A stretch of 64,000 nucleotides of DNA from contig JAKKUO010000004.1 of the NCBI GenBank assembly GCA_021890795.1, positions 1 through 64,000 of the forward strand, in the 5' to 3' direction. Of this stretch, positions 1 to 64,000 are shown piece by piece. The DNA is from Bacillota bacterium. Lineage in GTDB: Bacteria > Bacillota > Sulfobacillia > Symbiobacteriales > ZC4RG38. Numbering within the stretch: the stretch's first letter is position 1; each line of letters begins with the position of its first letter. The notes under the pieces are model-generated. The model was given only the letters and a program-made list of their open reading frames with translations, was not told the DNA's origin and did no database searches. The position numbers and the translations under genes were made by a program.

Positions 1-1
1 C

Positions 2-541
2 GACGCCACCTACGAGGGGCAGCCGGCGGTCGAGTTGAGCGAACTGCTGGCCGGAGCCGCCGGGGACCGGGCGGCCCCCGGCGCCGCGGACGGACCCCGC
101 GGGGCAGACGGAGCCCTTGGCGCGGACGAACCCCTCGGCGTAGGGGGATCCGCCGGAACCGGGCCCGCCTACCCCTGGCGGCTGGCCGGCGAGGTGATCG
201 ACCTCCTGCCCGGGGTGGCGGCCGCGGCCCGGGACCGGCTGGCCGGGGTGCCGGCGGCGGTTATCGCCGCGCGGTGGCACCGGGCGGTAGCCGAGGCGGT
301 GGTGGCCGCCGCGGAGCGGGCGGCCCGGGAGACCGGCGTCCGGCTGGTGGGCCTGAGCGGCGGGGTCTTCCACAACCCCTACCTGGCGGAAACGGTGCCC
401 CGGATGCTCCGGGCCCGGGGGCTCGAGCCGCTCCTCCACCGGCAGGTGCCGCCGGGGGACGGGGGGCTCGCCCTGGGCCAGGCGGTGGTCGCCCTCTGGC
501 GGGCCGCGGGCGGAGGTCCGGCGTCCGGCGATGGATGTTGA
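2..541 (+). CDS. hypF: HypF carbamoyltransferase, C-terminal part (cut by window edge)
   Basis: This is the 3' end of hypF; the reading frame is open from base 2 and the 5' part lies outside the window. HypF makes the cyanide ligands of the [NiFe]-hydrogenase active site from carbamoyl phosphate, in the cytoplasm with HypE. The visible part is the Kae1-like C-terminal domain: a TYEGQPAVEL stretch at the left edge matches the family's conserved YEGQAAxELE, and LSGGVFHNPYL near nt 352-385 matches the L(S/A)GGVFQN motif. A Gly/Ala/Asp-rich low-complexity insert sits at about nt 55-160. The neighbouring nickel-type ECF transporter fits hydrogenase maturation. Family assignment is firm; the other hyp genes must lie to the left. 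Confidence 0.85.
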   Translation, partial: DATYEGQPAVELSELLAGAAGDRAAPGAADGPRGADGALGADEPLGVGGSAGTGPAYPWRLAGEVIDLLPGVAAAARDRLAGVPAAVIAARWHRAVAEAVVAAAERAARETGVRLVGLSGGVFHNPYLAETVPRMLRARGLEPLLHRQVPPGDGGLALGQAVVALWRAAGGGPASGDGC

Positions 542-562
542 GACGGGGAGGTAGGATGCCCG

Positions 563-1714
563 ATGCACATCCCGGAGGGCTACCTGAGCCCCTCGACCTG
601 CCTGGCGATGGGAGCGGCCTGCGTGCCCTTCCTCCGCCGGGCTATGGCGGTGGTCCAGCAGGAATCCCGGCAGATGCTCCTGCCCCGGATCGCCCTGGCT
701 GCCGCCTTCAGCTTCGCCATCCAGATGATCAACGTCCCGGTGCCGGACGGCACCACCGCCCATGCCACCGGCACCGCTCTGGCTGCCATCGTCCTGGGGC
801 CCTGGGCCGCCCTCCTGGCCCTCACCGTCACCCTGGCCATCCAGGCCCTGGTCTTTGCCGATGGCGGCATCCTGGCCCTGGGGGCCAACGTCTTCAACAT
901 CGGGGTGCTGGAGTCCCTGAGCGCCTGGGCCCTCTACCGGCTCCTCACCCGGGGGCCGGGCGGGGAGCGGCGGCGGGTCTGGGCGGCCGCCGCGGCAGCC
1001 TTCGTCAGCATCAACCTCTCGGCGCTGGCCACCGGGGTGGAACTGGGGCTGCAGCCCCTCCTCTTCCGGGCCCCGGACGGGACGCCGCTTTACGCCCCGT
1101 ACCCCCTCTCCCTGGCGGTGCCGGCCATGCTCTACGCGCACCTCCTGGTGGCCGGGCCCCTGAACGCCCTGGTCACCGGCCTGGCGGTCCGGTACCTCAT
1201 CCGCACCGGCCAGCCCCTCTACGGCGAAGCCCACCCGGCGGCAGTCTCCAGCCCTGCCGCTGCGGCGGATGGGGCCGCACCGGCCCCGGCGGCTGAAGCC
1301 GGCGTTGCCCACGCCGCAGCCAGCGCCGCCCACGCCGGGGCCGGCGCCGCCCACGCAGGGTCCGGCGCCACCCAGCCCCCTGTCCGCAACCTGCTGCCCC
1401 GGTGGGCCCTGATGGGGCTGGGGCTGACGGTCCTGGCCACGCCCCTGGGCCTGCTGCCGGAAGGAGCGGCCTGGGGCGAGTGGGGCCCGGAGGAGCTGGA
1501 AGCCCTTTTCGGGTACGTGCCCGAGGGCCTGCGCCGGTGGGCCGGCTTCTGGCAGGGGCTCATCGCCGATTACGAGGTCCCCGGACTGGGAGACAGCCTG
1601 CTCCGGCAGGCCATCGGCTACTGGCTCTCCGCGGCGGTGGGGATCGGGCTCATCGCCCTGACCTTCTGGCTGGTCGCCCGGGTGGCACGGCCCAGCCGGA
1701 CCCCGGGCAGGTAA
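563..1714 (+). CDS. cbiM: ECF metal transporter, fused NikMN/CbiMN-type substrate-specific component
   Basis: 383 residues. It begins with MHIPEGYLSP, the invariant CbiM/NikM amino terminus whose Met-His residues bind the Co or Ni ion, which also fixes the start. About 220 residues of CbiM membrane core are followed by an Ala/Gly/His-rich linker (nt about 1230-1380) and then a second hydrophobic part containing AWGEWGPEEL, like the PDGLE/CbiN-like region of NikMN fusions. It sits 21 bp after hypF and just before cbiQ and cbiO, so nickel for hydrogenase is the likely substrate, but cobalt cannot be excluded from sequence alone. The linker carries several His residues in AAHAG-like repeats, which is unusual. 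Confidence 0.9.
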   Translation: MHIPEGYLSPSTCLAMGAACVPFLRRAMAVVQQESRQMLLPRIALAAAFSFAIQMINVPVPDGTTAHATGTALAAIVLGPWAALLALTVTLAIQALVFADGGILALGANVFNIGVLESLSAWALYRLLTRGPGGERRRVWAAAAAAFVSINLSALATGVELGLQPLLFRAPDGTPLYAPYPLSLAVPAMLYAHLLVAGPLNALVTGLAVRYLIRTGQPLYGEAHPAAVSSPAAAADGAAPAPAAEAGVAHAAASAAHAGAGAAHAGSGATQPPVRNLLPRWALMGLGLTVLATPLGLLPEGAAWGEWGPEELEALFGYVPEGLRRWAGFWQGLIADYEVPGLGDSLLRQAIGYWLSAAVGIGLIALTFWLVARVARPSRTPGR

Positions 1715-1721
1715 CGGGGCC

Positions 1722-2675
1722 ATGCTCCCGGAGTGGCTGACCCGGCCCCCCGCCGGTCCGGTGCCCCGGCCCGCCGGGCGGCGGGTCCGGCGCCGGAGCT
1801 TCCTTGCCGCCACCCTGGCGGCGGTGCAGGCGTTCTTGGCCGACGCCCTGGGGAGCGGGCCGGTGGAGGGCGGCCGGGACGGAGGGTGGCTCGCCCGGGC
1901 CGACCCCCGGGGAAAGGTCACCGGGGTGCTCCTCCTGCTCCTGGCCGCGGCCCTGGCCCGGGAGGCCCGGACCCTCCTGGCCCTGCACCTTCTGGCGGTG
2001 GCCCTGGCTCTCAGCACGGGGCTGCCGGTAGGACGGCTGCTGCGCCGGGTCTGGATTGGGATTCCGCTCCTCACCGCGGCCATCGCCCTCCCCGCCACCC
2101 TGAGCTGGGTCCGGCCGGGGGAGCCCCTCCTGTGGCTCTGGCGGGTCGGGGAGGAGGTCCGGCTTGGCCCCCTGGCCCTCCCCGGGGAGCTGGCGGTGAC
2201 CCGGCAGGGGGTGCAGGGGGCCCTGGTGCTGGTCCTCCGCACCGGCACCTCCCTCGGCTACCTGTTCCTCCTTACCTGGACCACTCGATTCAGCGGGATC
2301 TGTCGGGGGCTCCGGGCGCTGGGAGTGCCGCCCCTCTTCGTCGCCATCCTCGCCATGACCCACCGGTATCTGGTGGTGCTGGTCCAGCTCCTCGAAGAGC
2401 TCTTCACCGCCCGGCGGGCCCGGCCTGGCGCGGTGGCGGGAGCCGCAGGGGCCCGGCCCGGCCAGGCCTTTGTGGCCGGCGCCATCGGGGTGCTCCTCCA
2501 CCGGTCAGAGGTGCTGACCCGGGAGGTCCACGAGGCGATGGTGGCCCGGGGGTTCCGGGGCGAGGTGCGGCTCTATGCCAGGCCGGACCGGAGCCGGCCC
2601 TGGCTCCTGCCCCTCCTGGCCGGGCTGGTAGGAGCGGCGGCGGTGCTGAGCGAAAGACTGCCCGGCGGGGGGTGA
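1722..2675 (+). CDS. cbiQ: ECF transporter T component CbiQ-like (transmembrane)
   Basis: 317 residues, multi-spanning membrane protein of the CbiQ/EcfT family that couples ATPase motion to the substrate-binding component. Hydrophobic segments occupy about residues 65-105, 110-130 and 170-240, and a cytoplasmic Ala-Arg coupling segment appears as MVARGFRGEV near residue 270, matching the family's A-R-G motif. It starts 7 bp after the NikMN-like gene and ends 6 bp before the ATPase gene, so the three form one operon. The first 25 residues are Pro/Arg rich; an internal start cannot be excluded. Confidence 0.88.
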   Translation: MLPEWLTRPPAGPVPRPAGRRVRRRSFLAATLAAVQAFLADALGSGPVEGGRDGGWLARADPRGKVTGVLLLLLAAALAREARTLLALHLLAVALALSTGLPVGRLLRRVWIGIPLLTAAIALPATLSWVRPGEPLLWLWRVGEEVRLGPLALPGELAVTRQGVQGALVLVLRTGTSLGYLFLLTWTTRFSGICRGLRALGVPPLFVAILAMTHRYLVVLVQLLEELFTARRARPGAVAGAAGARPGQAFVAGAIGVLLHRSEVLTREVHEAMVARGFRGEVRLYARPDRSRPWLLPLLAGLVGAAAVLSERLPGGG

Positions 2676-2681
2676 AGGGCG

Positions 2682-3482
2682 GTGGCGGAACCGACCAAGC
2701 AGGGGGAGCCGAAGCAGGGGGAGCCGATCCTTCAGGTGGAGAACGTCTGGTACCGGTACCTGGGCCGGTTCCCCGCCCTGGCCGGGGTCTCCCTCGCGGT
2801 CTACCCGGGGGAGTTCCTGGCGGTCCTGGGGGCCAACGGCTCCGGCAAGTCCACCCTCCTCCGGCTTCTCGCCGGCCTCATCCACCCCGAAAGGGGGCGG
2901 GTCCGGGCCTTCGGGGTCGAACTCAGGCCGGAGACCCTGGAGGACGCCGCCTTCGGCCCGGCCTTCCGGGCCCGGGTCGGCGTCCTCTTCCAGAACCCGG
3001 ACAGCCAGCTCTTCAACGCCACTGTGGAGGAGGAGATCGCGTTCGCCCCGCTGCAGATGGGGCTCGACGACGGCGAGGTGGCCCGGCGGGTGGAGGCGAT
3101 GCTGGCCCTGCTGGACCTGGGGCACCTTCGGGACCGGCCGCCCTTTCAGCTCAGCGGCGGCGAGAAGAAGCGGGTCGCCCTGGCCGCGGTCCTGGCCCAG
3201 GGGCCGGAGGTGCTGCTCCTGGACGAGCCCATGGCCGGCCTCGACCCCCGGTCCCAGGACCACCTGGCAGACCTTCTGGCCGAACTCCACCGCCACGGGC
3301 GGACGATTGTGATGGCCACCCACGACCTGGAGGCGGTCCGGCTTCTGGCCGGGCGGGTGGTGGTCCTGGGGGAGGACCACCGGGTGGCGGCCGACGGCCC
3401 CCCGGAGGCGATCCTCCAGGACACCGCCCTCCTCCGGGCGGCGAACCTGATCTCCGCCCGGGGCCGCCGGTCCCGGGACTGA
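2682..3482 (+). CDS. cbiO: ECF transporter ATPase CbiO-like
   Basis: 266 residues, cytoplasmic ABC ATPase energising the nickel/cobalt ECF transporter. Walker A is GANGSGKST near residue 50, the Q-loop reads LFQNPDSQLF, the signature is LSGGEKKRVALA and Walker B is VLLLDEPMAGLD; the switch His follows in MATHDLE. The GTG start follows GGGGGGTGAAGGG. The QNPDSQ Q-loop is typical of ECF ATPases. It is the last gene of the hypF-side operon and is followed by a strong terminator hairpin. Confidence 0.92.
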   Translation: MAEPTKQGEPKQGEPILQVENVWYRYLGRFPALAGVSLAVYPGEFLAVLGANGSGKSTLLRLLAGLIHPERGRVRAFGVELRPETLEDAAFGPAFRARVGVLFQNPDSQLFNATVEEEIAFAPLQMGLDDGEVARRVEAMLALLDLGHLRDRPPFQLSGGEKKRVALAAVLAQGPEVLLLDEPMAGLDPRSQDHLADLLAELHRHGRTIVMATHDLEAVRLLAGRVVVLGEDHRVAADGPPEAILQDTALLRAANLISARGRRSRD

Positions 3483-3499
3483 GGGGAAGCGAATACGGC

Positions 3500-3530
3500 A
3501 AACCCCCGGGCCACCAGGGCCCGGGGGTTT
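3500..3530. terminator. Bidirectional terminator between cbiO and argF
   Basis: A near-perfect stem CCCCCGGGCC/GGGCCCGGGGG flanked by AAA on the left and TTT on the right lies between two convergent genes. It can end transcription of both the metal transporter operon and argF. Confidence 0.8.
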
Positions 3531-3538
3531 CGGTTCGG

Positions 3539-4543
3539 CTAGTCCTGCATGGTCAGGAGCATGACCGCCTTCTGGGCGTGGAGCCGGTTCTCCGCCTGGT
3601 CCCAGACCACCGACTGGGGGCCGTCGATCACCTCGGGCGCCACCTCCTCCCCCCGGTGGGCGGGCAGGCAGTGCATAAAGATCGCGTCGGGCCGGGCCAG
3701 GGCCATGAGGTTCCGGTCGACGGTGTACCCCCGGAAGGCCCGGAGCCGGACCTCCCGCTCCGCCTCCTGCCCCATGCTGGCCCAGACGTCGGTGTAGACC
3801 ACGTCCGCGTCCCGGACCGCCTCCGCGGGGTCGTCGGTCAGGGTGATCCGGGCGCCGGTCTCGGCCGCGTCGGCCCGGGCCTCGGCCACCACCTCCGGGT
3901 CCGGGCCGTAGCCCGGGGGGCTGGCCACCGCCACGTGCATGCCGAACTTGGCCCCGCCGTGGAGGAGGCTGTGGGCCATGTTGTTCCCGTCGCCCACGAA
4001 GGCCAGCTTCAGCCCCCGGAGCCTCCCCTTCCGCTCCCAGATGGTCAGGAGGTCCGCCAGGACCTGGCAGGGATGCTCCCGATCCGTCAGGCCGTTGATC
4101 ACCGGGATCTCCGCCCACCGGGCCAGTTCCTGGACCTCCCGGTGGTCGTAGGTCCGGATCATGATCCCGTCCAGATACCGGGAGAGCACCCGGGCGGTGT
4201 CGGCGATGGTCTCCCCTCGGCCGAGCTGCAGGTCCGCCGGGTTAAGGAAGATCGCCTGGCCGCCGAGCTGGAAGATCCCCACCTCAAAGGAGACCCGGGT
4301 CCGGGTCGAGGCCTTGGCAAAGATCATCCCCAGGGTCTTGCCCCGCAGCGGCTGATCCCGCTGCCCGGACCGGTGGCGGAGCTTCAGTTCCCGGGCGGTC
4401 TGGAGGGCGGCGGCCAGTTCCTCCGGGGTCCAGTCGTGAAGAGAGAGGAAGTCCCGGCCCCGGAGGGAGAGCCGGGCGGCCAGGCTCTGGGCCGGGTGCA
4501 GGCCGGCGACGTCCCCGGCCGCCCAGGAGAGCGGGGTGGCCAT
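3539..4543 (-). CDS. argF: Ornithine carbamoyltransferase
   Basis: 334 residues. It makes citrulline from ornithine and carbamoyl phosphate in arginine biosynthesis. The carbamoyl-phosphate loop ASTRTRVSFE lies near residue 80, HPCQ near 155, and the ornithine-site HCLPAHRG near 290. The ATG at 4543 has an AGGAGGTGG about 9 bp upstream and is preferred to an upstream ATG in the same frame at 4579. It is a single-gene unit with its own promoter and two ARG-box-like operators, so repression by an ArgR/AhrC regulator in excess arginine is inferred. No other arg gene is in the window. Confidence 0.95.
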   Translation of the reverse strand: MATPLSWAAGDVAGLHPAQSLAARLSLRGRDFLSLHDWTPEELAAALQTARELKLRHRSGQRDQPLRGKTLGMIFAKASTRTRVSFEVGIFQLGGQAIFLNPADLQLGRGETIADTARVLSRYLDGIMIRTYDHREVQELARWAEIPVINGLTDREHPCQVLADLLTIWERKGRLRGLKLAFVGDGNNMAHSLLHGGAKFGMHVAVASPPGYGPDPEVVAEARADAAETGARITLTDDPAEAVRDADVVYTDVWASMGQEAEREVRLRAFRGYTVDRNLMALARPDAIFMHCLPAHRGEEVAPEVIDGPQSVVWDQAENRLHAQKAVMLLTMQD

Positions 4544-4577
4544 CGGCGCTCCACCTCCTGGCTGAGATCTGGCTTCC

Positions 4578-4606
4578 ATCTTATCGCATATTTATGCAAA
4601 CTGCAA
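4578..4606 (-). promoter_or_regulatory. argF promoter
   Basis: On the minus strand a -35 TTGCAG and a -10 TAAGAT are separated by 17 bp. The predicted transcript start is about 28 bp upstream of the argF ATG, leaving room for the Shine-Dalgarno. Confidence 0.7.
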
Positions 4607-4621
4607 GCATAGGTATTCATA
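4583..4621 (-). promoter_or_regulatory. Tandem ARG-box-like operators for argF
   Basis: Two imperfect 18-bp palindromes, TTTGCATAAATATGCGAT (4583-4600) and TATGAATACCTATGCTTG (4604-4621), are separated by exactly 3 bp, giving 21 bp centre to centre. That is the classic spacing of paired ARG boxes. The first box overlaps the promoter spacer and the second overlaps the -35, a position suited to repression. Confidence 0.65.
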
Positions 4622-4814
4622 GCCGGAGGGCCGGAACGCCGGCAGTGCTGCCGCCGGGTCCTTTCGAGGGGATCTCTCGTGGCGGATCCTTCCTGACGGT
4701 TCCTTCCTGGGCCGCCGCCTTTCCCCGATGGGGCCCCGGTATGAGGGCCCGGGGGTCGCCGCAGACTACCCGAGAGGATTGCCGCGGCCCGGCCGCGGCC
4801 TGGGGGGAGTGGGC

Positions 4815-5552
4815 ATGAACACCTGGCTGCTCCTGACAGCCCTGGTGCTGGCCGCGGGGCTCTATGCCGTCTGGCGGTGGGGCGACGCCCGGCAAGCCTC
4901 GATCCGCTCCCGCCGGCAGCGGCAGGAAGGGCGCCTCCGGCAGGAGGTGGAGGGGACGGCCGCCGGAAGGCTGGTCGGGACCGGAGCCGCCCTCGCCGCG
5001 GAGACGGCGGAGGAGCTAACTCCCCCGGCCGCACCGGGAGCCCCGGGCCGGAGGGGGGGCCGGGCCGATGCCCCGGTGGAGGCTACCCGCCTACGGAGCG
5101 GCGCGGCGGCCCTCCGGCCGCCGCTCCCCTTCCCGGACCGGTACGGGGAGACCTACCTGCAGGGCATGCCCCTGGCCCCGGGCCGGTTCTACCTCTACTG
5201 GGAAATGGGTCCGGAGAGCGGGACCGGCGCCCCAGAAGGCGGGGGCGGCCGGGGCAGCCTCTCCCTGCGGCTCACCGACCTGCAGGCCGGGGAGTGGCGG
5301 ATCCTGCCCCTGGCCGGGGAGCCGGACCACCGGTGGGTGGAGGCCCGGGCCGGGGTGGAGTACCTCTTCGAGCTGGGCTACATGGACTGGGAGAGCGGTC
5401 GCTGGCTCCGCACCCTGGCCCGGTGGGGACCGGCCCGAACCCCCGGTCCGGCGGCCTTCCCCGGCGCCCCGGGCCCCGGGGCCGTCGGCGCCGAAATCGG
5501 CTGGTCGCCGGGGAGCAGCCACCCGGCGGCGGCATGGGGGATGCGCTCGTAG
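4815..5552 (+). CDS. DUF4912 domain protein with N-terminal membrane anchor
   Basis: About 245 residues. One hydrophobic helix lies at residues 4-22, then a basic and Ala/Gly-rich linker, then a DUF4912-like domain from about residue 105 (PDRYGETYLQGMPLAPGRFY, with YWEM soon after), a fold related to carbohydrate-binding or polymer-associated proteins. The function is unknown. The ATG at 4815 follows GGGGGGAGTGGG. The stop codon abuts the ATG of the GH57 gene, so the two are surely co-transcribed and probably translationally coupled, suggesting a role in the same glucan or exopolysaccharide pathway. Confidence 0.7.
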   Translation: MNTWLLLTALVLAAGLYAVWRWGDARQASIRSRRQRQEGRLRQEVEGTAAGRLVGTGAALAAETAEELTPPAAPGAPGRRGGRADAPVEATRLRSGAAALRPPLPFPDRYGETYLQGMPLAPGRFYLYWEMGPESGTGAPEGGGGRGSLSLRLTDLQAGEWRILPLAGEPDHRWVEARAGVEYLFELGYMDWESGRWLRTLARWGPARTPGPAAFPGAPGPGAVGAEIGWSPGSSHPAAAWGMRS

Positions 5553-7139
5553 ATGCAGCCGCAGGGATACGTGCTCCTGGTGCTCCACGCCCACCTGCCT
5601 TACCTCCGGCACCCGGAAGACCCCGATGCCCTGGAGCTCCACTGGCTCTACCAGGCGATCACCGAGTGCTACCTGCCGCTCCTGGAGGTAATGGAGCGGC
5701 TGGAGGCGGAGGGGGTGCCCTTTCCCCTCACCCTCTCCCTCAGCCCGACCCTGATCGCGATGCTGGCCGACCCCCTGCTGCAGCAGCGGTATGAGGAGCA
5801 CCTGGAGCGGCTGATCGCCCTCTGCGACCGGGAGGTGGCCCGGACGGCCCGCCACGGCCCGATCCACGCCACCGCCCAGTACTACCAGCACCTGTTGCGC
5901 CGCCGGCGGCGACAGTGGCACCGGTATCAGGGGGACCTCCTCGGGGCCTGGGCAGGGCTGTGGCAGCGAGGGCGGATCGAACTCATCACCACCGCGGCCA
6001 CCCACGGCCTCCTGCCCCTCCTGGCCGCCGAGCCCGCCGCGGTCCGGGCCCAACTGCGGGTGGGCCTGCAGGCCTTTCAGCGGGCCTTCGGCCACCGGCC
6101 CCCGGGGATCTGGCTGCCCGAGTGCGGCTACTACCCGGGGCTGGAGGCGGAACTCGGCCGGCTGGGGCTCCGCTACTGCTTTCTCGAAACCCACGCCCTC
6201 CTGGCCGCCGAGCCGGCCCCGCCCCACGGGGTCCACGCCCCGGTGGAGGTCGGCAGTGGCGTGGCGGCCTTTGCCCGGGACCCGGAGTGCTCCCGGCAGG
6301 TCTGGTCCAGCCGGGAGGGATACCCCGGGGACTTTGCCTACCGGGAATACTATCGGGACGTGGGCTTTGACCTCCGGCCGGAGGAACTCAAGCCCTGCCT
6401 GCACCCGGAGGGGCACCGGATCGCCACCGGCCTCAAGTACTACCGGATCACGGGCCCCACGGACCAGAAAGAGCCCTACGACCCGGCAGCGGGCCTGCAG
6501 ACCGCGGACCGGCACGCCGGCCACTTCCTCTGGTGCCGGGAACGGCAGGTGGAGTACCTGGCCCCCCGGCTGGGGCGGCCGCCGGCGGTGCTGGCCCCCT
6601 TTGACGCGGAGCTTTTCGGCCACTGGTGGTTCGAAGGGCCCGCCTGGCTGGAGATGCTGGCCCGGAAAGCCCACTTTGACACCCGGATCTGGGCCTTCAC
6701 CACCCCGAGCCGGTACCTGGCCCAGCACCCGCCCACCCACGGGGCCCAACCGCCCCTCTCCACCTGGGGGGATGGGGGCTACTGCGATTACTGGTGCAAC
6801 GGGGAAAACCACTGGGTCTGGCGGCATCTGCACCGGCAGTCCGCCCGGATGGCGGCCCTGGCGGCCCGGTACGCCGGGGCGCCGGCGGACAGCCCCACGG
6901 GGCGGATGCTCCGGCAAGCCGGGCGGGAACTGCTGCTGGCCCAGGGGAGCGACTGGCCCTTTATCCTCCGGAGCGGCACCCAGGTGGAGTACGCCCGGCG
7001 CCGGCTCCTCACCCACCTGGGTCACTTCCACCACCTGGCCCGGGCTTTGGAACAGGGGGAGGGCCCGCCGGAGTGGCTGCCGGAGGCGGAAGCGGCGGCC
7101 TGCTGCTTCCCCGACCTCGATCCGGCGGTCTTTGCCTGA
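5553..7139 (+). CDS. GH57 family (DUF1957-type) 1,4-alpha-glucan branching-enzyme-like protein
   Basis: 528 residues, the usual size for GH57 branching enzymes. It opens with VLLVLHAHLPYLRHPE, the family's HxHxP start of the barrel. The nucleophile Glu is in WLPECGY near residue 190 and the acid Asp in PFDAELFGHWWFEG near residue 350; both catalytic contexts are intact. The C-terminal helical domain carries the WPF (SDWPFIL) and GTxxxYA-like segments. Likely role: forming alpha-1,6 branches in glycogen or a glycogen-like polymer. It is coupled to the DUF4912 gene and probably functions with the GT4 and nucleotidyltransferase genes at 11.4-15.1 kb. Confidence 0.9.
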   Translation: MQPQGYVLLVLHAHLPYLRHPEDPDALELHWLYQAITECYLPLLEVMERLEAEGVPFPLTLSLSPTLIAMLADPLLQQRYEEHLERLIALCDREVARTARHGPIHATAQYYQHLLRRRRRQWHRYQGDLLGAWAGLWQRGRIELITTAATHGLLPLLAAEPAAVRAQLRVGLQAFQRAFGHRPPGIWLPECGYYPGLEAELGRLGLRYCFLETHALLAAEPAPPHGVHAPVEVGSGVAAFARDPECSRQVWSSREGYPGDFAYREYYRDVGFDLRPEELKPCLHPEGHRIATGLKYYRITGPTDQKEPYDPAAGLQTADRHAGHFLWCRERQVEYLAPRLGRPPAVLAPFDAELFGHWWFEGPAWLEMLARKAHFDTRIWAFTTPSRYLAQHPPTHGAQPPLSTWGDGGYCDYWCNGENHWVWRHLHRQSARMAALAARYAGAPADSPTGRMLRQAGRELLLAQGSDWPFILRSGTQVEYARRRLLTHLGHFHHLARALEQGEGPPEWLPEAEAAACCFPDLDPAVFA

Positions 7140-7151
7140 GGGGGCTGCCCC

Positions 7152-7188
7152 GAAAAAAGACAGCCCCCAGGCCATTGCCTGGGGGCTG
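7152..7188 (-). terminator. Terminator of the SASP gene
   Basis: The stem CAGCCCCCAGGC/GCCTGGGGGCTG is followed on the minus strand by TCTTTTTTC. It lies 59 bp beyond the SASP stop codon, and a second GC hairpin (about 7192-7213) sits between the two. Confidence 0.85.
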
Positions 7189-7246
7189 CCGCCCCAGCGG
7201 CCCCGCTGGGGCTCTATGGCAAGCCGGTCACCGGCCTTGTTTCCCG

Positions 7247-7462
7247 TTAGCCCTGCGGGAAGGTCCCGCCGGCCAGCTGCTGCTCGGCCAGGGCGACCAG
7301 CTGCCGGGTGATGTTGCCACCGACGGCGCCGTTCACCTTGGACGGGACGTCGCCGAGGTACCCCTGGTAGTTCGGGATGCCGAGCTGGGAGGCGATCTGC
7401 TGCTTCAGCTGGTCCAGGGCCTGGGCTGCCTGCGGGACGACTTTCCGGTTGTTCCGAGGCAT
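7247..7462 (-). CDS. Small acid-soluble spore protein, alpha/beta type
   Basis: 71 residues, the standard length. These proteins coat spore DNA in the forespore and are cut by the Gpr protease at germination. The family core is visible: ALDQLKQQIASQLGI, then GxVGGNITRQLV. The usual Gpr site (E-[IF]-A) is replaced here by QLKQQIASQLG, with Gln-Ile-Ala at the expected place. The ATG at 7462 follows CAGGAGGGTG and is preferred to upstream in-frame starts. A sigma-G-like promoter precedes it and a terminator follows, so it is monocistronic. It shows the organism makes endospores. Confidence 0.92.
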   Translation of the reverse strand: MPRNNRKVVPQAAQALDQLKQQIASQLGIPNYQGYLGDVPSKVNGAVGGNITRQLVALAEQQLAGGTFPQG

Positions 7463-7506
7463 CGAGGCACCCTCCTGTCTGGCTCGTGTAGTGTGGGGTT
7501 CACCCA

Positions 7507-7536
7507 TAGTGTGGCCAACACGCCGGCCGGTATTCC
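7507..7536 (-). promoter_or_regulatory. Forespore (sigma-G/F-like) promoter of the SASP gene
   Basis: On the minus strand GGAATA and CACACTA are 17 bp apart. The Bacillus subtilis sigma-G consensus is TGAATA-N17/18-CATACTA, so 11 of 13 positions agree. The start of transcription would be about 38 bp before the SASP ATG. Confidence 0.6.
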
Positions 7537-7711
7537 GGCAACGAGCCAGGATGCTGCCGGGAACCGCTGGGCCTGTCGCCATGGCAACCCCTGGGCGGAG
7601 GCTGAGCCGACCCTGGAGCTAGGGGAACCCCGGGCCCGCAGACCGACATAGCGGGTCCCGTCTGGACACTCCCCGCGCTCGTGTGGTAACGTAGTCTGGG
7701 GTCTTACTGAG

Positions 7712-7730
7712 AGTGATTTTCATTATCACT
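7712..7730 (+). promoter_or_regulatory. Fur-box-like operator upstream of the siderophore ATPase
   Basis: AGTGATTTTCATTATCACT is an imperfect 19-bp palindrome; its core TGATTTTCATTATCA matches the 7-1-7 Fur consensus TGATAAT-N-ATTATCA at 12 of 14 informative positions. It lies in a locally AT-rich patch about 95 bp before the ATPase start. No clear -35/-10 pair was found around it. Confidence 0.65.
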
Positions 7731-7825
7731 TGCCGCTTCCTGCGTACGCCTACTTCCGGCCCCGCCCGGCCTGGAGCTGCTGGCCGGATTCGCCCTCCTC
7801 ACCCTTGGCGCGAGGTGGAAAGCCG

Positions 7826-8644
7826 ATGCCCGTCCTCCGCACCGAAGGCCTGACGGTGGCCTACGGCGAGAGGCCAGTGCTCGACGGCCTCACCCTGACC
7901 ATCCCCGCCGGCCGCATCACCGCCCTGGTGGGGCGGAACGGCTGCGGCAAGTCGACCCTCCTCCGGGCCCTGGCCCGGCTCCTGCGGCCCCGGGGAGGCA
8001 CCGTCTACCTGGACGGCGCCTCGATCTTCCGGATGCCGACCCGGGAGGTGGCGCGACGCCTGGGCATCCTGCCCCAGGCCCCCTCCGCTCCGGAGGGGCT
8101 GACGGTCCGGGAGCTGGTGGCCCTCGGCCGCTACCCCCACCAGGGCTGGCTGCGGCAGTGGTCCGAAGCCGATGAGCGGGCGGTGGAGAGCGCCCTGGCG
8201 GCGACGGGGATGCTGGACCTGGCTGACCGGCCCCTGGACGCGCTCTCCGGCGGGCAGCGGCAGCGGGCCTGGATCGCCATGGCCCTGGCCCAGGAGACGG
8301 AGATCCTGCTGCTGGACGAGCCCACCACCTACCTGGACATGGCTCACCAGGTGGAGGTGCTGGAGCTGCTCTACGAGCTGAACCAGGCCCGGGGTCGGAC
8401 CATCGTCATGGTGCTCCACGATCTCAACCAGGCCTGCCGGTATGCCCACCACCTGGTGGCCCTGAAGGACGGCCGGATCTACGCCCAGGGGGACCCCCGG
8501 GAGGTGGTCACCCCGGAGATGGTCCGGGAGGTCTTCGGCATCGAGTGCTGCGTGCTGACGGATCCCCTGGCCGGCACCCCCCTCTGCATCCCCGCGGCCT
8601 GCAAGGGCTGCACCGGAAACACCCCTCCCAGGGGCCGCACATAG
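7826..8644 (+). CDS. Iron-siderophore/heme-type ABC transporter ATPase (FecE/FhuC family)
   Basis: 272 residues. Walker [10 protein letters not shown] at residues 36-44, signature [12 protein letters not shown], Walker [13 protein letters not shown] and switch His in [14 protein letters not shown] place it in the FecE/FhuC/BtuD group that powers uptake of ferric siderophores, heme or cobalamin. The C-terminus ends in the family-typical [13 protein letters not shown] and then an extra Cys pair (CKGC). The ATG at 7826 follows GAGGTGGA; an in-frame upstream start lacks a good site. A Fur-like box precedes it. No permease or binding protein gene is adjacent, so it must work with parts encoded elsewhere or be an orphan. 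Confidence 0.88.
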
Positions 8645-8683
8645 GCTGGGAGGGAACCACGGCTTCCGACGGGAGGGATGGCC

Positions 8684-9100
8684 GTGCCCTCATCCCAGCC
8701 CCACAGCGGCTCCGAGAGCGCCCAGGGCGGCCACGGCCCGGGCCACGCATTCACTTCGTGCTTCTCCCTGCCCGCTTCCACCGGTTTTCCCCCGGTGAGC
8801 CGGCACCTCGGCTTTACCTGCTGCTTCACCGGCTGCGTCATCCTATTTCAGTTCATCCAGCCCCCGCCCCCGGGCAGCATCCTCGGCACCCTGACCAGCT
8901 TCACCGGGTGCAGCCTCCCCCTGGTCCAGACCCATCCCACCCCTCATGGGGAGATTCCCCTCGCCGCGGTGGACCGGCAGTTCGCCACCCTCTGCGGCGA
9001 CCTGGTGCTGGTCCACGGGCGGGTCGCCCTGGATGTGAAGTGCGTCTTCCCGGGGCCGCATCCCTCCGCCCTGCAACCCTTCTCCTGTTTCGCCGTCTGA
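8684..9100 (+). CDS. Uncharacterised Cys-containing protein
   Basis: 138 residues from a GTG start at 8684, 6 bp after GGGAGGG; an ATG at 8678 directly abuts that site and is less likely. It starts 39 bp after the ATPase stop and may be in the same Fur-controlled unit. Eight Cys residues occur, including CCFTGC near the middle, and a short hydrophobic run (CVILFQFI) follows. No family is recognised. The 3' end (CFAV and stop) runs into a series of direct repeats, so the present C-terminus may be a product of duplication. It could also be a non-coding frame; the good ribosome site argues for translation. Confidence 0.4.
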   Translation: MPSSQPHSGSESAQGGHGPGHAFTSCFSLPASTGFPPVSRHLGFTCCFTGCVILFQFIQPPPPGSILGTLTSFTGCSLPLVQTHPTPHGEIPLAAVDRQFATLCGDLVLVHGRVALDVKCVFPGPHPSALQPFSCFAV

Positions 9101-9170
9101 CGGGCTCTGTTTCGCCGTCTGACGGGCATGCGTCTTGCCGTCTGACAGGCATTCGCCGACGGGCATACGG
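9085..9170. repeat. Decaying 22-bp direct repeats
   Basis: Two near-identical units CTGTTTCGCCGTCTGACGGGC start at 9085 and 9107. A third, shorter copy (TCTTGCCGTCTGACAGGC, 9133-9150) and a degenerate fourth (ATTCGCCGACGGGCAT, from 9151) follow. Each unit carries a small CCGTC...GACGG inverted repeat. Confidence 0.8.
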
Positions 9171-9207
9171 CCGGTTCCGACGGGGCAAGCACATCCGCAC
9201 AATGGGG

Positions 9208-9241
9208 CCAGGCCCCGGCAGCCGCCGCTGCCGGGGCCTGG
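9208..9241. terminator. Terminator-like hairpin between convergent genes
   Basis: A perfect 14-bp stem CCAGGCCCCGGCAG/CTGCCGGGGCCTGG with a 6-nt loop lies between the plus-strand unknown gene and nirK. No long T-run follows on either strand. Confidence 0.55.
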
Positions 9242-9281
9242 CACGTCTGTCTTTCGGGCTGGTTTATCCGCCTTTCGGCGC

Positions 9282-10370
9282 TCAGTGGCCTTCGCTCGAC
9301 ATCTCCGGGGCGTGGAAGATCTCGGGCCGGGGCTCCCCCTCCACCTCGAGGTAGGCGACGGCCCCCTTGTCCAGCGCCCGGCTGATCGCGTGGTCCACCA
9401 GGATGTACCGGCCCGGGACGTCGACGGTGAACTCCACCCAGGTGGCGCCCCCCGGCGGGATCGTCGTCGTCTGGACGTTGTGCAGGCCCTCGGTGGCGCC
9501 CTCGGGGTGGACCACATCAAAGACCTCGCCGATGATGTGGAAGTACGAGGGCAGGTTGGGACCGCCGTTGCCCACGAAGATCCGGATCCGCTCGCCCACC
9601 CGGGCCTTCATCGCCCGCTCGCCGGTCAGCCCGGCCTTCATGCCGTTGAAGACCACGAAGTTCGGGTGCTCCTGGAAGAGCCGATCGCTGTCGAAGGCGA
9701 GGTGCCCCTTGGCGCCCCGGTCCCCCGCGGTGTAGAACTCGCCCTGCATCACGTAGAACTCCCGGTCCACCGGCGGCAGCCCCTCCTCGGGCTCCACCAC
9801 GATCAGGCCGTACATCCCCTGGGCGATGTGGGTGGGGATGTGGGGCGTCGCGCAGTGATAGACGTAGACCCCCGGGTTCAGGGCCTTGAAGGTGAAGACC
9901 TTCTCCTCTCCGGCCTTGGTCTGGGTGGCCACAGCCCCCCCGCCAGGGCCGTTGACGGCATGGAGGTCGATGGAGTGGGCCATGGTGCTGTCCGCGCGGT
10001 TCTTCAGGTGGATCTCCACCGTGTCCCCCTGCCGGACCCGGATCATCGGCCCCGGCACCTTGCCGCCGAAGGTCCAGTACCGGTAGGTGGTGCCGTCAGC
10101 CAGGTAGCCGGTCACCTCCACGGTCTCCAGTTCGACGACCACCTTCTGGGGCTCGGTGCGCCGGACGGGCGGCGGCAGGTCCGTGGGATCCCGCACGATG
10201 TCGACCGCGTCCTGAGCCGGCGGATTGGCTGCCTGGGCCGGCTGCCCGCCGGACGGCTCTCCCTGGCCCGGAGCGGTGGACGGGTTGCCGGCCTGTGCGG
10301 AACAGGCCGCGGTGACCAGCCCGACGGCCGCCAGAAGGGCCAACCTCCTGATATGACGGATCGTTGCCAT
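9282..10370 (-). CDS. nirK: Copper-containing nitrite reductase (lipoprotein form)
   Basis: 362 residues. It reduces nitrite to nitric oxide outside the cytoplasmic membrane in denitrification. A lipoprotein signal peptide ends in VTAACS (Cys about 24), anchoring the enzyme. Two cupredoxin domains follow. Type 1 copper ligands appear in MAHSIDLH and YHCATPHIPTHIAQGM, and type 2 ligands in the same SIDLH, the YHC His, and VDHAISRALDKGA near the end; the catalytic Asp (SID) and His (YFHIIG) are present. The ATG at 10370 has GGAGG 9 bp upstream. It is monocistronic, with an Fnr/CRP-type site and -10 upstream. The electron donor and other nir/nor genes are not here. Confidence 0.93.
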   Translation of the reverse strand: MATIRHIRRLALLAAVGLVTAACSAQAGNPSTAPGQGEPSGGQPAQAANPPAQDAVDIVRDPTDLPPPVRRTEPQKVVVELETVEVTGYLADGTTYRYWTFGGKVPGPMIRVRQGDTVEIHLKNRADSTMAHSIDLHAVNGPGGGAVATQTKAGEEKVFTFKALNPGVYVYHCATPHIPTHIAQGMYGLIVVEPEEGLPPVDREFYVMQGEFYTAGDRGAKGHLAFDSDRLFQEHPNFVVFNGMKAGLTGERAMKARVGERIRIFVGNGGPNLPSYFHIIGEVFDVVHPEGATEGLHNVQTTTIPPGGATWVEFTVDVPGRYILVDHAISRALDKGAVAYLEVEGEPRPEIFHAPEMSSEGH

Positions 10371-10459
10371 GAGAGCGCACCTCCTCGACGCGCAGATCGG
10401 TATAGGGTGGTGGCAGTGGGCGATGGCACCGCGCCATGAGCCCCGGGGCTTCGGCCCTA

Positions 10460-10503
10460 ACCATACCGCCACGGGCTACCGCCGGCCGGTGATATCTGTC
10501 ACA
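10460..10503 (-). promoter_or_regulatory. nirK promoter with Fnr/CRP-type activator site
   Basis: On the minus strand TGTGA-N6-TCACC (10503-10488) matches the Bacillus Fnr/CRP consensus TGTGA-N6-TCACA at 9 of 10 positions. A TATGGT -10-like element lies at 10465-10460, placing the site centre about 42 bp upstream of the predicted start, the class II activator position. No good -35 is seen, as expected for an activated promoter. Confidence 0.6.
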
Positions 10504-10671
10504 AAAGCAAAAAATGGCACAAACGGACAATATCTCCGTAAGCCAAAGGGACCGGGGGTGAACCAGCGCCTCGGCTGCGGATCCTAGGGCGGAGACCCGG
10601 CCGTCCACGCCGGCGGGGAGGAAACGGACCCTACCGGCGAGTAGTGGAATCGGAAAGAGGGGGTGACCCAA

Positions 10672-11250
10672 ATGGCCCACCGGTTCGATCCGGCCGAGAT
10701 GGATCGGCTCCTCGCCCCGGACCGGCGCCAGTGGCTGGATCCGGCCCGGATCCTCGGGATCCTCGGCCTGCGGGAGGGCATGACCCTGCTGGACGTGGGC
10801 TGCGGGCCGGGTTACTTTGCCCTGGAGGCCGCCCGGAGGGTGGCTCCGGCGGGAAAGGTCTACGGGGTGGACGTCTCCGAGGAGATGCTGGCCCGGCTCC
10901 GGGAACGGGCGGCCGCCGCGGGGGCGGAGAACCTGGTGCCGGTGCTGGCGGAGGAAGAGGACGAGTATCCGGTACCCAGCGCCAGCTGCGATGCCGCCCT
11001 GCTGGTCGATGTCTACCACGAGGTGGACCCGGCCTCGGGTTTTCTCGGCGAGATCCGCCGGATCCTGAAACCCGGGGCCCAGGTCCTGGTGGTCGATTGG
11101 AAGCCCGAGCCCACCCCCCTGGGCCCGCCGGTGCCGCAGCGGATTGCTCCCGAGGATGTGGTGGAGGAGATGACCTGGAGCGGGTACGAGTTCCTCGGCC
11201 CCCAGGAGGTGGGCCCCTACCACTACGGCCTCCTCTTCCGGCGGCCCTGA
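10672..11250 (+). CDS. Class I SAM-dependent methyltransferase
   Basis: 192 residues. Motif I is LLDVGCGPGYFALEAARRV near residue 43, followed by the acidic motif II GVDVSEEML and a Methyltransf_11/UbiE-type layout with DAALLVDVYHEV and LVVDW. It probably methylates a small molecule; the substrate cannot be read. ATG 10672 is spaced about 8 bp from AGAGGGGG; a GTG at 10663 abuts that site and is less likely. Divergent from nirK across a 301-bp gap, and followed by a terminator. Confidence 0.8.
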   Translation: MAHRFDPAEMDRLLAPDRRQWLDPARILGILGLREGMTLLDVGCGPGYFALEAARRVAPAGKVYGVDVSEEMLARLRERAAAAGAENLVPVLAEEEDEYPVPSASCDAALLVDVYHEVDPASGFLGEIRRILKPGAQVLVVDWKPEPTPLGPPVPQRIAPEDVVEEMTWSGYEFLGPQEVGPYHYGLLFRRP

Positions 11251-11262
11251 CCCGCGTGAAGA

Positions 11263-11298
11263 CCCCCGGCGCCTTGCGCGCCGGGGGCCTCGCTTTCT
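11263..11298 (+). terminator. Terminator of the methyltransferase gene
   Basis: Stem CCCCCGGCGC/GCGCCGGGGG (11263-11287) with a 5-nt loop, followed by CCTCGCTTTCT on the plus strand. Confidence 0.7.
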
Positions 11299-11320
11299 CC
11301 TATGGGCGGCGCTCTTCCAG

Positions 11321-11344
11321 AGGGCCCTCGCTAGGGCCCTCGCT
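11321..11344. repeat. 12-bp tandem duplication
   Basis: AGGGCCCTCGCT occurs twice in direct tandem, in the short non-coding gap between two convergent genes; each copy contains the palindrome AGGGCCCT. Confidence 0.8.
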
Positions 11345-11369
11345 CTTCCTGGGGGCCCTGTCGCCGCGC

Positions 11370-13778
11370 CTATTGTGCCTCTCGACCCAGCCCCCCGAGG
11401 ATCTGCCGGAGCCGGCCCATCTCCTCCTCGGCCCGGCGGCGGTCCGCCGCCTCCGCGTAGATCCGGCAGAGAGGCTGGTGGGGGACCGGCAGCACCGTAA
11501 GGGTGCAGCCGTCCGGGGCGGTGAGCCGCAGGCCGCCGGCGATGGGCTGGGCTCCGTCGCCAAAGGCTTCCGCCAGGGCCCGGAGCAGCCGGGGGCGGCT
11601 CTCCCAGGGGAGGGCGACGGTCGCCCGGGCGAGGCGCACCGGCGGCAGGCCGGCGAGAAGCTCCGCCAGCCCGTACCCCGAGAGGGCCAGGTGGTCCAGG
11701 AGGCGGCTGAGGAGCCGGAGGGGCTCTTCAGCCGGCGCCTCCCCGGGCTCCACCCGGCGCCACCGCCGTCCCCAGCCGGCGCAGACGGCCTCCAGGGCCA
11801 CCGGCGCCGCCGCGGGGATGGGCACCGGCTCCCCGGCCGGCAGGTACCGGCAGGCGAGCAGCAGCTCCACGGACTGGAGCACCTCCTCCGGCAGGGGCTC
11901 TCCGGTGGGGCCGGCCAGCCACCAGCCGGGGTGCAGCGCCCCGATCCCCGCCCGCACCGGGGCCGGGCCGCCGGCCGCCCCGCCCCCGGCGTCCGGGCCG
12001 CCGGCCGCCCCATCCCCAGTGTCAGGGCCCCCGGCTTCCCCATCCCCGGCGCCCCGGCCGGGGCGCAGCAGCCGGAACCCCAGGGCGCCGGCCCACTCCT
12101 CCAGGAGGGGAAGCCGGTCGGGGGTGGTGGTGAGGTCCAGGGCAGGCCGCCGGCGCTCCTCCGGCGTGGAGAGCAGTTCCGCCCGGAGAGAGGCGAGGTA
12201 GGCTCCGGTGGCCCCGGGCCATGGCGTCACCTGTCCGGGCTCCCCCGGGGGCAGGGCCGCTCCCTGATCCCGCCAGGCCTGCTCCAGCTTCCGGAGCAGC
12301 CCCCCGCCGAAGGGGCAGCCCCCCGGCCCCAGGGGGAGCACCCGGACCACCGGGCCATCCCGGAGGATCTGCAGCCCGCCGGCGGCCCGCCGGTGGCCCA
12401 CCGCCCAGGCGGTCACCCCGGGGAGGACGCTGCCCAAGTCTGCCACCGGGCGGCCCAGGAGCCGCAGCCCCCCCACCAGCAGTTCCCGGATGAGGGGAGC
12501 GGTGCCCCCGGGGTCGGCCCCCACCACCACCTCCCCGGCGGGCAGAGCCGCGGCCGCCGCGCCGGCGTAGCGCAGGAGTTCTTCTACCGTCCAGTCCACG
12601 CCGATCCGGCCTTCGAGGCTGCCGTCCTCGGCAAAGGGCAGGCCGCCCCCGGACCAGATCAGGTTCCGGGTGGCCAGGGCCCCCGGCGCCACCCAGCGGC
12701 CTGGCCAGATCCGCACCCCCGGCTGGACCTCCGCCTCCCGGGCCACCCGGGCTCCGGTGCCCAGGGCCGCCCCGTGGTAGACCGCCGCGCCGGCCTCCAC
12801 CCGGACCCCGTCTCCCGCGACGGCACCCCGGATCTCCGCCCGGCGGCCCACCCGGCAGCGGCAGCCCAGGACCGTCCGCTTCAGTGACGCCGCCGGCTCC
12901 ACCAGGGACCCGGCCCCCAACACCACCCCCTCCAGGAGCCGGGCCCCCCGGAGCACCCGGCAGCCCGGCCCCAGGTAGGCCGGACCCCGGATCTCCACCC
13001 CGGCTTCCAGGTCCACCTCCCCGTCCAGCCAGAGGCCAGGGGCGACCTCCCGTCCCGGCGGTCGGAGCCGCAGCCGCCCCTCCAGCAGGTCCAGGTTGGC
13101 CTGAAGGTAGGCCTCCAGGTCGCCGATGTCCCGCCAGTAGCCCCCGGCCTCCCAGCCGTACATCGGCACCCCGGCGGCCAGGAGGGCGGGGAAGAGGTCC
13201 CGGGCGAAGTCGAAGGGCCGGTCCCGGGGCACCTGCCGGAGGACCTCGGGCTCCAGGACGTAGATGCCGGCGCTCACCAGGTCGGTGAAGCACTCCGCCC
13301 GGGTGGGTTTCTCCAGAAACCGGCGGACCCGGCCGTCGGGGGCCGTCAGCACGGCGCCGTAAGGGGTCGGATCGGGCACCCGGGCCAGGGCCAGGGTGAC
13401 CAGGCTCCCCCGCTCCCGGTGAAAGGCCAGAAGGGCAGAAAGGTCAAAATCCGTCAGGGCGTCGCCGCTGAGGACCAGAATCGGCTCCTCCGGCGCCAGG
13501 GGCAGCGCTGCCACCCCGCCGGCCGTCCCCCGGGGCTCCGGCTCCACCTCCATCCGCAGCCGCAGCCCCGGTCCCCCGCCGGTTTCGTACTCCGCTGCGA
13601 TGGCCCGGGCCATGTAGCCCAGGGTGAGCCAGGCCTCCTGTACCCCCAGGGCCGCTACTCCCTCCAGGATGTAGGTCAGAAGGGGCTTGCCGCAGATCGG
13701 AACCAGCGGTTTGGGCCGATCGCAGGTCAGGGGGCGCAACCGGCGCCCCTCGCCCCCGGCCATGATCACCACCTGCAC
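11370..13778 (-). CDS. Sugar-1-phosphate nucleotidyltransferase fused to a degenerate phosphomannomutase-like domain
   Basis: 802 residues. Residues 1-235 are a nucleotidyltransferase ([37 protein letters not shown]) of the GlmU/ManC/GlgC type. About 255-370 form left-handed beta-helix hexapeptide repeats. The remainder resembles the phosphomannomutase part of bacterial ManC-PMM chimeras, but the phosphoserine loop expected as TASHNP reads ILRDGP, and no DGDGDR metal loop is visible. A Gly/Ala/Asp repeat linker (about residues 590-620) interrupts it. So it likely makes an NDP-sugar, while the mutase half is probably non-catalytic. It starts 21 bp after the GT4 stop; the two are co-transcribed. 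Confidence 0.82.
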   Translation of the reverse strand: MQVVIMAGGEGRRLRPLTCDRPKPLVPICGKPLLTYILEGVAALGVQEAWLTLGYMARAIAAEYETGGGPGLRLRMEVEPEPRGTAGGVAALPLAPEEPILVLSGDALTDFDLSALLAFHRERGSLVTLALARVPDPTPYGAVLTAPDGRVRRFLEKPTRAECFTDLVSAGIYVLEPEVLRQVPRDRPFDFARDLFPALLAAGVPMYGWEAGGYWRDIGDLEAYLQANLDLLEGRLRLRPPGREVAPGLWLDGEVDLEAGVEIRGPAYLGPGCRVLRGARLLEGVVLGAGSLVEPAASLKRTVLGCRCRVGRRAEIRGAVAGDGVRVEAGAAVYHGAALGTGARVAREAEVQPGVRIWPGRWVAPGALATRNLIWSGGGLPFAEDGSLEGRIGVDWTVEELLRYAGAAAAALPAGEVVVGADPGGTAPLIRELLVGGLRLLGRPVADLGSVLPGVTAWAVGHRRAAGGLQILRDGPVVRVLPLGPGGCPFGGGLLRKLEQAWRDQGAALPPGEPGQVTPWPGATGAYLASLRAELLSTPEERRRPALDLTTTPDRLPLLEEWAGALGFRLLRPGRGAGDGEAGGPDTGDGAAGGPDAGGGAAGGPAPVRAGIGALHPGWWLAGPTGEPLPEEVLQSVELLLACRYLPAGEPVPIPAAAPVALEAVCAGWGRRWRRVEPGEAPAEEPLRLLSRLLDHLALSGYGLAELLAGLPPVRLARATVALPWESRPRLLRALAEAFGDGAQPIAGGLRLTAPDGCTLTVLPVPHQPLCRIYAEAADRRRAEEEMGRLRQILGGLGREAQ

Positions 13779-13799
13779 GCCGTCAGCCTCCCTGTCCTC

Positions 13800-15071
13800 T
13801 CAGTGCAGCGGGCTCTTGGCGGGTTCCACGGTGAGACGGGACGGAGGGGCGGCGGGGTTGGCCGCTCCCCATGGGCTGACCGCCGCCCCCCAGGGGCTGG
13901 CCGCCCACTCTGCCAGGACCTGCCGGTACACCTGCTCCGTGGCCTCGGCGACCCGATCCCAGGTGTACCGGGCCAGCACCTTGGCCCGTGCCCGGGCGGC
14001 CATCTGCCGGCTGCCGGCGGGGTCGTGGAGGGCAGCCAGGATCTGCTCCGCGAGGGAGTCGGGGTGGCCGGGGAGGGCCTTGCGGCCGTCGACCCCGTGT
14101 TCGACAATCTCTGCCATCCCCCCGACGTCGGAGACCACCAGGGGGGTGCCCGCGGCCATCGCCTCCAGGGCCACGATCCCGAAGGGCTCGTAGGTGCTGG
14201 GCACCACCGCCAGGTCGGCATAGCGGAAAAGGGCCCACCGGTCCCCGTCGTTCAGGAAGCCGGCGAAATGGACCCGGTCCTGAAGCCCCAGGTGCCAGGC
14301 CCGCTCCCGGAGCTCCCCCTCCCACGGCCCCCGGCCGGCGATAACCAGCCGCAGGTGGGGAAACCGCTCCACTACCCGGGGCAGGGCTTCCAGCAGCACC
14401 CCCGCCCCCTTCTCCGGGACCAGGCGGCCCAGGAAGTAGATCAGGGGCCAGCCCGGGGGCGCCAGGTGTTCCCGGGGGGGCAGGGGGCCATCGGGGTCCG
14501 GGGGCAGGTCGATGCCGTTGGGGATCACCGGCACCGCTTTGTCCGCCGGCAGGCAGAAGAGGCGGCGGACCTCCTCCGCCATGGCCCGGCTGCAGACGAT
14601 CACCTGCCAGGCCTGGTAGGTCAGCCACCATTCGACGTCATGTATGTATTTGTGCCCGGCATGGTGTATGCCCGACATCCGGCCGTGCTCGGTGGCGTGG
14701 ACCGTGGCCACCAGGGGCAGGCGGAAGCCGTGCTTCAGCACCGTCCCCGCGTAGGCCGCGAGCCAGTCGTGGGCGTGGAGGATCACCGGCTCCCGCAGGC
14801 CCTGGAGGTAGCGGATCCCCGCCTCTGCCATGGCGAAGTTGAGGTGCATGGCCCACCCGGGGAAGTCCAGGGCGTGGCTGAGGTAGGGGTGGACCCGCTG
14901 GATCGTAAGGGAACCCTCCTCCTCGTAATCCGGGAGGCCGCCCCCAGCCCGGGTGATGACGTGGACCGGCAGCCCCCGGCGAGCCAGGGCCGTGGCCAGG
15001 CCGTGGACATGCCGGGCCAAGCCCCCCTCGATCACCGGCGGGTACTCCCAGGAGAGCATGACGATGCGCAT
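13800..15071 (-). CDS. GT4 family glycosyltransferase (glycogen-synthase-like)
   Basis: 423 residues. The N-terminus MRIVMLSWEYPPVIEGGLARH is close to GT5/GT4 glycogen-synthase-like enzymes (WEYPP...GGL). HAHDW and HATEHGR are in the N-terminal half, and EPFGIVALE (near residue 320) is the EX7E retaining-transferase motif. The ATG at 15071 lies 7 bp after AGGAGGA; an ATG two codons upstream abuts that site. With the downstream nucleotidyltransferase it probably forms a glucan-synthesis unit, working with the GH57 enzyme and DUF4912 protein at 4.8-7.1 kb. Sugar donor unknown. Confidence 0.88.
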   Translation of the reverse strand: MRIVMLSWEYPPVIEGGLARHVHGLATALARRGLPVHVITRAGGGLPDYEEEGSLTIQRVHPYLSHALDFPGWAMHLNFAMAEAGIRYLQGLREPVILHAHDWLAAYAGTVLKHGFRLPLVATVHATEHGRMSGIHHAGHKYIHDVEWWLTYQAWQVIVCSRAMAEEVRRLFCLPADKAVPVIPNGIDLPPDPDGPLPPREHLAPPGWPLIYFLGRLVPEKGAGVLLEALPRVVERFPHLRLVIAGRGPWEGELRERAWHLGLQDRVHFAGFLNDGDRWALFRYADLAVVPSTYEPFGIVALEAMAAGTPLVVSDVGGMAEIVEHGVDGRKALPGHPDSLAEQILAALHDPAGSRQMAARARAKVLARYTWDRVAEATEQVYRQVLAEWAASPWGAAVSPWGAANPAAPPSRLTVEPAKSPLH

Positions 15072-15368
15072 GGGCATTCCTCCTGCCCCGGTTTGGCTCC
15101 AGGCGTTTGGCTGCACGCGTCGAGCTGCGGGCACTTGGCTTCTGGCGACGAGCCGCCCGCCGGATGCAGGGACCCCGGTTAGTATGGCCGCTCCCGTCTG
15201 GGCCTCTCCCGTCGGGTCCGCGGCGCTCCCGGAAGGGGATGCCCCGCGGCGCTGCCGGCAGGGGTTGCCCCGGACCGGGTCTGGTGTGCACCGCCCAAGA
15301 GACCGACGGAGACCAGATGCCCCAGGAGGAACTGACCTAACTGGTCAAGAATAACGAAAACGGGAAAG
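15072..15368. other. Gene-free stretch upstream of the GT4 gene
   Basis: No convincing coding frame or sigma-A promoter was found in this stretch. It holds a CATACTA (minus strand, 15190-15184), which resembles a sigma-G -10 but has no matching -35, and a small inverted repeat TGACC-TAAC-TGGTCA-like at about 15335-15349. Confidence 0.5.
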
Positions 15369-15403
15369 AGAAAAAAGAAAAGAACCGGGACTTCGCCCGG
15401 TTC
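15369..15403 (-). terminator. Terminator of the nuoI-like gene
   Basis: Stem GAACCGGG/CCCGGTTC with loop CGAAGT on the minus strand, followed by TTTTCTTTTTTCTC; a textbook intrinsic terminator about 76 bp after the stop. Confidence 0.9.
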
Positions 15404-15479
15404 CTTCTCTGCCCGTCGGTGGGGAGCCAATCGCTGCTCCCCGGAGCCAATCGCCCGGCTTCCGCCCGGCGCTGGCGGT

Positions 15480-16115
15480 CTACGCGCCCTCCTTGGCTGC
15501 CTCCATCTGAGCCCCGAACTTCTCCTTGAAAGCCGTCGGCGACAGGGGCGGCCGGCCAAGGTAACCCTCGGGGTCCTGGATGTCGGCCTCCGTCGCGCCG
15601 GTCTGCTTGGCGAAGATCCAGGTGGGCGTCCCCTTGACGGACCGGCCGTGGGGCTCCACCGAGGCTCGGGAGTACTTGAGGCCGATCTTGAGCAGGTCTT
15701 CCATCTCGAAGACCAGGTTCTCCGGGTTGACCTTGCAGAGCTCGTACTCGTTGGCCATGACCAGGGAGTCGAAGGGACAGGCCTCGACGCAGAGGTTGCA
15801 GAGCATGCACCGGCTCATGTCAATCGCGAACCGGTCCAGCTCCTTCTTCTTGGTCTCCTTGTTCTGGTGCCACTCGATGTGGATGACGTGCACCGGGCAG
15901 GCCTCAGCACACTGCATGCACGCCGTGCACTTGTACTCGCCGGTGAGCAGATTGGTCTTCAGAACCGGGATGCCGCGGAACCAGTCCGGCACCTCCGGGC
16001 GCTCTTCCGGGTACTGGACCGTCACGGGCTCTTCGAAGACCATCTCCCGGAAGGTAATCGCCAGGCCCTTCACCAGGGACTTACCGGTCCGGAAGGCTTC
16101 CGTGACGAGGTTCAC
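15480..16115 (-). CDS. nuoI: NuoI-like 2[4Fe-4S] ferredoxin
   Basis: 211 residues. Two ferredoxin motifs CTACMQCAEACP (about residue 65) and CMLCNLCVEACP (about residue 105) have the NuoI spacing, and the N-terminus with GLAITFREMVFEEPVT matches the NuoI amphipathic segment. In complex I it passes electrons between peripheral clusters. The GTG at 16115 sits 8 bp after AAGGAGGA. No other nuo gene is in the window, and the gene has its own promoter and terminator, so it is a detached subunit or a separate ferredoxin of an alternative complex. The C-terminus is longer than in Escherichia coli NuoI. Confidence 0.82.
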   Translation of the reverse strand: MNLVTEAFRTGKSLVKGLAITFREMVFEEPVTVQYPEERPEVPDWFRGIPVLKTNLLTGEYKCTACMQCAEACPVHVIHIEWHQNKETKKKELDRFAIDMSRCMLCNLCVEACPFDSLVMANEYELCKVNPENLVFEMEDLLKIGLKYSRASVEPHGRSVKGTPTWIFAKQTGATEADIQDPEGYLGRPPLSPTAFKEKFGAQMEAAKEGA

Positions 16116-16194
16116 CGCTGTCTCCTCCTTCGGGGAACCATCGACCCCTACGGTACTCGGGCGGTCCACACGGACTTCTTTGCCGACTCATTTC

Positions 16195-16224
16195 ATTGTA
16201 AACGCGTCGTGGTGAATTTCACAA
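16195..16224 (-). promoter_or_regulatory. Promoter of the nuoI-like gene
   Basis: Minus strand: TTGTGA, 18-bp spacer, TACAAT, followed by about 75 bp to the GTG start. Confidence 0.55.
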
Positions 16225-16359
16225 GAGGGAATTCCGCGGCCATCCGGCTCCACCACAAGGCTCCGCTCCGGGGGAATTCCGCCCGGAAGCCGGCGGCGAT
16301 GAAAGGACAAACCGAAGGCCCGGCGGCTTGCCGCCCGGGACCCGGAGGAGGTAGGGAGC

Positions 16360-17376
16360 ATGCGGAGAACGGGTGGCAGGCTGTGGGCGCCGGCGGGGCT
16401 GGCGCTCCTCGTCTTGATGGTGGGCGGGGCGTGGTGGAGCACCCGAAGCCCGGAGTCCCCGCCGGCGGCACCTCTCGCGGTGTCATCCAAGACCCGGGAG
16501 ACCGCCGCCCCGGCGGCCCTGGAGTCGCCGCTGGCGGCGCCGCCGGCGCCCGCGGCAGAAGGGCTTCCGGCCGCAGCGGCAGACCCATCCCCAGTGACTT
16601 CCCCGGCAGCAGAACCATCGCCGACGGCTGCACCGGCAGTCGCGGCAGGAAAGCCTCCGGCCGCCGCAGCGGCCACACCCCCGGCAGCCCCCCGTGAAAA
16701 GCGGTAAGCGGTACCCATCCTCATCTACCACGAACTCGGCGACGGCCCCAACAACCTTTACTTGCGGCTCAGCGAGTGGGAGGCACACGTGGACTACCTG
16801 GCCCGGGCGGGCTACAACACCGTCACCCTGGCCCAGCTTTACCGGCACCTGACCAGCGGGGAACCCTTGCCGGAGAAGCCCGTGGTGATTACCTTCGACG
16901 ACGGCTACGCCAGCTTCTACGAGCACGCCTTTCCCCGGCTCCGGGAACGGGGGTTTGTGGCGACGCTCTTCGTGATTACCGACAAGGTCGGCACACCGCG
17001 GTACGTGACCTGGGAGCAGGTGCGGGAGATGGCGGCGGCGGGCATCGAAATCGGGTCCCACACCGCGACCCACCCGGACCTGCGGGAACTCGAGGCGAGC
17101 CAGCTGGAGCACGAGGTGTCCGGTTCTCGAAAGACGCTGGAAGAGCAAGTGGGGGTCCCGGTCCTCTTCTTCTGCTACCCGGGGGGCTACTACGATGAGG
17201 CAGCCCTGGCCGCGGTCCAGACCGCCGGCTACCTGGGGGCGGTGACCACCGTCTTCGGGGCGGCCGCCCCCGGAGACGACCCGCTCCAGTGGCCCCGGGT
17301 GCCGGTGAGCCGCGGGGACACCCCCAAGAAGCTGCAGGCGCTCATCGACGCCGCCCTGGCCCGGAGCGGTAGCTGA
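16360..17376 (+). pseudogene. Polysaccharide deacetylase interrupted by an in-frame stop
   Basis: The ATG at 16360 follows GGAGGAGGTAGGGAGC and opens a membrane-anchored protein: one hydrophobic helix (residues 9-26), then a Pro/Ala linker to residue 115. A TAA at 16705-16707 stops it. The same frame then continues without a shift as AVPILIYHELGDG, the normal first strand of a NodB deacetylase, with TFDDGY, GSHTATHPDL and CYPGGYYDE intact to 17376. A TTG at 16762 could restart translation, but it has no Shine-Dalgarno and would drop the first strand. It is either a nonsense mutation, a read-through codon or a sequencing error. The intact enzyme would remove acetyl groups from peptidoglycan or another surface glycan. 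Confidence 0.8.
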
Positions 17377-17381
17377 AGCCT

Positions 17382-17969
17382 CTAAACCGCCTCGCCCCGG
17401 GCCCGGCGGCCCTCGAGCCAGCACCGGCGGCAACGTGCCTCGTACTTGTCGTCAGCGCCGATTTCCACCACTGCGGTCTTGGGCCGGAGGGCAAAGGCCT
17501 TGGTCGCGGGCTCCCCGCAGACCACGCAGACCCCGTAGACGTTGGTGATGTTGTCCGCGATGGCCAGGAGCTGGGGCATGCACCCGAAGGGCTTGCCCTC
17601 AGAGGTGATGGAGAGCCCTGCCGCGATGACGTAGTGCCCCCGGTTGGCCAGTTCCTGCACCACTTCCACCAGACCGTCATCGAAGAACTGCACCTCGTCG
17701 ATGCCGATGACGTCCGGCCGGTGGGTCTCCGCGTACCAGAGGATCTCGTTGGGGTTGTCCACATACCGGGCCTGCAGCCGGAGGCCGTCGTGGGAGACCA
17801 CCTCTTCCCCCTCGGTGTACCGGCGGGCCACCGAGGGCTGAAAGACCACCGCCGTCCGCCTGGCCAGGATGAAGGTGCGGATCCGGCGGATCAGTTCCGT
17901 GGTCTTACCTGCGTACATGCTCCCCGAGGTGATGACATCGATCCAGCCATAGTCGATGTTCCGATGCAT
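17382..17969 (-). CDS. tdk: Thymidine kinase
   Basis: 195 residues. It phosphorylates thymidine with ATP in pyrimidine salvage. The P-loop reads GSMYAGKTTELIRR near residue 17, Walker B is VIGIDEVQFF, the lid and dT-binding region follow, and the zinc site is formed by CVVCG and CRRC in the C-terminal part. The ATG at 17969 lies 7 bp after AAGGGGG and is preferred to a GTG at 17996. The Shine-Dalgarno is inside a strong hairpin. It faces the deacetylase pseudogene with 5 bp between stops and no terminator. Confidence 0.94.
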   Translation of the reverse strand: MHRNIDYGWIDVITSGSMYAGKTTELIRRIRTFILARRTAVVFQPSVARRYTEGEEVVSHDGLRLQARYVDNPNEILWYAETHRPDVIGIDEVQFFDDGLVEVVQELANRGHYVIAAGLSITSEGKPFGCMPQLLAIADNITNVYGVCVVCGEPATKAFALRPKTAVVEIGADDKYEARCRRCWLEGRRARGEAV

Positions 17970-17976
17970 GCCATAA

Positions 17977-18009
17977 CCCCCTTGCCTGGTTGGCACCCCG
18001 GCAAGGGGG
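17977..18009 (-). promoter_or_regulatory. Hairpin sequestering the tdk Shine-Dalgarno
   Basis: A perfect 10-bp inverted repeat CCCCCTTGCC/GGCAAGGGGG with a 13-nt loop has the tdk ribosome site in its 3' arm, 7 bp before the ATG. It could block or tune translation; it lacks a T-run, so it is not a standard terminator of the upstream gene. Confidence 0.65.
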
Positions 18010-18048
18010 GTTCGCTCATCCGGTAGGCCAATCCTGCCGGCCCAGGCG

Positions 18049-19056
18049 TCAATCCCCCGGAGGGGCGGGCGCAGGTAGCGACCCGGGGGACGATCCAGGC
18101 GGTGCGGGTGCAGGTGCCGACCCGGGAGGCGACCCCGGCGGCACTGGCGCAGGTGACGGCCCGGGAGGCGACCCCGATGGCGGCGACGGCCTGGCGGGCG
18201 CCGGGGGCGCGGCGAAGTACCGGGCGAGGCCCAGGAAGATCGCGTGGGCGAGCCGGTCCTGGTACGCCGGGTCCCGGAGCCGCTGCTCCTCTTCGGCGTT
18301 GGAGAGGAAGCCGACCTCCACGTTGGCAGCCGGGACCGGCGACCGCTCCAGCACCAGCTGCTTGATGGGCCGGTGGGTCCGGGTGGTCCCGGTCAGCTCC
18401 CGTAGGGCCTCCTGGAGGACCCGGGCCAGCCGCTCCCCCTCCGGCCGGCCCCGGGGATCGTAGAAGACCTGGGCCCCCTGCCAGCGGCTGTTGCGGCCAA
18501 GGGCATTGGCGTGGATGGAGAGGAGCACCTCCGCCTGATGGATCTCCGCCAGCCGCACCCGGGCCATCAGCTCCTGCCGCCGGCGGGTGGTCTCCGTGGG
18601 CACCGCCTGGGCCCGGAGATCGGTGTCCGTCTCCCGGGTCAGCACCGGCCGGGCGCCGGCCAGGACCAGCAGGTCCCGGAGCCGGAGGGCGACGGCCAGG
18701 GTGATCTCCTTCTCCGGCGTCCCGGCCACCCCCACCACCCCGCCGTCGGGACCCCCGTGGCCGGGGTCGAGGACGATGACCCTTCCCTCCAGGGCCCGGG
18801 CCACGGACTCGGGACTGGCTCCGGCCTCCGGCGGGGGCTCCGGCCGCCCGGCCCGGGAGCGAGTACCGGTCCACAGCCCCCCGGCCAGGGCAGCGGCGAC
18901 GAGCAGGCCCACCAGGGCCGCCCGTCCCGGCCGCGGTGCCGGCCCCCGCCGGCCCTGCCCGCTCCGCCTGGTCCCGGGCCGCCAGCCCAGCCGCGCCCCC
19001 AGGAGGGCTGCCCATCCCGGCCGCCGGTCGCCCCGGTGCCCCGGCCCTCGGCCCAT
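18049..19056 (-). CDS. cwlD: N-acetylmuramoyl-L-alanine amidase, CwlD-like
   Basis: 335 residues. An Amidase_3 domain follows one N-terminal membrane helix (about residues 46-64): VIVLDPGHGGPDGG holds the first zinc His, EITLAVALRLRDLL the Glu, and LLSIHANA the second His, with VEVGFLSN near the end. CwlD acts in spore cortex to form muramic lactam, which fits the sporulation genes nearby, but a vegetative role is possible. The last 50 residues are imperfect Pro/Gly/Ala/Ser repeats (PPGSxPGS-like units, nt 18050-18200), longer than usual CwlD. The first 40 residues are Arg rich. Confidence 0.82.
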   Translation of the reverse strand: MGRGPGHRGDRRPGWAALLGARLGWRPGTRRSGQGRRGPAPRPGRAALVGLLVAAALAGGLWTGTRSRAGRPEPPPEAGASPESVARALEGRVIVLDPGHGGPDGGVVGVAGTPEKEITLAVALRLRDLLVLAGARPVLTRETDTDLRAQAVPTETTRRRQELMARVRLAEIHQAEVLLSIHANALGRNSRWQGAQVFYDPRGRPEGERLARVLQEALRELTGTTRTHRPIKQLVLERSPVPAANVEVGFLSNAEEEQRLRDPAYQDRLAHAIFLGLARYFAAPPAPARPSPPSGSPPGPSPAPVPPGSPPGSAPAPAPPGSSPGSLPAPAPPGD

Positions 19057-19094
19057 CGCCCCTGCCCCCTTTCTGCCGCTGCCGCCCCAAGGGT

Positions 19095-19739
19095 ATGCGG
19101 CCGCCGGGCCGGCCTTGCCAGTCCCGGATCGGGGCCAGGATCCGGGGGGTGCACCGGTTCCTCCACCGGGTCTGGGCCCTGGTCCAGCGATACCGGCAGC
19201 AGGGCCGGGACCGGGAGCCCGCCGGCCCCTCCCCCGACCGGCTCCGGACCCTCCACCGGACGGTGGCCCGGGTGACCCGGGACCTGGAGGGCCTGCGGTA
19301 CAACACCGCGCTGGCGGCGCTCATGGAGTTCGCCAACAGCCTCCAGGCCCAGGACCTCCTCAGCCGGCAGGAGGTGGAGACCCTGCTGCTGCTTCTGGCG
19401 TCCTTCGCCCCGTACATCACGGAGGAGCTGTGGGAGCAGATCGGCGGCCCCTTCTCCATCCACCACCAGCCCTGGCCCACCTACGACCCGGCCCTCGCCG
19501 AAGAGGAGGGCTGGGAGGTGGCGGTCCAGGTGAACGGCCGGGTGCGGGAGGTGCTCCGGCTCCCGCCCGGGGAGAGCCAGGAGGCGGTGCTGGCCGCAGC
19601 CCTGGCCGCGCCCCGGGTGGCGGCTGCCCTCCGGGGCCGCCCGGTACGCCGGGTCTACTACGTGCCGGGCCGGCCCCTCAACCTGGTGGTGGACAGGGAG
19701 GCAGCCGGGCCGAGACCGGACGGGGAGGCGGCCGGGTAA
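19095..19739 (+). pseudogene. leuS: Leucyl-tRNA synthetase C-terminal fragment
   Basis: The frame encodes the anticodon-binding and C-terminal domains of LeuRS only: RGVHRFLHRVWALV (normally after the catalytic core), then FAPYITEELWEQIGG, WPTYD and VAVQVNGRVREVLRLP, with GRPVRRVYYVPGRPLNLVV at the end. There is no HIGH, KMSKS or editing domain; upstream lies the divergent cwlD. It could start at ATG 19095 or GTG 19149, which follows an AGGATCCGGGGG stretch. Most simply it is a remnant of a second leuS; a stand-alone tRNA-binding protein is an alternative. Codon use and reading frame are well preserved. Confidence 0.8.
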
Positions 19740-19783
19740 GAAGCGAACGGGGGGCGGACAAAAGGCAGATGGAGACCCAGCGA

Positions 19784-19818
19784 GGCAAGAAACGGGCCCG
19801 CGGCCTGGCCGCGGGCCC
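19784..19818 (-). terminator. Terminator of the rplM-rpsI operon
   Basis: Stem GGGCCCGCGGC/GCCGCGGGCCC with a 3-nt loop, followed on the minus strand by GTTTCTTGCC; 33 bp beyond the rpsI stop. Confidence 0.75.
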
Positions 19819-19851
19819 ATACCATTCTGCACAACCCTCTGCGGTTCGGCG

Positions 19852-20250
19852 TTAACGCTTGGAGAACTGCGGCGCCTTCCGGGCCTTCTTGAGGCCGTAC
19901 TTCCGGCGCTCCTTCATCCGCGGGTCCCGGGTGAGGAAGCCGCCCTGCTTCAAGATCGGGCGCAGGTTGGCGTCTGCCTTCACCAGTGCCCGGGCGATGC
20001 CGTGCCGGACCGCACCGGCCTGGCCGCTGATGCCGCCACCCACTACCCGGGCGATGACGTCAAACTTCCCCAGGGTCTCGGTAACCACCAGGGGCTGCTG
20101 CACCATCACCTGCAGCGCCTTGATGGGGAAGTACTGTTCCAGGGGCCGACCGTTGATCACGATGTTCCCAGTGCCGGGGAGCAGGCGCACCCGGGCCACG
20201 GCTTCCTTCCGCCGGCCAGTGCCCCAGAACTGGGCGGTCGCAAGAGCCAT
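19852..20250 (-). CDS. rpsI: Ribosomal protein S9
   Basis: 132 residues, standard length. It binds 16S rRNA in the 30S head, and its C-terminal Lys-Arg tail reaches the P-site tRNA. The start [16 protein letters not shown] and the end [12 protein letters not shown] are family hallmarks, and [19 protein letters not shown] is intact. It lies 24 bp after rplM, its normal partner, and is the last gene before a terminator. Confidence 0.97.
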
Positions 20251-20274
20251 TCGACTTGCCTCCTCCTTCCGGCC

Positions 20275-20706
20275 TTAGATCTCCAGCGGCTCGGGCTTCT
20301 GGGCCGCATGGGGATGCTCGGGTCCGGCGTAGACCTTCAGCTTCCGGAACATCTTCCGGCCAAGCCGGTTCTTGGGCAGCATGCCCCAGACCGCCAGCTC
20401 GATCACCCGGGTGGGCCGGTTCTCGATCATCCACCGGGCGGTGAACTGCTTGACACCGCCCAGGTAGCCGGAGTGCCGGAAGTAGATCTTCTTATCCAGC
20501 TTCTTACCCGTCAGCCGAATCTTCTCGGCGTTGATGACAATCACGTAGTCGCCGCAGTCGATGTGCGGGGTGAAGGTGGGCTTGTGCTTGCCCCGGAGCA
20601 CCGCGGCGACCTTGGCCGCCAGGCGCCCCAGGGTCTTGCCCGTCGCGTCCACAACGTACCACTTCCGCTGCACATCGGCGGGCGTGGCCATGTAGGTGGT
20701 TCTCAC
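20275..20706 (-). CDS. rplM: Ribosomal protein L13
   Basis: 143 residues. It is an early 50S assembly protein. The GTG at 20706 gives the typical N-terminus [20 protein letters not shown] and follows GGAGGGA by 5 bp, so it is preferred to both an internal ATG and a longer upstream frame. [12 protein letters not shown] and [16 protein letters not shown] are conserved. A 150-nt untranslated leader separates it from its own promoter, leaving room for autoregulation. Confidence 0.97.
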
Positions 20707-20862
20707 GGCAGTCCCTCCCACCGTCGGTGACTCTCCGGAAATGTACGGCAACGGCCGCGCCACGACCGCGCAGGGCGGTCGCCACGCCCGTACCGGCACG
20801 GGGCTGGGGACCGGCAGCAGGCGGGTGCACGAACCGAAAGACACACGCAGTCAACGTACAAT

Positions 20863-20891
20863 ATTCTAAGGCCCTGCCCTGGTAGTGTCAA
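20863..20891 (-). promoter_or_regulatory. Promoter of rplM-rpsI
   Basis: Minus strand TTGACA, 17-bp spacer, TAGAAT. It sits just downstream of truA, showing that rplM-rpsI is a separate transcription unit. Confidence 0.8.
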
Positions 20892-20945
20892 GCAAACCCG
20901 GCGCTGCAGGCCAGGCTACTGGCCGTGCCAGAGCAGCAGGCCAGG

Positions 20946-21704
20946 CTACTCGTCGTACCAGACCCGCTCCAGGCAGAGCCCCTTGGCCGGGGCGGTCTTC
21001 CCTGCCAGTTCCCGACGGCCCGTGGCCAAGGCCTCCCGGACCTGGTCCAGGGTGCGCTTCCCCAGCCCCACCTCCATGAGGGTACCGGCCAGGATCCGGA
21101 CCATGTTGTAGAGGAAGCCGTCCCCCTCAGCCTCGATCCGCAGGAGCCGGCCCACCGCCGGCCCCGGTGGCAGCTCCAGCACCTCCAGACGGAAGAGGGT
21201 CCGGACCGAGGTCTTGGCCGAGCCGCCGGTGGACCGGAAGGCAGCGAAGTCGTGCCGGCCCTCGAGGATCCGGGCGGCGGCCCGCATCGCCTCCACGTCC
21301 AGCGGCTGCGGCTCCCAGGCGGCGTACCGCCGGAGGAGCGGAGAGGGGAAGGGGCTGTTGTCGATGGTGTAGCTGTAGAGCTTGCGCCGGGCGTGGAACT
21401 GGGCGTGGAAGTCCGGGGGGACCTCCCAGGCCCCTACCACCTGGATGTCCGGGGGCAGCCGGCTGTTGAGGGCGTAGGGGAAGCGGTCCACGGGGATGCG
21501 GCTTTCGGTGTGGAAGTTGACCACCTGTCCCCGGGCGTGAACCCCGGCATCGGTCCGACCGGCGACGTAGAGCCGGGGGGTCTCCCCGGTGGTGGCCTGG
21601 ATCGCCTCCAGGAGCCGCTGGGCAATGCTCACCCCGTTGGGCTGGGGCGCCCAGCCGACGTAGTCGGTGCCGTCGTACTGGAGCAGCAGCTTGATGTTCC
21701 GCAT
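20946..21704 (-). CDS. truA: tRNA pseudouridine(38-40) synthase
   Basis: 252 residues. It modifies uridines 38-40 in the tRNA anticodon arm. The catalytic Asp is in GRTDAGVHARGQVV near residue 52, and YDGTDYVGWAPQ and FLYNMVRILAGTL are conserved. Starts at the ATG 21704, six bases after the ecfT stop, with AAGGTGG upstream; it is the last gene of the ecf unit, the usual order in Firmicutes. Confidence 0.95.
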   Translation of the reverse strand: MRNIKLLLQYDGTDYVGWAPQPNGVSIAQRLLEAIQATTGETPRLYVAGRTDAGVHARGQVVNFHTESRIPVDRFPYALNSRLPPDIQVVGAWEVPPDFHAQFHARRKLYSYTIDNSPFPSPLLRRYAAWEPQPLDVEAMRAAARILEGRHDFAAFRSTGGSAKTSVRTLFRLEVLELPPGPAVGRLLRIEAEGDGFLYNMVRILAGTLMEVGLGKRTLDQVREALATGRRELAGKTAPAKGLCLERVWYDE

Positions 21705-21710
21705 GCCACC

Positions 21711-22511
21711 TTACCCCGCAAACCAGCGCAGGTAGACCACCCCGGCGGCAAAGGCCGCCACCGCCAGGGCCGTCACCCCGTCCCGCCAGGTGTACCGCAG
21801 CTCCCGCATCCGGGTCCGGCCCCGGCCCCCCCGGTATCCCCGGGCCTCCATCGCCACCGCCAGCTCGTCGGCCCGGCGGAAAGCGGCGACGAAGAGGGGC
21901 ACCAGGATGGGCAGGAGCGCCTGCATCTGGGCCAGGGGGCCCCGAACCCGGAGCCGGGCGCCCCGGGCCTGCTGGGCCCGGAGGATCCGCTGGGCCTCGT
22001 CGAAGAGGGTGGGGACAAACCGCAGGGCGATGGTCATCATCAGGGCCAGTTCCGCCGTGGGGAGCCCCAGGCGCTGAAACGGTCGCAGGAGCCGCTCCAT
22101 GCCGTCGGTAAGGGCGATGGGGGTGGTGGTCAGGGTGAGGAGAGAGGTGACCAGCACCAAGAGCACCAGCCGGAGGGCCATCAGGCCGCCGAAGGCCAGC
22201 CCTTCCCGGGTGACGTGGAAGGGCCCCCACCCCCAGAGGGTCTCCCCGGGGGTCATCAGGGCGTTAAAGGCGACGGTGATCACGAGGAAGACCAGGATCG
22301 GCCTGAGCCCCCGGATGAGGGTAAGGGGCGGGATCCGGCTGGCCACCAGGGCGAGGAGGGCAAAGCCCCCGACCAGGTAGAACCCCTTTGGCTCTTTCAC
22401 CAGGAAGATCAAGATGCTGTAGGCCAGGGTGGCCAGGAGCTTTGTCCGGGGATCCACCTGGTGGAGAAAAGACCGGCCGGGGTAGTACTGGCCCAGGGTA
22501 ACGTTAAACAC
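21711..22511 (-). CDS. ecfT: ECF transporter T component EcfT
   Basis: 266 residues, membrane protein shared by group II ECF vitamin transporters. FLHQVDPRTKLLATLAYS at the N-terminus and the two Ala-Arg coupling segments (AQQARGARLR and VAMEARGYRGG) are typical. Four to five hydrophobic helices are visible. It overlaps ecfA2 by 8 bp and is followed by truA, the conserved Firmicutes order. Substrate-binding S components are presumably encoded elsewhere. Confidence 0.93.
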   Translation of the reverse strand: MFNVTLGQYYPGRSFLHQVDPRTKLLATLAYSILIFLVKEPKGFYLVGGFALLALVASRIPPLTLIRGLRPILVFLVITVAFNALMTPGETLWGWGPFHVTREGLAFGGLMALRLVLLVLVTSLLTLTTTPIALTDGMERLLRPFQRLGLPTAELALMMTIALRFVPTLFDEAQRILRAQQARGARLRVRGPLAQMQALLPILVPLFVAAFRRADELAVAMEARGYRGGRGRTRMRELRYTWRDGVTALAVAAFAAGVVYLRWFAG

Positions 22512-23478
22512 CGGCCCTGCCCCCTTCGCGGCTGCCCTCCTGGCAGCCGTGCCTAGGACCTTCTGGCCCCCCGCCCTCCGGGCAGCCCTGCCGCTGGCCT
22601 TCCGGCCCGCCGCCCTGCCGGCCTGCCTGGCGCCGGGCCGCCAGGGCTGCCGTCACCTCGGCCACCGCCTCCCGGATGGTCACCGCCTGGCCGGGCACCG
22701 GCCAGCCCCGGGCCTTGAGGGCGTCCACGAGTTCTGCGGCCACCGGCGCCGCCAGTCCCAGGGCGGCCAGTTCCCGGTGCCGGCGGAAGAGCACCCGGGG
22801 CGGGCCGTCCATCACCACCCGGCCCTGGTCCAGCACCACCACCCGGGTGGCGAGCTCCGCCACATCCTCCATGGAGTGGGAGACCAGGACGATGGTCATC
22901 CCCTCCCGGTGGAGGTTCCGGATTAGGTCCAGGATCTCCCGGCGCCCGAGGGGGTCGAGGCCCGCCGCCGGCTCGTCCAACACCAGGACGTCGGGGCGCA
23001 TGGCCAGCACCCCGGCCAGGGCCACCCGCCGGGCCTGGCCGCCGGAGAGGGAAAAGGGCGATCGGGTGAGCAGCTCCTCCCCCAGCCCCACGGCCCGGAG
23101 GGCCCACCGGACCCGGCGCTGGACCTCCGCGGGCGGCAGCCCCAGGTTGGTCGGACCGTAGGCCAGCTCCTCGGCGACCGTCGCGGCAAAGAGCTGGTGC
23201 TCCGGGTACTGGAAGACCAGGCCGACCCGCTGCCGCACCCGGGTGAGGTCCGTCCGGCGGTCCGAGGTGTCCATGCCAAAGACCCGCACCCGGCCGGAGG
23301 TGGGGCGCAGAAGCCCGTTCATGTGCTGGACCAGGGTGCTCTTCCCCGACCCCGTCGCCCCGATGAGGCCGACGAACTCCCCGGGCCGGATGGTCAGGGA
23401 GACGTCCCGGAGGGCCTGCCACTCCGCCGGTGTGCCCCGGTTGTAGATGTACGACACGTGCTCTAGCTCAATCGACAT
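22504..23478 (-). CDS. ecfA2: ECF transporter ATPase EcfA2
   Basis: 324 residues from ATG 23478, inside the end of ecfA1 (16-bp overlap). Walker A GATGSGKST near residue 42, Q-loop VFQYPEHQLF (the EcfA2-type tyrosine), signature LSGGQARRVALAGVLA, Walker B VLVLDEPAAGLD and switch VSHSMEDVAE are all present. After about residue 280 there is an extra Gly/Arg/Gln/Cys-rich tail with two copies of a GGGPEGxRxGC motif, not normally seen in EcfA2. Confidence 0.93.
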   Translation of the reverse strand: MSIELEHVSYIYNRGTPAEWQALRDVSLTIRPGEFVGLIGATGSGKSTLVQHMNGLLRPTSGRVRVFGMDTSDRRTDLTRVRQRVGLVFQYPEHQLFAATVAEELAYGPTNLGLPPAEVQRRVRWALRAVGLGEELLTRSPFSLSGGQARRVALAGVLAMRPDVLVLDEPAAGLDPLGRREILDLIRNLHREGMTIVLVSHSMEDVAELATRVVVLDQGRVVMDGPPRVLFRRHRELAALGLAAPVAAELVDALKARGWPVPGQAVTIREAVAEVTAALAARRQAGRQGGGPEGQRQGCPEGGGPEGPRHGCQEGSREGGRAGV

Positions 23479-24329
23479 AAGGCCTCCACCAGCTCGTCGA
23501 GGGTCAGGATCCCCGGTGGCACCGGCACCCCGGCGGCCCGGAGCTCGGCGGCCAGGGCCACCACCGGCGGCAGGTCCAGGTGCAGGGCCCGGAGCCGGTC
23601 GGCCTGAGCAAAGATCTCCCGGGGCGAGCCTTCCAGCACCACCCGGCCCCGGTCCATCACCACCACCCGGTCCGCCTGGGCCGCCTCGTCCATGAAGTGG
23701 GTGATCAGGACCACCGCCACCCCGGCCTCCTGCCGGAGTCGGGTGACGGTGGCCATCACCTCCGCCCGGCCCCGGGGGTCGAGCATCGCGGTGGGCTCGT
23801 CCAGCACCAGGCACGCCGGCGTGAGGGCCAGGGCCCCGGCGATGGCCAGCCGCTGCTTCTGCCCGCCGGAGAGCAGGTGCGGCGGCCTATCCCGGAGAGG
23901 GGTGAGGCCCACCGCGGCCAGGGCCTCCTCGACCCGCTGGCGGATCTCCTCCGGCGGCAGCCCCTGGTTCTCGGGGCCGAAGGCAACGTCCTCCTCCACC
24001 ACCGCGGCGACGATTTGGTTGTCCGGGTTCTGAAAGACCATCCCGACCCGGTCCCGGATCGCCCAGAGGTTGGCCGGGTCCCGGGTGTCCAGGCCGTCTA
24101 CCCGCACCTCCCCCTCCTGGGGGAGGAGAAGGGCGTTGAGGAGCCGGGCCAGAGTGCTCTTGCCCGACCCGTTCCGGCCCAGGACGGCCACGAACTCCCC
24201 CCGGTAGACCCGGAAGCCTACCCGGTCCAGAGCCAGCACCGGCTCCCCGCCCGGCGGCCCCGGGTAACGGTAGGTCACATCCCGCACCAGGATGTACGGC
24301 TCCGACGGCTCCCCGCGACGGGACGCCAC
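23463..24329 (-). CDS. ecfA1: ECF transporter ATPase EcfA1
   Basis: 288 residues. Walker A GRNGSGKST near residue 50, Q-loop VFQNPDNQIV (EcfA1 type), signature LSGGQKQRLAIAGALAL, Walker B CLVLDEPTAMLD, and ITHFMDEA. It pairs with EcfA2 to drive uptake of vitamins or other micronutrients through EcfT. The GTG at 24329 is the first start after the rplQ terminator, with AAGGATG upstream. First gene of ecfA1-ecfA2-ecfT-truA. Confidence 0.93.
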   Translation of the reverse strand: MASRRGEPSEPYILVRDVTYRYPGPPGGEPVLALDRVGFRVYRGEFVAVLGRNGSGKSTLARLLNALLLPQEGEVRVDGLDTRDPANLWAIRDRVGMVFQNPDNQIVAAVVEEDVAFGPENQGLPPEEIRQRVEEALAAVGLTPLRDRPPHLLSGGQKQRLAIAGALALTPACLVLDEPTAMLDPRGRAEVMATVTRLRQEAGVAVVLITHFMDEAAQADRVVVMDRGRVVLEGSPREIFAQADRLRALHLDLPPVVALAAELRAAGVPVPPGILTLDELVEALCRLS

Positions 24330-24349
24330 TGCCCATCATCCTTTGCTTG

Positions 24350-24387
24350 AGAAAAACAGGAGCCGCCGGCGTCTCGCCGGCGACTCC
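24350..24387 (-). terminator. Terminator after rplQ
   Basis: Stem GGAGTCGCCGGCG/CGCCGGCGGCTCC, loop AGA, followed on the minus strand by TGTTTTTCTC. It ends the alpha-operon transcript or lowers read-through into ecfA1. Confidence 0.88.
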
Positions 24388-24393
24388 GGCCCC

Positions 24394-24738
24394 TTACACC
24401 AGCTCGAGAATCGCCAGCGGGGCGGCATCGCCCCGGCGGTACCCGGTCTTCAGCACCCGGGTGTACCCGCCGTTGCGGTCCTTGTACCGCGGGCCAATCT
24501 GGTCAAAGAGCTTCTTGGCAACGCTCTCATCGTAGAGGAAGGCCAGCGCCCGGCGGTAGTTGGCCAGGCCGCCCTCCTTGGCCAGGGTGATCAGGTGCTC
24601 CGCGATGCGGCTGGCTTCCCGGGCTTTGGCCTCGGTGGTCTCAATCCGCTCCTTGTCCAGCAGGGCGGTCACCAGGGAGCGGAGGAGCGCTTTCCGCTGG
24701 TCCTTGGTGCGCCCCAGCTTGCGGTAGCCGCGCGCCAT
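24394..24738 (-). CDS. rplQ: Ribosomal protein L17
   Basis: 114 residues, standard bacterial length; it sits at the 50S surface near the exit tunnel. [21 protein letters not shown] and the [17 protein letters not shown] block are conserved. Last ribosomal gene of the alpha operon, 22 bp after rpoA and just before a strong terminator. Confidence 0.97.
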
Positions 24739-24760
24739 CTGCTTCTACCCTCCCGGTCCC

Positions 24761-25708
24761 TCAGTCGTCGCTCTGTCGCAGGGAGAGCCCCAGTGCCGCC
24801 AGCTTGGCCTTGACCTCTTCCAGCGACTTCTTGCCCAGGTTGCGGACCTTAATCATCTCCTCGTCGGTCTTCGAGCAGAGTTCGCCGATGGTGTTGATCC
24901 CGGCCCGCTTCAGGCAGTTATAGGAGCGCACCGACAGGTCCAGTTCCTCGATGGGCATCTCCAGGAGCTTGGACTTGTCGTTCTCGTCCTTCTCGACCAT
25001 GATCTCCATCTTCTCGGCCGTATCGGTGAGGCCGACGAAGAGGTTGAGGTGCTCGGTCAGGATCTTCGCCGCCAGGGAGCAGGCCTCGTCCGGCCGGATG
25101 GTGCCGTTGGTCCAGACCTCCAGGGTCAGCTTGTCAAAGTCGGTCTGGTGGCCCACCCGGGTGTGCTCCACCGTGTAGTTCACCCGGCGGATGGGGCTGA
25201 AGATGCTGTCCACCGGGATCATGCCCAGGGGCATGTCCGGGGTCTTGTTCCGCTCCGCCGGCCGGTACCCCCGGCCCCGGTCGACGTGGATCTCCATGAA
25301 CAGCCGGCCGTTGTCCACCGTGGCGATGTGCAGGTCCGGGTTCATGATCTCCACGTCGGGATCCCGGATGATGTCCCCGGCCTTGACCTCCATGCTGCCC
25401 TCGGCCTCGATCCGGATCACCTTGGGACCGTCCGAGTGCAGCTTGAGCGCAAGCTGCTTCAGGTTGAGGATGATGTCGGTGACGTCCTCCACCACCCCGG
25501 GGACGGTGGAGAACTCGTGCAGGACGCCCTCGATCTTCACGGCGGTGACCGCAGCACCCGGCAAGGACGACAGGAGGACGCGCCGCAAGGAGTTGCCGAG
25601 AGTGATCCCATAACCCCGCTCCAGGGGTTCGACCACGAACCTCCCGTACTGGTTATCGGGAGACATCTCCACGATCTCGATCCTGGGCTTCTCCATCTCC
25701 ATAACCAT
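24761..25708 (-). CDS. rpoA: RNA polymerase alpha subunit
   Basis: 315 residues. The N-terminal domain (dimer and beta contact; [20 protein letters not shown] at residues 34-53) and the C-terminal DNA/activator domain ([19 protein letters not shown], then [12 protein letters not shown]) are complete. ATG 25708 is chosen by homology, with GGGGG 7 bp upstream; two in-frame ATGs follow closely. Standard place between rpsD and rplQ. Confidence 0.97.
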
Positions 25709-25780
25709 CTGAGATACCCCCACTTCCTCTCGGCCGGCGGCTGTCCACTCCACCTGCCCGCCGGTGAAGCTGCCCCCTGA

Positions 25781-26407
25781 TTAGCGGCTGTACAGCTCGA
25801 CGATGAGGTGCTCCTGGACGGGGGCATCGATCTCGTCCCGGGTCGGCAGCCGCAGGACCGTGCCCCGCATCGCCTCCGGCTCAAAGCTGAGCCAGGCCGG
25901 CACGGTATGGGCCCCGCCCGCCTCCAGGTTCTCCTTGATCCGGGGGTGCTCCCGGGAGTTCTCCCGCACCGCCACCACATCGCCGGGCTTGACCAGGAAG
26001 GACGGGATGTCCACCTTCCGGCCGTTCACCTCGATGTGGCCGTGGCGAACGATCTGCCGGGCCTCCCTCCGAGAGGCGGCCAGGCCCAGCCGGTAGACCA
26101 CGTTGTCGAGCCGCCGCTCCAGGGTCTGGAGCAGCACCTCGCCGGTGACGCCCTTCTTCCGGGCCGCCTGCTCAAAGTAGCGCCGGAACTGCCGCTCCAT
26201 CACGCCGTAGAACCGGCGCAGCTTCTGCTTCTCCCGCAGCTGGATACCGTACTCCGTCAGCTTCTTGCGGTTCTGACCGTGCTGCCCGGGCGGATAAGGG
26301 CGCCGGACCACCGGGCACTTGTCGGTATAGCACTTGGCGCCCTTCAGGTACAGCTTCACGCCCTCCCGCCGGCACAGGCGGCAGACAGGACCGATGTAAC
26401 GACCCAT
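25781..26407 (-). CDS. rpsD: Ribosomal protein S4 (zinc-binding type)
   Basis: 208 residues. S4 nucleates 30S body assembly and often represses the alpha operon. Four Cys in CRLCRREG and CYTDKC mark the zinc-binding C+ form. An S4 RNA-binding domain covers the middle ([21 protein letters not shown]). Intact and in its normal place. Confidence 0.97.
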
Positions 26408-26425
26408 GTTGCCCAGGCACCTCCT

Positions 26426-26815
26426 TTACACCCGACGCCGCTTGGGCGGACGGCAGCCGTTGTGGGGAATCGGGGTGACGTCCTTGATCACGCTGACCTC
26501 GAGGCCAGCGGCCTGCAGAGCCCGGATCGCGGCCTCCCGGCCCGCGCCCGGCCCCTTCACCCGGACCTCCACTTCCCGGACGCCGTACTCCATCGCCTGC
26601 TTGGCAGCAGACTCAGCGGCCATCTGGGCGGCAAAGGGGGTGCTCTTCCGGGAACCGGTGAAACCGATGGTGCCACCAGAGGCCCACGCCAGGGCGTTGC
26701 CCTGCATATCGGTGATGGTGACGATGGTGTTGTTGAAGGTAGACTTGATGTGGGCGATGCCACGGTCGACATGCCGCCGCTCCTTACGCTTCGCCCGAGA
26801 AGTACGCTTCGCCAT
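26426..26815 (-). CDS. rpsK: Ribosomal protein S11
   Basis: 129 residues, platform of the 30S subunit. [18 protein letters not shown] and [20 protein letters not shown] are hallmark motifs, and the end [11 protein letters not shown] is normal. Lies 18 bp from rpsD and 16 bp from rpsM in the alpha operon. Confidence 0.97.
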
Positions 26816-26831
26816 CTACCGTGACACCCCC

Positions 26832-27203
26832 TTACTTCTTCCGCCGCGCACCGACGGTCTTCCTCGGACCCTTGCGGGTGCGCGCGTTCGTCTTGGTCCG
26901 CTGACCCCGGACCGGCAGGCCCCGGCGGTGACGCAGGCCACGGTAGCAGCCGATCTCGATCAGCCGCCGGATGTTCTGCTGGACCTCCGCCCGGAGTTCA
27001 CCCTCGACCTTGTAGTTCTTCTCGATGTACTCCCGGAGACGGGCCACCTCGTCCTCCGTCAGATCCCGCACCCGGGTATCGGGATTGATGCCCGTGGCCT
27101 TCAGGATCTCCCGGGAGCGGCTCCAGCCGATGCCGTAGATGTACGGCAGCGCCGCTTCGATTCGCTTGTCACGGGGTAGGTCTACCCCAGCGATACGCGC
27201 CAT
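26832..27203 (-). CDS. rpsM: Ribosomal protein S13
   Basis: 123 residues from ATG 27203 ([14 protein letters not shown]), preceded by AGAGGGGG. It contacts the P-site tRNA and forms the intersubunit bridge at the 30S head. [23 protein letters not shown] is fully conserved in type. Preceded by a 190-nt gap that contains a small perfect hairpin (27233-27247) near the ribosome site. Confidence 0.97.
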
Positions 27204-27232
27204 ACTGAGACAAAACCCCCTCTGGAAAGGTT

Positions 27233-27247
27233 GCCACATCTTGTGGC
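27233..27247 (-). promoter_or_regulatory. Short perfect hairpin in the rpsM leader
   Basis: GCCACA-AGA-TGTGGC lies about 30 bp before the rpsM start. It may be part of a leader used for S4 feedback; that is inference only. Confidence 0.35.
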
Positions 27248-27392
27248 ATCGGATACCTGCGGGCACAGGGATAGAGGCCCGAGAGCCCTGGGCCGGTAGC
27301 AGGCCCGCCCGGAGGAGAGGGGCTCCGGACGGTCAGCCGCGCCCGCGTTCCTGCCTCGGCTCACGGACCGGAAACAGCGCCAGGTATGGGGC

Positions 27393-27506
27393 TTAGCCCT
27401 GCCGCTGCTTGTGCTTCGGGTTCTCGCAGATCACCATCACGCGACCCTTGCGCCGGATGATCTTGCACTTGTCGCAGATCTTCTTCACCGACGGCCGGAC
27501 CTTCAC
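27393..27506 (-). CDS. rpmJ: Ribosomal protein L36 (zinc ribbon form)
   Basis: 37 residues with a GTG start 6 bp after GGAGGG. Its short sequence [14 protein letters not shown] and [20 protein letters not shown] carries the C-C-C-H zinc site of the C+ form. Conserved place between infA and rpsM. Confidence 0.96.
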
Positions 27507-27695
27507 GGTTTACCCTCCCCGGTTCTCGAATTTGTCACCGAGAGTACCTGGGGCCCCCGGGGGTCGATCCCCCGCGGGAGCCCTGGGCCCTGCTCCAGGG
27601 GGATGGAAGGACAAGCGCGCCTGCCCGTACGCAGACGACCCAGGAACCCGGGGCGACCCCTGGGCCGCCGGGCAGCGGTGCAAGCCGGCCCGACC

Positions 27696-27914
27696 CTACT
27701 TGAACCGGTATACGATTCTACCACGGGTCAGGTCGTAAGGCGAGAGTTCCACCGTAACCCGGTCACCGGGGAGGATCCGGATGAAGTGCATCCGGATCTT
27801 GCCGGAAACGTGCGCGAGGATCTTGTGGCCGTTGTCCAGCTCGACCCGGAACATGGCGTTGGGCAAGGGCTCGATCACCCGGCCCTCCACCTCAATCACA
27901 TCATCCTTCGGCAC
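27696..27914 (-). CDS. infA: Translation initiation factor IF-1
   Basis: 72 residues, an S1/OB-fold protein that occupies the ribosomal A site during initiation. [22 protein letters not shown] and [23 protein letters not shown], in two parts, match the family throughout. It overlaps the KOW gene by 14 bp, so the two are coupled. A 189-nt GC-rich structured gap separates it from rpmJ. Confidence 0.97.
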
Positions 27915-28215
27915 TGCGCTCTGCCCCCCCTTCCAGGCGTGCGACAGCAGCAGCCAGAGCCTCCTGAATCTCTGCGTCGGTCACCTTATCCCCCCGCTGG
28001 AGCCGGTGGCCCAGCTCCTCACAGACCACGGGCGTCAGTTTCAGGTGCCGGAGATTCTTGCGCTTGGGGTTGTCGAGGCTCCTGGAACGGCCATTGGCGA
28101 TGGCAACAAACCGCTCGTTGAGAATCTTGACGACCAGGTAGGGAGCCCCGGTGTCCCGCCCGGCGGTCGAGATGACTACCTGGCCGATCCTGGGCACCTC
28201 CAAACCCGTGCGCAC
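27901..28215 (-). CDS. KOW-domain RNA-binding protein (L14e-like)
   Basis: 104 residues. The N-terminal half ([20 protein letters not shown], then [20 protein letters not shown]) is the KOW/L14e-like fold found between map and infA in many Firmicutes (YbzG in Bacillus). Its role is unknown but probably ribosome related. The GTG start at 28215 has only a weak ribosome site; a GTG six codons downstream follows GGAGG and could be used. Confidence 0.85.
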
Positions 28216-28268
28216 CGAACCACCGTCCCACGTTCAGACCCCAGAGGGGTCTCCAGTCCAATATCACT

Positions 28269-28274
28269 ATTATA
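28269..28274 (-). promoter_or_regulatory. Possible -10 element before the KOW-infA genes
   Basis: A perfect TATAAT on the minus strand in an AT-rich patch 54 bp before the KOW start, followed by a small GACCCC/GGGGTC hairpin. The 17-bp-spaced -35 position reads TCGCCG, which is poor, so this is only a possible promoter for the alpha operon. Confidence 0.4.
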
Positions 28275-28314
28275 CTACAACCTCGCCGCCCCGGCGACGA
28301 TGGATGCGCTGCCG

Positions 28315-29061
28315 TTACGGCAGGGTCAGGATCTCCGGCCCCTGGTCGGTGATAGCGACGGTGTGCTCGAAGTGGGCCGAGTACCCGCCGTCCGCGGTTA
28401 CCACCGTCCACTGGTCCGGCAGCACCCGGGTCATCCAGGTGCCGGTGTTGACCATCGGCTCGATGGCCAGCACCATCCCCGGCCGGAGCACGAGGCCCGT
28501 CCCCGGGCGGCCGTAGTTGGGCACCTGGGGATCCTCGTGCATGTTGGCGCCAATCCCGTGGCCGCAGTACTCCCGAACCACGCTGAAGCCGTGGCTCTCC
28601 ACGTAGGACTGGACCGCGTAACCGATATCTCCCAGGCGCTTCCCCGGCCGGCACTCGGCGATGGCCCGCTCCAGGGCCTCCCGGGTCACCTGCAGGAGCC
28701 GCTCCACCTCGGGGGAGACCTGGCCCACCGGCCAGGTGTAGGCGCAGTCGCCCACGTACCCCTTGTAGGTCACCCCGAGGTCGATGGCCACAATGTCGCC
28801 CTCCCGGAGCACCCGATCTCCGGGGATGCCGTGGACCACTTCATCGTTTACCGAGGTGCAGATGGACGCCGGGTAACCCCGGTAACCCTTGAAGGTCGGG
28901 ATGGCACCCGCCTGCCGGATCAGCCGCTCCGCCAGGGCGTCCAGCTCCCGGGTGGTGATCCCGGGCCGGATGGCCTTGCGCAGCTCCTCGTGGACCTGGG
29001 CGGCAATCCGGCCGGCCTCCCGCATCACTGCGATCTCCCGGGCTGACTTCAGGATGATCAT
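28315..29061 (-). CDS. map: Methionine aminopeptidase, type I
   Basis: 248 residues. It removes N-terminal Met from new proteins. Metal ligands are visible in order: [16 protein letters not shown] (two Asp), [16 protein letters not shown] (His), and IEPM and DQGPEI for the two Glu. Its ATG follows directly after the adk stop (TAGATG), implying coupled translation. The normal gene order is secY-adk-map. Confidence 0.96.
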
Positions 29062-29706
29062 CTAGGCACCCACGACCTTCCGGATCGCCTCGGAGACGGC
29101 CGCCACCGGCTGGGTGCCGTCGACTTCCCGCAGCAGCCCCCGGGAGCGGTAGTACTCGATCAGGGGCGCCGTCTTGGCGTGGTACTCCGCCAGTCGGGCA
29201 CGGACCGTCTCCGGGTTGTCGTCAGACCGGTGGACGAGCTCACCGCCGCACCGGTCGCAGACCCCTTCCTTCTGGGGCGGCCGGGTCCGGAGGTGGTAGA
29301 TCTCACCGCACTCCTTACAGGTCCGGCGGCCCACAGCCCGCTCCACAAGCTCGGTGTCGGGCACTACGATGTTGACCACCGCCTCGAGGGGCATCTGCAA
29401 CTCCTCGAGCAGCCGCTCCAGGCCGTCAGCCTGCACCACCGTCCGGGGAAAGCCGTCAAAGATGAACCCCCGCCGGGCGTCCGGCTGGGCCAGCCGGTCC
29501 CGAACCAGGCCCAGGATGATCTCGTCCGGCACCAGCAACCCCTTGTCCATGTACTCCCGGGCGGCCTTGCCCAGGGGCGTGCCCTCCCGGACGTGCTGCC
29601 GGAGGATGTCGCCGGTGGAGATATGGGCCACCCCTTCCTCCCGGGCCAGGGTGGCCGCCTGGGTGCCCTTGCCGGCCCCGGGCGGGCCGAGAAGAATGAT
29701 GCGCAT
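29062..29706 (-). CDS. adk: Adenylate kinase (zinc lid)
   Basis: 214 residues from ATG 29706 (MRIILLGPPGAGKGTQ). It interconverts ATP+AMP and 2 ADP. The lid carries CKEC and CDRC, the zinc-binding form common in Firmicutes and thermophiles. FDGFPRTVVQA and DDNPETVRARL are conserved. Fits between secY and map. Confidence 0.96.
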   Translation of the reverse strand: MRIILLGPPGAGKGTQAATLAREEGVAHISTGDILRQHVREGTPLGKAAREYMDKGLLVPDEIILGLVRDRLAQPDARRGFIFDGFPRTVVQADGLERLLEELQMPLEAVVNIVVPDTELVERAVGRRTCKECGEIYHLRTRPPQKEGVCDRCGGELVHRSDDNPETVRARLAEYHAKTAPLIEYYRSRGLLREVDGTQPVAAVSEAIRKVVGA

Positions 29707-29782
29707 CGTTTCCACCCTCCGCTCAGGACTGATGGGGCAGGGCCCGGGGGCGGGGCGTCGCCGACCCCAACCCCGCCAGAAG

Positions 29783-31060
29783 TCAACGCATGAAGCCCTG
29801 GTACTGGCGCAGGACCAGGTGGGCCTCAATCTGCCGCATGGTCTCGATGGCCACACCGACGACGATCAGCAGAGCGGTGCCGCCGATGCCCGCGTTGGGA
29901 TTCTTGGTCACCGCCACGAGGGCGTAGGGCAGGACGGTGATGCCGGCGAGGAACAGGGCGCCGACAAAGGTGAGCCGGTTGGAGACCTTCGCCAGGTAGT
30001 CCGCGGTGGGCTTGCCAGGCCGGAGACCGGCGACGATCCCGCCGGCCTTCCGGATGTTGTCCGCGACCTCCACCGGGTTGAAGGTGATGGTGGTGTAGAA
30101 GTAGGTGAACGCGATGGTGAGGAGGGCGAAGGCGACCAGGTACCACGGATGCCGGAAGTTGAAGGTGTCCATAATCCACCGCACCACGGGGTGGCTCTGG
30201 TCGAAGTAGCTGGCCACCGTGGGCGGGAAGACCAGCAGCGACTGGGCGAAGATCACCGGGATCACGCCGGCCTGGTTGACCCGGATGGGCAGGTGGGTGC
30301 TGTGGCCGCCCAGGGTGCGGCGCCCCACGGTCCGCCGGGCGTACTGGACCGGGATCCGGCGCACCCCTTCGGTGACCAGCACCGTGAAGGCGACGATCAG
30401 GACGCCCAGGACCGCCACCAGCAGGATCTGGAAGAGGTCCACCTGCCCCACCCGGTAGAGCTCCACCATGCCCTTCACCGTCCGGGGCACCCGGGAGAGG
30501 ATGCCGGCAAAGATCAGCAGGGAGATCCCGTTGCCGATCCCCTTCTCGGTGATCAGCTCACCCAGCCACATCAGGAAGGCGGTGCCCGCGCTGAGGGTGA
30601 CGACGATGGTGAAGATGTCGAGCCAGGAGTCGGGGTGAAGCATGGCGCCCGCCCGCCGGATGGTGAGGGCCAAACCGAAGGCCTGGATCAGCCCCAGGAT
30701 CACCGTGCCGTAGCGGACGTACTCCTGGAGCTTGCGCCGGCCCTGCTCGCCTTCCTTGGAAAGCTCCTCCCAGCGGGGGATGACCACCGTCAGGAGCTGG
30801 ACGATGATCGAGGCGTTGATGTAAGGCGTCACGGACATCGCGAAGATGGACATCGTCCGGAACGCGCCGCCGGAGATCACGTCAAACAGCCCAAAGAGGC
30901 CGCCGCGGTCGATCAGTTCCTGGATCACCCGGGTGTCGATGCCAGGGACGGGGATCACCGCCCCCAGGCGGAAGACCGCCAGCATGCCCAGGGTGAACAG
31001 CAGCCGGTTGCGCAGGCCCGGCGAACGGAACGCCGCCCGCACCGACTCCATCATGGCCAC
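29783..31060 (-). CDS. secY: Protein translocase subunit SecY
   Basis: 425 residues, ten transmembrane helices expected and visible as hydrophobic runs. It forms the Sec channel with SecE (59 kb) and SecG. FRLGAVIPVPGID, GISLLIFAGI, and the C-terminal IGGTALLIVVGVAIETMRQIE are family motifs. GTG start 31060, two bases after the rplO stop. Usual place in the spc operon. Confidence 0.96.
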   Translation of the reverse strand: MAMMESVRAAFRSPGLRNRLLFTLGMLAVFRLGAVIPVPGIDTRVIQELIDRGGLFGLFDVISGGAFRTMSIFAMSVTPYINASIIVQLLTVVIPRWEELSKEGEQGRRKLQEYVRYGTVILGLIQAFGLALTIRRAGAMLHPDSWLDIFTIVVTLSAGTAFLMWLGELITEKGIGNGISLLIFAGILSRVPRTVKGMVELYRVGQVDLFQILLVAVLGVLIVAFTVLVTEGVRRIPVQYARRTVGRRTLGGHSTHLPIRVNQAGVIPVIFAQSLLVFPPTVASYFDQSHPVVRWIMDTFNFRHPWYLVAFALLTIAFTYFYTTITFNPVEVADNIRKAGGIVAGLRPGKPTADYLAKVSNRLTFVGALFLAGITVLPYALVAVTKNPNAGIGGTALLIVVGVAIETMRQIEAHLVLRQYQGFMR

Positions 31061-31062
31061 GA

Positions 31063-31527
31063 TTACTTCACCTCACGGGCGGCCTCGAGAACCTCAGCCT
31101 TCCCTCCGGCCGCGGTGATCTTCTCGAGGGCGGACTTGCTAAAGGCGTGAGCCTTGACCGTCAGGGGCTTCTCCAGGTCGCCTTCGCCGAGAATCTTGAT
31201 GCCGTCCTTGTCGCCGTGGGCCAACCGGTGGGCGATCAGGAGCTCCGGCGTCACCTCGGTGCCGGCCTCGAACCGGTTGAGGGCCTTCACATTGACGATC
31301 TCATAGACCTTCTTGAAGGGAGCGTTGGTAAAGCCCCGCTTGGGCACCCGGCGCTGCAGCGGCATCTGGCCGCCCTCAAAGCCCGGGCGGACGCCGCCGC
31401 CGGACCGGGCCCACTGCCCCTTGGTACCCCGGGTCGAGGTCTTGCCGTGGCCGGAGCCGATACCCCGGCCCACCCGCTTGGGCTTGCGCTTGCTCCCGGG
31501 AGCCGGACGCAGGTCATGAAGCTGCAT
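31063..31527 (-). CDS. rplO: Ribosomal protein L15
   Basis: 154 residues. The Gly/Arg/Lys-rich N-terminus ([22 protein letters not shown]) and [11 protein letters not shown] are typical. It is a late 50S assembly protein. It is separated from rpmD by a 180-nt GC-rich gap, larger than usual in this operon. Confidence 0.96.
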
Positions 31528-31707
31528 CGCTGCCTCACCTCATCCTTGCCTTGCTACCCCGGGGCTCTCCTTGCCGCCGGGGTGAGGGTCGCACCGCCCT
31601 GATGGGCGGTACTCGCATCTGTGCGGTGGCCGCACGCGCCGGGGCGGAACCGCCGGACAGCCGGGGCCGGGGCAGCAGCGCCCCCGCCCCGACTGTTGCC
31701 GCTGGTG

Positions 31708-31890
31708 CTACGCCTCCCGCACCTCGACCAGGTGCTTCACCTTCTCAATCATGCCCCGGACAGCGGGGTTATCGGGCAACTCGTGGGACTGACCGGGCTT
31801 CCGGAGGCCCAGGGCCCGGACCGTCGCCTTGTGGATCTCGTTCTTCCCGGCGAGACCCCGCTTGAGCGTCACGATCAGCTTCCCGGCCAC
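31708..31890 (-). CDS. rpmD: Ribosomal protein L30
   Basis: 60 residues, the normal bacterial length. VTLKRGLAGKNEIHKATVRALGL and LPDNPAVRGMIEKVKHLVEV cover the family domain. 12 bp after rpsE. Confidence 0.96.
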   Translation of the reverse strand: MAGKLIVTLKRGLAGKNEIHKATVRALGLRKPGQSHELPDNPAVRGMIEKVKHLVEVREA

Positions 31891-31902
31891 GAGGTCTCCC
31901 TC

Positions 31903-32403
31903 CTACGACAGGATCTCCTCAACGGTCTTGCCCCGGGCCCGGGCCACTTCCTCGGGGCTCCGCATCTGCTTGAGGGCGTCCAGGGTGGCGAGGACCATGT
32001 TGTTGGCGTTGTTGGAGCCGAGGGACTTGGCGAGAACGTCCCGGACCCCCGCCAGTTCCAGGACCGCCCGGACCGCGCCGCCGGCGATCACGCCGGTACC
32101 CTCAGAGGCCGGCTTGACCAGGACCTTACCGGCCCCCCACTCGCCGATGGCCTCGTGGGGCAGGGTGGTCCCCTTGAGAGGCACGGTGATCATCGACTTC
32201 TTGGCGGCCTCGACGGCCTTGCGGATGGCCTCAGGGATCTCCTGTGCTTTGCCCATCCCGGCGCCCACCCGGCCAGCCCCATCGCCCACTACCACGAGGG
32301 CGCTAAAGCTCATGCGCCGGCCGCCCTTGACCGTCTTGGAGACCCGCCGGATCTGGACCAGCTTCTCCCTCAGCTCTGGCTCGCTGGAACCAACGCGCGG
32401 CAC
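31903..32403 (-). CDS. rpsE: Ribosomal protein S5
   Basis: 166 residues. The S5 double-stranded RNA-binding part contains [22 protein letters not shown]; the C-terminal domain includes [22 protein letters not shown]. It works in decoding accuracy and mRNA entry. Its ATG lies 18 bp downstream of the rplR stop. Confidence 0.97.
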
Positions 32404-32421
32404 GTTCCTACCTCCCTCGCG

Positions 32422-32790
32422 TCAGAACTGCAGACCGCCGGCGCGGGCGCCGTCGGCCAGCGCCGCAACCCGCCCGTGGTAGAGGTAGCCGCCGCGGTCG
32501 AAGACTACCTTGGTGATACCCTTCGCCAGGGCCCGCTTGGCGAGGATCTCGCCCACCACCCGGGCTGCCTCGACGGTGCTCCCCTTGTCGATCCGCTGCC
32601 GGACCTCCGGGTCCAGGGTGGAGGCGGCGCAGAGGGTGTGGCCACGGTCGTCGTCGATGATCTGGGCGTAGATGTGCTTGTTGGACCGGAAGACATTCAA
32701 ACGGGGCCGCTCGGAGGTCCCGTGGACCTTCTTCCGGACCCGAAGGTGCCGCTTCTTGCGGGCCTTGTTGCGGTCCTCCTTCAAGATCAT
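32422..32790 (-). CDS. rplR: Ribosomal protein L18
   Basis: 122 residues. It binds 5S rRNA with L5 and L25. [25 protein letters not shown]-type segment is intact, and the protein ends [15 protein letters not shown]. Lies between rplF and rpsE as usual. Confidence 0.97.
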
Positions 32791-32804
32791 CCCGGGTTCC
32801 CTCC

Positions 32805-33347
32805 TTACTTCTTGCCGGCCTTACCGGCCTTGCGGCGCACCCGCTCACCGGCATACCGGATGCCCTTGCCCAGATAGGGCTCCGGGGGCTTCAGGGCGCG
32901 GATATTGGCCGCGACCTGACCGACAAGTTCCTTGTCAATCCCCTTGACGATGATGTTGGTCGGGTTGGGAACCTCGAAGGTGATCCCCGGCGGGGGCTGG
33001 ACCTCCACCGGGTGGCTGAAGCCCAGGGACAGGGTCAGCTTGTTGCCGGACTTGGTGGCCCGGTAGCCCGTCCCCACGATCTCCAGCGCCTTCTCGTAGC
33101 CCTGGGTCACACCCTGCACCATGTTGGCGATCAAGGTGCGGGTGAGGCCGTGCAGAGCCTTGTGCATCCGCTCATCCGAAGGCCGCTCGACGCGGACCAC
33201 GTTGTTCTCGACCTTGACGATCATATCCCGATGGATCTGCCGGGTCAGCTCGCCCTTGGGGCCCTTGACCCGCACCAGGTTGTTCTCCTCCACGGTCACG
33301 GTGACGCCGGCAGGGATCGGGATGGGCTGCTTACCTACCCGGGACAT
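32805..33347 (-). CDS. rplF: Ribosomal protein L6
   Basis: 180 residues, two tandem L6 domains near the factor-binding site. [17 protein letters not shown] at the start and [20 protein letters not shown] at the end are diagnostic. 15 bp from both neighbours. Confidence 0.97.
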
Positions 33348-33362
33348 GCCCGCACCTCCCCC

Positions 33363-33761
33363 TTACCAGACGTAGCAGAGGACCTCGCCGCCCACGCCCA
33401 GGCGCCGAGCCTCCTTGTCGGTCACGATCCCCTTGGAGGTGGAGAGGATGGCAATGCCCAACCCGCCCAGCACTCTGGGAATCTGGTCCTTCTTTGCGTA
33501 GATCCGCCGGCCGGGCTTGGAGACCCGCTTCAGCCCCTGGATCACCCGGGCCTTGCCCGGGCCGTACTTCAGGTAGATCCGGATGATCCCCTGCTTGCCA
33601 TCGTCGATCCACTCGTAGTCCCGGATGTACCCTTCCCGCTTGAGGATCTCGACGATGGCCCGCTTCATCTTCGAACCCGGAACTTCCACCTTCTCGTGGT
33701 AGACCATGTTCGCGTTCCGGATGCGGGTCAGGAGATCCGCAATCGGATCGGAGACGACCAT
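33363..33761 (-). CDS. rpsH: Ribosomal protein S8
   Basis: 132 residues. It binds the 16S central domain and in some bacteria represses the spc operon. [18 protein letters not shown] at the start and [27 protein letters not shown] at the end cover the family. A 77-bp gap separates it from rpsN. Confidence 0.97.
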
Positions 33762-33838
33762 AATACGCTCCTCCTCTCATCCCGGCTGGTTCCGGAGGTG
33801 CCGGTCGCAAGAGCCTCCCCCGGCCTGGCCGGGCGAAA

Positions 33839-34024
33839 CTACCAGGACGCCTTCTTCACCCCGGGAATCTCGCCCCGGTGGGCCAGGTACCGGAAGCAGT
33901 GCCGGCAGATGCCAAACCGCCGCATGTACGCCCGGGGACGGCCGCACAGCTTGCACCGGTTCCGCTGCCGCACCTTGTACTTGGGCGGACGGTTCGCCTT
34001 GGCGATCCAGGCCTTGGTGGCCAT
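33839..34024 (-). CDS. rpsN: Ribosomal protein S14, zinc type
   Basis: 61 residues, the short form with CKLCGRPR and CRHC zinc ligands. It sits in the 30S head. The start ATG 34024 follows a GGGGGTG-like site. No second zinc-free copy is in this window. Confidence 0.97.
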
Positions 34025-34062
34025 CGGACTCTACACCCCCTTCTGCCCGCAGGCTGCCCTGC

Positions 34063-34602
34063 TCACGACTCCCGGAAAGGCATCCCGAGGGCCTTCAGCA
34101 GCTCCCTGGACTCCTCGTCGGTCTTGGCCGTGGTGACGATCACCACGTCCATGCCCCGGATCTTGTCTACTTTATCGTAGTCGATCTCGGGGAAGATCAG
34201 CTGCTCCTTCAGGCCCAGGCTGTAATTGCCCCGGCCATCAAAGGAGTGGGGGGAGACGCCGCGGAAGTCCCGCACCCGGGGGAGCGCGATGTAGATCAGC
34301 CGCTCCAGGAAGTCCCACATCTTCTGCCCCCGCAGGGTCACCTTAAGGCCGATGGGCATCCCCTTGCGGACCTTGAACCCGGCGATGGACTTCTTGGCCC
34401 GGCAGACCACCGGCCGCTGGCCGGTAATGGCCATCAGGTCCTCCGTGGCGTTGTCGATCACCTTGGGGTTCTGAACGGCCTCCCCAAGGCCCATATTGAT
34501 GACGACCTTCTCGATCCGGGGAACCTGGAGCGGGTTCTTGTACCCGAAGCGCTTCTGGAGGGCGGGGACAACCTCCTTGAGGTACTTCTCCTTGAGGGAC
34601 AC
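34063..34602 (-). CDS. rplE: Ribosomal protein L5
   Basis: 179 residues from GTG 34602, 7 bp after AAGGAGG; a longer frame to 34686 lacks homology. It binds 5S rRNA and P-site t[42 protein letters not shown] and [18 protein letters not shown] are conserved. Confidence 0.97.
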
Positions 34603-34627
34603 GCGAAAACCTCCTTCCCGCCCCGTT

Positions 34628-34951
34628 TTAGTCATCAAAGCTGGTGCCGCACTTGTTGCAGACCCGCACCTTCTTGCCGTTCTCAATCCGCTTATTGATC
34701 CGGCGCGGCGCGTTGCAGTTAGAGCACCAGATCATCACGTTGGAAGCGTGGATCGGGGCCGGCTTCTCGATAATGCCGCCCTGCATCATCTTCGGATTGG
34801 GCCGGACGTGGCGCTTGACGATGTTGACACCTTCCACGATGACCCGGCCTTCCTTCGGGAAGACGGCCTGCACCTTGCCCCGCTTGCCCTTGTCCTTGCC
34901 CGCGATGACCAGGACCTCGTCGCCCTTCTTGACGTGCACCTTCGGCCGCAC
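34628..34951 (-). CDS. rplX: Ribosomal protein L24
   Basis: 107 residues with the KOW motif ([18 protein letters not shown]) near the N-terminus. It starts 50S assembly. The GTG at 34951 is set 7 bp after AAGGAGG. CSNC and CNKC pairs near the end may bind zinc, as in many bacterial L24 proteins. Confidence 0.96.
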
Positions 34952-35039
34952 GCTGCATCCTCCTTCCCGCCGAGATTGTCAGGCGATGGGTGCCTTCCCA
35001 CCCCTCAGGCCCCGGCCCGAAGGGGACCGGGCCTGCCGC

Positions 35040-35408
35040 TCACAGAACCTCGGGGGCCAGGGAGATGATCTTCATGAACTCCTTGTCCCGGAGTTCACGG
35101 GCGACCGGCCCGAAGATGCGGGTACCCCGGGGCTCCTTGTCATCCCTGATGATGACCGCGGCGTTCTCGTCGAAGCGGATGTAGGAGCCGTCGGGGCGGC
35201 GCAGGCCCTTACGGGTGCGCACGATGACCGCTTTCACCACATCGCCCTTCTTGACGATGCCGCCGGGGGTGGCCTCCTTGACGGAAGCGACGATGATGTC
35301 GCCGATGTTCCCGTAGCGCCGGTTGGAGCCGCCCAGGACACGGATGCACATGATCTCCTTGGCGCCGGTGTTGTCGGCCACCACCAGCCGAGACTGAGGC
35401 TGGATCAC
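35040..35408 (-). CDS. rplN: Ribosomal protein L14
   Basis: 122 residues, exactly the usual length. [20 protein letters not shown] and [22 protein letters not shown] bracket a typical L14. It forms an intersubunit bridge. 88 bp of GC-rich sequence lie before rplX. Confidence 0.97.
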
Positions 35409-35459
35409 GGCCTGCTACCTCCCTTGACCGTCGAGTCGTCGGAGGGGCGGCGCCCCGGT

Positions 35460-35726
35460 CTATTGGGCCGCCCGCTCCAGGATCTCGACCACGCGCCAGC
35501 GCTTCAGCTTGGACAGGGGCCGGGTCTCCATGATCCGCACCCGGTCACCCACCCGGCACTCGTTGTTGGCGTCGTGGGCATGGAACTTCTTGGTCCGCTT
35601 GATGCGCTTCTTGTACAGGGGGTGTTCCACCAGGGTCTCGACCGCGACCACCACGGTCTTGTCGTTCTTGTCCGAGACCACCACGCCGACCCTGGTCTTC
35701 CGCTGCCCGCGCTCTGCCACCGTCAT
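35460..35726 (-). CDS. rpsQ: Ribosomal protein S17
   Basis: 88 residues, OB-fold 16S-binding protein. [20 protein letters not shown] and [19 protein letters not shown] are typical, with [20 protein letters not shown] towards the end. It starts 8 bp downstream of the rpmC stop. Confidence 0.97.
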
Positions 35727-35734
35727 CCCCCCTC

Positions 35735-35935
35735 TCAGGCCTGCTTCTTCAGTTCCCGCTCCCGCAGGATGGTCTTGATGCGGGCGATGTCCTTCCGGAC
35801 CTGACGGATACGGGCGGGGTTATCGAGGTTATTGGTCGCGAGCTGGAACCGGAGGTTGAAGAGCTCTTCCTTCAGAGCCTTCTCCTTGGCCAGAAGCTCC
35901 TCGGAACTCAGTTGCCGGAGTTCCTTAGCCTTCAT
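35735..35935 (-). CDS. rpmC: Ribosomal protein L29
   Basis: 66 residues from ATG 35935. Two-helix protein near the tunnel exit; [20 protein letters not shown] and [19 protein letters not shown] match. It overlaps the end of rplP by 11 bp, implying translational coupling. Confidence 0.97.
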
Positions 35936-36386
35936 TTGTGGCCTCACCACCCGTCTCGCCGGCGATCGGCAGCGCCTGCTCCTTCTTGACGATCTTGGTC
36001 TTGACCGGGAGCTTGTGGCCGGCCAGACGCAGGGCCTCCACGGCCACGTCCTCCGGGACACCGCCGATCTCGAAGAGCACCCGGCCGGGCTTCACTACCG
36101 CTACCCAGAACTCGGGGTTGCCCTTACCGCCGCCCATCCGGGTCTCTGCCGGCTTCTTCGTGATGGCCTTGTGGGGGAAGATCTTGATCCAGAGCTTCCC
36201 GCCCCGGCGGACATGACGGGTAATGGCCACCCGGGCCGCCTCGATCTGCCGGTCCGTGATCCAGCCGGCCTCCAGGGCCTGCAGGCCGTACTCACCGAAG
36301 TGGACCTCGTTGCCCGCCTTGGACGGACCCCGCAGCCGCTGCTTCCGGAAGGGCTTCCGCCACTTTACCCGCTTCGGTGCCAGCAT
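35925..36386 (-). CDS. rplP: Ribosomal protein L16
   Basis: 153 residues. It helps position the A-site t[28 protein letters not shown]-like [19 protein letters not shown] and [17 protein letters not shown] are conserved. The last 12 residues extend a little past the common end. Confidence 0.97.
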
Positions 36387-36389
36387 CGA

Positions 36390-37139
36390 TCACGCACCCC
36401 CCTTTCCGGCGCCTGCCCGGGCCGCCTGGCCCCGGGCCCCGCCCCGGCCGCCCCGGCGGCCGCCCCGCTCCCGGCGCTCCTGCCGGCGGGCAGCCTCCGG
36501 CGGGGTTACCTGCTCGCCGAACTCGCCCTTGTTGATCCAGACCTTGACGCCGATCTTGCCGTAGGTGGTGTTGGCCTCGGCAAAGCCGTAGTCGATGTCT
36601 GCCCGCAGGGTATGGAGCGGCACGGAACCCTCGCTGTCCCGCTCCCGCCGGGCAATCTCGGCACCGGCGATCCGGCCGGAGACGATCACCCGCACGCCCT
36701 TGGCGCCCATGCGCATCGCCCGGGTGATGGCCTGCTTCATCGCCCGGCGGCAGGAGACCCGCTTCTCCAGCTGCTGGGCGATGTTCTCCGCCACCAGCTG
36801 GGCGTCCAGCTCCGGGACCCGGATCTCGACGATGTCGATCCGGACCTTCTTGCCGGTCATGGCCTCGAGGTGCTTGCGCAGGTCCTCGATGCCGGTGCCG
36901 CCCTTGCCGATGATCATGCCGGGCTTGGCGGTGTGGACGACGACCCGCACCTGGCCCTGGGTCCGCTCGATCTCGATCTTGGAAACGCCGGCGTGGTAAT
37001 AGGTGTTCTTGATGTACCGGCGGATCTTGACGTCCTCAACCAACAGCGCCGGAAGGTCCTTCTTGCTGGCGAACCACCGGGAGTTCCAGTCCCGGTATAC
37101 CCCGACGCGCAGGCCGTTGGGATGTACCTTCTGACCCAC
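36390..37139 (-). CDS. rpsC: Ribosomal protein S3
   Basis: 249 residues. KH domain ([20 protein letters not shown]) and the C-terminal S3 domain ([36 protein letters not shown]) are complete. It guards the mRNA entry tunnel. The last 35 residues form an Arg/Gly/Ala-rich tail, longer than in Bacillus. It shares one base with the start of rplV. Confidence 0.97.
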
Positions 37140-37483
37140 TACCGCTTACCCTCCTTTTCCGCCACCACCACGGTGATGTGGGAGGTGCGCTTCAGGATGG
37201 GGAAGGCCTGCCCACGCATCCGGGGGCGCCAGCGCTTGAGGGTGGGGCCCTGGTCCACGTAGGCCTTGGCCACCACGAGGTTGTCCGGGTTCATGTTGTA
37301 GTTGTGCTCGGCGTTGGCCACCGCGCTCTTCAGCACCTTGAGGATCGGCTTGGCCGCACGCTTGGGCACAAACCGCAGGATGGTTTCCGCTTCCTTCACG
37401 CTCTTGCCCCGGATCAGGTCGATCACGACACGGCACTTCCGGGGGGCGATCCGGATGTAGCGGGCCACCGCCTTCGCTTCCAT
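37139..37483 (-). CDS. rplV: Ribosomal protein L22
   Basis: 114 residues. Its hairpin lines the exit tunnel and contains the macrolide-sensitive tip. [21 protein letters not shown] and [21 protein letters not shown] are conserved. No insertion in the loop is visible. Confidence 0.97.
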
Positions 37484-37500
37484 CGGTCTGACCCTCCTTG

Positions 37501-37785
37501 TTACTTCAGCCGCGTCGCCTTCTCGGTCACGCCGCCGTGGCCCTTGAAAGTCCGGGTCGGAGCGAACTCACCCAGCTTGTGGCCCACCATCTCCTCGGTG
37601 ATGTAGACCGGCACGTGCTTGCGGCCGTCGTGGACCGCAATGGTGTGGCCGACGAACTCCGGGATGATGGTGCAGTCCCGGGCCCAGGTCTTGATGACCC
37701 GCTTCTCGCCCTTCTCGTTCAGGGCCTGGATCTTCTTCAGCAGTTTGGGGTCAACGTACGGGCCCTTCTTCAAGGAGCGCCCCAC
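37501..37785 (-). CDS. rpsS: Ribosomal protein S19
   Basis: 94 residues. [19 protein letters not shown] and [18 protein letters not shown] are diagnostic. It binds with S13 in the 30S head. 17 bp before rplV. Confidence 0.97.
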
Positions 37786-37804
37786 TGCTCATAACCCCCT
37801 TCCG

Positions 37805-38632
37805 CTACTTCCGCCGCTTGACGATGTACTTGTCGGAGGCCTTGCCCTTCTTCCGGGTCTTCTTGCCCAGGGTAGGCTTGCCCCACGGAGTCAGCGGCGA
37901 CTTGCGGCCAATGGGGGCCTTACCCTCGCCACCGCCGTGCGGGTGGTCAACGGGGTTCATGGCAGAACCGCGCACGTGGGGCCGGCGGCCCAGCCAGCGG
38001 GCACGACCCGCCTTGCCGATGGTGACGTTCTCGTGCTCCAGGTTCCCCACCTGACCGATGGTCGCCCGGCAGGTGCCCAAGACGTACCGCATCTCGCCGG
38101 AGGGCAGCCGCAGGAGCACATACTTGCCCTCCTTGCCCATCACCTGGGCATAGGTGCCCGCGGCCCGGGCCAGCTGCCCGCCCCGGCCGGGGGAGAGCTC
38201 GACGTTGTGGACCAGGGTACCGACGGGGATGTTGGCCAGGGGCAGCGCATTGCCCACCTTGATATCCACGTCGGGCCCGCTCATCACCGTGTCGCCCACC
38301 TGCAGCCCCAGGGGCGCGATGATGTAGCGCTTCTCGCCGTCAGCGTAATGCAGGAGGGCGATCCGGGCGCTCCGGTTGGGGTCATACTCGATGTGCGCGA
38401 CCTTGGCGGGGATCCCGTCCTTGTCCCGCTTGAAGTCGATGATCCGGTAGAGCCGCTTGTGGCGGCCGCCCCGGAAGCGGACGGTGATGCGGCCCTGGTT
38501 GTTGCGACCACCCGTGGACGGGAGGGGCACCACGAGGGAGCGCTCGGGCTCGGTACGGGTGATCTCCTCAAAGGTTTGGACCGTCATCTGCCGGATGCCC
38601 GGCGAGGTCGGCTTAAACCGCTTGATGCCCAT
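37805..38632 (-). CDS. rplB: Ribosomal protein L2
   Basis: 275 residues. It supports the peptidyl transferase centre. The catalytic-region His-containing segment [16 protein letters not shown] is intact, as are [22 protein letters not shown]-type N-terminal motifs. Normal position after rplW. Confidence 0.97.
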
Positions 38633-38648
38633 CTGGCGCTACCCTCCT

Positions 38649-38936
38649 TTACGATGCGCCCTCGAAGATCGGGATGCTCTGGCCTTCGGCCAGGGTGACG
38701 ATCGCCTTCTTCCAGCCAGGCCGGTAACCGACGCTGCGACCCATGCGCCGCTTCTTGCCCGGCACATTCATGGTGTTGACCTTGATGACCTTGACCTTGA
38801 AGATCTCCTCGACCGCCTGCTTGATCTGGGTCTTGGTGGCGTCAGGGTGAACCTGGAAGGTGTACTTGCGCTGCGCCATGGCGGCGGTGCTCTTCTCGGT
38901 GATGATGGGCCGGATCAGGATGTCCCGGGCATCCAT
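38649..38936 (-). CDS. rplW: Ribosomal protein L23
   Basis: 95 residues from ATG 38936, with AGGAGG 11 bp upstream; a longer frame into rplD is unlikely. It docks SRP and trigger factor at the tunnel exit. [12 protein letters not shown] and [15 protein letters not shown] match the family. Confidence 0.96.
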
Positions 38937-38937
38937 G

Positions 38938-39558
38938 TTAGCCGAGCACCTCCTCAACCACGGCCACCGCTTCCTGGGTGATGATCACCTTCGGGGCCTT
39001 CAGGACCTCGTAGGTGTTCAGGTCCCGGGCGGCCATGACCGCGGTGCCAGGGATGTTCCGGGCGGACTTGTAGACGTTGGGGTTGTGGGTGGCGGTGACG
39101 ATGAGCGCCTTCTCGGTGCCAAAGGTCTTCAGGAGCCGGACCACTTCCTTGGTCTTGGGCGTCTCGATGTCGTACGAGTCCAGGACCACGAAGTTCCCGT
39201 CCGCCACCTTGGCCGAGAGCGCCTGCTTCAGCGCGAGCCGGCGCATCTTCTTGGGCACCTCAAGCCGGTAGGACCGGGGATGAGGACCGAAGACGACACC
39301 GCCGCCCCGCCAGTGCGGCGCCCGAATGGAGCCCTGCCGAGCCCGGCCGGTCCCCTTCTGCCGCCAGGGCTTGCGGCCGCCGCCCCTCACCTCGCCGCGG
39401 GTCTTGGTGTCATGGGTGCCCTGGCGCTGGTTGGCCAGGTACGCGGTCACGACCTGGTGCAGCAAGGCGGTATTGGGCTGGAGGCCGAAGATGTCGTCCC
39501 GGAGCTCCAGCTCCCCCACCTGCTGCCCTTCCTTGTTGAAAAGGGCTACCTTCGGCAT
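38938..39558 (-). CDS. rplD: Ribosomal protein L4
   Basis: 206 residues. Its extended loop [21 protein letters not shown] reaches into the exit tunnel. In many bacteria L4 represses the S10 operon through its leader; a structured leader is present before rplC here. Ends one base before the rplW start. Confidence 0.96.
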
Positions 39559-39579
39559 CGCTCCTGACCTCCCTCCCGG

Positions 39580-40212
39580 CTACCGCTTGGCCTTGACCGA
39601 ATCCCGGATGATGAGCAGCGAACCCTTGTTCCCCGGCACCGAGCCCTTGACCAGGAGCAGGTTCCGCTCCGCGTCGACCCGGACCACCTTCAGCCCCAGG
39701 ATGGTCACCCGCTCGCCGCCCATCCGGCCGGGGAGCTTCCGGCCCTTCGGCACCCGGCCAGCGCGCCGGAAGCCAAGGCTACCGGGGCGCCGGTGATACT
39801 TCGAACCGTGGGACATCGGCCCGCGCTGGAAGCCCCACCGCTTGATGCCGCCGGCAAAGCCCTTGCCCTTGGAGGTGCCGGTGACGTCCACAAGCTCCCC
39901 AGCGGAGAAAATGTCCACCTTGATCTCGTCGCCGACGTTGTAAGCGTCGACGTTCTCCAGGCGCAGCTCCCGGAGGTACCGCTTCGGGGCCACCCCGGCC
40001 TTCTGGAAATGGCCCTTCAGGGGTTTGTTCAGCTGCTTTTCCTTGATATCACCGAATCCAACCTGGATCGCGGTATACCCGTCGGTCTCGACGGTCTTCT
40101 TCTGGACCACCACGCAGGGCCCAGCCTCGATGACGGTGACCGGGATCACCCGGCCCTCCTCATCGAAGACCTGGGTCATGCCCAGCTTCCTGCCCAGAAT
40201 CCCCTTCTTCAC
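39580..40212 (-). CDS. rplC: Ribosomal protein L3
   Basis: 210 residues. [18 protein letters not shown] starts the protein, and the loop near the peptidyl transferase centre ([20 protein letters not shown], then HRRPGSLG) is present. The GTG start at 40212 follows AGGAGGTG. It is the first gene of a unit with its own promoter and a 170-nt structured leader, unusual because rpsJ normally comes directly before it. Confidence 0.97.
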
Positions 40213-40382
40213 GTGAACACCTCCTGATCAGCGGTTGTCACCTCCGGTCCTAGCGGCACGGCGGGCCCGGGGAGAGGCCCCGGCCGTGCCGCCGCCTACC
40301 CGCCCGGCGGGGAATGAACACCCGTCCGGGCGTGTCGGCCGGCCCGCAGGGACAACATGATGCGCTGGGCGCACAACCGTAG
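40213..40382 (-). promoter_or_regulatory. Structured leader of the rplC operon
   Basis: A GC-rich untranslated leader with several stem-loops: the largest pairs CGGCACGG with CCGTGCCG and encloses a second CCGGGG/CCCCGG stem (about 40256-40293), and ACACGCCCGGACGGGTGT forms another at about 40320-40337. It could be a site for ribosomal-protein feedback; the controlling protein is not known. Confidence 0.5.
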
Positions 40383-40411
40383 ATTATACCATGAAACCAA
40401 CTCGGGGTCAC
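40383..40411 (-). promoter_or_regulatory. Promoter of the rplC operon
   Basis: Minus strand GTGACC, 17 bp, perfect TATAAT, in an AT-rich patch of an otherwise GC-rich gap. Confidence 0.65.
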
Positions 40412-40466
40412 GGCCCCGGGCCGGTATCGCCTCCGGCGCTGCCGACCACAGAGAGACCGCCGGGTC

Positions 40467-40793
40467 TTACAGCTTGATCTCGATGTCGACCCCGGCGGGA
40501 AGGTCCAGCCGCATCAGGGCATCGATGGTCTTCTGGTTGGGTTCGTAGATGTCGATCAGCCGCTTGTGGATCCGCATCTCAAACTGCTCACGGATGTCCT
40601 TCTCGCCGTTGGGCGCCGTCAGGATGGTGAAGACGCTCCGCTCGGTAGGCAGGGGCACAGGGCCCGAGACCCGCGCGCCGTGCCGCTGCGCGGTCTCCAC
40701 GATCTTCTGGGCCGAGGCATCCAGCAGCTTATGGTCAAAGGCCTTGAGGCGGATGCGGATCTTCTGCTTCTGGCCAGTCTGGGGAGCCGCCAC
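40467..40793 (-). CDS. rpsJ: Ribosomal protein S10
   Basis: 108 residues. [23 protein letters not shown], in two halves, and [14 protein letters not shown] are typical; S10 also binds NusB in antitermination. The GTG start at 40793 gives a few extra N-terminal residues. It is grouped with tuf rather than with rplC, which has its own promoter 173 bp downstream of the S10 start region. Confidence 0.96.
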
Positions 40794-40836
40794 GCCTTAT
40801 CCCTCCCTCGCGCATCAGGGCTCTTTAGGCCACGGG

Positions 40837-40864
40837 CGCCCCCCCGGATCTCTCCGGGGGGGCG
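40837..40864 (-). promoter_or_regulatory. Strong hairpin between tuf and rpsJ
   Basis: CGCCCCCC and GGGGGGGCG arms with a short loop form a very stable stem just after the tuf stop. No T-run follows on the minus strand, so it may act as an RNA-processing or partial-termination signal, or protect the tuf 3' end. Confidence 0.5.
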
Positions 40865-40880
40865 TCACCGGAGCGGGTCG

Positions 40881-42068
<1,188 letters not shown>

Positions 42069-42149
42069 GGGCTCCGCTTCCTCCCTTTTCAATTTGGGCT
42101 GCCCTGTTCCCTATCCGGGGGGGTAAACCGGGCGCCTAGCCCGGCAGTG

Positions 42150-44243
42150 TTACCGGTTCGCCTCGTTCTTGCCCTGGGCCTTCGCGATGATCGCGTCGGC
42201 CACGTTCTTGGGCACCTCTTCGTAGTGGCTGAAGAGCATGGTGTAGGTGCCGCGGCCCTGGGTCTTGGACCGGAGGTCGGTGGCGTAGCCGAACATCTCC
42301 GCCAGGGGGACGTAGGCCCGCACCACCTGGACCCCACCCCGGGCCTCCATGCCCTCGATCCGGCCACGGCGGGCGTTGATGTCGCCGATGACGTCGCCCA
42401 TGTACTCCTCGGGCACCGTCACCTCGACCTTCATGATCGGCTCGAGGAGGACGGGCTCCGCCTTCTGGGCGGCGTTCTTCAGCGCCATGCTGGCGGCGAT
42501 CTTGAAGGCCATCTCCGAGGAGTCGACCTCATGGTAGGACCCGTCGTAGAGGGTCGCCTTGAAGTCGATCACCGGATAGCCCGCCAGCACGCCCCGTTCG
42601 GCCGCCTCCCGCAGGCCGGCTTCGACCGCCGGGATGTACTCCTTGGGCACCACACCGCCGACGATCTTGTTCTCGAAGACGATGCCGCTGCCCCGCTCCA
42701 GGGGCTCGAACTCGATCCAGACGTGGCCGTACTGGCCCCGGCCACCGGTCTGGCGGATGAACTTGCCCTCGGCCTGGACCTTCTTCTTGAAGGTCTCCCG
42801 GTAGGCCACCTGGGGCTTGCCGACGTTGCAGTCGACCTTGAACTCCCGCTTCAGCCGGTCGACGATGATCTCCAGGTGCAGCTCGCCCATGCCGGAGATG
42901 ATCGTCTGCCCGGTCTCGGGGTCGGTGTGGACCCGGAAGGTCGGGTCCTCCTCCGCCAGCCGCTGCAGGCTGACGCCGAGCTTATCCTGGTCAGCCTTGG
43001 TCTTGGGCTCGACGGCGACGGAGATCACCGGCTCCGGGAAGTCCATGGACTCGAGGATCACCGGGGCCTCCTCGGCGCAGAGGGTGTCGCCGGTGGTGGT
43101 GTCCTTGAGGCCCACCGCCGCGCAGATGTCGCCGGTCTCCGCGGCCTCGATCTCCTCCCGGTGGTTGGCGTGCATCTGCAGCAGCCGGCCGATCCGCTCC
43201 TTCTTCCCCTTGGTGGCGTTGAGGACGTAGGAGCCCGCCGGCAGCCGGCCGGAGTAGACCCGGAAGTAGCAGAGCTTGCCGATGTACGGGTCGGACTGGA
43301 TCTTGAAAGCCAGAGCGGAGAACGGCTCGTTGTCGTCCGGCTTCCGCTCCACCTCCTCGCCGGTCCTGGCGTCGACACCCTTGACCGGCGGGATGTCCAG
43401 GGGGCTCGGGAGGTAGTCGATGATCGCATCCAGCAGGAGCTGGACGCCCTTGTTCTTGTACGAGGAGCCGCAGAGAACCGGGGTGATCCGGTTGGCCAGG
43501 GTGCCCTTCCGGAGCGCACCCTTGATCTCCTCAACGGTCAGCTCCTCGCCGTTGAGGTACTTCTCCATGAGGACGTCGTCCTGCTCAGCGACCGCTTCCA
43601 GGAGCTTCTCCCGCCACTCCTCGGCCTGGGCCCGGTACTCCTCGGGGATCTCGACGTCCCGGATCACCTTGCCCAGGTCGTCCTCGTAGATCTTGGCCTT
43701 CATCTCCACCAGGTCGATGATCCCGGTGAAGGTGTCCTCCTGGCCGATGGGCAGCTGGATGGCCACAGGCCGGGCCCCCAGCCGGTCCACCATCATGTCC
43801 AGCACCCGGAAGAAGTTGGCCCCGAGGGTGTCCATCTTGTTGACGTAGGCGATCCGGGGGACGTGGTACTTGTCCGCCTGTCGCCAGACTGTCTCGGACT
43901 GGGGCTCCACGCCGCCCTTGGCGCAGAAGATGGCGATGGCGCCATCGAGCACCCGCAGGGACCGCTCCACCTCGACGGTGAAGTCCACGTGTCCGGGCGT
44001 GTCGATGATGTTGATCCGGTAGCCCTTCCACCAGCAGGTGGTAGCAGCGGAGGTGATGGTGATGCCCCGCTCCTGCTCCTGGGGCATCCAGTCCATGGTC
44101 GCCGTACCCTCGTGGACCTCACCCAGCTTGTGGGTCCGGCCGGTGTAGAACAAGATGCGCTCGGTGGTTGTGGTCTTGCCCGCGTCGATGTGGGCCATGA
44201 TGCCGATGTTGCGGAGCTTTTCCAAGGGAACCTGCCGGGACAT
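42150..44243 (-). CDS. fusA: Elongation factor G
   Basis: 697 residues. It drives translocation with GTP. G1 [16 protein letters not shown]2 [12 protein letters not shown]3 DTPGHVDF and G4 NKMDTLG are visible, followed by domains II-V ([18 protein letters not shown] in domain III; domain IV tip near GGGVVPKEY-like [13 protein letters not shown]). Between rpsG and tuf, 181 bp after rpsG. Confidence 0.98.
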
Positions 44244-44424
44244 CTGTACCCCCCCTTTTCCTCCAAATTGGCTCTAGGCCCAAACCCGAGGGTCGATGTC
44301 CCACGCGCCGCCAGTGGGAGCCGGAGAGCCCCCAGACCACGCACAGGAAACCGGGGTCGACCGGGCCAGCCTCCACCGGGCCGGGGCGGAGCCAAGCCCC
44401 AGCCCGGATCTCTCCGCAGCAGCG

Positions 44425-44895
44425 CTACCAGCGGTAGTGGGCGAAGGGCCGGTTGGCTTCCGCCATCCGGTGAACCTCTTCCTTCCGCCGAACCGCGCCG
44501 CCGGTGTTGTTGGCAGCATCCATGATCTCGTTGGAGAGCCGCTCGATCATGGTGCGCTCGTCCCGCTCCCGGGCGTACTCCACGATCCACCGCAGGGCCA
44601 GGGAGACCCGGCGCTCCGGCCGCACCTCCATGGGCACCTGGTAGGTGGCACCGCCCACCCGCCGGGGGCGCACCTCCAGGAGCGGCATGACGTTCTTCAC
44701 CGCCTGCTCGAAGACCTCCAGGGGATCCTTCCCGGTCTTCTGGGCGATGAGCTCAAAGGCGTTGTAGACGATGTACTGGGCCAGGGACTTCTTGCCATCC
44801 TTCATGACCTTGTTGATCAGCCTGGCCACCAGTTCGCTGTTGTAAATCGGATCCGGCGGAATCTGTCGCCTGGGAACCGGGCCGCGACGCGGCAT
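44425..44895 (-). CDS. rpsG: Ribosomal protein S7
   Basis: 156 residues. [22 protein letters not shown] at the N-terminus, then [20 protein letters not shown] and [16 protein letters not shown]; ends [11 protein letters not shown]. It organises the 30S head and exit channel. Confidence 0.97.
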
Positions 44896-45002
44896 CCCTT
44901 CCTTCCCCCCTATTGAATCAAACCCCGAGCGGCGAGCGCCGGTCCGGGACGGACCGAGACCCTTCGTCCTGGGGGACGACTACTCTCACCGCCCACGGTG
45001 AG

Positions 45003-45410
45003 CTACTTCTTGCCACCCTTGGCAGCCGGCGCAGCCGCGGCGGCCTTCTTCTTGACGCCGTACTTGGACCGGCTCTGCTTCCGGTTGGCCACCCCTGCGC
45101 AGTCCAGAGCACCCCGCACGATGTGGTAGCGGACGCCGGGCAGGTCCTTGACACGGCCACCCCGGACCAGCACCACCGAGTGCTCCTGCAGGTTGTGACC
45201 CTCGCCAGGGATGTAGGCGGTGACCTCGATGCCGTTGGTCAGCCGCACCCGGGCGATCTTCCGCAGCGCGGAGTTCGGCTTCTTCGGCGTCGTGGTCTTG
45301 ACCACCGTGCAGACGCCCCGGCGGAAGGGGTTGCCCTTCAGGGCAGGAGCCTTGGACTTGTCGGGGAAGTTCTTCCGGCCGAACCGGATGAGCTGCTGAA
45401 TGGTCGGCAT
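45003..45410 (-). CDS. rpsL: Ribosomal protein S12
   Basis: 135 residues. The decoding loop [18 protein letters not shown] and the second loop [13 protein letters not shown] have the wild-type Lys residues linked to streptomycin sensitivity. The C-terminal Lys/Ala tail is longer than in most homologues. Confidence 0.97.
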
Positions 45411-45449
45411 GCCGCAAACCCACCCCCTTTCTGCCGAAGGTCTGCTGGC

Positions 45450-45698
45450 CTACTCCACGACGGCGGCTGCGGCAGCGCCCACGTCGATGTTGCAGGCCTT
45501 GCCGAGTTGCGCCATGGAGTCGACGTAGACGATCTCAATCTGCCGGGCCTGGGCTGCAGCGATGACGTTCTCCGTCACCGCCGGGTCGGCATCCCTGGCG
45601 ACGAAGACCACCCGGGCCAAACCCTTCTCGATGGCCTTGGCGGTCTGTTTCGCGCCAACTGTCTTCTTCTTCGCGGCCTTGAGGCGCTCCAAAGACAT
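45450..45698 (-). CDS. L7Ae-like ribosomal protein (YbxF/RplGB type)
   Basis: 82 residues from ATG 45698. A kink-turn binding L7Ae fold protein: TVGAKQTAKAIEKGLARVVF and a DADPAVTENV segment match the YbxF family, which sits between rpoC and rpsL in Firmicutes. It is the first gene of the str unit, behind a strong promoter. Confidence 0.93.
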   Translation of the reverse strand: MSLERLKAAKKKTVGAKQTAKAIEKGLARVVFVARDADPAVTENVIAAAQARQIEIVYVDSMAQLGKACNIDVGAAAAAVVE

Positions 45699-45732
45699 TG
45701 GGTACGACCCTCCCGCCCAGACACACTTTCTT

Positions 45733-45761
45733 ATTGTACAGCGGGCCCCACCGTTCGTCAA
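45733..45761 (-). promoter_or_regulatory. Promoter of the str operon (L7Ae-rpsL-rpsG-fusA-tuf-rpsJ)
   Basis: Minus strand TTGACG, 17-bp spacer containing GGGGCCC, TACAAT; 35 bp before the L7Ae-like ATG. Confidence 0.8.
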
Positions 45762-45780
45762 TTGTGGTTCGCCCGGTAGC

Positions 45781-46440
45781 CTATCCCTCCGGCGGAGCCG
45801 CCGGCGGGCGCTCCGGCGAAGCCTCCGGCGCAGAAGCCGGCCCGGCCTTGACCCCCCGGTAGATGTGGAAACCGGCCTTCCGGTCCACGTCCTCCACCCG
45901 GGGGAACAGCTCCTGGAGCCGGCGCTTCAGGGAGGGAGCCCCCTGCTTGTTGCCGATGACCACCCACAGGCTGCCCCCGGGCCGCAGGGCCGCCTCCGCT
46001 TCCGCCAGCAGCCGCCAGACCGTGGCCTTGCCGGCCCGCACCGGGGGGTTGAGGAGGATCGCGTCAAAGGCGATCCCCGGCACGGCGCCGAGGCCATCCC
46101 CCACCCGGACCGTCGCGTTGCGGATACCGTTCCGGGCGAGGTTCTCCTCGGCCAGACGGACCGCCCGCTCGTTGATGTCTACCATATAGACATGCCCCCG
46201 GGGGGCGAGCCTGGCGGCCACCACCCCGATGGGGCCGTAACCGCAGCCGAGGTCCAGGATCACCGCATCCGGCGGGAAATCCATGTTCTCGATCAGGAGC
46301 CGGGTGCCGAAGTCCACCCGTCCCCGGGAGAAGACCCCCCGGTCGGTGACGAAGGTGAAGGTCATGCCCCGGAGCTGGACGGTGAACTCCCGTTCCCCAT
46401 GGCCCACTTTCGGGTCAGGGGTGAAGTAGTGTTCGGACAT
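45781..46440 (-). CDS. RsmC/YbxB-like rRNA methyltransferase
   Basis: 219 residues. SAM motif I is VILDLGCGYGPIGVVAARLAP near residue 60, and LLNPPVRAGK near residue 130 is the NPPxR nucleic-acid methyltransferase motif of RsmC/RlmG relatives. The starting SEHYFTPDP and REFTVQLRGMTFTF match YbxB, which in Bacillus lies between rplL and rpoB. Here it lies downstream of rpoC, so it has moved. The last 20 residues are Pro/Ala rich. ATG 46440 follows GGAGG by 5 bp. Confidence 0.88.
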   Translation of the reverse strand: MSEHYFTPDPKVGHGEREFTVQLRGMTFTFVTDRGVFSRGRVDFGTRLLIENMDFPPDAVILDLGCGYGPIGVVAARLAPRGHVYMVDINERAVRLAEENLARNGIRNATVRVGDGLGAVPGIAFDAILLNPPVRAGKATVWRLLAEAEAALRPGGSLWVVIGNKQGAPSLKRRLQELFPRVEDVDRKAGFHIYRGVKAGPASAPEASPERPPAAPPEG

Positions 46441-46557
46441 GGGCACCTCCCCAGATCCTCCAGGCCCGGGGGTGCGGCAGGCGGCAGCGGGCCCCCCAAC
46501 CCGCCGGCCGGCGGCGGGCGGGCCCCGGCGCCAGCCTGCGGCGCCCGAGCAATGGTA

Positions 46558-46586
46558 ATGCTACTCCCATTTTGCACAGGCTGCAA
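46558..46586 (-). promoter_or_regulatory. Promoter of the RsmC-like gene
   Basis: Minus strand TTGCAG, 17 bp, TAGCAT, in an AT-richer patch of the gap. Transcription would start about 110 bp before the ATG. Confidence 0.55.
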
Positions 46587-46684
46587 GCCCCTGACACCCG
46601 TTTTTCGCCCCTGGACGCGGCCAGCCGCCGTCCGGCCCGGAGCCAAACGGCGGCTGGCCAGGGGACCCGGCGGCCGGGCCCGGG

Positions 46685-47032
46685 TCAGCAGCAGGGGCCC
46701 CCTCCGCAACAGCCGCAAGGCCTTCCGCCGCACCCCGCGCGGGCCACCGCCAGGGGTGAGACCACCGCCGGGAAAGCGAAGGAGAAGGTGCTGCCGGCTG
46801 AAGGGCCGCACCCGCCGGCGGGGACCACCTGGGCCACCGGGCAGGTGACCGCCCCGGTCACCGGCCGGTCCCGGCCGGCGGGAGTGGGGAAGAGATTCAC
46901 CACGGTGGCCACCCCGGGGATGCACCCGGGGGTCACGACCGGAAGCCGCTGGGTGACCACCCGGGCCCCGGGCACGTCCGCGCCCCGGGCGGCCGCCACC
47001 GGGGCCCCAGGACAGGGGAGGGAGAGAGACAT
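46685..47032 (-). CDS. Uncharacterised small protein with Cys-rich C-terminus
   Basis: 115 residues. The ATG at 47032 follows GAGGAGGTGGCCCC, one of the best ribosome sites in the window, so the frame is probably real. The sequence is rich in Ala, Val, Pro and Gly, with nine Cys, five of them in the last 15 residues (CGGRPCGCCGGGPCC). No family is recognised. The CC-rich tail recalls spore-coat or surface proteins, and a CATAGGATG element upstream resembles a sigma-K -10, but both are only suggestive. It sits between rpoC and the RsmC-like gene, where Firmicutes normally have nothing. Confidence 0.55.
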   Translation of the reverse strand: MSLSLPCPGAPVAAARGADVPGARVVTQRLPVVTPGCIPGVATVVNLFPTPAGRDRPVTGAVTCPVAQVVPAGGCGPSAGSTFSFAFPAVVSPLAVARAGCGGRPCGCCGGGPCC

Positions 47033-47058
47033 GGGGCCACCTCCTCACCGGGCTACCG

Positions 47059-47067
47059 CATCCTATG
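47059..47067 (-). promoter_or_regulatory. Possible mother-cell (sigma-K-like) -10 element
   Basis: CATAGGATG, compared with the sigma-K -10 CATA-N3-TA, lies 27 bp before the Cys-rich gene. The loose AC -35 cannot discriminate, so this stays a weak call. Confidence 0.25.
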
Positions 47068-47116
47068 TCCACGGCTTATGTATCGGTGCCCCACCGGTGA
47101 GGCAGCGGCGCACCCG

Positions 47117-47162
47117 AAAGGGAAAAGAGAGCCGGGCACCGGCTGGGCCGGTGTCCGGCTCT
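47117..47162 (-). terminator. Terminator of rpoBC
   Basis: Stem AGAGCCGG...CCGGCTCT with further ACCGGC/GCCGGT pairing (47128-47162), followed on the minus strand by CTTTTCCCTTTC; 16 bp beyond the rpoC stop. Confidence 0.85.
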
Positions 47163-47177
47163 CCGTGCCACGGGGGC

Positions 47178-50834
<3,657 letters not shown>

Positions 50835-50870
50835 GGCCGCTCGCTCCTTCCCGGGCAAAACCCCCGTCGC

Positions 50871-53800
50871 CTAGATCTCCTCGTCCTCGGTCTCCCCGTC
50901 GGTGTTGTCGGAGCCAGCGCCCCGGCGCCGGCCCTTGCTGCCGGCCTGCCGGGCCGGCCGCAGGCCCTCGCCGAGCTCATCCTCCAGCGCGCCGAGCTCG
51001 GCAAGATCCGGCTCCTCCGCCTCGACGTCCAGGTCAGACGGCTCCTCCTCCGCCTCGGCCTCCGCCTCAGCCTGCGGCTCAGGCTGGGGCTCCGGCTGGG
51101 ACGGAGCCGCCTGCCGCCGGGCCAGGCTGTCCGGCACCGGCAGCTCCAGCTCCCGGGGAGCGTCGTGGTAGTCCTCGTCGACCTCCCGGAGCTCGATCTC
51201 CTTGCCGTCCTCGGAGAGGACCTTCACGTCGAGGCAGAGGGACTGGAGTTCCTTGATCAGGACCTTGAAGGACTCGGGGACCCCAGGCTCGGGCACGTTC
51301 TCGCCCTTGACGATGGCCTCGTAGGTCTTGACCCGGCCGACCACGTCGTCGGACTTGACGGTCAGCAGCTCCTGCAGGGTGTAGGCCGCGCCGTAGGCCT
51401 CCAGGGCCCAGACCTCCATCTCGCCGAACCGCTGGCCGCCGAACTGGGCCTTACCGCCCAGGGGCTGCTGGGTGACGAGGGAGTACGGGCCGGTGGACCG
51501 GGCGTGGATCTTGTCGTCCACCAGGTGGGCCAGCTTCAGCATGTACGCGTAGCCCACGGTGACCTCGCTGTCGAAGTACTCGCCGGTGCGGCCGTCCCGG
51601 AGCTTGATCTTGCCGCTCTCGGGGAGCCCAGCCTTCCGGAGCCACTCCTTGATCTCCTCCTCGGTGGCGCCGTCGAAGACCGGGCACGCCACGTACATCC
51701 CCAGGGTCTTGGCCGCCCAGCCCAGGTGCACCTCCAGGATCTGGCCGATATTCATCCGGGAGGGCACTCCCAGGGGGCTGAGGATGATGTCCACCGGGGT
51801 GCCATCGGGCAGGAAGGGCATGTCCTCCTCGGGCAGGATCATGGAAATAACGCCCTTGTTCCCGTGGCGCCCGGCCATCTTGTCGCCCTGGGAGATCTTC
51901 CGCTTCTGGGCGATGTAGACCCGGACCAGCTGGTTGACACCCGGGGGCAGCTCGTCGCCGTTCTCCCGGCTGAAGACCTTGACGTCCACCACGATGCCGC
52001 TCTCACCGTGGGGGACCCGGAGGGAGGTGTCCCGGACCTCCCGGGCCTTCTCGCCGAAGATCGCCCGGAGCAGCCGCTCCTCCGCGGTCAGCTCGGTCTC
52101 ACCCTTGGGGGTAACCTTGCCGACCAGGATGTCGCCGGGCCGCACCTCGGCGCCGATGCGGATGATGCCCCGCTCGTCCAGGTCCTTCAGGACATCCTCG
52201 CCGACGTTGGGGATGTCCCGGGTGATCTCCTCCGGCCCGAGCTTGGTGTCCCGGGCTTCGCACTCGTGCTCCTCGATGTGGATGGAGGTCAGGATATCCT
52301 CCTTGACCAGCCGCTCGCTGAGGATGATCGCGTCCTCGTAGTTGTAGCCCTCCCAGCACATGTAGGCCGCCAGGAGGTTCCGGCCCAGGGCCAGTTCGCC
52401 CAGGTGGGTGGAGGGGCCGTCGGCCAGGATCTCGCCCTTCTCCACCCGCTGGCCGGTGCGGACCAGGGGCCGCTGGTTGAGGCAGGTCCCCTGGTTGGAC
52501 CGCTGGAACTTCATCAGCTTGTAGCGCTTCAGGGTGCCGTCGTCCTGGCGGACCACAATCTCGGACGCGGTGGCCCGCTCCACCACGCCGCCCTGCTCCG
52601 CGATGACCATGACCCCCGAGTCGTAGGCGGCCCGGAACTCCAGGCCGGTACCGACAATGGGCGCGTCCGGCCGCAGCAGCGGCACCGCCTGCCGCTGCAT
52701 GTTGGAGCCCATCAGGGCCCGGGAGGCGTCGTCGTTCTCCAGGAACGGGATGAGGGCGGTGGCCACCGAAACGATCTGCTTCGGCGAGACGTCCATGTAG
52801 TCCACCTGTTCCGGCGGCACCTGGATGAACTCGTTCTTGTACCGGCAGGTGACCAGCGGCTCAATGAAGCGGCCCTCTTCATCCAGGGGCGTATTGGCGC
52901 CCGCGATGATGCACTCGTCTTCCTCGTCCGCGGTGAGGTAGACCACCTCATCGAGGACCCGCTTGTTCTCCTTGTCCACCTTCCGGTACGGGGTCTCGAT
53001 GAAGCCGAACTCGTTCACCCGGCCGTAGGTGGCCAGCGCGCCGATCAGGCCGATGTTAGGCCCTTCCGGCGTCTCGATGGGGCACATCCGGCCGTAGTGG
53101 GAGTGGTGGACGTCCCGGACCTCGAAGCCAGCCCGCTCCCGGCTGAGGCCGCCGGGACCCAGGGCGGAGAGCCGCCGCTTGTGGGTCAGCTCCGCCAGCG
53201 GGTTGGTCTGGTCCATGAACTGGGAAAGCTGCGAGGAGCCAAAGAACTCCTTGACCGCCGCGACCACCGGCCGGATGTTGATCAGGGCCTGGGGGGTGAT
53301 CACATCGACGTCCTGGATGGTCATGCGCTCCTTGACCACCCGCTCCATCCGGGCGAGGCCGATCCGGAACTGGTTCTGGAGCAGCTCGCCCACGGAGCGG
53401 AGCCGCCGGTTGCCCAGGTGGTCGATGTCGTCGATGGAGCCCAGCCCCTTGGCCAGGGTGCAGAGGTAGTTGAGGATCGCGACGATATCGTCCCGGGTGA
53501 TGGTCTTCTGCTCGATGGGCGGCAGCCCGTTGTCCACCACCCGCAGCACCGAGCCATCCCGGAGCCGGACCGTCAGCCGGTGGATGCCCGCGGCCTCGAT
53601 CCGCTCCGCCAGCCTCCGGTCAATGGGGGTGTCGGCCTCCGCCAGCACCTCACCGGTCTGGGGGTCCACCACCCGGTCTGCGGTCAGAGCGCCGACGATC
53701 CGGCGGCGGATGGCCAGCTTCTTGTTCAGCTTGTACCGGCCCACCGGAGCCAGGTCGTACCGCTTGGGCTCGAAGAAGAGGGACTCAAGGAGCTGCCGGG

Positions 53801-54551
53801 CGTTGTCCACCGCCGGCGGCTCACCCGGCCGCAGCCGCTTGTAAATCTCGATGAGAGCGTCTTCCTCGGAATCGGTATTGTCCTTCTCCAGGGTGCGCCG
53901 GATGTACTCGTGATCCCCGACCGCGTCGAGGATCTGCTGGTCGGTCGAGAGCCCCAGAGCCCGGAGCAGCACCGTAGCCGGCAGCTTCCGGGTCCGGTCG
54001 ATCCGGACGGTAATCAGGTCGTTGACGTCGGTCTCGAACTCAAGCCAGGCCCCGCGGTTGGGGATCAAGGTGGCAAAGTACAGCTTCTTCCCAGAGGAGT
54101 CCACCTGCTCGCTGTAGTAGACCCCCGGGGAGCGGACGAGCTGGGAGACGATCACCCGCTCGGCACCGTTAATAATGAAGGTTCCGTTGGGGGTCATCAG
54201 GGGGAAGTCCCCCATGAAGACCTCCTGCTCCTTGACCTCACCGGTCTCCTTGTTGATCAGACGGACCCGCACCCGGAGGGGCGCCGCGTAGGTGGCGTCG
54301 CGCTCCTTGCACTCCTCAATGGAGTACTTGGCCTGGCTGGGGTCCAGGGTGTAATCCAGGAACTCCAAGACCAGGTTACCGGTGAAATCGGTGATAGGAG
54401 AGATGTCCCGGAAGACCTCCTGCAGTCCTTCGCGGAGGAACCACTCGTAGGACTTCCGCTGCAGCTCGATGAGGTTCGGAAGCTCCAGAACCTCTTTGAT
54501 CCGGCCGAAGCTGTAGCGTTCCCGCTTGCCCGCCTTGATGATACGGCCCAT
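50871..54551 (-). CDS. rpoB: RNA polymerase beta subunit
   Basis: 1226 residues. The rifampicin region [33 protein letters not shown] (given here in parts: [29 protein letters not shown]) is wild type. [13 protein letters not shown] and the C-terminal [20 protein letters not shown] are intact. The last 80 residues are an added acidic tail with Pro-Glu and Ala-Glu repeats, ending in a Lys/Arg patch and DEEI. Preceded by its own promoter and a 350-nt leader. Confidence 0.98.
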
Positions 54552-54904
54552 CCACCTCTGGCCCCCTTATCGAAGACTGCCCACCGGGATGCTCTCCGTC
54601 TGGAAGTGCCCACCGCGAAAGCGATCCGATGGGGACCTGGCAGAGGAAACTGCAGGCCAAACAAACTGCAATGGGGCAGGGGAGTCACCCTCGTTCCGAC
54701 CACGGGAAGCAGGAACTCTCCCTACCCTGTGCAAAACAACAAAAAGGGGTCACAACCGGTCGTCCCGCCCACGTGGAAAATACCACCTGTGAAGGGACAT
54801 ATCCTATTCGTGACCACTTTCCCACCCCGATATGCATTTGCACCCACGCAACGCCATCCATGCCCTCGGGGCAGGGCATGGGCGGCGCGCCGAAGGATGG
54901 CAGT
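54552..54904 (-). promoter_or_regulatory. Long rpoB leader
   Basis: The predicted transcript carries about 350 nt before the rpoB ATG. A nested stem-loop, CATGCCCT/AGGGCATG inside CCATC/GATGG (54853-54900), lies at its 5' end. No coding frame with a ribosome site was found, and no known riboswitch or antiterminator core is recognised. Confidence 0.55.
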
Positions 54905-54909
54905 TTGAT

Positions 54910-54938
54910 ATGTTACTATGGGGTACGCCCCCTGTCAA
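54910..54938 (-). promoter_or_regulatory. Promoter of rpoBC
   Basis: Minus strand TTGACA, 17-bp spacer, TAACAT. The spacer contains an inverted repeat GGGG-GCGTA-CCCC. It separates rpoBC from rplJL transcription. Confidence 0.8.
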
Positions 54939-54948
54939 GGGGGAAGTT

Positions 54949-54970
54949 GCCGCCGGGGGCGGCTTTTTCT
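54949..54970 (+). terminator. Terminator-like hairpin in the plus direction
   Basis: GCCGCC-GGG-GGCGGC followed by TTTTTCT reads as an intrinsic terminator on the plus strand, although no plus-strand gene precedes it. It may stop antisense transcription towards rplL. Confidence 0.5.
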
Positions 54971-55021
54971 TGGCTTCCTCCTCGGCTTCCCCGGCCCGGT
55001 GCCGAGAGCGCCGGGCCGGGG

Positions 55022-55059
55022 CAAGAAGGAAAGAGCCCCGGGGCACGGGGCCCCGGGGC
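55022..55059 (-). terminator. Terminator of rplJ-rplL
   Basis: A 10-bp perfect stem GCCCCGGGGC/GCCCCGGGGC (55035-55059) is followed on the minus strand by TCTTTCCTTCTTG, 26 bp after the rplL stop. Confidence 0.8.
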
Positions 55060-55084
55060 AAAGTTGTCAGTTCGCCGGGTCGGG

Positions 55085-55468
55085 TTACTTGATCTCGACC
55101 TCGGCGCCGGCCTCCTTCAGCTTGGCGGCGATGGCCTCGGCGTCGGCCTTGGAGACCTTCTCCTTCACCGGCTTCGGCGCGCCGTCCACCAGGTCCTTGG
55201 CCTCCTTGAGGCCCAGGCCGGTGACCTCCCGGACCACCTTGATCACGTTGATCTTGTTGGCGCCGGCGCTCTTCAGGATGACGTCGAACTCGGTCTTCTC
55301 CTCCGCCGCCGGGGCAGCCGCGCCCGCCGCAGCACCGGGGGCAGCCGCCACAGCCACGGGAGCGGCGGCGGTGACGCCAAAGGTCTCCTCAAACAGCTCC
55401 TTCAGTTCCTTGAGCTCCAGGGCGGTCATGCCCTTGATGATCTCGATAACCTCCTGAGCCTTCGACAT
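55085..55468 (-). CDS. rplL: Ribosomal protein L7/L12
   Basis: 127 residues. The N-terminal dimer domain binds L10; an Ala/Gly/Pro hinge (about residues 37-57) joins the factor-binding domain with [24 protein letters not shown], in parts, and [20 protein letters not shown]. 37 bp from rplJ. Confidence 0.98.
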
Positions 55469-55505
55469 GGTTCAGGCAACCTCCCGTATGAGTAAAAGTC
55501 GTGGG

Positions 55506-56045
55506 TTACGCCGCACCCTCCAGCTGGCGGATTCGGGCGTCCAGGGCGTAAGCAAAGCTGGCCAGCAGCCCGTTGATGGCACCGGCCACCCCCTGGAGGG
55601 GAGCCTGGATGCCGCCCAGCACCTGGGCCAGCAGGACCTCCTTGGCCGGCAGGTCGGCCAGGCTCTTGACGGACTCGGCGTCAACCACCCGGTTCTCGAG
55701 GATGCCGGCCTTGACCACCAGCTTGGGTTCCTTCTCTTTCTCAAAGATCTCCTTCAGCTTCTTGGGCGCTGCGGTCTCGTCGTCGTAGCTGAAGGCCAGG
55801 GTGGTGGGGCCGTGCAGATAGCCGTCCAGCCCCTCGATCCCCACTTCCCGGGCGGCGATCCGGATCAGGGTGTTCTTGGCCACCTTGAGCTCGGCGCCGA
55901 CAGCCCGCAGCTCCCGGCGGAGGCTGGTCATCTGGGCCACCGTCAGCCCCAGGTTGTCCGCCAGCACCACGGACTTGGCCCGGGAGAACTTCTCCTTCAG
56001 ATCGGCGACAATCGCCTGCTTCTCCGGGCGAATCCGAACCGGCAC
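55506..56045 (-). CDS. rplJ: Ribosomal protein L10
   Basis: 179 residues from GTG 56045, 8 bp after GGAGG. It carries L7/L12 dimers on the stalk. AIVADLKEKFSRAKSVVLAD, VAKNTLIRIAA and GPTTLAFSY are conserved. The L10(L12) complex can bind its own leader; such a leader with an attenuator lies directly upstream. Confidence 0.97.
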   Translation of the reverse strand: MPVRIRPEKQAIVADLKEKFSRAKSVVLADNLGLTVAQMTSLRRELRAVGAELKVAKNTLIRIAAREVGIEGLDGYLHGPTTLAFSYDDETAAPKKLKEIFEKEKEPKLVVKAGILENRVVDAESVKSLADLPAKEVLLAQVLGGIQAPLQGVAGAINGLLASFAYALDARIRQLEGAA

Positions 56046-56277
56046 GCAGTTCACCTCCCCTGCCCCGGGGTCAAGCAAAACGGGCCTCTCGGCCAGAGCG
56101 CCGGAGGCCCGTGAGCATACACACAGGCACGGGAAGGAGTCAACCCGGATCCGGCCATGCGGCTGCCGGTCCGGCCTTCTTCCCTTCGCTCCGACCTCGG
56201 CAGGCGGACCCGACTGGCCCCTTCGGCTGCTCAGCAGCACCTGCTGTCTCTGGTCGAGACCCTGATGCAGTTGGCAC
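56046..56277 (-). ncRNA. Ribosomal protein L10 leader
   Basis: The untranslated region from the rplJ promoter to the start codon contains AGACAGCAGGTGC (minus strand, about 56249-56237), the conserved core of Firmicutes L10 leaders that forms a kink-turn for L10 binding, followed by several stems and a terminator. It should lower rplJL expression when free L10(L12) is present. Confidence 0.8.
56072..56112 (-). terminator. Attenuator in the L10 leader
   Basis: Stem ACGGGCCTC/GAGGCCCGT (56080-56112) followed on the minus strand by TTTGCTTG, 27 bp before the rplJ start. This is the expected place for the leader's conditional terminator. Confidence 0.85.
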
Positions 56278-56283
56278 AAGAGG

Positions 56284-56312
56284 ATTATAGCCCCCGTCAC
56301 CGGGGGTGTCAA
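56284..56312 (-). promoter_or_regulatory. Consensus promoter of rplJL
   Basis: Perfect TTGACA and perfect TATAAT at 17 bp on the minus strand. The spacer is a G/C inverted repeat, CCCCC-GGTGAC-GGGGG. It begins 7 bp past the stop of the small unknown gene. Confidence 0.92.
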
Positions 56313-56318
56313 GGCACT

Positions 56319-56489
56319 TTACCGGCGAGCGGCTTCCTTCCGCTCCTCAGCCTGTGCCTCCTCCTCCATCGCCTCTTCCAGCCGGATCTTCTCCAGGACA
56401 ATCTGGAAGCGCTCGCTTGGGGAGGCCGTCATCCACCGGTCCACCAGAGCTTCCAGCCGATTGCGCAGTTCCTTGTGCCTCGGTGTCAT
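56319..56489 (-). CDS. Small uncharacterised charged protein
   Basis: 56 residues from ATG 56489, 6 bp after GGGAGGT; an upstream in-frame ATG at 56552 lacks a site. The sequence is highly charged and helical, with RHKELRNRLEALVDRWM and a Glu/Ala-rich C-terminal half that could form a coiled coil (EEAMEEEAQAEERKEAARR). No family is recognised. It has its own promoter-like element and lies between rplA and the rplJ promoter, a place that is normally intergenic in Firmicutes. The ribosome site and good spacing support translation. Confidence 0.6.
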   Translation of the reverse strand: MTPRHKELRNRLEALVDRWMTASPSERFQIVLEKIRLEEAMEEEAQAEERKEAARR

Positions 56490-56589
56490 AGTCGCACCTC
56501 CCTGGTTCCCCGATGTTGGTTCCACGAGAGATGTCGATGTCGATCCTGTCACCAGGAGAACGTGTAGGGTCGTACTTATCCTACCTCTA

Positions 56590-56618
56590 AGAATACAACA
56601 ACCACGCTTTCAGTTCAA
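56590..56618 (-). promoter_or_regulatory. Promoter of the small unknown gene
   Basis: Minus strand TTGAAC, 17 bp, TATTCT in an AT-rich island, about 95 bp before the ATG at 56489. Confidence 0.5.
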
Positions 56619-56793
56619 TCGATAGTAGACACACATTCGAGAAACTTGCGGCTGAAAGGTTCCCAGGACTGCCAGCCCGCCGGGGGTCGCCCCCCTAGTC
56701 TTTCCCCGGTGGCCCCAGCCTAGCCAGGCTCTGGCTCCTTTCGGCCAGGGCCCCGCCGGTTGGCCCCGGGGCACCCAACCGGGATCCCGGAGC
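56619..56793. other. Gene-free structured stretch between the unknown gene and rplA
   Basis: No coding frame with a start site was seen. Several inverted repeats occur (for example CCGGTTGG/CCAACCGG at about 56755-56781). Together with the promoter and terminator on its sides it accounts for the 400-bp gap. Confidence 0.4.
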
Positions 56794-56830
56794 CAAAGAC
56801 AACCCCGCCGGGCAGCACCTGCCCGGCGGG
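56794..56830 (-). terminator. Terminator after rplA
   Basis: Perfect stem CCCGCCGGGCAG/CTGCCCGGCGGG (56804-56830), followed on the minus strand by GTTGTCTTTGG. Confidence 0.8.
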
Positions 56831-56895
56831 ATGAACGGACAACTGTACGGTGCCGGTCGCTGGAATCCCCAACAGGGCGAAAGCCCCGCCGTGGC

Positions 56896-57606
56896 CTAGC
56901 TCTCCCGGCTGGCGACAGCGATGCGGGCCGGGTTGATCTTGATCCCGGGCCCCATGGTGGAGGAGACGGTGATGCTCTTCAGGTACTGGCCCTTGGCCGC
57001 CGCCGGCCTCGCCCGAACGATGGCCTCCATCAGCGCCCGGAAGTTCTCCACCAGCTTCTCGGTCTCAAAAGAGACCTTGCCGATATGGGCGTGGATGATC
57101 CCCGCCTTGTCGGTCCGGTACTCGATCTTACCGGCCTTGATCTCCCGGACCGCGTTGGCCACGTCGAAGGTGACGGTGCCGGTCTTGGGGTTGGGCATCA
57201 GGCCCCGGGGACCCAGGATCTTACCCAGGCGGCCGACCATGGGCATCATGTCCGGCGTGGCCACCGCCACGTCAAAGTCCAGCCAGCCCTCCTGGATCTT
57301 GGTGATGTACTCCTCGGCCCCCACATAGTCCGCCCCGGCGGCCTCGGCCTCCTTGGCCTTCTCGCCCTTGGCGAAGACCAGCACCCGGGCGGTCTTACCC
57401 GTGCCGTGGGGCAGCACCACCGCGCCCCGGATCTGCTGGTCCGCGTGGCGGACGTCGACACCCAGCCGCACGGCCACGTCCACGGTCTCATCAAACTTGG
57501 CCGGGGCGGTCTTCTTCACCAGCTCCATGGCCTCGTAGGGATCATACAGACGGGAGCGGTCCACCAACTTGGCCGCCTCGATGTACTTCTTGCCCCGCTT
57601 CGGCAT
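56896..57606 (-). CDS. rplA: Ribosomal protein L1
   Basis: 236 residues from ATG 57606 ([18 protein letters not shown]). It forms the L1 stalk that moves E-site t[28 protein letters not shown], in parts, and [16 protein letters not shown] are diagnostic. In many bacteria L1 represses the rplK-rplA unit. Confidence 0.97.
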
Positions 57607-57713
57607 ACAGGTATCCTCCCTTGTGGTTCGGGTCGGCTGCCAGAGCCTCCCACAAGATAGGGCGTCGCGCAAGACCAGAAAAACCGCCAACAGGATCCGG
57701 CCGCGCCTCGGGA

Positions 57714-58139
57714 CTAGCCCTCAACCTCAACCCCCATGGAACGGGCGGCGCCTTCTACCATCCGCATGGCGGCTTCGAGGCTGGTGGTGTTCAGGTCGGG
57801 CATCTTGATCTTGGCGATCTCCTCGACCTGCTTCCGGGTCAGCTTCCCCACCTTCACCTTGTTCGGCTCGCCGGAGCCGGTCTCAATGCCGAGCGCCCGC
57901 TTGATCAGCACCGAGGTGGGCGGGGTCTTGAGGACGAAGGTGAACGAGCGGTCCTCGTAGATGGTGATCTCGACCGGGATCACCATGCCGACCTGGTCCT
58001 TGGTCCGCTCGTTGTACTCCTTGCAGAAAGCCATGATGTTGACGCCGTGCTGACCCAGCGCCGGACCCACCGGCGGCGCCGGGGTAGCCTTGCCGGCCGG
58101 CAGCGCTAGCTTGACGACCGCGACAACCTTCTTTGCCAT
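57714..58139 (-). CDS. rplK: Ribosomal protein L11
   Basis: 141 residues, exact family length. [25 protein letters not shown] covers the N-terminal domain (given in parts), and the C-terminal RNA-binding domain includes a conserved proline-helix and [17 protein letters not shown]. It binds the GTPase-associated centre. ATG 58139 follows GAGGAGG. Confidence 0.97.
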
Positions 58140-58196
58140 GGCGGCTTTCCTCCTCAAACGATGGTGTGGTCAGGCGGGCCGCACAGGCCCTCCCAC

Positions 58197-58221
58197 AAGC
58201 AAAAGGGCGCGGGTCGCACCC
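58197..58221 (-). terminator. Terminator/attenuator between nusG and rplK
   Basis: GGGTGCG-ACC-CGCGCCC-type stem (58205-58221) followed on the minus strand by TTTTGCTTG. No clear promoter was seen between it and rplK, so it probably attenuates read-through and may be regulated. Confidence 0.65.
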
Positions 58222-58237
58222 TTCGCTGCCCTGTTCA

Positions 58238-58768
58238 TTAAAGCTCTTCGACCTGGGTGTGGTCAAGTTCCACCGGCGTATCCCGGCCGAACATGTTCAC
58301 GACGACCTTGACCTTGCCCCGCTCCGGGTCGATCTCCTCGACTACACCGACAAAGTCCTTGAAGGGACCGGAGCGGACCCGGACGTGCTGGCCCACCTGC
58401 ACCGTGATCCGGTGCTTCGGCTCCTGGCCCGCCATCTGCCCGAGGATGGCCTGCACCTCTTCGTCCAGGAGGGGCACAGGCTTGTTCCCGGAGCCGACAA
58501 ACCCGGTCACCCCGGGGGTATTCCGGACCACGTACCAGGAGTCGTCGCTCATGATCATCTCGACCAGGACGTAACCCGGAAAGACCTTCTTCTTGACGAC
58601 CTTCTTCTTGCCGCCTCGCTCCTCGATCTCTTCCTCGGTGGGCACCACGATCCGGAAGATCTTCTCCTGCATGCCCATGGACTCCACACGCTTCTCCAGG
58701 TTGGCCTTCACCTTGTTCTCATACCCGGAGTAGGTGTGGATGACGTACCATTTCTTTTCGCCTTCCAT
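58238..58768 (-). CDS. nusG: Transcription factor NusG
   Basis: 176 residues. The NGN domain (KKWYVIHTYSGYENKVKANLE) binds RNA polymerase, and the KOW domain (VRVRSGPFKDFVGVVEEIDPE) follows near residue 125. FPGYVLVEM is conserved. ATG 58768 fits the family start. A GTG nine codons upstream has a closer Shine-Dalgarno, and a small GGGGG/CCCCC hairpin lies between them, so the start is not fully settled. Confidence 0.95.
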   Translation of the reverse strand: MEGEKKWYVIHTYSGYENKVKANLEKRVESMGMQEKIFRIVVPTEEEIEERGGKKKVVKKKVFPGYVLVEMIMSDDSWYVVRNTPGVTGFVGSGNKPVPLLDEEVQAILGQMAGQEPKHRITVQVGQHVRVRSGPFKDFVGVVEEIDPERGKVKVVVNMFGRDTPVELDHTQVEEL

Positions 58769-58842
58769 CCAGCAGGGGGCGTCTCCCCCGTTCACCTGCC
58801 TTCCCCGTAGGCCGCGGTGCAGCGAGGACCCCGGCGGCAAGG

Positions 58843-59046
58843 TTACCGGCCGTTCCCCACCAGGAGGTTCATGAGGGCGCTGACGGCCTGGTCAAAGGCC
58901 CAGATGAAGAGAGAGACCAGCGCACTGGAGACAAGGACGACGGCGGTCAGTCGCACCAGCTGCTTCCGGTCCGGCCAGATGACCCTGCGCAGCTCTCCCC
59001 GGACTTCCCGCAGATACTCCCGGGTGGCCTCCACGTAGTTGCGCAT
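58843..59046 (-). CDS. secE: Protein translocase subunit SecE
   Basis: 67 residues. An amphipathic helix (YLREVRGELRRVIWPDRKQL) followed by one membrane helix (residues about 33-53) is the short Gram-positive SecE. The ATG at 59046 is chosen by homology; the longer frame reaches into the promoter. It precedes nusG as usual, but the preceding rpmG and tRNA-Trp are 3.7 kb away because metY and a GGDEF gene intervene. Confidence 0.95.
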   Translation of the reverse strand: MRNYVEATREYLREVRGELRRVIWPDRKQLVRLTAVVLVSSALVSLFIWAFDQAVSALMNLLVGNGR

Positions 59047-59125
59047 CCCCTTGACCCTCGCAATCCGGAGAATAACGGACCGATTCCGCCCAACACAAGA
59101 AAACCTGGCCTCGGCCAGTGCTACC

Positions 59126-59154
59126 ATCTTAGCATAACCCGACATCCTTGTAAA
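59126..59154 (-). promoter_or_regulatory. Promoter of secE-nusG
   Basis: Minus strand TTTACA, 17 bp, TAAGAT, with a TG one base before the -10 (extended -10). Confidence 0.7.
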
Positions 59155-59183
59155 GGAGCCCCTGCCGGGCCGGGGCCTGGCGC

Positions 59184-59214
59184 AGAAAGCGGCGGGAGGC
59201 CGGGGCCTCCCGCC
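59184..59214 (-). terminator. Terminator of metY
   Basis: Stem GGCGGGAGGCC/GGCCTCCCGCC (59191-59214), followed on the minus strand by GCTTTCTGC. Confidence 0.7.
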
Positions 59215-59229
59215 GACATCTCCGTTCCC

Positions 59230-60766
<1,537 letters not shown>

Positions 60767-60791
60767 AGGAACCGTATTCGGTTATGAGATA

Positions 60792-60820
60792 AGTGTAACA
60801 GGTCTCTTTCCGGGCGACAA
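60792..60820 (-). promoter_or_regulatory. Promoter of the SAM riboswitch-metY unit
   Basis: Minus strand TTGTCG, 17 bp, TACACT; the start would be about 18 nt before the riboswitch P1. Confidence 0.6.
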
Positions 60821-60865
60821 GGGGGAATGACAGACAAATGCTGCGGCTCTCCGCCCTCCTGTCCC

Positions 60866-62422
60866 TCAGGCGGGCCGGCCGCTGACGACCACCCGGTTCT
60901 TTCCCTCCGCCTTGGCCGCGTACATGGCCATGTCGGCCTTGCGGATCAGGTCCTCCGCATCGCTGGCGTGATCGGGAAAGGTCGCTACCCCGACGCTGGC
61001 CGTGACCGTGATCCGCTGGCCGTCGATCATCAGCCCCCGCTCCTCGATGGCCCTGCGGATCCGCTCCGCGGCGATCCGGGCCTCGTCGGCGCCGGTCTCG
61101 GGCATCAGGATGACAAACTCGTCGCCGGCGTACCGGAAGGGGATGTCGCAAGCCCGGACGTTCTCCCGGATCACCTCGGCCATCATCCGGATCAGTTCGT
61201 TGCCCCGGAGGTGGCCGAACTGGTCGTTGATCTGCTTGAGGGAATCGGAGTCGATGATCACCAGGGAGAGGGGCCGGTTGTACCGCCGGGCCCGGGCCAC
61301 CTCCTCGAAGAGCCGGGACTCCAGCCCCCGCGCATTGCCCAGCCCGGTCAGATCGTCGGTGACCGCCAGCCGGCGGGCCTCCTGGTAGAGCCACGCCTTC
61401 TCCATGGCCGCTGAGACGTGGTTGGCCAGGATCTCACAGAGCTGGAGGTCCTCCTCGGTGTACTGGTAGAGCCCCTCCCGGGAGATCCGGATGACCCCCG
61501 CGACCTGGCCCCCCACCCGAAAGGGAACGACGATCATCGACTCCTCCACCGGGGAGGTCCCGGGGATCTGCTTCGCCCGGGGGTCCGCCAGGGGGTTGCC
61601 GCAGAGGACGGGCTCGCCGTGGGCGGCCACCCACCCGGTCAGCCCCTCCCCCACCTTGAACCGGAGTCGCCGGACCGCCTCTTCCTCCCCCGGTTCGAAG
61701 GTGCCCGGCACAAACCGGACGATCCGGTTGACGAGGTAGTCCCCGGGCTGCTCGATCAGCGAGATGAAACAGGCGTTGGACCGGGTCACCTCCAGAAGGT
61801 GGTCCGCGGTGGCTTCCAGGAGGGCGTCGGGATCCAGGGAGGTGAGGATGCGGCTGGTCTTGGCCACCACCGCCAGCCGCTGTTTCTCCTTCCGGTCCTG
61901 GGTGAGGTACTGGGTCAGCCGGTAGGCAAAGAGCGCCACCAGGGTCTGGGAAGGGATCTGCAGCAGCACCTGCCGGAAAACCCGGCGATCCGGAAACCAG
62001 AGAACGAACAGGAGGGGAATGAGTCCACAGGCTGCCGTGATGGCGGCTGCGGTAGGGCCCGAGGCGATGAGGCTGGCCGCACCGGCCACCAGGGCGTAGA
62101 GGATGATGAACTGGGGCTGCAGACCGTTCGTGAACCAGGTGGCGATGGTCACCCCGGCGATGGCCAGAACCGACAGGAAGAAAATGAGAACCTCCAGCCG
62201 CACCCGATCCTGGGGCACGGCCAGGGAGAGCCCCGCCCCGGCCAGGGCGATGGCCACCAGGACCCAGACCTGCGGTGTGGTCAGCCACTGGGGGTACGGG
62301 ATCTCCAGGGTGAAAAGGCCGACGGCGGTGCCGGTGACCCACAGGACCGCCGCCTGGATCCGCCCTTTCTGCAAGAGTTCCCGGCGAAAATCGTCCGGGG
62401 CAGGTCTGCCTGGCCTGGCCAC
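60866..62422 (-). CDS. Membrane GAF-GGDEF diguanylate cyclase
   Basis: 518 residues from GTG 62422, which follows GGAGGGAGG. About five hydrophobic helices (residues 25-175), then a GAF domain (about 190-345), then GGDEF (about 360-515). The active loop is AGDEF rather than GGDEF, a variant often active, and the product-inhibition site RxxD (RACD) lies five residues before it. LTGLGNARGLESRL and VGVATFPDHASDAEDLIRKAD are conserved. It probably makes cyclic di-GMP in response to a signal at the GAF or membrane domain. No EAL domain, and no target in the neighbourhood. Confidence 0.92.
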   Translation of the reverse strand: MARPGRPAPDDFRRELLQKGRIQAAVLWVTGTAVGLFTLEIPYPQWLTTPQVWVLVAIALAGAGLSLAVPQDRVRLEVLIFFLSVLAIAGVTIATWFTNGLQPQFIILYALVAGAASLIASGPTAAAITAACGLIPLLFVLWFPDRRVFRQVLLQIPSQTLVALFAYRLTQYLTQDRKEKQRLAVVAKTSRILTSLDPDALLEATADHLLEVTRSNACFISLIEQPGDYLVNRIVRFVPGTFEPGEEEAVRRLRFKVGEGLTGWVAAHGEPVLCGNPLADPRAKQIPGTSPVEESMIVVPFRVGGQVAGVIRISREGLYQYTEEDLQLCEILANHVSAAMEKAWLYQEARRLAVTDDLTGLGNARGLESRLFEEVARARRYNRPLSLVIIDSDSLKQINDQFGHLRGNELIRMMAEVIRENVRACDIPFRYAGDEFVILMPETGADEARIAAERIRRAIEERGLMIDGQRITVTASVGVATFPDHASDAEDLIRKADMAMYAAKAEGKNRVVVSGRPA

Positions 62423-62582
62423 TCTGCCTCCCTCCTCCGCCTGGGCTGCTGTGTTACAACAATGTTTCGACCGCAGCCGCGCTTCTCCTACTCGTCCGCA
62501 CACCTTCGCAAGTGCGAACAGGAGTGGCAGACCGGCGGCATCGGAAAAAAGAAATCGGACCTGGCAAGCGCCAGGTCCGGTT

Positions 62583-62658
62583 TGGCAGGGGCGGTAGGAT
62601 TCGAACCCACGACCTGCGGTTTTGGAGACCGCTGCTCTACCAGCTGAGCTACGCCCCT
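62583..62658 (-). tRNA. tRNA-Trp (CCA)
   Basis: 76-nt cloverleaf including an encoded CCA. Acceptor AGGGGCG/CGCCCCT, anticodon stem GCGGT/ACCGC with loop CTCCAAA (anticodon CCA), and TTCGAAT in the T loop. Confidence 0.97.
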
Positions 62659-62697
62659 GCGTGGTCCGGCCCAAACGGCCGGATCGAGTGCACCGCT

Positions 62698-62726
62698 ATT
62701 ATACCATACCAGCGTGCTTTCGGAAA
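62698..62726 (-). promoter_or_regulatory. Promoter of tRNA-Trp
   Basis: Perfect TATAAT with an extended TGG before it; the -35 (TTTCCG, 17 bp away) is weak. It lies between rpmG and the tRNA. Confidence 0.6.
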
Positions 62727-62730
62727 AGGC

Positions 62731-62895
62731 CTACCGGGTCTCCCGGTGCAGGGTGTGGCGCCCGCAGGTGGGGCAGTACTTCCTGAGCTCGAGCCGGCCG
62801 GGATCGTTCCTCCGGTTCTTGGTGGTCGAGTAGTTGCGATTCTTGCACTCCGAGCAGGCCATGGTGATGATCACCCGGTTGCCCTTCGCCGCCAT
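62731..62895 (-). CDS. rpmG: Ribosomal protein L33 (zinc type)
   Basis: 54 residues from ATG 62895. [20 protein letters not shown] and [13 protein letters not shown] carry the four zinc ligands of the C+ form. Usual place between sigH and secE, here with tRNAs around it. Confidence 0.95.
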
Positions 62896-62953
62896 GACGA
62901 CACCTCCGCTTCCCCCACCAGGTCGGAACGGCTATGGTGGGCCACGTCCATAT

Positions 62954-62982
62954 ACGTTACCACGGGCCGGGGCGGCTGTCAA
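62954..62982 (-). promoter_or_regulatory. Promoter of rpmG
   Basis: Minus strand perfect TTGACA, 17 bp, TAACGT (weak -10). Confidence 0.55.
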
Positions 62983-63017
62983 CGGCAAGGCCGCCCGGCC
63001 GCCGGACCGGTTAGAGC

Positions 63018-63059
63018 CCGAAAGGCAAGGATCGCAGCCCAGACGGGCTGCGATCCTTG
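63018..63059 (-). terminator. Terminator of the tRNA operon
   Basis: Perfect 15-bp stem CAAGGATCGCAGCCC/GGGCTGCGATCCTTG with a 4-nt loop, followed on the minus strand by CCTTTCGGG. Confidence 0.88.
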
Positions 63060-63065
63060 CAGGAC

Positions 63066-63141
63066 TGGAGCTGGTGACCGGAATCGAACCGGCGACCTCG
63101 TCCTTACCAAGGACGTGCTCTACCGACTGAGCTACACCAGC
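63066..63141 (-). tRNA. tRNA-Thr (GGT)
   Basis: 76 nt with encoded CCA. Acceptor GCTGGTG/CACCAGC; anticodon stem CGTCC/GGACG with loop TTGGTAA. Confidence 0.97.
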
Positions 63142-63143
63142 AC

Positions 63144-63220
<77 letters not shown>

Positions 63221-63227
63221 GTGTGAA

Positions 63228-63312
63228 TGGTGGAGGGGGAAGGATTCGAACCTCCGAAGGCAGAGCCACCTGATTTACAGTCAGGCGCGTTTGACCACTT
63301 CGCTACCCCTCC
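63228..63312 (-). tRNA. tRNA-Tyr (GTA)
   Basis: 85 nt with long variable arm and encoded CCA. Acceptor GGAGGGG/CCCCTCC; anticodon loop CTGTAAA. Confidence 0.97.
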
Positions 63313-63349
63313 GCGCGGTCCCGCTCCCGGAGGGATCAGGACACGTCAT

Positions 63350-63378
63350 ATATTAACCGCATCCCGGGAATGTGTCAA
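63350..63378 (-). promoter_or_regulatory. Promoter of the Tyr-fMet-Thr tRNA operon
   Basis: Minus strand TTGACA, 17 bp, TAATAT. The spacer holds the palindrome TCCCGGGA. Confidence 0.8.
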
Positions 63379-63399
63379 GCACCCGGTGGGAGAACCGGT

Positions 63400-63429
63400 G
63401 GGTGCGGCCCAGGAGCTGGCACCGCACCC
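63400..63429 (-). terminator. Hairpin after tRNA-Thr (TGT)
   Basis: GGGTGCGG/CCGCACCC stem directly behind the tRNA; the T-tract is poor, so termination may be partial. Confidence 0.4.
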
Positions 63430-63436
63430 ACTTCTC

Positions 63437-63511
63437 TGGAGCCGGTTGTGGGATTTGAACCCACGGCCTACCGCTTACAAGGCGGTTGCTCTACCGCTGA
63501 GCTAAACCGGC
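63437..63511 (-). tRNA. tRNA-Thr (TGT)
   Basis: 75 nt with encoded CCA. Acceptor GCCGGTT/AACCGGC; anticodon stem CCGCC/GGCGG with loop TTGTAA (anticodon TGT). Confidence 0.97.
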
Positions 63512-63556
63512 ATCCGGCTCGGGCACGCCGGGCCAGAACCTCCCTTACCAGGCCCT

Positions 63557-63585
63557 ACTATACCAGAGGCGGCCCGGCGGTGCAA
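63557..63585 (-). promoter_or_regulatory. Promoter of tRNA-Thr (TGT)
   Basis: Minus strand TTGCAC, 17 bp, TATAGT, about 39 bp before the tRNA. Confidence 0.75.
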
Positions 63586-63624
63586 GGCAGCGGGGCCCTC
63601 GCCCCGCCCGGAGACCCCGGCCTT

Positions 63625-64000
63625 TCAGGCCCGGCTCCGTTCGGCCCGGTGCACGGCCCGTTCGCTGCCCGCCCGCTGGTCCAGATACCGCTCCAGCTTG
63701 CGCTTCACCCGCTGCAGGGCGTTGTCGATGGACTTGACGTGCCGGTCGAGTTCCGTGGCGATCTCCTGATACGACTTCCCGTCCAGGTAGGCCATCAGTA
63801 CCTTCCACTCGAGGTCGCTCAGGATCTCGCCCATCTTCTCCTCGATGTCGCCGAACTCTTCCCGGCTGATGATCAGCTCCTCCGGGTCGGTTACCTTCGA
63901 GCCCGAGATCACGTCCAGAAGCGTCCGGTCAGAATCCTCGTCGTAGATGGGCTTGTTGAGGGAGACGTAGCTGTTCAGGGGGATGTGCTTCTGGCGGGTA
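63625..64000 (-). CDS. sigH: RNA polymerase sigma-H factor, C-terminal part (cut by window edge)
   Basis: The last 124 codons of sigH; the 5' part lies beyond the window. KHIPLNSYVSLNKPIYDEDSD matches SigH region 3 (shown in parts), and WKVLMAYLDGKSYQEIA with HVKSIDNALQRVKRKLE forms region 4, which recognises the -35. SigH directs entry into sporulation in Firmicutes. Its place before rpmG-secE-nusG is conserved. Confidence 0.95.
   Translation of the reverse strand, partial: TRQKHIPLNSYVSLNKPIYDEDSDRTLLDVISGSKVTDPEELIISREEFGDIEEKMGEILSDLEWKVLMAYLDGKSYQEIATELDRHVKSIDNALQRVKRKLERYLDQRAGSERAVHRAERSRA

Follow-up and report, generated by a model that had tools for sequence, protein, structure and literature searches.

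A stand-alone leucyl-tRNA synthetase C-terminal frame that is very probably the 3' remnant of a second leuS gene

Architecture of the locus

Listed in Table 1 are the features of the locus under study, which lies within a 64,000-nucleotide stretch of DNA (hereafter the window), along with those of the corresponding locus in the second species of the genus (genome G001, hereafter the sister). The open reading frame extends on the plus strand from the first possible start, GTG 18936, to position 19739, and thus spans 267 amino acids. The initial annotation had described this region as containing only the C-terminal part of leucyl-tRNA synthetase (LeuRS), and three matches bear this out. Positions 648-842 of the 843 in TIGR00396 (leuS_bact) correspond to residues 68-252 of the frame (E 3e-31), the Pfam Anticodon_1 match covers residues 103-217 (E 4e-21), and residues 681-876 of the 878 in the Thermus thermophilus LeuRS (1h3n) correspond to residues 69-252 (E 1e-27). 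In these family and structure matches both the anticodon-binding bundle and the C-terminal domain are present and gap-free. The window fragment lacks the HIGH and KMSKS motifs, the catalytic core, and the CP1 editing domain, the homology beginning only at model position 648. It comprises ∼193 LeuRS codons and an in-frame insertion of approximately nine codons near its 3' end, the latter being absent from the sister.

The fragment is positioned between a divergent cwlD-like amidase gene and a convergent rpsI, and the same two genes flank leuS2, as the LeuRS gene at this locus will be called, in the sister. The best NCBIfam model for the amidase is spore_cwlD, with a score of 183.9 bits against a cut-off of 221.6. 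Both cwlD and tdk, which lie to the left of the fragment, are transcribed away from it. The terminator scan did not flag the hairpin on the rpsI side, as there is no T-run after it. The promoter scan gave no match between window positions 18900 and 20000, and no T-box or other RNA element reached significance between 18500 and 20500. Note that the AGGA ahead of GTG 19149, the start named in the initial annotation, is a weak possible Shine-Dalgarno sequence, such that translation from this codon would be possible given a transcript.

Table 1 Features of the leuS2 locus in the window and in the sister (contig QGUP01000027.1, designated L033)
Feature	Position	Strand	Evidence or remark
Window: cwlD-like amidase, divergent neighbor	18049..19056	-	Amidase_3, E 2e-39; same neighbor in sister
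Window: intergenic flank in frame with ATG 19095, non-LeuRS	19095..19133	+	Aligns upstream of sister leuS2 promoter
Window: deletion junction	19131..19133	.	Left flank matches L033 up to 3112; right flank matches L033 from 4812
Window: LeuRS anticodon-binding bundle and C-terminal tRNA-binding domain, open frame, probable 3' remnant of leuS2	19134..19739	+	TIGR00396 positions 648-842; 1h3n 681-876; L033 4812-5387
Window: candidate start GTG	19149..19151	+	AGGA at 19137-19140, 8 bases upstream
Window: G+C-rich hairpin between leuS2 remnant and convergent rpsI	19794..19818	.	Read from sequence; kept in sister
Window: rpsI, convergent neighbor	19852..20250	-	ORF and synteny; named from sequence; same neighbor in sister
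Sister: sigma-70-like promoter, TTGACA-17-TAGAAT	L033 3169-3197		11/12 matches
Sister: T-box leader (RF00230), 5' part	L033 3208-3406		E 1e-10
Sister: T-box antiterminator part	L033 3513-3572		E 2e-4; contains AGGGTGGTACCGCG
Sister: leuS2 N-terminal frame	L033 3647-4408		ATG 3647; 254 clean codons; motif PYPSAEGLHVGN
Sister: leuS2 frameshift	near L033 4410		Inside start of CP1 editing domain
Sister: leuS2 internal deletion and further frame change	near L033 4545		Most of CP1 and second half of catalytic domain gone
Sister: leuS2 C-terminal frame	stop at L033 5390		KMSKS region, bundle, and C-terminal domain

The deletion junction and the broken gene of the sister

The sister locus lies on one contig with ∼6x coverage, and both genomes are metagenome assemblies. 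As can be seen from Table 1, the sister gene is ordered as promoter, T-box leader, N-terminal half, frameshift, internal deletion, KMSKS region, and C-terminus. From its reading frames, the sister leuS2 as assembled cannot give rise to an active LeuRS. Neither of the two known species of the genus has an unbroken leuS2, and in both of them its C-terminal frame is open.

Comparison of the two loci defines the junction. Window positions 19079-19130 match sister positions 3061-3112 exactly over 52 bases, at least 39 bases ahead of the sister's promoter. From position 19134 onward the window aligns with L033 4812-5387 at a DNA identity of 93.6%. Missing from the window is 1.7 kb of the sister arrangement, namely the promoter, the T-box, the start codon, the N-terminal half, and the KMSKS region. 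Read against the sister, a single deletion is what removed everything from the promoter through the start of the anticodon-binding bundle, and the expression signals of leuS2 were lost with it. In this comparison of two species, the deletion may either have followed the sister's lesions or have been independent of them. The contig of the window is unbroken across the locus. A search of the window's genome, which is rated 100% complete, for the 5' part of leuS2 returned DNA matches only to leuS1, metG, and T-box homologues.

The initial annotation had placed ∼195 LeuRS codons in the interval 19095-19739. The LeuRS content is ∼193 codons, the homology starts only at 19134, and neither the alignment to the sister nor that to the family model reveals LeuRS-derived sequence upstream of that position. 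Indeed, ATG 19095 belongs to the intergenic flank, with positions 19095-19130 being identical to sister sequence located upstream of the promoter.

Origin of leuS2 and selection on its 3' end

The initial annotation had proposed that a full-length leuS be sought elsewhere and compared with the fragment. The window's genome contains one full-length LeuRS gene, leuS1 (851 aa, contig C98), which is preceded by a T-box with the Leu specifier CUC, and an intact leuS1 is also present in the sister. The fragment and leuS1 display an identity of only 43-44% and differ in LeuRS type, and thus the fragment is neither a piece nor a recent copy of leuS1.

A tree built on N-terminal halves places leuS1 among the LeuRS sequences of its order (support 100/98). 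The sister leuS2, in contrast, falls within another clade (100/99) that shares the signature AEGLHVGN and whose members derive from Gemmatimonadota and from a number of other families in the class to which the window belongs (f9, f37, f42, and f46). The single sequences nearest to it are ∼70% identical and belong to f37. The C-terminal tree pairs the window and sister leuS2 sequences (100/100) and places the pair weakly (63/68); the clade assignment of leuS2 was consequently based on the sister's gene in the N-terminal tree. This membership in a different, HVGN-bearing LeuRS clade makes horizontal gain by the ancestor of the genus the simplest account, and the most likely one.

The T-box of the sister leuS2 (L033:3208-3572) shows ∼75% DNA identity to the T-box of metG in the window's genome. 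The specifier position is occupied by AUG in the metG T-box, by CCG, which is a Pro rather than a Leu codon, in the sister leuS2, and by CUC in leuS1. A relative in f37 also carries a T-box with CUC ahead of leuS. On the basis of these comparisons, metG may have been the local source from which the leuS2 leader was captured, and the leader has perhaps itself decayed. The metG region is found on two contigs of the window's genome (C25 and C51, or L185 and L184, of G000) that are 99.94% identical over 1755 bases, which is probably assembly redundancy. No report on the genus, or on a second leuS under T-box control, came up in the literature searches.

Over the 192-193 codons shared by window and sister there are 37 base differences, 17 of which fall at codon positions 1 and 2. 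The dN/dS ratio of the fragment, calculated by NG86 from this pair and mixing the time before and after inactivation, is 0.29 (bootstrap 0.15-0.56). The corresponding NG86 values are 0.255 for the leuS1 C-terminus, 0.123 for the whole of leuS1, 0.087 for truA, 0.098 for tdk, and 0.196 for ecfT. NG86 was employed given that the YN00 dS is unstable at this G+C content, and two misaligned cwlD rows were left out of the table of ratios. The distribution of differences over codon positions in the fragment departs from the neutral 2:1 (p 0.013), and the share at positions 1 and 2 is greater than in the housekeeping neighbors (p 0.02). The fragment is more relaxed than those neighbors, and its evolution since the two species diverged has not been neutral throughout. 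Since its ratio resembles that of the leuS1 C-terminus, both leuS2 copies were probably under selection until recently. The ratio would fit either recent inactivation in both lineages or a C-terminus that is still constrained. The dN/dS test proposed in the initial annotation has accordingly yielded, for this one species pair, a value below 1 that is no lower than that of ordinary genes.

The frame is free of stops and frameshifts, as had been stated in the initial annotation, yet at ∼6% divergence this is weak evidence of constraint. The probability of observing no stop after ∼18 neutral changes is 0.58, and thus the open frame is uninformative. Of the 17 near-invariant residues of type B, 16 are kept in the fragment. 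The one lost is the first proline of the LAPFAP motif, which is a serine in the window only and a proline in the sister and in all 18 of 18 outgroups.

Interpretation and comparison with known systems

What survives in the fragment is very probably the 3' end of leuS2, a second LeuRS gene foreign to the lineage that was gained, was redundant, and is in late, piecemeal decay. On this account the genus ancestor would have acquired leuS2 horizontally. The gene would have been redundant with leuS1 and then inactive, and would now be undergoing deletion piece by piece, its C-terminal frame still being open since the time elapsed has been too short for stops or frameshifts to arise. Ordinary gene decay is favored because the relative has the same gene broken at the same spot and a normal leuS is present in both genomes. 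The recent deletion remnant suggested in the initial annotation is supported in that the junction can be read against a sister that still has the 5' part. Against it stand the dN/dS value below 1 and the departure of the codon-position differences from neutrality (p 0.013), which could reflect either earlier selection or continued constraint on the C-terminus; the open C-terminal frame of both broken versions; and the reliance on a single sister contig of ∼6x coverage. A dN/dS below 1 also speaks for the other possibility raised in the initial annotation, a retained protein, in which translation from GTG 19149 would yield the C-terminal part of the foreign enzyme as a predicted small tRNA-Leu-binding protein serving as a chaperone or as a helper or competitor of leuS1. 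The gap-free domains, the 16 retained type B residues, and the AGGA located 8 bases ahead of the GTG are consistent with such a protein, and activity toward mutant tRNAs is known for the C-terminal domain of human mitochondrial LeuRS in isolation (PMC3927953). The promoter, leader, and native start have been deleted, however, with no new promoter match and with the left neighbors transcribed in the opposite direction. A proline kept by the sister and every outgroup has changed, and the share of changes at the first two codon positions exceeds that of the housekeeping neighbors. The initial annotation had looked to relatives for a decision. The segment is present in the sister, but it is within a broken gene, and thus its presence there is not evidence of retention; of the two species of the genus compared, the stand-alone form occurs only in that of the window. 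Retention of a functional protein is accordingly improbable, and nothing found positively supports it.

Less probable still is an assembly artefact, whereby leuS2 would in fact be intact in one genome or in both and would have been truncated by a chimeric or collapsed contig. Although both are metagenome assemblies, and the sister frameshift could be a sequencing error at its low coverage, the window contig runs continuously through the locus between the same flanks as in the sister, the deleted part is nowhere else in a genome rated complete, and the large internal gap of the sister is not explicable by base error. Derivation of the fragment from the resident leuS1 by partial duplication has in its favor only the shared protein family; it was rejected on the low identity and on the trees, and is hardly credible. 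A split LeuRS was also rejected, given that no N-terminal leuS2 partner exists elsewhere in the genome and leuS1 is full length.

Two further observations concern LeuRS genes in other genomes. In G006 a second LeuRS of 626 aa (L119:2579-4459, minus strand) has HVGH and KMSKS motifs and no CP1 editing domain, the expected place of which is occupied by WIGKNDDGTYHLRDWL. It is an editing-free paralogue beside a normal LeuRS, and a partial copy of it is found in the same family at L156 (G007). In G058 a tandem trpS pair (L154:932-1930 and 2393-3391) encodes identical predicted proteins, with a leuS 3' end lying ahead of each copy. Through this arrangement, be it a tandem duplication or a repeat of the assembly, a further C-terminal fragment of LeuRS is created.

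The comparison of the two species illustrates how successive deletions remove a redundant, T-box-led tRNA synthetase gene of apparently lateral origin. It also serves as a warning that at only ∼6% divergence a stop-free, intact-looking domain fragment need not be a functional protein.

With respect to the bacterial LeuRS described by TIGR00396, the fragment is homologous along the last ∼195 model positions and is without the catalytic core, the HIGH and KMSKS motifs, and the CP1 editing domain that the family possesses. In Aquifex aeolicus LeuRS is split (alpha/beta), and the two halves together constitute the sole LeuRS. The fragment resembles that system in that a C-terminal LeuRS part forms its own reading frame, but in the window's genome the partner half has been lost and an intact LeuRS is present. 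Duplicate or laterally gained aminoacyl-tRNA synthetase genes are known, including ileS2 and the archaeal LeuRS-I and LeuRS2 (reviewed in PMC9437257). As in those cases, a second LeuRS of separate origin occurred beside the resident enzyme, whereas leuS2 is broken in both known species. Finally, the C-terminal domain of human mitochondrial LeuRS (PMC3927953) demonstrates that a module of this kind is able to act on tRNA by itself, although that domain, unlike the fragment, is an engineered construct from a distant enzyme.
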